Below are positions 1 through 32,715 of a stretch of DNA of 32,715 nt, piece after piece. Source of the stretch: a virus; IMG/VR virus record IMGVR_UViG_3300048837_000013, positions 1 through 32,715 of that record. One strand, 5' to 3'. Each line of letters begins with the position of its first letter. Position 1 is the first letter of the stretch. The notes beneath the pieces were generated by a model, which was not told the DNA's origin, made no database searches, and saw nothing but the letters and a program-made list of their open reading frames with translations. Both the position numbers and the translations under genes were made by a program.

Positions 1-1057
1 CCACGTCACCCGGAACGATCAGCCGAGCCGTCCGATCCACGACAGCCTCGCAGGAGAACAGCGGGTAGGACGACGCGCGCAGGTCACGGCGGGCCAGCTC
101 GATTGCCAGAGATTGGGTCCGCACTCCGTAGTAGTTTCGGGTCTCGGAGACGATCCTGCCTTGGGCTGCGATATTCCCCAAGTCTTGGGCCGATACAGTT
201 TCTTCCTTCTCGCTTTCCGGGTTCGTCCAAGTGACGATTATCTCGTTGACGGTATCGTCAAGCGACCGGCGTTCGGCCTTGGAAAGAGTAGCGTTATCCG
301 GGTTGATCTCGAAGCAGTTATCGAGAACATAATCATCCCGGATCAGCTTGATATTGAGAAGCCCGGTAGTCGGGTCCTCGTAAATCACAGCTTGAATGTG
401 ATCCTGAATCTCCGCGATGAATTTCTCGACTTCAATGGTGTTGACCCACTGAAGCGACATCCCGAACCCTTCATCGTAAAGCGTCTGGGCAACTGCTTCC
501 CAGACAGCTCCGTTGAATTCTGTCGAGGGCCAGCCGAGACTCCAGTCGGTATTGGTGTAGCATTCATAGATGATATGCGCCGGATTGGCGTCCGTAACGC
601 CGTCCCGGACGATCATCGCGGTCGAGCTGGACAGCCCCCTCGGTCGGCGGCGAACCGTGGCCGCGACCCCCGGAAGGTAGGGGTTGTTCTGGCACCACAT
701 GAAGCCCTTGCCGCTGCCGTAGAAGAACAGCGACATGACGCCCCGGAAACCGGGCATGGTGGCATCCGTCAGGCCGAATTTGGCCGCGAGGGTATCTCCG
801 AGGGTCTGGGAAGGCCCACCCATGAGGACGTCCACGATCCCATCGACCCCGCCTTCCTTCTCGTCGCCGCCGAACAGGTCAAGGTCCGAGACCGTGATCG
901 TGGCGTTCGAGGTCACGTTTCCGGTCCACGCCACGAGGTCCTTGATCTTGATCGCCAACAGCTCGTCCACCGGCCCAGAGCAGATGCCGTAGTGCATGGA
1001 CATGAAGTAATCGACGACGCGGCGCTTGCCGCCGCCCTTCTTACCGCCGCCGCTCAT
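1..1057 (-). CDS. Tail tip protein, gpJ-like (N-terminal part, runs off the left edge)
   Basis: An open reading frame starts with ATG at 1057 and stays open for 352 codons to the window edge, so the C-terminal part is missing. The start has a strong Shine-Dalgarno (GGAGG, 7 nt upstream) and lies 17 nt inside the preceding gene. The N-terminus is rich in Gly and Lys, followed by a segment resembling the 'YxxxMHxxxCxGPVD' start of gpJ-like tail tip proteins, an 'LFGGDEKEGG' loop, a 'MPGFRGV' segment and an 'NNPYLPG...VRRRP' segment. Near the cut end, 'LAIELARRDLRASSYPL' and 'VDRTARLIVPGDV' also match what I know of this family. Such proteins form the tip of the siphovirus tail below the hub and usually carry host-recognition domains at the C-terminus, which cannot be seen here. 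The family call comes from motif recognition, not from a database search. Confidence 0.75.
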   Translation of the reverse strand, partial: MSGGGKKGGGKRRVVDYFMSMHYGICSGPVDELLAIKIKDLVAWTGNVTSNATITVSDLDLFGGDEKEGGVDGIVDVLMGGPSQTLGDTLAAKFGLTDATMPGFRGVMSLFFYGSGKGFMWCQNNPYLPGVAATVRRRPRGLSSSTAMIVRDGVTDANPAHIIYECYTNTDWSLGWPSTEFNGAVWEAVAQTLYDEGFGMSLQWVNTIEVEKFIAEIQDHIQAVIYEDPTTGLLNIKLIRDDYVLDNCFEINPDNATLSKAERRSLDDTVNEIIVTWTNPESEKEETVSAQDLGNIAAQGRIVSETRNYYGVRTQSLAIELARRDLRASSYPLFSCEAVVDRTARLIVPGDV

Positions 1058-1256
1058 TCGCCACCCTCCTCTCGGCTTCCGCGACGGCCTTCAGTGCGAG
1101 GGCGTCTCCGGTTGCCCGCAGCAACTCCGCGTCGATACCATGCCGCAGGAAGTGGCGAATGTCGAACCCGTTTGCGTCAGCCCACGTCTTCATGTTCGGG
1201 GCACAGAAGCCGCACCGCTGGCAATCCGTGGGTGTGACGATCAGAGGCTCCGTCAT
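1041..1256 (-). CDS. Small cysteine-rich tail-module protein (71 aa)
   Basis: The start ATG at 1256 overlaps the stop of the upstream gene (ATGA). Translation gives 71 residues with a C-x2-C-x2-C motif at residues 12-18, then a helical segment containing 'FLRHGIDAELLRATGDALALKAV'. I recognise this pattern (GFC, HG-D, F-L-x-x-G-I, L-x-ATGDA-x-A) as a small protein of unknown function found beside tail tip genes in many phages of Proteobacteria. Most relatives I recall keep only the last cysteine, so the three-cysteine version here is unusual and could bind a metal or iron-sulfur centre; that is inference. Its position between the hub and tip genes suggests a structural or assembly role in the tail tip. 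Confidence 0.7.
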   Translation of the reverse strand: MTEPLIVTPTDCQRCGFCAPNMKTWADANGFDIRHFLRHGIDAELLRATGDALALKAVAEAERRVANERRR

Positions 1257-1480
1257 ACGTCCACGTCCCGCTCTTTCAGGGTCTTCTCGCCATACCAGAG
1301 GATGTTCGGCCCGGTGACGGTCATGGTGCCGAAAACGACCGCGACCGGGCGACCGGCCTCGGCGGTCGGGTTTTCCAGATCGCGCGCAGCGTCCGGCTTG
1401 GGCGTCTTCGGCTTCGGCATGAGCAGATAGCCGATGACCTGAAGCCCGATGCCGAGGAGGAGGTAAAGGAACCAGCCCAT
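1253..1480 (-). CDS. Small membrane-anchored tail-module protein (75 aa)
   Basis: The ATG at 1480 lies 3 nt after the stop of the hub gene. No clear Shine-Dalgarno is visible, so translation is probably coupled to the upstream gene. Residues 2-21 form one hydrophobic helix, followed by a Lys/Pro-rich stretch and a conserved-looking segment, 'NPTAEAGRPVAVVFGTMTV', with 'GPNILWYGE'. That second half resembles the start of several phage tail tip proteins ('PTA-x-x-GRP-x-x-VVFG'). The function is not established; a tail assembly or tip role is inferred from location. The gene overlaps the next one by four bases. Confidence 0.65.
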   Translation of the reverse strand: MGWFLYLLLGIGLQVIGYLLMPKPKTPKPDAARDLENPTAEAGRPVAVVFGTMTVTGPNILWYGEKTLKERDVDV

Positions 1481-1483
1481 GGG

Positions 1484-2320
1484 TCACACATATGGGTTAG
1501 TGTTGACGGGGTTCACCAGCGGAATCCAAGGATCGCCCCCGAAATTATGGATGTTGTTATGCAGGGTCAGGCAGTCATCCATCTGCCGGTTGCAGCCCAG
1601 CGCGACGTCGGCCACGTCCCCCACAGCGAGGTTCGTCGCCGGGCCGCTCAGGACGACGGTTCGGGCGTCGGATTCGATGCGCAGGATCGAGCGCCGAATC
1701 GTGTTGCTCCCGAAGGCCCACGAGACCTTGCCGCCGATGTATTTCGCCACCGGCTGGGCGTTCCAGCCCGCCGCCAGCGTCACCTTGTTCGACGAGACGT
1801 TCGTTACCCCCACGGAAACCGTCGCTGCGGCTTCTACAGCGAGGCACTGGCTACCGAACAGCACATGGGGGCACCCGATCTGCCAGTGACGCCGTAGACC
1901 GCCCTGACGGCTCGCTGCGGCCAGCGGACGGCACACCAGATCGGCCACCCCGTCCTCGCCCCACTTCACGTTGACGACCCGGCCCGACCAGACCGGGACA
2001 AACTCGGCGGCAGGATCGTCCAGATGCCCGGCCTTGATCGAGACCATAACCGGGCTGTCGGGCGGGTAGATGATGAACAGGTTCGGGACCGGGTTCTCGT
2101 TCGCCATCTGGATCGTCAAATCGCGGCGTTCCCGGCCACCGTTCGCCTGAAGCCTTCCCCGGTCAATGGGAACCGGGTCGTAGTCGATCCCGCCTGTGCT
2201 GACGACGCGCGCGTGGTCGGTGTAGGCGTAGTAGTCCGACGGCCCGGAGCCATAGGTGAACAGGTAGATTTCGACCGGACGGCCTCCTGCCCTGCTCTGA
2301 TCGTAGGTATTGAAGCTCAC
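1484..2320 (-). CDS. Tail hub protein, DUF2163 family, with four likely Fe-S ligands
   Basis: This 278-residue protein starts at GTG (2320) overlapping the upstream stop (GTGA). The N-terminal half is a beta-rich domain ('RPVEIYLFTYG', 'IDRGRLQANGGRERRDLTIQM'). The C-terminal half carries cysteines at residues 150 ('IGCPH'), 159 ('GSQC'), 243 ('LGC') and 250 ('DDC'), then the family hallmark 'NNIHNFGGDPWIP'. DUF2163 proteins are the baseplate hub of the Rhodobacter gene transfer agent and related siphovirus tails. The corresponding region in lambda gpL holds an iron-sulfur cluster bound by cysteines, so the same is likely here. It should sit between the distal tail protein and the tip protein. 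Confidence 0.8.
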   Translation of the reverse strand: MSFNTYDQSRAGGRPVEIYLFTYGSGPSDYYAYTDHARVVSTGGIDYDPVPIDRGRLQANGGRERRDLTIQMANENPVPNLFIIYPPDSPVMVSIKAGHLDDPAAEFVPVWSGRVVNVKWGEDGVADLVCRPLAAASRQGGLRRHWQIGCPHVLFGSQCLAVEAAATVSVGVTNVSSNKVTLAAGWNAQPVAKYIGGKVSWAFGSNTIRRSILRIESDARTVVLSGPATNLAVGDVADVALGCNRQMDDCLTLHNNIHNFGGDPWIPLVNPVNTNPYV

Positions 2321-4029
2321 GGCAAATGCTCCAAGGTCTGGAAGGCCAGTTGGGTCGTCGCGGCTTCGTCAGTGAGCCATTTGATCTCCATGACATCCGA
2401 GGCGAGTCGGCACCGCATGAGCCAACTGATCTTCTGGATCGAGGCCACAGGGTAGTCTGCTGCCCACGCATCCACAACCTGAATAACGGAGTCATCCCCG
2501 GAAACGTCCGAGACGGTATAGATGTCCTCCACCGCTGCCGGGATCATGGTGCCGTCCCGGAGCTGGACGAGGACCGCTTCGTGCGTCGTTTGCCCCCGGT
2601 AGGCCAGCGCCAAGTCGAAGCCTGCGACCCGAATGTTAACCCCGAATTGATCGAGCTGGAATTTCGGGATGATGTCCGGCCCCCAAGTCGGGTAGTAGAA
2701 TTCTTTCAATTGGCCGTATTGCCGCATGAAGAAATCCGTGAGCTGAAGAATTTCGTCAGCCCGGCGACCGGAGAAAGTCACTTTCTGGACAAAAGACGAG
2801 AAGTCGATTGGTTCGTAGAACGACTTCACGCCGCGATCAAAGTCCACGACTTCCAACGGGTGGATATATTCCACGTCTACAGCGGACTTCCAATTGGGCT
2901 TATTGAGCAAGACTTCAAAGCCCCGGAATACAACGGGTGCCGAAGCCGGAGTATATTCCGGGTCAATACCCGGAGTCTGCTCGAAGGCGAATTGCACCGT
3001 CTGCGCGCGATCCGTATGTCGGGAGACCTTTGTGCCATCCTTCAGCCGCCCGGTAACGGCCCGGATGATCCGCGCCCCTGCCGGGAGATCGACCGTCGTG
3101 GCCGACGTGATCGTGATCGTGCTGGACGTCGAGGATTCGACCAAGGCCGTAATTCCAGCGGGGACGTTGCGCCCGGCAAACTTCAGGGAGACGCCCGGCT
3201 GGACCCAGCTCGGGACAACCCCGTCCACGCCCAGAACGAGCGCGCCAGAGGCCGTGTCCGCTGTCAAGCGGCATCGGTAGGGGGACAGGGCCACGAGCTG
3301 CGTCCTGCGCCGCCATTTCGCCAGCACACCGTCGATGTCGAGCCGGTTGTCGTCCCAGATGTTGACGTTGTAGCTCACTGACCGGCGCGGCTCTGCCCGG
3401 AGCGACCGACGCTGCTCTTTCCCTGACCGGCTGACCGAGACGATCTCCGTCAGGAATTCCAGCTTCTCCGTGACCCCGACCGACCAGTTGGGGCCAAGCT
3501 CGGTGACAACGGCCCGGTCGCCGCTCGTGACCAGCGTGTGGTAGTCGCCGTTGGAAAACCCGAAGGCCGTGGTCGAGTAGAACGAGGTCGGGCCGTTCAG
3601 ATAGGCGACGAAGGTGTAGGTCGCGGTCGCCAGCGGCCCGAAGGTGTGCGACAGGGACGGCCCGGAGAGGACCGCCACATTGTCCGGCGTTGGCGGGATG
3701 ATGTTGTCCAGATCAACCGGCACCAGATAGGCGTTCCAGACCACGATCTGGCGCTGCACGTCGGCAGAGATGACCCCGAAGTCGATCTGCTGCGGCGTGA
3801 AGTGAATCCGGTTGTAGAAGTCGGGCACGAACGACATCTGAATGAACCCGCTGTAGGGGTCACTCTGAAGCGTGATCGACGGCTGTGGAGTATAGTCGCC
3901 GTCGAGGTCCCATGCCAGTGCATCCAGCGCCACGAGCAGGCCAGCCGGGTCCGTCCGGGTAAGCCCCTCTGTGGCGTCGGCGGTGTTGTAGAACAGCGAC
4001 CCGCCGAGCTGGATGAACGATGCGGGCAC
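2317..4029 (-). CDS. Distal tail / baseplate structural protein (570 aa)
   Basis: The GTG start at 4029 follows a good Shine-Dalgarno (GGGAG) and lies 3 nt after the upstream stop. The protein is beta-rich. It carries a segment, 'SGKEQRRSLRAEPR', around the first 40% and a later one, 'FSGRRADEILQLTDFF', followed by 'FYYPTW'. Both resemble the repeated module ('SR-x-G-x-E-Q-R', 'F-x-x-x-x-G-x-x-x-x-F-x-x-PTW') of phage tail proteins encoded just upstream of DUF2163 hubs. The middle contains a Ser/Thr-rich beta segment ('STSSTITITSATTV') that could be an inserted Ig-like or carbohydrate-facing domain. I infer that it forms the distal tail ring or upper baseplate. No enzymatic motif was seen. 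Confidence 0.65.
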   Translation of the reverse strand: MPASFIQLGGSLFYNTADATEGLTRTDPAGLLVALDALAWDLDGDYTPQPSITLQSDPYSGFIQMSFVPDFYNRIHFTPQQIDFGVISADVQRQIVVWNAYLVPVDLDNIIPPTPDNVAVLSGPSLSHTFGPLATATYTFVAYLNGPTSFYSTTAFGFSNGDYHTLVTSGDRAVVTELGPNWSVGVTEKLEFLTEIVSVSRSGKEQRRSLRAEPRRSVSYNVNIWDDNRLDIDGVLAKWRRRTQLVALSPYRCRLTADTASGALVLGVDGVVPSWVQPGVSLKFAGRNVPAGITALVESSTSSTITITSATTVDLPAGARIIRAVTGRLKDGTKVSRHTDRAQTVQFAFEQTPGIDPEYTPASAPVVFRGFEVLLNKPNWKSAVDVEYIHPLEVVDFDRGVKSFYEPIDFSSFVQKVTFSGRRADEILQLTDFFMRQYGQLKEFYYPTWGPDIIPKFQLDQFGVNIRVAGFDLALAYRGQTTHEAVLVQLRDGTMIPAAVEDIYTVSDVSGDDSVIQVVDAWAADYPVASIQKISWLMRCRLASDVMEIKWLTDEAATTQLAFQTLEHLP

Positions 4030-4032
4030 GGG

Positions 4033-4998
4033 TTACTCCCTGTAGGCCAGACCGAGGTTGTAGGACGATTCGGCGGGCCACCATGCGCCGGAGGACCGCG
4101 TGATGGTAGTCGTAGCCGATTTGGAGAATTCCGGGAACACCCGCCAGTCATCCGAGCCGATGCTGACCTGCTGGCCGGGCGACAGGTTCTTCATGTCCAC
4201 CAGCCGGACGCCGGAGGCATGGCCGACCGGGATGATCCGGTAATTCAGACCGAGATCGCCCTTCGAGACATAGAGGTTTACCGGAATGAGAATCTGCGCC
4301 GCACCGTAGTCGGCATGGCCCCGGTAGACGAAACCGTCATTCGTCCCGTCTCGGTTCCCACCGAAAATCTCAGAACCATCGAGCTGATTCTCGGTGTAGT
4401 TGGCGGAAGACCCACCATCCATCGGGCAATCGAATTCCCGCCAAGTGATCGGGTTATCGACGTGCGTGATTTTCGCGCCGCCGCCGTTCTGGGCATTGCT
4501 GGAATACCCACCAAAAAGGAACCTGTGCCCTTCGTAGAGATATGACACGGACGTGAGGAAGCTGGACTCACCCTCATAGAAGTTGTTGCAGGCAAGCAAA
4601 TCACCGTCGGTATAGTCCCCGGCCCGGACAAGGCTTCCGACGTAGAAATGCCGATAGAGATTGTAGCCGCATTCGACGACGAAAGCGAGGTAGGGTTCGG
4701 AGTCCGGGGACGTGTAGGGCGAATTGTTCCCGAACATATGGAGCTGCGAGGGCAGGGAGACAACCGGCCCGCTGGGGTATGTCCCGAGCGTGTAGGGCAG
4801 CCGGAAGGTCGCGTCCTTCCCACCCGAGGCCGAGATCGTGAATCGGTCGCCAGAAATCGACATGGTGTAGCTCTGCCCGGTGATCGGGTGGACAATGTTC
4901 GCTGCGCCGCCAGAACCCCAACCGCGCGCCACGGCGAAGGCCACGACGGCGGCGGGGATGTCGCTCAGGGCCGAGACGGACTGGATCGAATAGGTCAT
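4033..4998 (-). CDS. Putative virion structural protein, paralogue of the upstream gene (321 aa)
   Basis: The ATG at 4998 lies one base after the previous stop (TGACATG). The predicted product is rich in Gly, Ser, Tyr and aromatic residues and is probably beta-structured. It shares its layout with the neighbouring 325-residue protein: an N-terminal helix with 'AVVAFAVARGW', a central aromatic block ('YRHFYVGSLVRAGDY'), and a C-terminal block, 'ILIPVNLYVSKGD' followed by a Gly-rich strand, comparable to 'VLMPIHLFECSPGRQ' in the neighbour. I do not recognise a named family. The position between tape measure and distal tail protein suggests a minor tail or tail-surface component. Codons 100-220 have lower GC than the flanks. 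Confidence 0.6.
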   Translation of the reverse strand: MTYSIQSVSALSDIPAAVVAFAVARGWGSGGAANIVHPITGQSYTMSISGDRFTISASGGKDATFRLPYTLGTYPSGPVVSLPSQLHMFGNNSPYTSPDSEPYLAFVVECGYNLYRHFYVGSLVRAGDYTDGDLLACNNFYEGESSFLTSVSYLYEGHRFLFGGYSSNAQNGGGAKITHVDNPITWREFDCPMDGGSSANYTENQLDGSEIFGGNRDGTNDGFVYRGHADYGAAQILIPVNLYVSKGDLGLNYRIIPVGHASGVRLVDMKNLSPGQQVSIGSDDWRVFPEFSKSATTTITRSSGAWWPAESSYNLGLAYRE

Positions 4999-4999
4999 G

Positions 5000-5977
5000 T
5001 CAAATCTCCACCGCGAAATAGTCGTCGTAGCTGGTTCGGTAGACGTTCTGGACCACGAGATGGTCCACCGCCCCGACTGTGATGACGTCCTCGGCGCTCA
5101 TGCCGCGACCTTGGCACCGATAGGCCCCTTGCAGCACCCCGAAGGTCTGCCGACCGGGTGAACACTCGAACAGGTGGATCGGCATCAGGACCTTGCCGCC
5201 TCCGTAGAGGTCGTCGAGGCCGTAGATCAGCGCGACCGGCGACAGGTAAACGTCATCGCTCGTCGAGCTGAGATAGCTGCCCCGCTTTGACATCCCGATA
5301 GAGCCTTCCTGAACATCGTTGTAGTTGCTGTAGTTGAGCCAAGTCCCGTCGGGGCTGAGGCTGTAGCAGCCGGAATCGAGGTTGGAAGAAGCACTCGGGT
5401 GATCGTCCGAATTCGGCCACGGGAATGCCGAGTGCCCCGAGACGTCATCGCGCCAGCTTTCGGGCTGCAAGGTCGATCTGGGATAGTCCCCAGACGTCCC
5501 GCCGCAGAACATCGGGTAGGGGTATTCCCCCGGCGTCCCGAACGGCAGGAAGAAGCCGCAGTAGCAGGACTCGAAGACCGTGCTGATCTTCAGGACGACC
5601 ATGAAACGCCTGCCGTTGGCGATGAACCAGAAGTCCATCGTGTCGTTGTCCACAAACATCCGCGACGGGCGCGGCTGCACGTTGATGTGGTCGTCGTAGG
5701 TCAGGCCGGTGCCGATGACCCCGGTCATGCCCCGGAATTCGATCCAGTGTTCATCCGCCACGGGGTCGCTGTAGAGCCGCATCCCGACGTAGATTTCGTC
5801 CGTCCCGGAGAGGCCCGGTCCCATCACCACATAGTCGTTGTCGTAGGGCGACAGCCCGGACCACGGGATGGTCCATTCTTCCCCAGCTCCGACCAAGGTC
5901 GCGTCGGTCGTCAGGAACGCGATCAGTTGGTCATAGAGGTCTTGGGCGTCTGTCGCGGTTCCGGTGACAGTGACCAT
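5000..5977 (-). CDS. Putative virion structural protein (325 aa)
   Basis: The ATG at 5977 is preceded by GGAGAG at good spacing and lies 11 nt after the tape measure stop. The N-terminal ~30 residues ('DAQDLYDQLIAFLTTDATLVGAGEEW') look like a helical segment seen at the start of phage structural proteins. The rest is aromatic and beta-rich, with 'WFIANGRRFMVVLKISTVFESCYCGFFLPFG' in the middle and 'VLMPIHLFECSPGRQTFGVLQGAYRCQG' near the end. It resembles the downstream 321-residue protein in size and block order. Function is unknown; a tail decoration or baseplate-proximal role is inferred only from its place right after the tape measure gene. Confidence 0.6.
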   Translation of the reverse strand: MVTVTGTATDAQDLYDQLIAFLTTDATLVGAGEEWTIPWSGLSPYDNDYVVMGPGLSGTDEIYVGMRLYSDPVADEHWIEFRGMTGVIGTGLTYDDHINVQPRPSRMFVDNDTMDFWFIANGRRFMVVLKISTVFESCYCGFFLPFGTPGEYPYPMFCGGTSGDYPRSTLQPESWRDDVSGHSAFPWPNSDDHPSASSNLDSGCYSLSPDGTWLNYSNYNDVQEGSIGMSKRGSYLSSTSDDVYLSPVALIYGLDDLYGGGKVLMPIHLFECSPGRQTFGVLQGAYRCQGRGMSAEDVITVGAVDHLVVQNVYRTSYDDYFAVEI

Positions 5978-5988
5978 CGGGGTCTCTC

Positions 5989-8900
5989 CTAGCTGTTCAG
6001 CGCGCCCCGGACTTTACCCGACCGGGAACCCATGAAGTTGATGATGGCCTTCTCCCCCTCGGGGGTATCCAGCGCCGCTTGCAGGGCCGCAGCCGGGTCG
6101 AAGGTGTTGATGTTGCGCAGGTTGACCACGGGCTGACGCGATTCGCCAGTGCCGCCGCCATTCAGGATGTTCCGAGGATCGGTTTCGGACAAGACCTCCT
6201 CGCCTTTCTTGGCGATGATCGGGACTTCATCCGGGCGCAAGCCGGGAAGACCGCCGCCATGGAACCGCTGCGCGCCGAAGAAGACTGACGGCGAGACTTT
6301 CCGGCGAGCGTTCTTGCCCGAGGACCGGCCCACGACGTCGCCACGGTGCGCAACGCCGATCCCGAGGAAGTTGCCCAGCCCGGTTCCTTTCAAGGCATTG
6401 AAGATCGCCTGCTGGACGATCATCCGCCCGATCTGGATCAGGAAGTCCGAGGCGAATTTCAGGAACGCCTGACGGATCGACTCGAAGACGTTGCCGGTTT
6501 CCGCGAGGGTCTGCGCGAAGGTCGAGACCGCATCACCCAGCCCGCCGAGCAACAGGTCCCCGACCTTCTTCCACGAGAAGTAGGAGTCCTGTGCCCCGAG
6601 GTTGAAATGCTCGGCTTCCAGCGCCGCCGTTTGCAGCTTGGCGATGGCCGCGTCCGCTTCCGGCCCGCCGACAGCCTCCCACATGGCGATGGCGTTGGCG
6701 ATGGCAGACTCCAGCGAAGCGTTGACCTCCGCGATCTTCGCCTTCAGCTCGGTCGTCAGCGCCGTATCTCCGGCCTCGGTGGCAATCTGGACTTGCTCCA
6801 TGAGCGCCTGCCGGATTTGCAGGAGGTTGTTCACCGCCTCCTCGGCCTCTTTCGCCTTCTCTTTCGTCGTCAGGATGTTCTTGTTCGACTGTTCGAGGTC
6901 GTGGAGACGACCAGCTTGCTCCGCGATCTTGGCAAGCTCCTCGTCGGTGATCGCGGCGTTTTCCTTCTTGGCCTCCCGGATAGCCTCCTCGATAGCCGCC
7001 TGCCGTTCCAGCCCGGCTGCGATCCGCTCCTGCTGGCTGATCTCGAAGTCGTTGTCCGCGATCCGTTCATCGGTCTGTTGGGCTGCCTCCTCGGCGCGCT
7101 TGATCGCCGCGTCAGCTCCCTTGATGATGGCGTCGGCGCGCTCTTGGTCGATTTCGAGCAGCCGTTCGTTTACCGACAGCTCCTCGTTCGAGATGCCGAC
7201 TTTCTGCTGCGCCCAAGCGATGACTTCCTCGCGGGTCTTCCCGTCGAGGATCGAGGCGTTTGCGCTGACCTGATCCGCACCAAGAACGCTGTTCGCCAGA
7301 GTCCCCGGAGCCGAGTTGATAAGAGCGGACGCACCGCCCGGCCCGAGGAAGTGCGCCAGATATAGGTTAGCATCGGTGATCGCAACGCCAGCTCGTTGCA
7401 GATGCTCGGCGTTCTCCCGAAGATACAGCTCGACCATCTTCCGGGAAAGCTCGGCGTCTTCCCGGAGCGCGAGGATCATCGCGTCGGTCATCCCGGCTGC
7501 GCGATCCGGGAAATACTGCTTGAACATCCGCAGCCAAGTAGACTCGATGAATTGACCGAGGCCGGTCGCAGAAGAATTCGGGTTCCGGGCGCTGGCGTTC
7601 CCGCCGCTCTCGACGCCGATGATCCGGTCCACCAGACCGCCGCCGAAGCCGCTGTCGATGATGCCTTGGTTCGTCTCCCAAAGAGCCGCCAGACCCGCCG
7701 CCCGTTCGTTCAGGATCGCCTGCTCGGCGGCGGCGCGCATGATGGCATCGGGCAGCGCGCGAGCGGCCTTCAGGGCTTCCTGATAGTGCCGTTCGAGCTG
7801 GTAGGCGAATTCCGCGATCTGTTCGGTTTCCGTCTTGGCCTTCGGCGCGGATTCGACAAGGGCCGCGACCGCTTCCTTCAGCCCGTCCATCGCCGTGCCG
7901 AGAGCATCCGTGGACACGGCACTCTTTTCCGACTCGCCGTTCAGGCGTCGGATCGCGGCAGCCGCTTCCTCACCGCTGCCCGTGAGCGCGGTGATGATGT
8001 CCTCGGCGGTCTGCACGGCCTGCGCCATGCGATCCATTTCTTTCGCGGCCCCGAGGATTTCTTCCCCGAGCTGCACGACGCGCGGGCTGGCCTCCCGGTT
8101 GGCGTCGATCAGCTTGTCCAGCTCGTCCACGAATTTCGACGACGAGATCGTGCCGTCCGCGAACGAGTCATAAAGTGCCTTTGCGTCCTCCAAGAATTTG
8201 CGAACGACCGGCTGCTCGCCAAGTCCGATCTGCCCGAAGATGTTCTCCCGGAACAGGCTGGCGACCCCCTCGAAGTCGTCCTTGGCGTCCTGAAGCGAAT
8301 CGGACAGGTCGAGCAGGTTCCGACGCGCCTCCGTGACCGTCAGGTCGTCCAGCTTCGCGCGCCAGTCTTCGACCGAGCCGCCCACGGCGTCGTAGGCATT
8401 CTTGACCTGATCCAGAATCTTCTCGTGCGTTTCCAGCGCCTCAGTTGCCGCATCAGCTTCCGAGGCCCAATAGGCAAGCGCACTGGTGGCCGCAACGAAG
8501 ACAAGCCCGATCCCGGTCGTCGCCAGCAAGGACTTCAGGGCCGTCGAGAAGGCGAGAACACCAGCGGTCGCCCCGGCCATGCGCCCACCGGCCACGGCAG
8601 ACGCCTTGCCCGCCGCTTCGATGGACAGGGTGAACGCCGCCACGCCGCTCGCAATGGCCTTCTGGAAGCCGCCTGCAAGGGCGAGGACCCATGGCAGGAT
8701 GCGAACCGAGACGAGTGCCGTGACCGCGACGAACAGGAGCCGGAAGTTGGCAATCGCCGCCGTGACCACTTTCGTCAGGGCCGCGAAGACGACGGACAGG
8801 TTCCCGAGGAAGGTCTGGAAGTCAGCCGACTCCAAGGTCGCCGTGATGGTGTTCGCCAACTCCTCGAACGAGTCGAGGAACCCACCACGACCGAAAGTCA

Positions 8901-11025
8901 GGAGGGCTTGGAAGGCGGCGTTTCGCATCCGCCCGATGGCCGTGGTGACGCTTTCAAGGGCTTCGGCCAATCCGGGACCGAAACGCTTATCCAATTCTTC
9001 GGCAAAAGGAATGAGGGCGTCGGAGGTAACTTCCCCCTGCTCCATCATCTTAATCAATTCTGCGGTCGTAACTCCGAGACCGTCAGCCATGATTTGGAGA
9101 GCGCCCGGAAGACGGTCGCCCAATTGCTGCCGCAATTCTTCCATTTGGACCGCGCCTTTCGACACGATCTGAGTCAGGGCCGTAAATACGCCCTTCAATT
9201 CCTCATTGGAAGCGCGGTTTACACGAGCCGCTTCAGCAACCGAAGTGAAAATCTTTCGGGTCTTTTCGCCCTCCAAATTGGTGCCCTGAGTGGCAATCGC
9301 AAACTTGGAGTATTCGGTGGCGAGATAACCGAATTCAATTCCGAGACGTTCTGCGGTGCGGCGAACAAAGTCCAATTCCGCAGCCGATTTCTGGGTATCG
9401 CCCCCGACCGCGACGTTCAGCCGGGACTGCGCCCCTTCGAGCTGCTGATAAGCGCCCACCGTGCGCTTCAGCACGTCCACCACGGCGAAGACGCCGCCAT
9501 AGGCCGCGACGAGCGACAGGACCTCCCCACGGAGGCGCTGGGTCAGCGACAGGGCCGTGCGCTTCTCGCCCGCCAGTGCAGCCCACAGGCGGCGCAGGCG
9601 TTCGAGCAGGGTCACTTCTTCCCGGAGCGGCTGGGTCTGGTTCGGGATGCGCGCCCCGGCCACCTTGGCGAAGCCCGCGTAGACCCCGTTCAGCTCTGTC
9701 TTGGCCCGAGCCGATTCCGTGGCGATCCCGCGCAGCGCCGCTTCGGACTGCTGGTGGACCGCCGCGAATTTCGCCTGCGTGGCGACCAGCTTGTCCGCGC
9801 TCTGGCCGGACTGGTTGTAGGCTTGCCGGAGCAGGCCAAGGGTGTTGGTCTGCTCGATCAGCTCTTGCTTGGCCTCGCGGGCCTGTTCCTTCACCCGCTC
9901 GAAGTCATAGGCCATCTGCAACGTGGGGACGCCCGCGCGACCGATCTCGGCAGCCATGCGGTTCGCGGTATCGGTGAGCTGGGCGAAGACCTCGCGGGCC
10001 TCCCGCACCGTCCTGACCTGATTCCCGATGTCCAGCCGGAGACCTTGGAACCCCTGCTTGGAGAATTGCGCGAATTGCCCCTGCGCCTGCGCCAGCTCGG
10101 AGCTGACGTCGGCCAGAGACGCCTTCGTGCGATCCAGCTCGACGGTCTCGCGGGCGAGCCGGGCCGTCGTCTTCTCGACCTCACCGGCCAGCGCGTTCTG
10201 CTCGCGCGACGTGTCCTTGGCCTTGGTCTTCCATGCGTCGAGGCTGGTCGCCACGCGCTTTACCGAGCGGTCGCTGTTGCGCACCGCGACTTCAGCCTTC
10301 GTGACTGCCGCGCCGTATTTACCGACCGAGACCGTGGCCCGGTCATACCCAGCTTGGGCTGCGCGAAGATCGGTGCGGGCCTGCCGGTTCTGCTCGTTGA
10401 ATTTCGCCAGTTGGCGCTCGGCAGTTTCCAGCGAATTGCCGAGGTTGATGTTCTGCGGCTTTTCCTTGAGCTGGTTCTTCAGCTCGACGATCCGTTGGCG
10501 GTAGCGATTGATCCCGTCAGCGGACTTGGCAATACGCTCGGAAGACTTCTCGATCTCGCTCGCATACCGAGCCTGACGACCCGCAGCTTCGTCGCGCGCA
10601 GCCGTGGCTTTCTTCAGGGCCTCGGTATCGGCCTGTTGGGCTTTCCGGACGGCGTCGTATTTGGCCGTCGTCTTCGCCAGACTGTCGGCTGCCCGAGTTG
10701 CGGCCTTTTCGGCGGCAGCGAATGCCTTCTGGGATTCCTTCAGGGACGCCGACGTCTTTTCGACCGAGGCGGTCAGGAGCGCGGCCTTCTCCGAGGCTTT
10801 CTCGACCTTGCCCGAGAAACGGTCGTCGAACGACCGCATCGCCGTGTCGAGCTTGCTGATCGCCACGCCCAGATCGGTGAAGCTGGACTTCGTGTCGCCC
10901 TGTTGGGAGACGATGCCTTTCTGGGCTGCCTTGAATTCGTTCAGGGCTTGGGTGACGGACTCCAACGCCCGTTCGGCTTCATCGGCCTTGGCCCGGACCC
11001 GGAGATCGACTTCCCTACGCGCCAT
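5989..11025 (-). CDS. Tape measure protein with lytic transglycosylase domain
   Basis: I chose the ATG at 11025 (GAGGG 7 nt upstream; product 'MARREVDLRV...', 1,678 aa) over an upstream start at 11052 because of the Shine-Dalgarno and the family-typical N-terminus. Residues 1-470 are long Lys/Glu/Ala-rich coiled coil. About 545-750 is a tape-measure core domain ('RRTAERLGIEFGYLATEYSKF', 'EELRQQLGDRLPGALQ'). Hydrophobic segments around 760-850 may form membrane-active helices. About 1128-1230 has 'GVESGGNASARNPNSSATG' and 'GQFIESTW', the catalytic-Glu motif of SLT-type lytic transglycosylases, which cut peptidoglycan during DNA entry. A second Gln/Glu/Ala coiled coil follows. Such proteins set tail length; at about 0.15 nm per residue this predicts a tail near 250 nm. 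The gene overlaps the end of the frameshifted chaperone reading frame. Confidence 0.93.
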   Translation of the reverse strand: MARREVDLRVRAKADEAERALESVTQALNEFKAAQKGIVSQQGDTKSSFTDLGVAISKLDTAMRSFDDRFSGKVEKASEKAALLTASVEKTSASLKESQKAFAAAEKAATRAADSLAKTTAKYDAVRKAQQADTEALKKATAARDEAAGRQARYASEIEKSSERIAKSADGINRYRQRIVELKNQLKEKPQNINLGNSLETAERQLAKFNEQNRQARTDLRAAQAGYDRATVSVGKYGAAVTKAEVAVRNSDRSVKRVATSLDAWKTKAKDTSREQNALAGEVEKTTARLARETVELDRTKASLADVSSELAQAQGQFAQFSKQGFQGLRLDIGNQVRTVREAREVFAQLTDTANRMAAEIGRAGVPTLQMAYDFERVKEQAREAKQELIEQTNTLGLLRQAYNQSGQSADKLVATQAKFAAVHQQSEAALRGIATESARAKTELNGVYAGFAKVAGARIPNQTQPLREEVTLLERLRRLWAALAGEKRTALSLTQRLRGEVLSLVAAYGGVFAVVDVLKRTVGAYQQLEGAQSRLNVAVGGDTQKSAAELDFVRRTAERLGIEFGYLATEYSKFAIATQGTNLEGEKTRKIFTSVAEAARVNRASNEELKGVFTALTQIVSKGAVQMEELRQQLGDRLPGALQIMADGLGVTTAELIKMMEQGEVTSDALIPFAEELDKRFGPGLAEALESVTTAIGRMRNAAFQALLTFGRGGFLDSFEELANTITATLESADFQTFLGNLSVVFAALTKVVTAAIANFRLLFVAVTALVSVRILPWVLALAGGFQKAIASGVAAFTLSIEAAGKASAVAGGRMAGATAGVLAFSTALKSLLATTGIGLVFVAATSALAYWASEADAATEALETHEKILDQVKNAYDAVGGSVEDWRAKLDDLTVTEARRNLLDLSDSLQDAKDDFEGVASLFRENIFGQIGLGEQPVVRKFLEDAKALYDSFADGTISSSKFVDELDKLIDANREASPRVVQLGEEILGAAKEMDRMAQAVQTAEDIITALTGSGEEAAAAIRRLNGESEKSAVSTDALGTAMDGLKEAVAALVESAPKAKTETEQIAEFAYQLERHYQEALKAARALPDAIMRAAAEQAILNERAAGLAALWETNQGIIDSGFGGGLVDRIIGVESGGNASARNPNSSATGLGQFIESTWLRMFKQYFPDRAAGMTDAMILALREDAELSRKMVELYLRENAEHLQRAGVAITDANLYLAHFLGPGGASALINSAPGTLANSVLGADQVSANASILDGKTREEVIAWAQQKVGISNEELSVNERLLEIDQERADAIIKGADAAIKRAEEAAQQTDERIADNDFEISQQERIAAGLERQAAIEEAIREAKKENAAITDEELAKIAEQAGRLHDLEQSNKNILTTKEKAKEAEEAVNNLLQIRQALMEQVQIATEAGDTALTTELKAKIAEVNASLESAIANAIAMWEAVGGPEADAAIAKLQTAALEAEHFNLGAQDSYFSWKKVGDLLLGGLGDAVSTFAQTLAETGNVFESIRQAFLKFASDFLIQIGRMIVQQAIFNALKGTGLGNFLGIGVAHRGDVVGRSSGKNARRKVSPSVFFGAQRFHGGGLPGLRPDEVPIIAKKGEEVLSETDPRNILNGGGTGESRQPVVNLRNINTFDPAAALQAALDTPEGEKAIINFMGSRSGKVRGALNS

Positions 11026-11727
11026 CTGTGTCCCTCGCCCTGTCGCGGGCAACAGCTTCGACCGCCAGCCCCTTCAGAGTCTTTGTAAACCCCTTCCCGG
11101 CCTTCGTCGAGACAATTGAACCCGCTGCGAGCTGCAACAGGATCGCCTCGGTCGTGATCCGGGCGTTCTCCCGCTCTTGGATCAGGTTGGTCTCGTCGAT
11201 CACCATCCCGAGCGGATATGCCCACGCTTCAGAGTGTCCGTGGGCCAGAAGCAGACTTACGCTGCGACGGAACCCCCAGAGCCATTCTCCAAGGGAAGCT
11301 GCGCGATCTCCATCGCCCGCGTGACCCCCTGAATGGCCTTGGCCGCGAGCGATGCCATTTTTTCCAGCGTGGAGTCCGACTGGAAGCTGAGACGGAATAT
11401 CGTCTCGATTGCGAGGGCTTGGACGTCTGCCGTGAGCTGCCGGGCGACCCGGCGACCTTCGGGTGTATAGTCATCGCTCGCCATGGCGATCACGGCGGCG
11501 ACCAGATCGGGGAACTGGTAGGCGACCTGCTGGAACATGGCCCGGACGTCTTCCGACATCAGGTCCTTGTCGTCCTCTTGCAGCTTGCGCCACAGGATCG
11601 CGGCCACGGGCGCGTAGGCTTGCACCAGCGTCATCAGGTCGGACAGGTTGATCCCTCGAACGTCGAAGGTGACGTCTTCCCGGACTGTGATGGTCTCCCG
11701 CAAGATCGGGATTTGGCTCAGTTTCAT
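11015..11727 (-). CDS. Tail assembly chaperone fusion gpG-T made by -1 frameshift
   Basis: Upstream of the gpG stop (11257-11259), the -1 frame is open through and beyond it to a TAG at 11015. If ribosomes slip at the GGGGGT run around 11272-11277, the product is about 152 gpG residues plus 85 new ones, near 237 aa. The extension reads 'LLLAHGHSEAWAYPLGMVIDE' followed by a helical 'ERENARITTEAILLQLAAGS', which looks like genuine protein and resembles T-domains of other phages. A separate ATG inside it (11206) lacks a visible Shine-Dalgarno. In lambda the equivalent gpGT recruits tube protein to the tape measure. The frame structure is seen directly; the frameshift is inference from the family rule. 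Confidence 0.7.
11257..11727 (-). CDS. Tail assembly chaperone, gpG-like
   Basis: The start at ATG 11727 ('MKLSQIPILRETITV', 156 aa) has GAGGA five bases upstream. An in-frame ATG 15 nt further upstream lacks such a site. The protein is mostly helical after a short beta-rich N-terminus. Place between the tail tube and tape measure genes, size, and the frameshift extension described separately all match gpG-type tail chaperones, which coat the tape measure protein during tail assembly and are absent from the finished virion. The C-terminal '...LENGSGGSVAA' is a short disordered tail whose coding bases contain the proposed slip site. No sequence motif of its own identifies the family, so context carries the call. 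Confidence 0.75.
   Translation of the reverse strand: MKLSQIPILRETITVREDVTFDVRGINLSDLMTLVQAYAPVAAILWRKLQEDDKDLMSEDVRAMFQQVAYQFPDLVAAVIAMASDDYTPEGRRVARQLTADVQALAIETIFRLSFQSDSTLEKMASLAAKAIQGVTRAMEIAQLPLENGSGGSVAA
11270..11280 (-). promoter_or_regulatory. Candidate -1 ribosomal slippage site
   Basis: On the coding strand the zero-frame codons are TCT GGG GGT TCC, four codons before the end of gpG. A run of five G followed by TT lets Gly-tRNAs on GGG GGT re-pair one base back (TGG GGG). The first of these is imperfect, so this is not a textbook XXXYYYZ heptamer. It is the best homopolymeric stretch in the overlap between the two frames. Confidence 0.45.
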
Positions 11728-11751
11728 GGGGTCCTCATGCACGGGGGCTTT

Positions 11752-11785
11752 AGAGAAAATGGCGGCGACCCGAGAGCCGCCGCCA
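11752..11785 (-). terminator. Intrinsic terminator-like hairpin after the tail tube gene
   Basis: On the minus strand an 8-bp GC-rich stem, TGGCGGCG/CGCCGCCA (extendable by two more pairs, one a G-U), encloses a short loop and is followed at once by TTTTCTCT. It lies between the tail tube stop (11815) and the chaperone start (11727). Partial termination here would lower chaperone and tape measure transcripts relative to the abundant tube protein. The stem and U-tract are seen; the function is inferred. Confidence 0.6.
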
Positions 11786-11814
11786 CCAGTAACCGACAGG
11801 GAGGAGGGGGCCGG

Positions 11815-12597
11815 TTAGCTGTAGGCGGGCTTGCCGTCGCGGTAGATCGCCTCGCCCACGTCCGGCTTCAGGATCGAGATCGACAGCGGGATTTGCTGCC
11901 AGTCGTCGCCCTTCAGCGCGTAGTCGCCGTTGGGCGACAGCTTGACGTAGGGCATCTTGATAACCGTGTCGGCACCCTTCGGGTTCTTCGACCGGAAGAT
12001 CAGCGCGCCCTCGACCGGCTGCGAACCGGAGATCACGCGGCTGCGCGTCGAAGCGGCCACCGCGTAGGTCACGTCGATGTCCTCGCCATCCACGGCCACC
12101 GCCGATCCTTCGAGGAACGTGATGATGCCCGAGTCGTAGTCCATCTCGTAGTCGGTCCCGGCCACCAGCGCGACCGCGCCGGGGTTGGTCTCGACCGTGA
12201 AGCCCGTCGGGCTGACGCCCATGTAGCCTGCCGGGTTCGACGGCGACACGCCCAGCGGGTAGCTGTGCCCAGCGAGGATGCTGGTCAGGGTCTCGGCGGC
12301 CGAGGCGACGGCGGCTTGGGTCAGGGTCGAGGCATCACCGAAGAAGAACAGCGCCACGTTCTCGGGGTCGATGTTGTCGGTGATAAGCGAGCCGGAACGG
12401 GTCACTTCCAGCGGCACCGAGTCATCCAGCTCGCGGATGCCCTCGTCGGAGCTGAAGTGTTCCAGCTCGTCCGACTCGATGGTCATGTTGAATTCCGGCG
12501 TGTTGCCGAGATAGCGGTAGCCCTCGGGGGTCTGCGTCCCGGCCAAGAAGCGCGAGAAGTGGACCTCGCCGCGCCCAAGCGTGTAGTTGTTCGCCAT
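11815..12597 (-). CDS. Major tail tube protein, gpV-like
   Basis: The ATG at 12597 has GAGGAAA upstream. The 260-residue product begins 'MANNYTLGRGEVHFSRF' and continues with an acidic segment, 'ESDELEHFSSDEGIRELDDSVPLEVTRSGSL', typical of tail tube subunits (the 'GNxxEFxxxxE-x-x-EHxSS' pattern). A central 'GTDYEMDYDSGIITFL' motif is common in phage tube proteins. It should polymerise into the rings of the non-contractile tail around the tape measure. The gene follows the terminator-like (gpU) gene with a 34-nt gap and is followed by a terminator hairpin. Codon use is uniformly GC-rich, as expected for a highly expressed structural gene. Confidence 0.85.
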   Translation of the reverse strand: MANNYTLGRGEVHFSRFLAGTQTPEGYRYLGNTPEFNMTIESDELEHFSSDEGIRELDDSVPLEVTRSGSLITDNIDPENVALFFFGDASTLTQAAVASAAETLTSILAGHSYPLGVSPSNPAGYMGVSPTGFTVETNPGAVALVAGTDYEMDYDSGIITFLEGSAVAVDGEDIDVTYAVAASTRSRVISGSQPVEGALIFRSKNPKGADTVIKMPYVKLSPNGDYALKGDDWQQIPLSISILKPDVGEAIYRDGKPAYS

Positions 12598-12631
12598 GTT
12601 GATTTCCTCGTCTTCGGTTGCGGTAAAGGGG

Positions 12632-13168
12632 TCAGCCCTCGGCGTCGTAAGGATCGTCCAAATCTTCAGCCAAGTCCAGCACCATGTTCAGCCAGAAATA
12701 CGCCTTGGCTGAAATCTCGTCGGGCGGTCGAACGACGCCCGATCCGATGTAGATACCCGTCACATAGCGGCCCAGCCCGAAGATGCCGTTCGTGTCTGCA
12801 CCCCGGTAGTTGGCCTTGGCTCGTTCTCGGGAAAGCCTGCGCTTGACGTCGGCCATCAGGACGTGCGCCGGGTCTGTCGGGTTCGTGCGGTCGTCCACCG
12901 CGAACCCCTGAATCATCAGCTCCCACTGGCCGGAGCTGGCGGTCGAATCCTTGGGGGCCGGAAGCTGATCGACGGGGATCGGGACGTCGAGCAGGGACAA
13001 CATGGGGACCGGATCGGAGTCTCCGAAGATCAGCCGCCCCCGGAAGACCTTGTTGTCGTCACCCGTGCCGGACATATCCGTGGCGTAGCCATTTCCGGGC
13101 GTGATCTCCCGCAGGGCATCACAGATGTTGTATTGGATTTGGAGCCGGAGGGGATACGCGAAGGGCAT
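12632..13168 (-). CDS. Tail terminator-like protein (gpU position)
   Basis: The ATG at 13168 follows the previous stop by one base (TGACATG). The 178-residue product starts with a helix ('YPLRLQIQYNICDALREI') and has strands such as 'PVPMLSLLDVPIPVD' and 'GQWELMIQGFAVDD'. The 'W-x-L-M-I-Q-G-x-x-x-D-D-R-x-NPTDPAH' segment resembles what I know of small tail terminator and tail completion proteins that cap the tube at the head-proximal end. The acidic C-terminus ('DLAEDLDDPYDAEG') is notable. The assignment rests on that pattern and on its place between a gpZ-like gene and the tube gene, matching lambda Z-U-V order. Confidence 0.6.
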   Translation of the reverse strand: MPFAYPLRLQIQYNICDALREITPGNGYATDMSGTGDDNKVFRGRLIFGDSDPVPMLSLLDVPIPVDQLPAPKDSTASSGQWELMIQGFAVDDRTNPTDPAHVLMADVKRRLSRERAKANYRGADTNGIFGLGRYVTGIYIGSGVVRPPDEISAKAYFWLNMVLDLAEDLDDPYDAEG

Positions 13169-13169
13169 G

Positions 13170-13784
13170 TCACAGGTCCATCAGCCGGAGGAATTCGTTT
13201 TCGAGATCGCGGGCGAGACGATCCGATTGCTGCTCGGCCACACCCGTCCCGTCCCTGCTTGCAAATACCTGATCGACCGAGGGTCCGTAAAGCAGATAAA
13301 GACCCGAGCTGATCTGGCGAACGAACCGCTTGTTAGCGAGCCGTTCTCCGGGCCGGAGCCGGATCGCCAGACCAAGGTTGAATTTCGTGTCGATGTCGGC
13401 GCTGCCTGACCGGAGCTTCATCAGGAAGGCCCGGCGAAGGGTCTGGGTCTTGTTCCCGACCCGAACCGTCACGCCGCCGCGCTGGGAGGGCCGCAGGTTG
13501 CCTTGGGCGAACCGGGCCAGTGAAGACGGGTTGCTCGACGCCCGGATGATTCCTTCGAGGTCGCCCCGGTTGGCCTGCTTGGCGACGTAGAGCTTCTTCT
13601 TGGCCGGGTTCAGGTAGCCCGGAGGGAAGTTGACTTCGCGCTCGATCTGCATGGCGATCATTGACCGCCCGTCGCGCGTGATCTTGTTGATGGCCTGCGC
13701 AGCCTTCAGCCTGATCTCCCCGGCCATCTTCTCGATGTCCGCGAAAGACTCCAGACCTTCGACGACTAGCGCAAACTCGGCCAT
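13170..13784 (-). CDS. Minor tail / tail completion protein, gpZ-like
   Basis: The ATG at 13784 overlaps the previous stop (TGATG). The 204-residue product opens with 'ALVVEGLESFADIEKMAGEIRLKAAQAINKITRDGR', a helical N-terminus typical of minor tail protein Z family members. It is followed by a basic middle ('FPPGYLNPAKKKLYVAKQANRGDLEGIIRA') and a C-terminal 'SGLYLLYGPSVDQVF' segment, where 'LYGPSV-x-QVF' is characteristic of gpZ-like proteins. Lambda gpZ is needed to join heads and tails properly. The overall charge is basic, which fits a protein near the DNA channel. A functional role beyond this is inferred. Confidence 0.72.
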   Translation of the reverse strand: MAEFALVVEGLESFADIEKMAGEIRLKAAQAINKITRDGRSMIAMQIEREVNFPPGYLNPAKKKLYVAKQANRGDLEGIIRASSNPSSLARFAQGNLRPSQRGGVTVRVGNKTQTLRRAFLMKLRSGSADIDTKFNLGLAIRLRPGERLANKRFVRQISSGLYLLYGPSVDQVFASRDGTGVAEQQSDRLARDLENEFLRLMDL

Positions 13785-14173
13785 CAGGGGATGTCTTCAG
13801 GAAGGGTCTTCCCCGAAAGCTCTGCGGCGGTCATCCGGGAGGCTTCAGCCGATACCGTGATGCCGTCTGGGGGAAGCGTGTTGTCGATCACATAACCCCG
13901 GTCGGCCCCCATGACGAGGAAGTCATTCCGGGATAGCGCCACGCCGATCTCGTCCAGCTCTTGGCGGTCGAGGATCAGCCTGATCCGAACCTCCTGCACT
14001 TCAGCATAGGACAGGTTCGTTCCCGCGAGATCGCCGGTCTTGACCGGGTTCTCCACGACGCGGATATGGCAAAGACCGGCGAGAGACCCGTCGGCCTTGT
14101 AGTAGCTCGCCTGCCGCCGCATGGCTTCATGCAACGACCGGCGAGCCGCATTCTGGACGTCAGCGATGCTCAC
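13784..14173 (-). CDS. Putative head-tail connector protein (129 aa)
   Basis: It starts at GTG 14173, overlapping the upstream stop (GTGA). The product begins with a helix ('SIADVQNAARRSLHEAMRRQASYY') and then has beta strands with 'EVQEVRIRLILDRQELDEIGVALSRNDFLVMGADRGYVIDNTLPPDGITVSAEASRM'. The latter resembles small beta-sandwich head-tail joining proteins ('D-x-x-x-x-x-G-x-x-Y-x-I-D-x-x-x-P-x-D-G'). It occupies the lambda FII position, between the FI-like gene and gpZ. I infer that it forms the ring between portal/gpW and the tail terminator. Similarity is structural in feel and not conclusive. Confidence 0.55.
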   Translation of the reverse strand: MSIADVQNAARRSLHEAMRRQASYYKADGSLAGLCHIRVVENPVKTGDLAGTNLSYAEVQEVRIRLILDRQELDEIGVALSRNDFLVMGADRGYVIDNTLPPDGITVSAEASRMTAAELSGKTLPEDIP

Positions 14174-14502
14174 ACCAGCTCCGAGCCGTCGCCGCCCTCG
14201 CCGCCACCGGCACCGGCATCGGCCTCGGTGGCTTTCGGCTTGGCCGCAGCCTTGGGCTTGGTGGCCTTCTTCTCGGTCGAGCCGACCTCGACCACGGCGT
14301 CGTCCTTGGGATCGTCGGCCAAGACGGCAGCGCCGCTGGCAAGCAGCTCGGCTTCCTGCGCCTCGTTCTGCGCCTTGAAGCGAGTCTTCGGCGGGATCGC
14401 CTTGACCTCGGGCCGGACGGGCGCGATGCCCTTGGCCTTGTCGCCGGGCTTGCCGGGCGTGATCGTCATGTGGATTTCGTGAACGGCACGGAGCGTTTTC
14501 AT
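14170..14502 (-). CDS. Small Lys/Ala-linker protein in the lambda FI position (110 aa)
   Basis: The ATG at 14502 has GAGAGGA upstream (…GAGAGGACTCC-ATG). The first 45 residues look folded ('MKTLRAVHEIHMTI', 'VKAIPPKTRF'), with 'IPPKTRFKA' resembling short phage proteins that follow capsid genes. The rest is a Lys/Ala/Pro linker ('KKATKPKAAAKPKATEA') ending in a Gly-rich tail, 'GGDGSELV'. In lambda this position holds gpFI, a packaging accessory protein with a disordered half, but I see no specific sequence match. The last four residues nearly equal those of the primase-helicase ('GSELI'); see findings. Confidence 0.6.
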   Translation of the reverse strand: MKTLRAVHEIHMTITPGKPGDKAKGIAPVRPEVKAIPPKTRFKAQNEAQEAELLASGAAVLADDPKDDAVVEVGSTEKKATKPKAAAKPKATEADAGAGGGEGGDGSELV

Positions 14503-14523
14503 GGAGTCCTCTCAGGTGGAAAT

Positions 14524-14546
14524 GGGGGCGGGACGGTCCCGCCCCC
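14524..14546 (-). terminator. Strong GC hairpin just after the major capsid gene
   Basis: A perfect 11-base inverted repeat, GGGGGCGGGAC/GTCCCGCCCCC, with a single central base starts 11 nt after the capsid stop codon. In RNA about nine pairs would form around a 5-nt loop. It is followed by ATTTCC, not a real U-tract, so it may stabilise the capsid mRNA 3' end or attenuate transcription and need not terminate fully. Confidence 0.5.
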
Positions 14547-14557
14547 TGACTTCAGGA

Positions 14558-15613
14558 TCAGGCCACCACGCGGGCGCGCAGGGTGGCGTTCGTGTTGGTC
14601 GGGACCATCAGCGGTGCCGACTGCGACATCACGAACGTGACCGACGGGTCCTTCTCGTTCCAGACCTTGGGGTAGATTTCCAGCGGAACGAAGTTGGCCT
14701 CGACGTCTTGGATCGCGCCGAAGCAGCGGACGCCTTGGATCGACGGCCCGGTCAGCACGACGTCCTTGGGCGACATGAAGGGCACGACGCTGCCGTCGGT
14801 GTCCTCGTAGTAGTCGCTGTAGACGTAGACCTCGGTCGTGCCGTTGATCTTGCCGACGTATTCGACTTCCAGCCCTTCCTTCACCCCGAGGTTCAGGGTC
14901 AGGCCGTTGTTCGACGGACGCAGGTCCAGACCGAGCAGCTCGCGGATTTCCGTGTCCGCAGCCATCTTCTCCCACGCCTCGGCACCGACGGTCAGGCGGT
15001 TCGAGACGCCGCCGAAGCGGGCCGTCCGGGTGCGCTGCTTCCACGTCTCGATGTTGCCGAGGATGGAAACACCGGCATCGCCCCAGCGGTTGCCGACGCC
15101 CAGCGTGACCGTGTGCAGGGCTTCGCGCTCGAAGTCCACGACGGTCAGCGGGTAGTCGTCCGACTCCAGCGTCACCGAGCCGTTCTGGACAGCCTGCGAG
15201 GCCATCCATTCCCAGCGGCGCTCGATGGCCTTGCGGTGGAACGCGAGGATGTCGGCCACGATGGCGTTGTAACGCTGCGCGGGGGACATCGGGGTCGCGC
15301 CGGTCGCCAGCTCACCGAAGCCTGCCACGCGCTTGATGACACGCGAGGCCGACACGGGGTCCTTCGGCTTGACGTAGGCGGGCTTCACGCGCATCGCCTT
15401 TTCGGCGGATGCGTAGATCGGCTTGCCTTGCGCCGTCGGAACGACCAGCGGCGCGATCTGGCGCGAGTCGCTGATCTGGCTGAAATCGACGTATTCGGTG
15501 TCGAAGTTGATCTGGTTCGGGAAGAATTGGAGCCAGTAATTCTGCACCGGCTCGACCTCGCGCATGACGGCGAGGAGAGTCGCGGTGTCGTAGCGGGTGA
15601 CTGCGATGGACAT
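14558..15613 (-). CDS. Major capsid protein, lambda gpE family
   Basis: The ATG at 15613 has AAGGA upstream. The 351-residue product begins 'MSIAVTRYDTATLLAVMREVEPVQNYWLQFFPN', the typical start of gpE-type capsid proteins (T-x-T-L-L-x-V-x-x-x). It then has 'FDTEYVDFSQISDSRQIAPLVVPTAQGK' and, later, 'GATPMSPAQRYNAIVADIL', all family hallmarks. It has the HK97 fold by family and forms the icosahedral shell, here with a gpD-like decoration protein encoded just upstream. The length is close to lambda gpE (341 aa). The gene follows the decoration gene by 39 nt and is followed by a strong hairpin. Codon usage is GC-rich throughout, consistent with high expression. Confidence 0.93.
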   Translation of the reverse strand: MSIAVTRYDTATLLAVMREVEPVQNYWLQFFPNQINFDTEYVDFSQISDSRQIAPLVVPTAQGKPIYASAEKAMRVKPAYVKPKDPVSASRVIKRVAGFGELATGATPMSPAQRYNAIVADILAFHRKAIERRWEWMASQAVQNGSVTLESDDYPLTVVDFEREALHTVTLGVGNRWGDAGVSILGNIETWKQRTRTARFGGVSNRLTVGAEAWEKMAADTEIRELLGLDLRPSNNGLTLNLGVKEGLEVEYVGKINGTTEVYVYSDYYEDTDGSVVPFMSPKDVVLTGPSIQGVRCFGAIQDVEANFVPLEIYPKVWNEKDPSVTFVMSQSAPLMVPTNTNATLRARVVA

Positions 15614-15652
15614 CTCGGTTTCCTTGTGCTGATGGTTTCGGTGCAGCCACCC

Positions 15653-16090
15653 TTACGGGTAGATCGCCCCGCTGTTGAAGTCCTTCTTGCCGATGAAGAT
15701 CGTGGGCGAGACGGACCCCTCGAACGCGGCCTTCTTCTTGGCCTCGGTGTCGTAGGAAGCATCCCACACCAGCGCGTCCATGTCCCAATGGCCCGTCCGG
15801 TAGACCGGCACGGTCATCGAGTCGCCGTCCGCGATGGAGATCGGCTCCGCGAGGATGTAGTTGGCGCAGCCCGCATCGCGGGTCGCGTTGTAGTCGGCCA
15901 GCGCGGTCCCGGCGAGGTTCAGGACCGAGTAGATGGCGAGGTCGATGTCAGCGCCCGAGGCCGTGATGGTGATGTTCGTCGTGGTGACGGGTGCATCCCC
16001 GAAGCGCGGCTCGTTGGCGTTGCCGAAGGTCTCGGAGGCGAACGAAGCAACACCCGGTTCGCCGTTCGGGATGGTGGTGTCAACAGCCAT
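15653..16090 (-). CDS. Head decoration protein, gpD-like
   Basis: The ATG at 16090 follows a TAGGAGA Shine-Dalgarno. The 145-residue product includes 'PVTTTNITITASGADIDLAIYSVLNLAGTALADYNA' and ends 'AAFEGSVSPTIFIGKKDFNSGAIYP'. Order (protease/scaffold, D, E) and size match lambda gpD (110 aa) with an N-terminal extension. Such proteins trimerise on the expanded capsid and cement it against internal DNA pressure. The middle segment 'AEPISIADGDSMTVPVYRTGHWDMDAL' resembles the beta-tulip core of decoration proteins. The gene sits 60 nt after the protease stop. Confidence 0.78.
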   Translation of the reverse strand: MAVDTTIPNGEPGVASFASETFGNANEPRFGDAPVTTTNITITASGADIDLAIYSVLNLAGTALADYNATRDAGCANYILAEPISIADGDSMTVPVYRTGHWDMDALVWDASYDTEAKKKAAFEGSVSPTIFIGKKDFNSGAIYP

Positions 16091-16150
16091 GGGAGTCTCC
16101 TATAGGCCGAGTTTCAGTTGGCCGGGCGAACCGGCAGTCGGACGGCCCGA

Positions 16151-16627
16151 TCAGGCCGTTTTCTTCGGGGCGATGCCGCGAGCGCGGCGGTAGTCACCGA
16201 GGATCGTCGCGGCAGCCGCTTCCGGCTGGTCGCCACCCTCGCCCTCGTCATCGTCCGAGCCGACGTCGGGGTTGCTCTTGCCCATGGCCTTGTCGAAGGG
16301 GGTCTGGCCCTTCGGCGCGGGAGTCTGGGTCTGGGTCTCGGTCTTCGGGGCTTCGGCCTTCTCCTCCGGCAGATCGGAGAGGAACGCGGTCGCCTGCTCG
16401 GCGGTCATGTCGGTCTTCAGCGCCGCCGACAGGGCTGCCTTCGGGCGGGCCTTGCCTTCTTCGGAGCCAAGGATCGCATTGATCCGGTCACGCTCGGCTT
16501 TCGCGCCGGTCGCTTGGCCTTCGGTGACGCCTTCAGCACGGGCCGACGAGACGGCGGCATCGTGAGTGGCTTGGTCGATGCCTTCAGCCGCATCGGCTGC
16601 GGGCGTCTGGGTCGGTTTCAGTGCCAT
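16151..16627 (-). CDS. Nested scaffold protein, Nu3-like internal start of the protease gene
   Basis: Within the protease gene and in the same frame, an ATG at 16627 (residue Met292) is preceded by a perfect GGAGG, eight bases upstream. It would give a 158-residue protein ('MALKPTQTPAADAAEG...') consisting only of the Ala/Glu/Lys-rich scaffold region. Lambda makes its scaffold gpNu3 in just this way from the 3' end of gene C. The site lies right after the end of the protease domain. The ribosome binding site and position are seen directly; expression is inferred. Confidence 0.75.
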   Translation of the reverse strand: MALKPTQTPAADAAEGIDQATHDAAVSSARAEGVTEGQATGAKAERDRINAILGSEEGKARPKAALSAALKTDMTAEQATAFLSDLPEEKAEAPKTETQTQTPAPKGQTPFDKAMGKSNPDVGSDDDEGEGGDQPEAAAATILGDYRRARGIAPKKTA

Positions 16628-17500
16628 GTATTCACCCTCCGGGTTTTCGAGATAGTCGTGGAATGCGAGCATTTCGTCTTCCAAGGCCCCTACCACATCT
16701 GCGAATCCGACCGCAATCGAATCCTCCGCATCGTAGGTCAGAGCCTCGGTTTCACGAACCGCATCCTGCTCCATGTCGCGGTTCCGTGCAACAGTCTCGG
16801 TGAAGACGCCGTAAATCTTGTCGATCCGGGCTTGGATGCGATCCCGAACGTCTTTCGGCAATGCCTCGTAGGGGTTGCCATCGACCTTGTGCTGCCCGGC
16901 GAAGATGAACGTCACCTTGATCCCGGCATTGTCGAGGTAGCCCGAGAAATCGACATGCGCCGTCACCACGCCCACGGACCCCGTGCCTCCTGAGCGGGTG
17001 ACGGCGACACGCCCCGCTGCCGACGCGATAGCGAAGGCCGCAGAGTAGGCATGGTCTGCGGCGAACGCCCACAGGGGCTTCTCCGCGCGCCAATCGTAGA
17101 GCTTGTCCACCAGCTCGAAGCAACCCGCAACCTCGCCTCCGGGGCTGTCGATCACGAGGGCGATCCCCCGGACCATCGGGTCTTCCATGCCGCGCATCAC
17201 CGCGCGCTCGATGTAGTCGTAGCCGGTCGCCCAGCGACCAAACTGGTAGGGGAAGCGATTGAGCAGGACGCCCATGACGGGGACCTGAAGGATTCCGTCC
17301 ACGACCGTATAGGGCCGCGCCCAATCCATGTCCTCGTCCCAGAAGTCATCGTCGCCGCCGAAGGCGTGAACCGCCAACAGGTCGTCGGCCTTCTCATGCT
17401 CCGTCAGGAATTGCAGGGACGCGCGGAAGAAGTCCTCCTGCCCGCGAGCGATCAGGAGGGGCTTGTTCGCAATGGCTTCCAGTAGGGGATGCTTGCTCAT
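16151..17500 (-). CDS. Head maturation protease, S49 family (gpC-like), with scaffold domain
   Basis: The ATG at 17500 overlaps the portal stop (ATGA). Residues 70-280 form an S49/SppA-like serine protease: 'ALVIDSPGGEVAGC' at 114-127, nucleophile Ser153 in 'HAYSAAFAIAS', and the general-base candidate Lys205 in 'AGQHKVDGNPYEAL', exactly the lambda gpC pattern. The remaining ~160 residues are Ala/Glu/Gln/Pro-rich and acidic ('GSDDDEGEGGDQPEAAAA'), matching a scaffold domain translated also on its own (see the nested entry). The protease acts inside the procapsid, removing scaffold and clipping the portal. At 449 residues it matches lambda gpC (439 aa). Confidence 0.92.
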   Translation of the reverse strand: MSKHPLLEAIANKPLLIARGQEDFFRASLQFLTEHEKADDLLAVHAFGGDDDFWDEDMDWARPYTVVDGILQVPVMGVLLNRFPYQFGRWATGYDYIERAVMRGMEDPMVRGIALVIDSPGGEVAGCFELVDKLYDWRAEKPLWAFAADHAYSAAFAIASAAGRVAVTRSGGTGSVGVVTAHVDFSGYLDNAGIKVTFIFAGQHKVDGNPYEALPKDVRDRIQARIDKIYGVFTETVARNRDMEQDAVRETEALTYDAEDSIAVGFADVVGALEDEMLAFHDYLENPEGEYMALKPTQTPAADAAEGIDQATHDAAVSSARAEGVTEGQATGAKAERDRINAILGSEEGKARPKAALSAALKTDMTAEQATAFLSDLPEEKAEAPKTETQTQTPAPKGQTPFDKAMGKSNPDVGSDDDEGEGGDQPEAAAATILGDYRRARGIAPKKTA

Positions 17501-19212
17501 TCTGCCGCCTGCTTCTTGTCTTCGGTTTCACTGTCATCCGCCGATTTTTCTTCGGTGTCGGAGCTTTGGTCGCGGGGCGCACCCGACGCCGCATTGACCG
17601 AATTGTCTTCCACGAGAACGATGCCACGGCGATCCCGTTCTTTCTGCTCCCGCTCCATCTGGGCGAAGACTTTCCGCCAGTCTTTCCCGAGCCGGGACAG
17701 CTCGTCCTCATGCGTCGAAAGCCCCCACTTGATCCGCAGGACGGCAGCCTGCGTTTCCTTCAGTTCGTCGATCTGGCCGCGCGCCGCGCCGATCCAGTCG
17801 GCAGCCGACAAGGCGTCGAACATCATGTTCAGCCGCCCGTTGGTGTAGAGCTGTGCCGCCTCCCGTGCCCGGAAGGTCGAGAGCTTGTCGTTGTTGACCG
17901 CTTCTTCCAGCCACAGGCGGAAGACGAAGTTGGCGGTCCCGTCGGCCACCATCTTCTTCCGCGACTGCATGAAGCGCCACGTCCCGGCCATGGCCGCACG
18001 GGCGCTGGAATAGTTGGTCTTGGTGAAGTCGCGGGACAGCTCCTCGTAGGAGATGTTCAGCGAGGCCGCGAGGTAGCGCAGAAGCGACTGCTCGAATTGC
18101 TGCCCGACGCCACCCGGAGTCCCCATGGGCCGGAGTTGCAGCTTCGTGCCGGGGAACAGGTGCGGGATGCGAACCCCGTCGATCTTCATGTGCTGCGCGG
18201 CATTGGCATACTCGGAGATCGCGCCCAGAAGCGTTTCCGCATAGGCGACAGCCGAATCCCCGATGTTGTTGCCGCCGCCGAGCTGTGCGTAAACCGCCTC
18301 GGGCGGCATCTCGGATTCGATGGTCGCCGCATACATGGCATTGACCACGGCGTTCTGAAGCGTGACGTCCCGGAATTTCTTGGTGATCGCAAGCTCTTTC
18401 AGGCCCGCGACGAGATCGGAAACCGCTCGCGTCTGATCGACCCGCATCTGCTCCCGGAGGAACAGCACTTGCTTCCGGCCCCACGGCTTTTCCGCTTCGA
18501 CCTCCCGGAAATACTGCCCGGTCGGCAGCATGGCGATCTGGCGGTAGTCAGTCGGGTGCGCGACCCGGATGAAGTAGGACAGGTGCCGTCCACGACGGTC
18601 GTGCTTGATCCCGCCGCGAACGAGCGGGTTGTTCATCTGCTCGAAAGGCTGGCAGAGACGATCCGTGTCCACCATCTGGATTGCGGTCGAGAAATCGCGC
18701 CCGGAGTCCCGCAGCCATTCAGCGGTCGCCAGCACTTCCCCGGTATAGGTATAGACCCCGGTCGCCAGTCGGACGATCTGGGTGAAGTCGTTCTGCGCGG
18801 CGGCATCCGGCCACTTCGACGGGCTTTCCGCCCAGAGCGTGAACAGGGACTCGACCTCCTCTTGGAAGGCTTCGTCCCACCCCTCGGACTTGCCGAGGAC
18901 GTTCGACATCGGCTTCGAGGACAGGACATACATCGAGCCGACGATGCTGTCCTTGTGCGTGGCCGCGCCCGACTGCACATAGGCGTCGTTGCGGAACATA
19001 TCGCGCGACCGCGCGTCCAAGAGCTGCTTGTCCGGGATCAGGTCGCCATCGGCAGACCGGAGCGGCGGTGCCCAGCCCGCAAGCTGCTTGTCGAAGCGAT
19101 CTGCGGCTTCGTAGGCTCCACCGAGGGCCATGGGTTTGCGCGTGGAATCAATCCCGGCCAGCGCCTCGATCTCGGCCAGCTCGCCTGCGGAAATCTTGGC
19201 GATCTTGGTCAT
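17497..19212 (-). CDS. Portal protein, lambda gpB family
   Basis: The ATG at 19212 overlaps the gpW stop (TGATG). The 571-residue product contains family hallmarks: 'GGAYEAADRFDKQLAGWAPPLRSADGDLIPDKQLLDARSRDMFRNDAYVQSGAATHKDSIVG' in pieces near the N-terminus, 'IPHLFPGTKLQLRPMGTPGG' around 350, and 'SFEEL'-type 'ISYEELSRDFTKTNYSSARAA' around 395-415. Portal proteins form the dodecamer at the capsid vertex through which DNA enters and on which terminase docks. The C-terminal ~50 residues are acidic and probably disordered ('DQSSDTEEKSADDSETEDKKQAAE'). Neighbours (gpW upstream, gpC downstream) match lambda W-B-C. Confidence 0.93.
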   Translation of the reverse strand: MTKIAKISAGELAEIEALAGIDSTRKPMALGGAYEAADRFDKQLAGWAPPLRSADGDLIPDKQLLDARSRDMFRNDAYVQSGAATHKDSIVGSMYVLSSKPMSNVLGKSEGWDEAFQEEVESLFTLWAESPSKWPDAAAQNDFTQIVRLATGVYTYTGEVLATAEWLRDSGRDFSTAIQMVDTDRLCQPFEQMNNPLVRGGIKHDRRGRHLSYFIRVAHPTDYRQIAMLPTGQYFREVEAEKPWGRKQVLFLREQMRVDQTRAVSDLVAGLKELAITKKFRDVTLQNAVVNAMYAATIESEMPPEAVYAQLGGGNNIGDSAVAYAETLLGAISEYANAAQHMKIDGVRIPHLFPGTKLQLRPMGTPGGVGQQFEQSLLRYLAASLNISYEELSRDFTKTNYSSARAAMAGTWRFMQSRKKMVADGTANFVFRLWLEEAVNNDKLSTFRAREAAQLYTNGRLNMMFDALSAADWIGAARGQIDELKETQAAVLRIKWGLSTHEDELSRLGKDWRKVFAQMEREQKERDRRGIVLVEDNSVNAASGAPRDQSSDTEEKSADDSETEDKKQAAE

Positions 19213-19457
19213 CAGAACATCCTCGGGGCCAACGGGCCAATGACATTGAGCTGCGGCTTGCCGAGCAGCGAGCGCAGGTAGGCGATGTAGGCTTTCAGAT
19301 CGCTCGCCTTCTGCATCGAGTATTCGACGCGCTCACCGTTCTGATCGACATAGACCTTGGCCGACTGCCCGGTCATCAGCTTGTGGTAGGCCGTCTCGGC
19401 GTCCGAGAGCCACGTCGTATACTGCGCGATCTCCTCTGCGGTCAACGTCACAGCCAT
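19212..19457 (-). CDS. Head-tail joining protein, gpW-like (81 aa)
   Basis: The ATG at 19457 overlaps the large terminase stop (TGATG), so I chose it over longer in-frame extensions. The 81-residue product, with 'YHKLMTGQSAKVYVDQNGERVEYSMQKASDLKAYIAYLRSLLGK' as its core, lines up well with lambda gpW ('[23 protein letters not shown]' and 'SDLKKYIAELE'). gpW binds the portal after DNA packaging and is needed before tails attach. Size (lambda 68 aa) and position between terminase and portal both agree. Confidence 0.88.
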   Translation of the reverse strand: MAVTLTAEEIAQYTTWLSDAETAYHKLMTGQSAKVYVDQNGERVEYSMQKASDLKAYIAYLRSLLGKPQLNVIGPLAPRMF

Positions 19458-21580
19458 CAGGCCAAGTCCCTTGCAAGTTTGTCGAAACCATACCTCGGCT
19501 TCTTCTCGGCGTCGAACGGTTTTTCGTCCGTCTCCGGGTCGAAGACAAGATCGTTGTCGTCCCACTCCTCGGCCCAGCCGGGCGGCGAATCAAAAGAGAT
19601 GCGCTCGAAGTTGATCTCAGGAAGCAAACAGGCCGCGAGAGAATATGCAAGCAGGTCCCACGACTCGTTGCGGAACCGCTTCGGGTTGATCCAGCCCTTC
19701 ACCGGGTCTTTGACCTCGACCGTCAGCTCCGTGTAGAAATTGTCCGGCAATCCCTTCGGGAAGTTGATCCGCCCACCGGCCTCTTTCCGGTCGAGCATGT
19801 TGTTCAACGTATCCTTCAGGAGATGGGTGTTCATAAAGCAGACCGGGATTTCGCCTCGCGCCCCGGCGAAGCGGTCCTTCCGTTGGCTGTCCGGGAAATC
19901 CACCTTGATCCGGGGGGCCGTCATCACGGACGCACCCTTCAGGAGCATGAAGCGCCCCGCGAATTCCTGCCGCCAGACGTAATCGCCCTGCTCCTCGCTG
20001 GAGTCCAGCTCCTCGTCTTTCGGGTTACGCAGCCAACGAACGAAGTCGTAGGAGTTTGCGGTCACGCCCGCTTTACCGCCCGAGTCGCAGACCGTGAACC
20101 GGATCGCCATGTGGCGACCCGAGCCATCCGAGAGGGGGTAGGTCTTGTCCATGACCTCGCCGCAGAGGAGCTTCCAGTCCTCCTGATAGGCACCGGGGTT
20201 GACCCACAGGTGTTCCCCGTCATCGTCGAGCCGCTTGGACTTCCTGATCTCGAAGCGATCCACGACGCTCCGGTCCCCGTTCTGGTGAACGCCGACGACC
20301 TGCACGACGAAACGGTTCTTCTGGACGTCCACCGCCGCGATCAGGAACCGGACGCCGGGCGGCACTTCCCCGACTGAGACGCCGCGCGCCCGGCCCTTCA
20401 GCTCCTCGGGCGAACGATCCGAGGCGAGCAGCTTGGGGATGTAGGGCAAGCCCTGATCGACGTTGACCGTCGTCTTCAGGGCCTCCTCGGTGCCGTTCTG
20501 CTGGTAGGTCCGCTCGGCGGTGATGTAGTTGAAGACCAGTGTCTTCCACGTCGAGAAGGCCGCGCAGACCCCCTTCAACCAGAACGAGGCGATGTCCGAC
20601 CGGATGGGAGTCCCGACAATATCGCCGTTCGGCAGCCACACCATGCCGTCCTTGACCCACCGGGCGTTGCGGTTCATCTCGTGCTTGCCCGGCAGCGAAC
20701 CGCCCGCGTCGTGCGGGTATTCCGCGCCGCAATGCGGGCACCGCATGACGGCGGTCTCTGCGGCTTCCATGGCGTCTTCGGTATCCGGGTAGACAAGCAG
20801 GTTGAAATCCGGCTCGAAGGGGAACGTGCAGACGACGCATTTCCAGTAGTAGCGACGGCGGTCGCCCCGGTTGTAAAGCTCCAAGATTCCGCCGTCGGTC
20901 GGGATCGCCTCGTGCTTGGTCGCGGGCATGTATTTCGGGTTCTTGACCGGGCGACCGGGCGAAGACTCGGCGGCGCACATTCCGAAGCGACCGAAGGTCG
21001 TCGCGCGTTTCCGGGCAAGGTCGAAGGGAGAGCCTTCGCCGTCCACGTCCTGCGCCATCCGCTCGTAGTCCGTCAGAAGCAGGCGCGGCACGGGCTTGCC
21101 CGAAAGCTCGTTGATCGTGGGCCAGCTCAGGGTGACGAGCATCCCGGACTGGTAGTGCTTGTCGAACACGTTGTCGGCTTCCTTGGTCGGCAGAAGCGCG
21201 TCTCCGACCACAGTCGAATGCCGGTGGAGACGATCCACCCGGCGCATGGAGAAGTCCCGCGCCGCAGTCTGCGACTTCTCGACGATCATCATGTCGGCAG
21301 GATCGCACTTGACGGTATAGGTCAGCCAATTCAGGCCGATGTCGGTCTTGCCGCATTGCGCCGGTCCCGCGAAGACCCAGCCCGTGTATTCAAGGCTCGC
21401 CAGCTCGTCCATCGGCTCGATCATGTAGGGCGTGGTCTCGTTCAGCCACGGGCCGACGTAGGCACCGGGGTTGTTCAGGTAGCGATACTTGGCCGCAGCC
21501 TCCGAGACCGTCAGGCGCTCTGGCGGGCGGGCGCTCTCTGCCGATTCGACGATCAGCCTTTCGAGGGTAATCATGCCCAT
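19457..21580 (-). CDS. Terminase large subunit, GpA family
   Basis: The ATG at 21580 overlaps the small subunit stop (TGATG); an in-frame ATG two codons later is an alternative. The 707-residue protein has an N-terminal packaging ATPase (Walker A 'GPAQCGKT' at 72-79, Walker B 'LLLTDYE' with Asp171 and Glu173), a zinc-finger-like pair, CVVC (248-251) and CPHC (281-284), and a C-terminal nuclease with Asp418 ('IAAVDVQKNRF') and Asp499 ('VCDSGG'). It cuts concatemeric DNA at cos and pumps it into the procapsid. The GpA family suggests packaging by cohesive ends, though no cos site was identified here. Confidence 0.95.
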   Translation of the reverse strand: MGMITLERLIVESAESARPPERLTVSEAAAKYRYLNNPGAYVGPWLNETTPYMIEPMDELASLEYTGWVFAGPAQCGKTDIGLNWLTYTVKCDPADMMIVEKSQTAARDFSMRRVDRLHRHSTVVGDALLPTKEADNVFDKHYQSGMLVTLSWPTINELSGKPVPRLLLTDYERMAQDVDGEGSPFDLARKRATTFGRFGMCAAESSPGRPVKNPKYMPATKHEAIPTDGGILELYNRGDRRRYYWKCVVCTFPFEPDFNLLVYPDTEDAMEAAETAVMRCPHCGAEYPHDAGGSLPGKHEMNRNARWVKDGMVWLPNGDIVGTPIRSDIASFWLKGVCAAFSTWKTLVFNYITAERTYQQNGTEEALKTTVNVDQGLPYIPKLLASDRSPEELKGRARGVSVGEVPPGVRFLIAAVDVQKNRFVVQVVGVHQNGDRSVVDRFEIRKSKRLDDDGEHLWVNPGAYQEDWKLLCGEVMDKTYPLSDGSGRHMAIRFTVCDSGGKAGVTANSYDFVRWLRNPKDEELDSSEEQGDYVWRQEFAGRFMLLKGASVMTAPRIKVDFPDSQRKDRFAGARGEIPVCFMNTHLLKDTLNNMLDRKEAGGRINFPKGLPDNFYTELTVEVKDPVKGWINPKRFRNESWDLLAYSLAACLLPEINFERISFDSPPGWAEEWDDNDLVFDPETDEKPFDAEKKPRYGFDKLARDLA

Positions 21581-22251
21581 CAGATCAGCGCCTCCGCTTC
21601 TTCGTCCAGCTCGTCTTCATAGGTCTCGGCCTCCTCGGCAGACTCACCGAGGACCGACGGCAGCTCCGCGAGCTGCGGCCCGGACGTGCCGTTGTCCATC
21701 TGCCGGACGAGTGCCGCGTAGAGATCGCCTTGCAAGCTGTCGGCCATGCCGATCAGGATTCGCCGCTGCTCGTTGGTCAGCCCGGTCGTCTTCTCGACGG
21801 TATCGGCCCAGAGCTGGATCGTGAATTTCATCTGCTGGAAGGTCTGGCCGAGGACTTCCCGGATTTTGGCGGTGCGCCACAGGTCCCCGGCGTTCTCCTC
21901 GTATTTCTGGCGCTTCAGCATGGCATCCCAGAAGGACTGCTGAAGGGTCGCGGGCAGCTCGGCCTTCTTGACCGCCGTCAGGAAGTTTGTGGCGCTGATC
22001 TTGGGCTTCACGAGGTAGGCCGCAGCGACCTTCAGCTCGTAGAGCCGCCCTTGGTAGCCTCGCCCGGTATCCGTGCCTTCGACCAGCGCGGGGCAGCCCG
22101 ACAGCTTTCGCTTCACGTCCTTGACGTCCATTCCGAACGCCTGCGCCAGCCAGCTCGCGGTCACGCCGCCAAGGACCTGCTCGACGTTCGGACGGGCGAC
22201 CGCCCGGTTCTGCGCGACGTGGGCAACGAGGTCCCTGTTCTGTTCCGTCAT
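21580..22251 (-). CDS. Terminase small subunit, DUF1441 family
   Basis: The ATG at 22251 overlaps the helicase stop (ATGA); a longer in-frame reading back to 22314 would need to lie inside the helicase gene and is less likely. The 223-residue product has an N-terminal winged-helix-like DNA-binding segment ('VTASWLAQAFGMDVKDVKRKL', 'RLYELKVAAAYLVKP'), then a helical oligomerisation region, and ends in an acidic tail, 'YEDELDEEAEALI'. DUF1441 proteins are the DNA-recognition partner of GpA-type terminases, comparable to lambda Nu1. Its tail shares the -LI ending with several replication proteins. Confidence 0.85.
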   Translation of the reverse strand: MTEQNRDLVAHVAQNRAVARPNVEQVLGGVTASWLAQAFGMDVKDVKRKLSGCPALVEGTDTGRGYQGRLYELKVAAAYLVKPKISATNFLTAVKKAELPATLQQSFWDAMLKRQKYEENAGDLWRTAKIREVLGQTFQQMKFTIQLWADTVEKTTGLTNEQRRILIGMADSLQGDLYAALVRQMDNGTSGPQLAELPSVLGESAEEAETYEDELDEEAEALI

Positions 22252-23738
22252 GCTGCCAGCCTCACTCTCACGCAGTCCGTTATTTGGTCCTGAGTCGCCC
22301 CCTTCCTTCCGCAAACTGCCAGCACGTTTTCATCTGCCGTATCCTCGGCAATGATGTGGTGCAAGAAGACTCGGTCTGCCTGCTGACCGGGACGATGCAG
22401 GCGCTTCAAGAATTGAAGATACAATTCTAGGCTCCAAGTCAAGCCATACCAGACGGCGATATTCGACCCTCGCTGAATGTTCAGACCGTGACCCGCACTT
22501 GCCGGATGGGTCAAAAGCATCCTAATTTTGCCGTCATTCCAGTCCCGAATATCGTCCTTGCTTTCCCCCAGAATTCGGACGTAAGGAAACTTCTTCTTGA
22601 TGGCAGCTTTATCGAATTGGAAAGAATACCCGACGAGGACAGGTTTACCAGCGGCTTCTTCCATGATGGATTCAAGAACATCCAGCTTGGCAGAGTGAAC
22701 CGGAATATCCTCTCCGTTCTCGTCGTATATAGAGCCGTTCGCAAGCTGCAATAGCTTGTTGACCAACACGCCGTTATTGACCGCTTCGATAAACACGGGA
22801 TCACCAGCCCGGTTAACCATCTCGACGCCCATCTCAGCTTCCATTTGCCGATAAATTTTCCGGGCTTTGTCGGGCAGCTTAATGGCGTGGTTAACCGTAA
22901 TCAGCTTCGGCAAAGTTATGTAGTCTTCGGCCCGCAAACTGAAGAAGATGTCTTCGATCCGGCCCATGATCTGTTCTTCAGAATGGGCGAAAGGCGTAAT
23001 CGAGTAGTCGTATTTGTCTTCCTTGAACCAACGCTGCTTATACGCCGTGATAGACGTCCCGAGACGCTGCCCGGCATCACAGGCGAAAATAGGCCCCCAC
23101 AAGTCGATCAGGCCATTGGGGGCGGGCGTCCCGGATAGTCCGACGAACCTCTTGGTCTGCGCCCGACGAGCCTGAATCACCCCCAGCTCGGTAAACCCGG
23201 CCTTGACCCCTTTCTTCCGCTGTTCCTTCGACTGCCGGACACGGATCAAGCCCTGCTTCAGCCGGGACACTTCGTCATACCAGATCGAGTCGAACGGCCA
23301 CGGGCGGGCGTCATAAAGCTCGTGAAGCCACCGCAGGTTCTCCCGGTTGATGATCGTGACCTCTGCCGGGTATTTCAGCGCGGCCAGACGTTCCTCTGCG
23401 GTGCCGGTGACGACCCGGAAGCTGACGTCTCGGGAGAATTCCCACGTCCTGAATTCGTCCGGCCACGTCCACTCTGCCACATAGAGCGGGGCCACGACGA
23501 GGGGCCGCAGGATCGTGCCGTCCCGCAGCATTCGGACCATGGCATGGATCGACGATCCGGTCTTGCCCAGACCCATCTCGGCCCCGATCAGGGAGCCGCG
23601 CAGCTCGCACATCTTGTCGGACATCCAGAGCTGATACTTCCGCATGTCCCGCTCGCGCAGGACTTGGTGCGGCGGGCCGTAGATCAGCTCCACAGCCTCC
23701 GTGTCGGTCAGGTGTTTGGGCAGGATCAGCTTTGTCAC
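22248..23738 (-). CDS. SNF2-type superfamily 2 helicase
   Basis: It starts at GTG 23738, overlapping the VRR-NUC stop (GTGA). The 496-residue protein has all SF2/SNF2 motifs: Walker A 'GAEMGLGKT' (52-60), motif II 'WYDEVS' (D155-E156; Ser in place of the usual His), motif III 'LSGTP' (201-205), and the C-terminal 'GHGLNIQRGSN' and 'RLHRPGQ'. Phages with a family A polymerase, DUF2800, DUF2815 and VRR-NUC usually carry this helicase next to VRR-NUC. It is thought to work in phage replication or recombination as a DNA translocase. The central part has markedly lower GC (about 45-50%) than the N-terminal coding region. Confidence 0.92.
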   Translation of the reverse strand: MTKLILPKHLTDTEAVELIYGPPHQVLRERDMRKYQLWMSDKMCELRGSLIGAEMGLGKTGSSIHAMVRMLRDGTILRPLVVAPLYVAEWTWPDEFRTWEFSRDVSFRVVTGTAEERLAALKYPAEVTIINRENLRWLHELYDARPWPFDSIWYDEVSRLKQGLIRVRQSKEQRKKGVKAGFTELGVIQARRAQTKRFVGLSGTPAPNGLIDLWGPIFACDAGQRLGTSITAYKQRWFKEDKYDYSITPFAHSEEQIMGRIEDIFFSLRAEDYITLPKLITVNHAIKLPDKARKIYRQMEAEMGVEMVNRAGDPVFIEAVNNGVLVNKLLQLANGSIYDENGEDIPVHSAKLDVLESIMEEAAGKPVLVGYSFQFDKAAIKKKFPYVRILGESKDDIRDWNDGKIRMLLTHPASAGHGLNIQRGSNIAVWYGLTWSLELYLQFLKRLHRPGQQADRVFLHHIIAEDTADENVLAVCGRKGATQDQITDCVRVRLAA

Positions 23739-24022
23739 GGAATCGGCAGTCCAAGGATTTTCCGGGCGGTGTTCAGGTCATCGCACCAGTATACCTCCAT
23801 CCCTGCCGCGCGCATACGATCATGCTCGCGCTGCTGGGGGACTGTCGGTCGCTCACCGGGGCGCTTGAATTCGATCCAGACCGTGCGCCCACCCTTGGCG
23901 AACACACGATCCGGTGCCGACCTGCGACCCTGCCAGACGACCTTACGGCACCACCAGCCCGCAGCTTCGGCTTCATCGACCGCGTTCAGCTCGATATAGC
24001 TCTCGCGCGGCGTCCAGCTCAC
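23735..24022 (-). CDS. VRR-NUC domain nuclease
   Basis: I prefer GTG at 24022, which overlaps the upstream stop (GTGA, 95 aa); a TTG at 24055 would add 11 residues. The product contains the VRR-NUC active site: 'SAPDRVF' (Asp38), 'WIEFKRPG' (Glu51, Lys53) and 'QQREHDRMRAAGMEVYWCDD'. These PD-(D/E)XK enzymes are stand-alone nucleases in phages and likely resolve branched DNA, as in the FAN1 family. The gene overlaps the SNF2 helicase that follows, a pairing seen in many phages, which suggests that nuclease and helicase act together. Confidence 0.9.
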   Translation of the reverse strand: MSWTPRESYIELNAVDEAEAAGWWCRKVVWQGRRSAPDRVFAKGGRTVWIEFKRPGERPTVPQQREHDRMRAAGMEVYWCDDLNTARKILGLPIP

Positions 24023-24504
24023 AAGGTCCCGTCCCCGAAGCCGCCTTCCGGCCAACCGCTGTCGATCTGCTGCGCGGTCTTCGACAGGACGCGGCGCGGG
24101 ACCACATGGCGCGGCTCCAAGGGTTCTTCCTTGACCGGGATTTCCTCGTCAGCGCCCTTCAGGAAGGCTTGCTTGTCGAGGACCAGCGGCTCGGGCTTGC
24201 GGCGCACGAAAGACACGGGCTGCTCGGGCACGTCGATGAATTTCCGGGGGTTCGCATCCAGCTCCGCGAACAGGTTCGTGACTTCCTCCTCCTCGTCGTC
24301 CAGATCGGAGAAGTAGGGCTTGAACCGCCCGTCGAAGAACACCGTGCATTTCCGGTGCCAGATGTTGCCATCGGTGAATTTGCCCGCGCTGTCGCAGCGC
24401 CGATAGGCAACTTCCGGCTCCATGGTCTCCTCCGCGATCCCGAAGTGGACGATCCGGTAGAAGTGCCCCTTGCTGTGCTTGTAGATCACGTCCTGAAAGG
24501 TCAT
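24019..24504 (-). CDS. Protein of unknown function (161 aa), DUF1653-like N-terminus
   Basis: The ATG at 24504 lies 3 nt after the polymerase stop. Residues 1-55 ('VIYKHSKGHFYRIVHFGIAEETMEPEVAYRRCD', 'GNIWHRKCTVFFDG') resemble DUF1653, a small beta-barrel with the pattern 'Y-x-H-x-KG-x-x-Y'. The middle is acidic ('DLDDEEEEVTNLFAEL'). The C-terminal part is rich in Pro, Glu and Lys and probably disordered. Its position between the polymerase and the VRR-NUC gene suggests a replication-related accessory role, but there is no catalytic motif. The DUF1653 link is a judgement from pattern and is uncertain. Confidence 0.6.
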   Translation of the reverse strand: MTFQDVIYKHSKGHFYRIVHFGIAEETMEPEVAYRRCDSAGKFTDGNIWHRKCTVFFDGRFKPYFSDLDDEEEEVTNLFAELDANPRKFIDVPEQPVSFVRRKPEPLVLDKQAFLKGADEEIPVKEEPLEPRHVVPRRVLSKTAQQIDSGWPEGGFGDGTL

Positions 24505-24507
24505 AGG

Positions 24508-26619
24508 TCAGTCCTTCTTCCATACTTTGGTCACGAGGCCAGCGGAACCGAGGGGCATGTCGGGTGCCCACTTCGGCGGTTCATTCATGCACTCACCGAG
24601 GATGTCCAGCGCGTTCGACGCCTTCTCCGACAGCGCCAGCGCCACGCCTTGGTCGTGGACGTGGATTCGCAGGTCCAGACCGCGCCGATCCGCCAGCTTC
24701 AGGCTGTGGGCGAGCAGATCGCGGCTGATCGCTTGGTCCGCGTTCTCCGTGAGCTTGCCCGGATGGGTGGACTGCCGGACCCATTGCTTCCGGTCGTTCA
24801 GGCCCTCGTAGGTGATGGTTTCCTTCATCTCGCCCCACGGGGCTTTGACCTGTTCAAGCCGGGGCCGGACATAGTGCAAGCAGCGACCCGAGGGCAGCTT
24901 CATCCGCATCATCGGACCCTTCATGTCGAAGGTGACGACGCCGTAGCCTGTGCCGAACCTCTGCGGGCGGGACGTGCGAATCGCCTTCTTGGCCGCTCGC
25001 TCGATCCCATACCAGTAATCTTTCACTTCCGAGAATTCGCGCCGGAATGTGTCCACAGAAAGAGCCGATTGTTCTTCCGTGAAATGCTTGACGCCCATAT
25101 CCCAAGCGTATCCGAGCAGACCGTCAGCCTCAATTTCTCCGGTTTTCTTGTTGATCTTCTTCTTGCCTGCCGAAAGCATATAGCCGCAGCCCAGAACGCC
25201 CGGCTTGGAGATAGTCCGTTTCTCGGACTTGCCTTCTTCCTTATACTCCCGCCACAGGTCCTCGTATTTCTCTTTGAACAGGTAGACCGCAAAAGCGATG
25301 TAGGGGTCCTGCTTCATCATAAAGACCCGAAGCATCTTCGGGCATTGGGCCAGCCATGCCAGAACCCGGTTCTCGATGGCGTTCAAGTCCCGGTCCACGA
25401 ACATATAACCGTCCGGGGCTTGCGCCACGGATCGGATGCAGGATGCGAGCAGGTCAAACGGGTTCTGGTAGGCGAGGTCAATCGCCTCCCAATCCAGCTT
25501 CGCCACGTTGTCCGCGTGAGCCTCTATATCCTTCTCGAATACCTTTTCCGGTCGCGGCAGGTTTTGCCCCTGCCATCCGCGCCCGGCCCAACGCCAAGTC
25601 CGAGCGGCCCCGGCAAACTGGAAAGCGCCCCGGAGATTGCCGTCGTCATCTGTGCGCTCGATCAGGGCGTAATACTTCTTGATCGAAGTCCGGGCCGTCT
25701 CCAAGCGAAGGTCAAGCGTGAGCTTCAGGTCTTCGTCGGCAGCGTAATCCAGCCATTGCTCATGCGACCAGTGATCCGGCTTAGTGTCGAAATAGGCGCG
25801 AGCTGTGCGGATGTGTGCCTTCTGGCAGTCATCGAACATATAGCCCCGGCTTTGCATCCACGGCAAAAGCTGCTCGGTAGAATTCGGGTTATTCAGCCCG
25901 GTCGTGTCCCGCATCAGCCCCATGGACTGACTCAGAACGCCCTCATAAACCTTGATGGCATTTCGGGCCATATCAAGGTTGATCGGGATTCCCGCGAAAT
26001 TGATCTTCTGATCGAGATGCCACATCTCCCACTCGTGGTCGGGCATCGGGTTGAATTGAATCAGGCGCTTCCAGATCGCGGTTTCCGCTCGGACGTCCTG
26101 CCGGTTATAGAGGCAGTATAGCTCCCAATCCGTGAGGTCCTGATACCAGTAGGTCCGCACGAGCTGGCCGTAGTCGGCCTTCCGGCGAGAGACCTTGGGC
26201 TTGGAGAATTTCTGGATCAGGCGCGAGCCATGCTCATTCTTCACCATGTCTTCCGGCAGGTCGAGGATCGGCCCGGCCTTTTCCAAGGCCCCCGGCAGCG
26301 AGCAGGCATAGGCCATCACCATCGTGTCGCGCCATTGCTCGATCACGACCGGCCTTTTCAGCGTGTTCCGAAGGATGTTCATCTCGAAATGCGCGTTCCA
26401 TGCCCACTTCTCGACTTCAGGGTCGTCCAGCGCCTCGGACAGCTCCCGAGGCATGTCCATGCCCTGCGCGGCGTCCCACTGGATCGGCTCGCCGCCGTTG
26501 ACGTTGTAGGCCCCCATCAGGACCTCGGTTTCCGGGTGCCGCGAGTATCGAGACGCACCGACCTTCTTCAGATCGGCGGGCGAAAACGTCTCGAAGTCCA
26601 GCGACACCCGGTCCCGCAT
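24508..26619 (-). CDS. Family A DNA polymerase with 3'-5' exonuclease domain
   Basis: The ATG at 26619 overlaps the DUF2815 stop (TGATG). The 703-residue protein has a proofreading domain (exo I 'SLDFET', Asp8/Glu10; exo II 'WNAHFE', 74-79; exo III 'YNRQD', 171-175) and a polymerase domain: motif A 'DLNAIENRVLAWLA' with Asp411, motif B with Lys472 and Tyr480 in 'SKPGVLGCGY', and motif C 'VHDQ' at 654-657. Motif C is normally HDE; here Glu is replaced by Gln, while the metal-binding Asp656 is kept. It is probably the replicative polymerase of the phage, working with the DUF2815 ssDNA-binding protein encoded just upstream. Confidence 0.95.
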   Translation of the reverse strand: MRDRVSLDFETFSPADLKKVGASRYSRHPETEVLMGAYNVNGGEPIQWDAAQGMDMPRELSEALDDPEVEKWAWNAHFEMNILRNTLKRPVVIEQWRDTMVMAYACSLPGALEKAGPILDLPEDMVKNEHGSRLIQKFSKPKVSRRKADYGQLVRTYWYQDLTDWELYCLYNRQDVRAETAIWKRLIQFNPMPDHEWEMWHLDQKINFAGIPINLDMARNAIKVYEGVLSQSMGLMRDTTGLNNPNSTEQLLPWMQSRGYMFDDCQKAHIRTARAYFDTKPDHWSHEQWLDYAADEDLKLTLDLRLETARTSIKKYYALIERTDDDGNLRGAFQFAGAARTWRWAGRGWQGQNLPRPEKVFEKDIEAHADNVAKLDWEAIDLAYQNPFDLLASCIRSVAQAPDGYMFVDRDLNAIENRVLAWLAQCPKMLRVFMMKQDPYIAFAVYLFKEKYEDLWREYKEEGKSEKRTISKPGVLGCGYMLSAGKKKINKKTGEIEADGLLGYAWDMGVKHFTEEQSALSVDTFRREFSEVKDYWYGIERAAKKAIRTSRPQRFGTGYGVVTFDMKGPMMRMKLPSGRCLHYVRPRLEQVKAPWGEMKETITYEGLNDRKQWVRQSTHPGKLTENADQAISRDLLAHSLKLADRRGLDLRIHVHDQGVALALSEKASNALDILGECMNEPPKWAPDMPLGSAGLVTKVWKKD

Positions 26620-27260
26620 CAGATCAGGCTTTCGTCGTCGCCATCGTCGCCCGAATCGCCCAGATCGGCGTCGTCGCCCACCATGTCGTCGGTGAAGCGT
26701 TCGTTCGGGTTGACCGGGGCCGCGCCGAAGGCATCGCCGTCACGCAGGAATTGGACAACTTCCAGCGAAGCGTTCACCCGCTTGCCGTTCTTGTTGTCTT
26801 GGCACCAGAGGCGGATCAGGGCGTTGACGTAGCAGCCCGAGTAGGGGTTGCGCTCGTGGCCCGGCTCGGCCTTGATCCAGTTGCCATCCTTGTCCTTGCG
26901 GTTCGTGATGACCTGCGGGCGGCGATCCACGGACGAGTTGGCCGAGACGTAGAGCATCCCGGCGTAGCCATCCCAATTTTCCAGATCGCCGTCGCGCAGG
27001 CAGATTTTCTCCGGCTTCAGCTTCGGCCAGTCCTTCGGGTTCGACCCCCACTTCTTGGCCTTCGCTTCATCCGCCGCCTTCTTGATCTTGGCGACGTTCT
27101 TGAATTCGTCGCCTTCCTTCGGGATCAGGAAGTTGGCCTTGAAGAAGCGCCGCGTGGTGCCGTCGTCCGACTCCATTTCGCTCGGCTCGTGCAGCGAGGC
27201 GAACGAGAGCCGAACATTGCGAAGCAGGACTTCGCCCACGACCTCTTTCTTGTCCGTCAT
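26619..27260 (-). CDS. Single-strand DNA-binding protein, DUF2815 family
   Basis: The ATG at 27260 follows GGAGAG at good spacing. The 213-residue product has 'LLRNVRLSFASLHEPSE', 'FKANFLIPKEG' and 'NPYSGCYVNALIRLWCQDNKNGKRVNASLEVVQFLRDGDAFG', the pattern of DUF2815, a T7 gp2.5-like OB-fold family. The C-terminal ~20 residues are almost all Asp, Gly and Ser and end '...GDDESLI'. This is an acidic tip of the kind that single-strand binding proteins use to dock partners. The downstream gene is the polymerase, and the two overlap by one base. Confidence 0.9.
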   Translation of the reverse strand: MTDKKEVVGEVLLRNVRLSFASLHEPSEMESDDGTTRRFFKANFLIPKEGDEFKNVAKIKKAADEAKAKKWGSNPKDWPKLKPEKICLRDGDLENWDGYAGMLYVSANSSVDRRPQVITNRKDKDGNWIKAEPGHERNPYSGCYVNALIRLWCQDNKNGKRVNASLEVVQFLRDGDAFGAAPVNPNERFTDDMVGDDADLGDSGDDGDDESLI

Positions 27261-27271
27261 GTTTCTCTCCG

Positions 27272-28543
27272 TTAAATCAGGTTGCCAGTTTCGTCATCCA
27301 TTGCCGTATCGAAACGCTCCATGCGATTAGCACGAGCTTCCCGGTTGTCAACATCGGCAACCAGTTGGGGCTTCGAATCACCCAATACGACAAAGCCTTC
27401 ATACCTGTTACGATACTCGGCTTTGCCGACAGTCTCCTCTACCTGTGAGGGTGAGAGGAGCTTTCTGCTGTAGGCATCCTCGCCTAGAAACTTGGAGAGG
27501 ACAACAGAAACTTTTGCTTCGTCTTTCCAGCCACGGGGCGAGCGACGACCATCGACGAGTTTCATGCCCGGAACCGGGCGTCCATTCTCGGCGTCATCGT
27601 ATGCCTCTGCGTGGAGGTCTTTCAGCCACGATTCAATCATGCTCCTGTGCAGGAGCAATTGCGACCTAGCTTCGGGCGAGACCGCTTTCGGCAAGACCAG
27701 AGGAGCGGCTACATCGAATTGCTCCTCCAATTCATCCAGCTTCGTATCGAACGCGGACAGCATGTGATCTGCGTATTCCTTGCAGAACGGCTTCCCGGAG
27801 CAGAATTGGCACTGATATGTGCCGGGAATTCGGGGAGCATTCGGGTCCTTGGTCTTCTCGGCATCCTTGGCGATCTTGCGCAGCTCGCGCAGAAGGTGCC
27901 CGGCGTTCGTCGTCCAAATGCCGCCGCCGCCCGGCGCTCGGGGCTGCTCGATGACGATCTGAACCTCAATCGAGTCGTAGAAATCGGCATCGCTGGGGTC
28001 AATCCCCTGCTCCCACGCCACAGGCTCGAAGACGTCGCAGGCGTAGTCGTTCCAGACCCCGGCGAAGTAAAGGATCGCCTGATCGTTCTCGATGGGGCTG
28101 ACCGGGACTCCCGCGCCATATTTCCAGTCGAAGACTATGATCCGCCAGAGTTTTTTCGAGATGATGGCACAGTCGGTCGTGCCGAATTGATTGGGGCCGA
28201 GCCACGGCTGAAGATCGACCCGGCGCTCGACGACGATCAGGTCGTCCGGCCCGACGAGGGCGCGCACATAGTCGAGTCCGGGCTGCATGTGCCGGGCCAT
28301 GGTGAGGGTGAATTCGATCTTCCCGTGGGGCGGAACATCGACCTGCATCCCGACGAGATCGAGCGGGTCTAGGCCGAATTCAAGGCAGAGCGCCGCCGCC
28401 TCGTGGAAGCACGTCCCGTAGGCAGCTTCGATCCCAGCCGTGTCCGGTATCCGCTCCGTCAGCGCGACAGAGCCGGGGCACCGACGGTATCGGTGCGCAG
28501 CCGAAGGGCCAAGGGAGGAGTGTGCAGCAATTTCGTCGTCCAC
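27272..28543 (-). CDS. RecB/Cas4-like nuclease, DUF2800 family
   Basis: It starts at GTG 28543 with GAGGA upstream. The 423-residue protein has the RecB-type nuclease motifs in order: His47 ('GTCFHEAA'), Asp124 ('GTTDCAI'), Asp139-x-Lys141 ('FDWKYG') and Gln155/Tyr159 ('NDQAILYF'). Cys22 together with Cys245, Cys248 and Cys254 ('CQFCSGKPFC') matches the four-cysteine iron-sulfur cluster layout of Cas4 and AddB. Enzymes of this kind resect DNA ends; in phages with DUF2815 and PolA this gene leads the module. The protein ends 'DDETGNLI'. The stretch 27290-27830 has lower GC than the rest of the gene. Confidence 0.88.
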   Translation of the reverse strand: MDDEIAAHSSLGPSAAHRYRRCPGSVALTERIPDTAGIEAAYGTCFHEAAALCLEFGLDPLDLVGMQVDVPPHGKIEFTLTMARHMQPGLDYVRALVGPDDLIVVERRVDLQPWLGPNQFGTTDCAIISKKLWRIIVFDWKYGAGVPVSPIENDQAILYFAGVWNDYACDVFEPVAWEQGIDPSDADFYDSIEVQIVIEQPRAPGGGGIWTTNAGHLLRELRKIAKDAEKTKDPNAPRIPGTYQCQFCSGKPFCKEYADHMLSAFDTKLDELEEQFDVAAPLVLPKAVSPEARSQLLLHRSMIESWLKDLHAEAYDDAENGRPVPGMKLVDGRRSPRGWKDEAKVSVVLSKFLGEDAYSRKLLSPSQVEETVGKAEYRNRYEGFVVLGDSKPQLVADVDNREARANRMERFDTAMDDETGNLI

Positions 28544-28582
28544 AGGGGGTCCTCACCGCACGGGGGGCGGGATTAGAACAAA

Positions 28583-28602
28583 ACAGGAAAACTGAGTCCT
28601 GT
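28583..28602 (-). terminator. Weak intrinsic terminator-like hairpin upstream of the DUF2800 gene
   Basis: On the minus strand, ACAGGA and TCCTGT form a 6-bp stem around an 8-nt loop, followed by TTTTGTTCT. It lies between the linker-protein gene and the DUF2800 nuclease gene. It could act as an attenuator for the replication module, but the stem is short and AT-rich. Confidence 0.35.
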
Positions 28603-28611
28603 CCAGTAGGT

Positions 28612-28644
28612 GGCTGGGGGCGTGGGTCGGGACCGCCCCCAGCC
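28612..28644. repeat. 10-bp perfect inverted repeat (hairpin)
   Basis: GGCTGGGGGC (28612-28621) and GCCCCCAGCC (28635-28644) form a strong 10-bp stem with a 13-nt loop, starting 8 nt after the stop of the minus-strand linker-protein gene. No U-tract follows directly, but the weaker hairpin at 28583-28602 does carry one, so the two may act together as an attenuator. Confidence 0.55.
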
Positions 28645-28652
28645 GGGCGAGA

Positions 28653-29117
28653 TCAGAGCAGCGATTCGCCGCCTTCTTCGTCGCCATCCTCGTCGCCGCC
28701 TTCCAGCTCGTCGAATTCGACCGACTCACCGGCTTCCCAAGCGTCGAGGTATTCGAGCAGGCGCGGGAAGTGCTGCGGGTCGATCTCGGTGAGCTTCGGC
28801 GCACCGTAATGCTCGACCAGCGAGCGCACGTTGGCCTTGGCGGCATTCCGGTCGTCCTCGTCGCCCGCCTTCATGTAGTCAGCGAAGCGTTGCGAGATGA
28901 CGGCGGTCGAGGGGGTCTTCTTGCCCGCAGCGGCCTTGTCGGCAGCGGGCTTCGAGGCTGCCGGTTTGCTCGCGGCCTTGTCGGCAGCGGGCTTCGAGGC
29001 GGCGGGTTTGTTGGCAGCCGGAGCTGCGGTCTTGCCACCGGCCAGCACCTTTTCGAGCAGCGCGTTGTGCTTTTCGAGAAGGTCGCTGTTCCGGTTCAGT
29101 GCGTCTTCGAGCGACAT
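28653..29117 (-). CDS. Lys/Ala/Pro-linker protein with acidic C-terminal tip (154 aa), first gene of the leftward operon
   Basis: The ATG at 29117 has AAAGGA seven bases upstream; in-frame extensions beyond it would run through the promoter and are unlikely. The 154-residue product has a helix ('LEDALNRNSDLLEKHNALLEKVLAGG'), a 40-residue linker of Lys, Ala, Pro and Ser repeats, a compact segment, 'AVISQRFADYMKAGDEDDRNAAKANVRSLVEHYGAPKLTEIDPQHFPRLLEYL' in its parts, and an acidic tail ending 'EEGGESLL'. I do not recognise a family. Its place at the head of the replication operon and its tail, like that of the DUF2815 protein, suggest a DNA replication accessory role; that is inference. Confidence 0.7.
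   Translation of the reverse strand: MSLEDALNRNSDLLEKHNALLEKVLAGGKTAAPAANKPAASKPAADKAASKPAASKPAADKAAAGKKTPSTAVISQRFADYMKAGDEDDRNAAKANVRSLVEHYGAPKLTEIDPQHFPRLLEYLDAWEAGESVEFDELEGGDEDGDEEGGESLL
28930..29000. repeat. 29-bp direct repeat in the linker-protein gene
   Basis: An identical 29-bp stretch occurs at 28930-28958 and 28972-29000, with a 42-bp period, a multiple of three. It encodes the repeated Ala/Lys/Pro unit of the linker. Recombination between copies would change linker length by 14 residues without breaking the frame. Confidence 0.75.
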
Positions 29118-29165
29118 GGTTATCCTTTCGTTGGCGAAGTCGGGGAACGAATCCACGAGAACACC

Positions 29166-29194
29166 CTTATCCCGCCATGCGATGCTATTGTCAA
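29166..29194 (-). promoter_or_regulatory. Leftward promoter of the replication/structural operon
   Basis: On the minus strand, TTGACA (29194-29189) is separated by exactly 17 bp from GATAAG (29171-29166). Transcription would start near 29159, about 42 nt before the ATG at 29117. The -35 is a perfect sigma-70 consensus. It is the only convincing promoter seen for the long minus-strand gene series. Confidence 0.65.
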
Positions 29195-29214
29195 CTCGCG
29201 TTTGACTGTGTAAT
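29188..29214 (+). promoter_or_regulatory. Possible rightward promoter for the regulator and primase genes
   Basis: TTGTCA (29188-29193) and TGTAAT (29209-29214) are each close to consensus, but the spacing is only 15 bp, shorter than optimal. It overlaps the candidate operator, which would allow joint control of both directions. Confidence 0.35.
29190..29206. promoter_or_regulatory. Candidate operator, 17-bp inverted repeat
   Basis: GTCAA (29190-29194) and TTGAC (29202-29206) are perfect inverted arms around CTCGCGT. The left arm lies in the -35 of the leftward promoter, and the site is upstream of the rightward regulator gene. A dimeric helix-turn-helix protein bound here would block the leftward promoter; the adjacent Cro-like protein is the obvious candidate. 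Confidence 0.5.
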
Positions 29215-29246
29215 GCTGCTCGACGACCGAAGAACCGGAGAATCCC

Positions 29247-29477
29247 ATGCCGGAGACGAAGACACTCCACGAGCTTCTGCTGGCCGCAGCGCCGCCGAAC
29301 GACTACGGGAGGAAGACGATCATGCACTTGGCCGAGGTCTTGGAAGTCTCCAAGGCGACCATATGGCATTGGATCAAAAAGGATTTTCTCCCGCCCGAGA
29401 GGGCCACCCAGATCGTCGTCATCGCTGACGGGCGTGTGACGCTAGACGAGCTTCATCGCTTCGTCTACCGTGGGTGA
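29247..29477 (+). CDS. Small Cro/YdaS-like helix-turn-helix regulator (76 aa)
   Basis: The ATG at 29247 has CGGAG six bases upstream. The product contains a helix-turn-helix, 'TIMHLAEVLEVSKATIWHWI', followed by 'LPPERATQIVVIADGRVTLDEL', the typical pattern of Cro and YdaS-like phage regulators (HLA-x-x-L-x-VS-x-x-T-x-x-x-W, then PPERA and G-x-V-T). It is divergent from the leftward operon and shares a 130-bp control region with it. It probably represses or times one or both promoters there. Only a Cro-type gene is visible; a partner repressor, if any, is outside the window. Confidence 0.8.
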   Translation: MPETKTLHELLLAAAPPNDYGRKTIMHLAEVLEVSKATIWHWIKKDFLPPERATQIVVIADGRVTLDELHRFVYRG

Positions 29478-29562
29478 ACGCAGCTCCCCCGAGCTTCTGG
29501 CGAATCGCGGGGCAAACGTAACGAACGGGCAGCGTCCCGACTAAATTCTGCGCGGTTCAGGG

Positions 29563-32121
29563 ATGGCATCTAACGACGGATTTCAGATTCACTATTCCCT
29601 CGGGACCGGCCTTAGTTTTGGCCGCGCCAAGAACCGAACAGATACTTGGCTGAATTTCAAACGCGACTTCAAGACCCCGATCCAAACCCCCGAAAAGCTC
29701 TCCCAATATCTGAAGCTCTCTGACAAAGAACAGATCGAGCTGAAAGCCCGGAACGGTTGGTTCTACCGGGGTCAAGTCCAAGGAAAACGCCGCAATCGTC
29801 GCTCGGGGATGCCCTCGAATATCGTCACGATTGACCTCGACTATGCCACCCCCGAATTCCTCGAAATGCTCCGTCTCGGCATTATCCTGCCCGAGATCGA
29901 GTATTTCGTCCATTCGTCCCGCCGCCATACTCCCGAAAAGCCCCGCCTGCGGATGGTCGTCCTTCTGAAGACGCCCGTCTCCAAGGAAGACTACTCGGCG
30001 GCGAGCCGCATTCTGGCCCAGAAAATTGACCCCGAAATGGTGTTGGTCGATAAGGTCTCGTTCCGCCCGGCGCAGATGATGTTCCGTCCGACGATCAGCT
30101 CGGACTCGGAATACGTCTTCATCGAGAACAAGGGCCAACCCTATGATTGGGAAGCCGAAAACGACGCATGGGGCGACTGGCACGACATATCGGGCCTGCC
30201 GATCTGCGCGGGCGAGAAACTGCGCGAGACCTCGGACAAGGCCGAAGACCCGACCGAGAAACAGGGCATGGTCGGAGACTTCTGCCGGGCCTACACGATC
30301 CCCGAGGCCATAGAGGCGTTCGACCTGCCCTACGAGGAGTCAGGGGACGCCGACCGCTACACCTTCACGGGCGGCACGACGTCGAACGGGATGCAGGTCT
30401 ACGACGACGGCCTGTTCTGCTACTCGCACCATGGCTCCGACCCGGCCTGTGACCAGCTCTTGAACGCCTTCGATCTGGTCCGCATCCACAAGTTTGCCGC
30501 CCTCGACGACGACGTAGACGACGAGGCACCCCAGAGCCAGCGCCCGAGCTGGAAGGCCATGCAGGACCTCGTTCGAGACGACGCGCGCTACATCAAGGCC
30601 GTCGCGGCCAGCCACTACGACCAGACCGCAATGTTCGACGACCTGCTGTCCGAGGAGGAAGTCACCGAGTCGACCGAGATGGTCCCCTACCACGTCAACG
30701 GCGAGGTTATGGACCCGGAGATCGACGAAATCCTCGGCACCCCGAAGATCATGCTCCCGAAGAAGGCGCGCGGTGCCCCTGTCGATCCTGACTGGTTCTC
30801 GAAGCTGGAAATCAACCCGAGGACCGGCGACATCGAGCCGACCATCGCCAACGTCGCCATGATCCTTCAGAACGACCGACGCCTGCGCGGGGTCTACGAG
30901 CAGAACGAATTCACCAACCGAATCGTCACCCGCCGCCCGCTGAACAGCAAGCTCCCGATCCTGCGCAACAGCGTGATCCACGACCACATGGGCGGCGACC
31001 CGCTGGAAGACATTCACTACTCCAAGGTCCGCGCGATCCTCGAATCGCAGAACGGCAAGGGCAAGGTCGGCTACGGCCTGAAGGTCACGGACAGGGACCT
31101 CTACGGGGCCGTCACGCTGACCGCAGAGCATTGGCCCTTCCACCCGATCCAAGACATCCTGTCGGCCCTGACGTGGGACCAGATCGAGCGGCTGGAAACC
31201 TTCTTCATCCGCTACCTTGGCTGCCCGGACGACGAATACCACCGGGAGGTCGCGGTCAAATTCTTCCTAGCCGGTGTGACCCGCGCCTTCGAGCCGGGCC
31301 ACAAATTCGACTATGCCCCGATCTTGGAAGGCGCACAGGGCGTCCGCAAGTCCACGATGATTCAGGTCATCGCCATGGGCTTCTTCGGAGAGCTGAAGGC
31401 CGACTTCCACGACGAGAAGAAGCTGGTCGAGCAGATGCAGAATTGCTTCGTCATGGAGCTGCCCGAACTGTCCAACTTCAACCGCTCGTCGGTCGAGGAC
31501 ATGAAGGCCCACATCTCCGCGACCGAAAACTACGTCCGCATGTCCTACGGGCGGCAGCCCCAGCGGTTCCTGCGCCAGTGCATCTTCATGGGCAGCACGA
31601 ACAAGGAAACCTACCTGCTGGACGACACCGGCAACCGCCGCTTCTGGCCGTTGAAGGTCATGGTCGAGCAGATCGACATCGACTCGATGCGCCGGGAGAT
31701 CATGCAGGTCTGGGCCGAGGCCGTGGACCTCTATCGCCGGATGCGGGCCGTGCAACCCGAGGGGACCTTGCCCCTCTACCTGACGAGAGAGCGGGCGCAG
31801 GAGATCGCGCAAGAGGCCCAAGAGGCCCGCCGCCAGCTCACCGAGGCAGACAGCTACGCGGACGTTCTGGCCGAGTGGCTGGACACCCCCTACGCCCCGG
31901 ACCCGATGGAGCCGGACACCACGATCCTGCGGGACGAGATCACCACGACCGACATCTGGCAGGCCGGACTCGGCATGAACGGCCTGCCGAAGCGTGGCGA
32001 TACGATGGAGATCAGCAAGGCCATGAAGCGGCTCGGCTGGTCCAAGGTGAAACTCCGCAGGGGGTCGATCACCGTCAACGGCTATGTCAGGCCGAAAACA
32101 GACGGCTCAGAGCTGATCTAA
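29563..32121 (+). CDS. Primase-polymerase / VapE-type SF3 helicase
   Basis: ATG at 29563, with only a weak CAGGG upstream. In this 852-residue protein, residues 85-180 look like an archaeo-eukaryotic-type primase (PrimPol) domain: Asp91/Asp93 in 'TIDLDYA', His117 and His122 in 'FVHSSRRH', and Asp163 in 'LVDKVSFRPAQMMFRP'. Residues 270-310 hold 'YSHHGSDPACDQLLNAFDLVRIH', typical of VapE-linked proteins. The C-terminal helicase has Walker A 'GAQGVRKST' (590-598), acidic 'VMELPEL' (630-636), sensor 'GSTN' (677-680) and 'GNRRFWP'. Such fused proteins prime and unwind at phage and plasmid origins, like the P4 alpha protein. The iteron-rich region lies right downstream. The protein ends 'DGSELI'. 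Confidence 0.88.
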   Translation: MASNDGFQIHYSLGTGLSFGRAKNRTDTWLNFKRDFKTPIQTPEKLSQYLKLSDKEQIELKARNGWFYRGQVQGKRRNRRSGMPSNIVTIDLDYATPEFLEMLRLGIILPEIEYFVHSSRRHTPEKPRLRMVVLLKTPVSKEDYSAASRILAQKIDPEMVLVDKVSFRPAQMMFRPTISSDSEYVFIENKGQPYDWEAENDAWGDWHDISGLPICAGEKLRETSDKAEDPTEKQGMVGDFCRAYTIPEAIEAFDLPYEESGDADRYTFTGGTTSNGMQVYDDGLFCYSHHGSDPACDQLLNAFDLVRIHKFAALDDDVDDEAPQSQRPSWKAMQDLVRDDARYIKAVAASHYDQTAMFDDLLSEEEVTESTEMVPYHVNGEVMDPEIDEILGTPKIMLPKKARGAPVDPDWFSKLEINPRTGDIEPTIANVAMILQNDRRLRGVYEQNEFTNRIVTRRPLNSKLPILRNSVIHDHMGGDPLEDIHYSKVRAILESQNGKGKVGYGLKVTDRDLYGAVTLTAEHWPFHPIQDILSALTWDQIERLETFFIRYLGCPDDEYHREVAVKFFLAGVTRAFEPGHKFDYAPILEGAQGVRKSTMIQVIAMGFFGELKADFHDEKKLVEQMQNCFVMELPELSNFNRSSVEDMKAHISATENYVRMSYGRQPQRFLRQCIFMGSTNKETYLLDDTGNRRFWPLKVMVEQIDIDSMRREIMQVWAEAVDLYRRMRAVQPEGTLPLYLTRERAQEIAQEAQEARRQLTEADSYADVLAEWLDTPYAPDPMEPDTTILRDEITTTDIWQAGLGMNGLPKRGDTMEISKAMKRLGWSKVKLRRGSITVNGYVRPKTDGSELI

Positions 32122-32207
32122 TTTCCGAAATCAGGGAAGTCCCTATTCGTCGCATGGTCGGGCGGTGCCGCAGCGCACGACTCTCCCATACCCAAATTTC
32201 CGAAATC
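32120..32207. repeat. Pair of 13-bp direct repeats, AATTTCCGAAATC
   Basis: Two identical copies, 32120-32132 (overlapping the primase-helicase stop codon) and 32195-32207, 75 bp apart. Each is nearly palindromic (ATTTC-C-GAAAT), so it may be a protein-binding site distinct from the iterons. Confidence 0.6.
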
Positions 32208-32244
32208 TGACTGTAAAACAGCGCATAGCTTTACCGTTTATCGA

Positions 32245-32278
32245 GGTTGGAACACAGGTTGGAACGAAAGGTTGGAAC
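32245..32278 (+). repeat. Iteron cluster I: three direct GGTTGGAAC copies
   Basis: Exact copies start at 32245, 32257 and 32270, with 12- and 13-bp periods and ACA or GAAA-type spacers. All have the same orientation. Confidence 0.85.
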
Positions 32279-32330
32279 CTCCACTAAGTCTTTGACATGC
32301 TTATGAAAAATCGACCTTCAGGGCCTTCTT

Positions 32331-32348
32331 GTTCCAACCGTTCCGACC
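32331..32348 (-). repeat. Iteron cluster II: two inverted copies
   Basis: GTTCCAACC at 32331-32339 is an exact inverse copy, and GTTCCGACC at 32340-32348 has one mismatch. They abut with a 9-bp period and no spacer. Confidence 0.8.
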
Positions 32349-32454
32349 AACTTCCCATATAGGCGTTTACACGCATCGCCCCTTATAGGCCGTTCGCTGT
32401 CCGGTGCAGGTGGCGACAGCTTCTACAGCTCCGCTTGTGTCTTTATAGGATTTA

Positions 32455-32481
32455 GGTTGGAACGGTTGGAACGGTTGGAAC
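32455..32481 (+). repeat. Iteron cluster III: three tandem GGTTGGAAC copies
   Basis: Three exact copies at 32455, 32464 and 32473 abut with a 9-bp period. An AT-rich stretch follows (about 32482-32505), which could be a melting element. Confidence 0.85.
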
Positions 32482-32509
32482 AAATGAACAAAATCAATGG
32501 GTTACGGAT

Positions 32510-32556
32510 GTTCCAACCTGTGTTCCAACCTAGAGAGGTTGGAACACAGGTTGGAC
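32510..32556. repeat. Iteron cluster IV: 20-bp perfect inverted repeat with 4-nt loop
   Basis: Two inverted copies (32510-32518, 32522-32530) face two direct ones (32537-32545 exact; 32549-32557 degenerate). Bases 32512-32531 and 32536-32555 are perfectly complementary over 20 bp around the loop AGAG. This can extrude as a cruciform or fold as a hairpin in single-stranded form. Confidence 0.85.
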
Positions 32557-32715
32557 AACCCCAGATTGGCCCCCCAAAATCGGAAAAAATCCAGTAAGAA
32601 TTCTCGAATTTTCCCGAAATTGTGGCAGACCGGGGCTCCGCGCACCCCCCGGACGACCCCCCGGAGATAGGTAAGGACCCATGCCATACTTTCAATCGCG
32701 GCGTTACCGCTAACA

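Follow-up and report, generated by a model that had tools for sequence, protein, structure and literature searches.

A probable SaPI/PICI-type replication origin in a tailed phage: an iteron array with a recurring spacing pattern next to a VapE-type initiator helicase gene

To our knowledge, most tailed-phage origins are unmapped. In the virus contig analysed here (32,715 bp, hereafter the window), twelve copies of one short word, GGTTGGAAC, are crowded together next to the gene of an 852-aa primase-helicase, and this raises the question of what the array is for and whether the neighbouring protein reads it. A sequence-only reading had proposed a P4-like phage origin with a 20-bp hairpin, tied to that protein and served by a polymerase and a single-stranded DNA-binding protein of the phage's own.

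The phage, its initiator helicase and the repeat array

The large terminase of the window is closest to that of Synechococcus phage S-ESS1, a member of the Casjensviridae (64%), followed by those of Achromobacter and Ruegeria phages (52-53%), and therefore the window belongs to a tailed phage, roughly of the Casjensviridae kind. PICIs are satellites without a full virion gene set of their own; the window, in contrast, encodes a terminase like that of the tailed phage S-ESS1, the virion gene set being judged on this gene rather than on an annotation of the other virion genes one by one. The family A polymerase and the ssDNA-binding protein that had been claimed for this phage are both found by profile matches (Table 1).

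The record is linear and ends 158 bp past the array, so one flank of the array is missing. Contig ends of this sort are frequent in related genomes: the contig ends less than 1.3 kb after the VapE stop codon in 8 of the 19 nearest relatives (L134, L135, L138-L140, L146, L147, and L150) as against 4 of 141 other VapE loci, while none of the 19 has a contig start that close before the VapE gene. This suggests that a genome end lies close to the origin.

The 852-aa protein matches VapE (PF05272, E 4e-71, residues 533-756) and the helicase family phrog_256, and its N-terminus matches the DNA primase family phrog_9765 (residues 9-354) as well as phrog_3228. Some AsfvPrimPol alignments with its structural model start at residue 12, and no Toprim match was found in the protein with Pfam. 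For the helicase and C-terminal part, PriRep1 (PDB code: 7pds) is the best match both by sequence (phmmer E 2.6e-47; profile E 8e-103) and by structure, since the AlphaFold model (mean pLDDT 87.5) aligns with it at Z 32.9 over 415 residues between model positions 409 and 850. Overall, the protein is of the VapE/PriRep1 kind with an N-terminal primase of the archaeo-eukaryotic type.

The C-terminal end of the model is read as a winged helix, with helices at residues 761-774, 795-802, and 811-823 and wing strands at 827-833 and 836-842, mostly at a pLDDT of about 90. When the C-terminal 93 residues were searched alone, no clear solved relative was found. A combined alignment of 15 VapEs was also tried as a search query and was rejected as too diverse.

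Table 1. Positions of the replication genes, the large terminase gene, and the elements of the array in the window.
Feature	Position	Strand	Basis
Large terminase (GpA)	19457..21580		
Family A DNA polymerase	24508..26619	-	phrog_17 E 4e-105; Pfam DNA_pol_A below cut-off
Gp2.5/Enc34-type ssDNA-binding protein	26619..27260	-	PF10991 E 2.6e-33; phrog_112
PrimPol-VapE initiator helicase gene, 852 aa	29563..32121	+	Pfam, PHROG, model match
C-terminal winged-helix region, residues 761-845, likely iteron reader	31843..32097	+	AlphaFold model, covariation
Extra trio of iterons, spaced by 12 and 13 bp	32245..32278	+	repeat scan
Element D: two 9-bp tandem iterons, inverted; 1 mismatch in the second	32331..32348	-	
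D-C spacer, 106 bp, TATAGG boxes at 32358, 32384, and 32444; likely melting region	32349..32454	.	
Element C: three exact 9-bp tandem iterons	32455..32481	+	
Element B: two iterons at 12 bp, opposite in orientation to C	32510..32530	-	
Element A: two iterons at 12 bp, facing B; 2 mismatches in the second	32537..32557	+	
A/B inverted repeat: perfect 20-bp arms, 4-nt loop	32512..32555	.	

The array (32245-32557) starts 124 bp past the stop codon of this gene. A scan of the whole window returned ten exact copies of GGTTGGAAC, on the plus strand at 32245, 32257, 32270, 32455, 32464, 32473, and 32537 and on the minus strand at 32331, 32510, and 32522, together with two degenerate copies, GGTCGGAAC at 32340 (minus strand, one mismatch) and GGTTGGACA at 32549 (plus strand, two mismatches). 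When the whole window was shuffled 100 times with dinucleotides preserved, exact copies numbered 0.19 on average and 2 at most. The copies form four clusters, namely a direct trio at 12 and 13 bp, an inverted 9-bp pair, a direct 9-bp triple, and two 12-bp pairs that face each other across a gap of 6 bp. These facing pairs form the arms of the 20-bp inverted repeat (32512-32531 and 32536-32555), which as single-stranded DNA fold at -25.6 kcal/mol (z -8.9). Copy number, clusters, and inverted repeat were thus all as the sequence-only reading had described them.

No 9-mer occurs five or more times in any other 350-bp stretch of the window, and the array has neither an Rfam match nor a tRNA. A promoter-like match at 32552-32580 is at about chance level (one found, 0.5 expected). 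A literature search for GGTTGGAAC gave only unrelated sequence matches among the matches listed. The GC skew, which had been suggested as a marker of the origin, drops right up to the contig end, so no minimum can be marked there. Two copies of the 13-bp sequence AATTTCCGAAATC, identical and 75 bp apart, lie in the gap that separates the VapE stop codon from the array (32120-32207).

Arrays after VapE genes and their spacing

Scans for GGTTGGAAC revealed intergenic arrays directly after VapE genes in seven other loci (L011, L012, L017, L031, L038, L047, and L090), and in L049 the array follows a VapE-like C-terminus. Most of these arrays have copies in both orientations, and the helicases beside them are only about 24-35% identical to that of the window. 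Since these loci were picked by the word, they show association and not frequency. Many matches in public contigs were set aside because they consist of two or three copies and lie within long reading frames.

When the gap after the VapE stop was inspected without presetting the word, many cultured phages were found to have a repeat of their own there. With an array defined as at least six copies of one 8-mer family in 450 bp, arrays lie downstream of VapE in 113 of 175 distinct loci and upstream in 22 of 159 (p 4.6e-24); the held-out set gave a similar result, with 69/97 downstream and 17/88 upstream (p 4e-15), and none of its loci has three or more copies of GGTTGGAAC. About a third of the VapE loci have no array by the 8-mer criterion. 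The closest relative found, L134, whose VapE helicase part is 65% identical to that of the window, has nine copies of GGTCCTAT in place of GGTTGGAAC. An absence of repeats from close relatives, which would have counted against the sequence-only reading, is thus not what L134 shows: it retains an array, but the word as such is not conserved.

The word varies from phage to phage, whereas the spacing is retained. In the shared order, a 12-bp pair is followed after about 36 bp by an inverted 9-bp pair and, beyond a further stretch of about 94 bp that contains TATAG boxes, by another inverted 9-bp pair. Two modules were defined from it in arrays with unrelated words: B-C, in which a 12-14-bp pair faces an 8-10-bp pair across 28-50 bp (commonly 36), and C-D, in which inverted 8-10-bp pairs are 80-115 bp apart (commonly 94). 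In the 58 loci of the defining set, B-C is present in 23 (null 0.85, max 4) and C-D in 17 (null 0.53, max 4). Because the thresholds were chosen after these loci had been seen, they were applied unchanged to 53 held-out arrays, obtained in two further scans, whose VapE C-termini differ from those seen in the first set. B-C was found in 17/53 (null 0.55, max 3) and C-D in 24/53 (null 0.46, max 3). As the loci share descent, the permutation nulls of both sets should not be taken as exact probabilities.

Both modules are present in the window, in mirrored order: B-C (9,30,12), with a gap of about 28-30 bp, and C-D (9,106,9). The arrays of L134, L136, and L139 are mirrored likewise. In 56 of 65 loci, the largest gap has a higher AT content than its array, and over the 65 loci TATAG is enriched in VapE-type arrays (122 observed, 45 in shuffles). 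The D-C spacer of the window (AT 0.48) exceeds the genome in AT content (AT about 0.38, GC about 0.62), but does not exceed the whole array (0.50). This spacing grammar and its reach look new and appear to be undescribed in the literature searched.

The similarity of iterons climbs with the identity of the winged helices, from a median of 0.38 to 0.99 over 133 loci. In a partial Mantel test on these loci, the correlation with the winged helix given the helicase core is 0.133 (p 0.001), and that with the core given the winged helix is -0.017 (p 0.67); the effect is clear, though small, kinship among the loci is only partly removed, and the region had been narrowed to winged helix plus wing after a first-pass result. 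That first pass had used 58 loci and given a weak signal (simple r 0.06, p 0.16; partial 0.093, p 0.03). Judging from these sequence comparisons, the iteron word tracks the C-terminal winged helix and not the helicase core, and the winged helix is the likely iteron reader.

Proposed function and alternative explanations

From the array, its recurrence, and its covariation, all of which were computed, we infer that the array very probably functions as a phage replication origin of the SaPI/PICI (PriRep1) type, with the adjacent VapE protein as its initiator. The arrays after VapE genes, the spacing grammar, the covariation with the winged helix, the homology to PriRep1, and the parallels with SaPI/PICI and pRN1 all argue for this. 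Counting against it are the spacer that is not AT-richer than the array, the VapE loci without an array, the GC skew that marks no minimum, and the arrays of GGTTGGAAC on records without VapE. Two of the last (L018 3662-3818 and L295 6628-6752) are on one record, and similar ones are found in L008/L024, L014, L021, and L025. In this group, one array lies between the genes of terminase and portal, with a gap of about 96 bp, and the other follows the gene of a BT4734-like/PriCT_2 primase-helicase; GGTTGGAAC may be read there by another initiator.

Facing pairs and perfect palindromes are typical of operators, and plasmids often use extra iterons for copy-number control. The array could accordingly be an operator array, bound by a repressor or by VapE itself in the sole role of a transcriptional autoregulator. 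This is very unlikely, since the array is 3' of the gene with a single promoter-like match at about chance level, the same spacing follows VapE despite many different neighbouring genes, and PICIs and pRN1 have proven origins with this layout (PMC6092414, PMC4234260). A packaging or cos-adjacent site bound by terminase, with the contig ending just beyond, would fit the contig ends near VapE in 8/19 nearest relatives against 4/141, by which a genome end may be near. It is an even less probable account, because arrays occur mid-genome after VapE in many phages, such as EFP1 and Paenibacillus Bob, the word tracks the VapE winged helix, and the terminase gene is more than 10 kb from the array.

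The least probable of the three alternatives is recognition of the origin by structure and not by iterons, with a hairpin or cruciform being extruded as has been proposed for pRN1 and Bordetella phage BIP-1. The 20-bp palindrome does fold well, and the pRN1 origin has been described as a stem-loop (PMC4234260). However, relatives retain the spacing and orientation of the pairs without a perfect palindrome, their A/B pairs being unequally spaced at 9 and 12, and the arms of both BIP-1 (seen via BPP-1) and pRN1 resolve into 9-bp tandem pairs. What is conserved is therefore pairs, spacings, and orientation, and the hairpin emphasised in the sequence-only reading is better described as the two facing pairs A and B. 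The link to the adjacent primase-helicase proposed there has gained from both comparisons it called for, as arrays recur beside VapE homologues and the word covaries with the C-terminal part. Its suggestion of several binding modes agrees with the different spacings and orientations of the shared grammar, while the roles it proposed for the separate clusters find no support outside the shared spacing.

The iteron origin read by VapE can be potentially described as follows. The VapE-type initiator helicase from the adjacent gene would recognise and bind GGTTGGAAC via its C-terminal winged helix, and the inverted 9-bp sets D and C would place two hexamers head to head, flanking the 106-bp stretch. 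This stretch, with its TATAGG boxes, would then be melted; the fused PrimPol would prime, and the phage PolA and ssDNA-binding protein would extend. The 12-bp pairs B and A may form a second, differently spaced assembly or a control site.

Comparison with known systems

The kind of origin proposed here is already known, and the array would be another case of it. In SaPIs, Rep uses its C-terminal domain to read iterons that lie immediately 3' of the rep gene (PMC7581432), and two hexamers are described as being loaded head to head at these origins (PMC9894130). PICI origins are also located just 3' of rep, where two iteron sets flank an AT-rich region; a pri-rep-ori plasmid replicates, and the layout was stated to be common to no other known bacterial replicon (PMC6092414). 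The window resembles these systems in its homologous initiator helicase, in its iterons directly 3' of the gene, in two iteron sets on either side of a spacer that may be the melting region, and in a C-terminal domain predicted to be the reader. It differs in that it belongs to a tailed phage with its own PolA and ssDNA-binding protein, has the 12-bp pairs A/B as an extra level, and has the array mirrored relative to the gene. Similar arrays are present in the three streptococcal satellites that were checked. In the Streptococcus mitis satellite Javan312 (L301), GGTTGGAA repeats, nearly the word of the window, follow a VapE-type gene.

Like P4 alpha, the protein would combine winged-helix origin binding, helicase, and primase, and both systems have short origin repeats; P4 alpha, however, has a TOPRIM primase (PMC4234260). 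As the protein of the window is of the VapE/PriRep1 kind and the layout is that of SaPI/PICI, the label 'P4-like' is not supported. No second array comparable to the distant cis site crr was found within the 32.7-kb window, which is a fragment. In Streptococcus thermophilus phage Sfi21, a short noncoding element acts as an origin and as phage-encoded resistance (PMC6356513). The comparison was made with S. thermophilus phage SW6, which has GGTTACCGT-type repeats after its helicase and differs from the window in being AT-rich, in its word, and in a poorer fit to the spacing grammar.

In the crenarchaeal plasmid pRN1, a 'stem-loop' of 100 bp located 3' of the initiator gene is required for origin function and suffices for it, and for Bordetella phage BIP-1 a stem-loop without iterons was proposed (PMC4234260). 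Both share with the window a PrimPol-SF3-winged helix protein, an element just 3' of its gene, and inverted 9-bp tandem pairs inside that element; unlike the window, they are minimal, lack the A/B module, and were published as stem-loops, not as iterons. The BIP-1 element was read here from the BPP-1 sequence (L304), where, downstream of bbp29, GTTTGCCTCGTTTGCCTC faces GAGGCAAACGAGGCAAGC about 72 bp away as two inverted 9-bp tandem pairs. In the arms of pRN1, TGTCCA occurs twice at 9 bp, inverted across a 58-bp loop. By sequence, the fit of BPP-1 to the inverted-pair core is clear, while that of pRN1 rests on a 6-bp match.

We lean slightly towards a single grammar for the PrimPol/SF3-winged-helix initiators of tailed phages, PICIs, and archaeal plasmids, in which 9-bp inverted pairs lie about 60-110 bp apart, many phages add a 12-bp pair about 36 bp away, and spacing and orientation stay fixed while the word drifts with the winged helix. 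If so, what was described as stem-loop origins in pRN1 and BIP-1 would in fact be inverted 9-bp iteron pairs, and PICI origins would lose the uniqueness claimed for them, which bears on both the PICI-only layout statement (PMC6092414) and the pRN1 stem-loop model (PMC4234260). A spacing rule that outlasts changes of the word would make origin and cognate initiator predictable from sequence in many VapE phages, and VapE arrays would offer natural protein-DNA pairs for learning how a winged helix reads its iteron.
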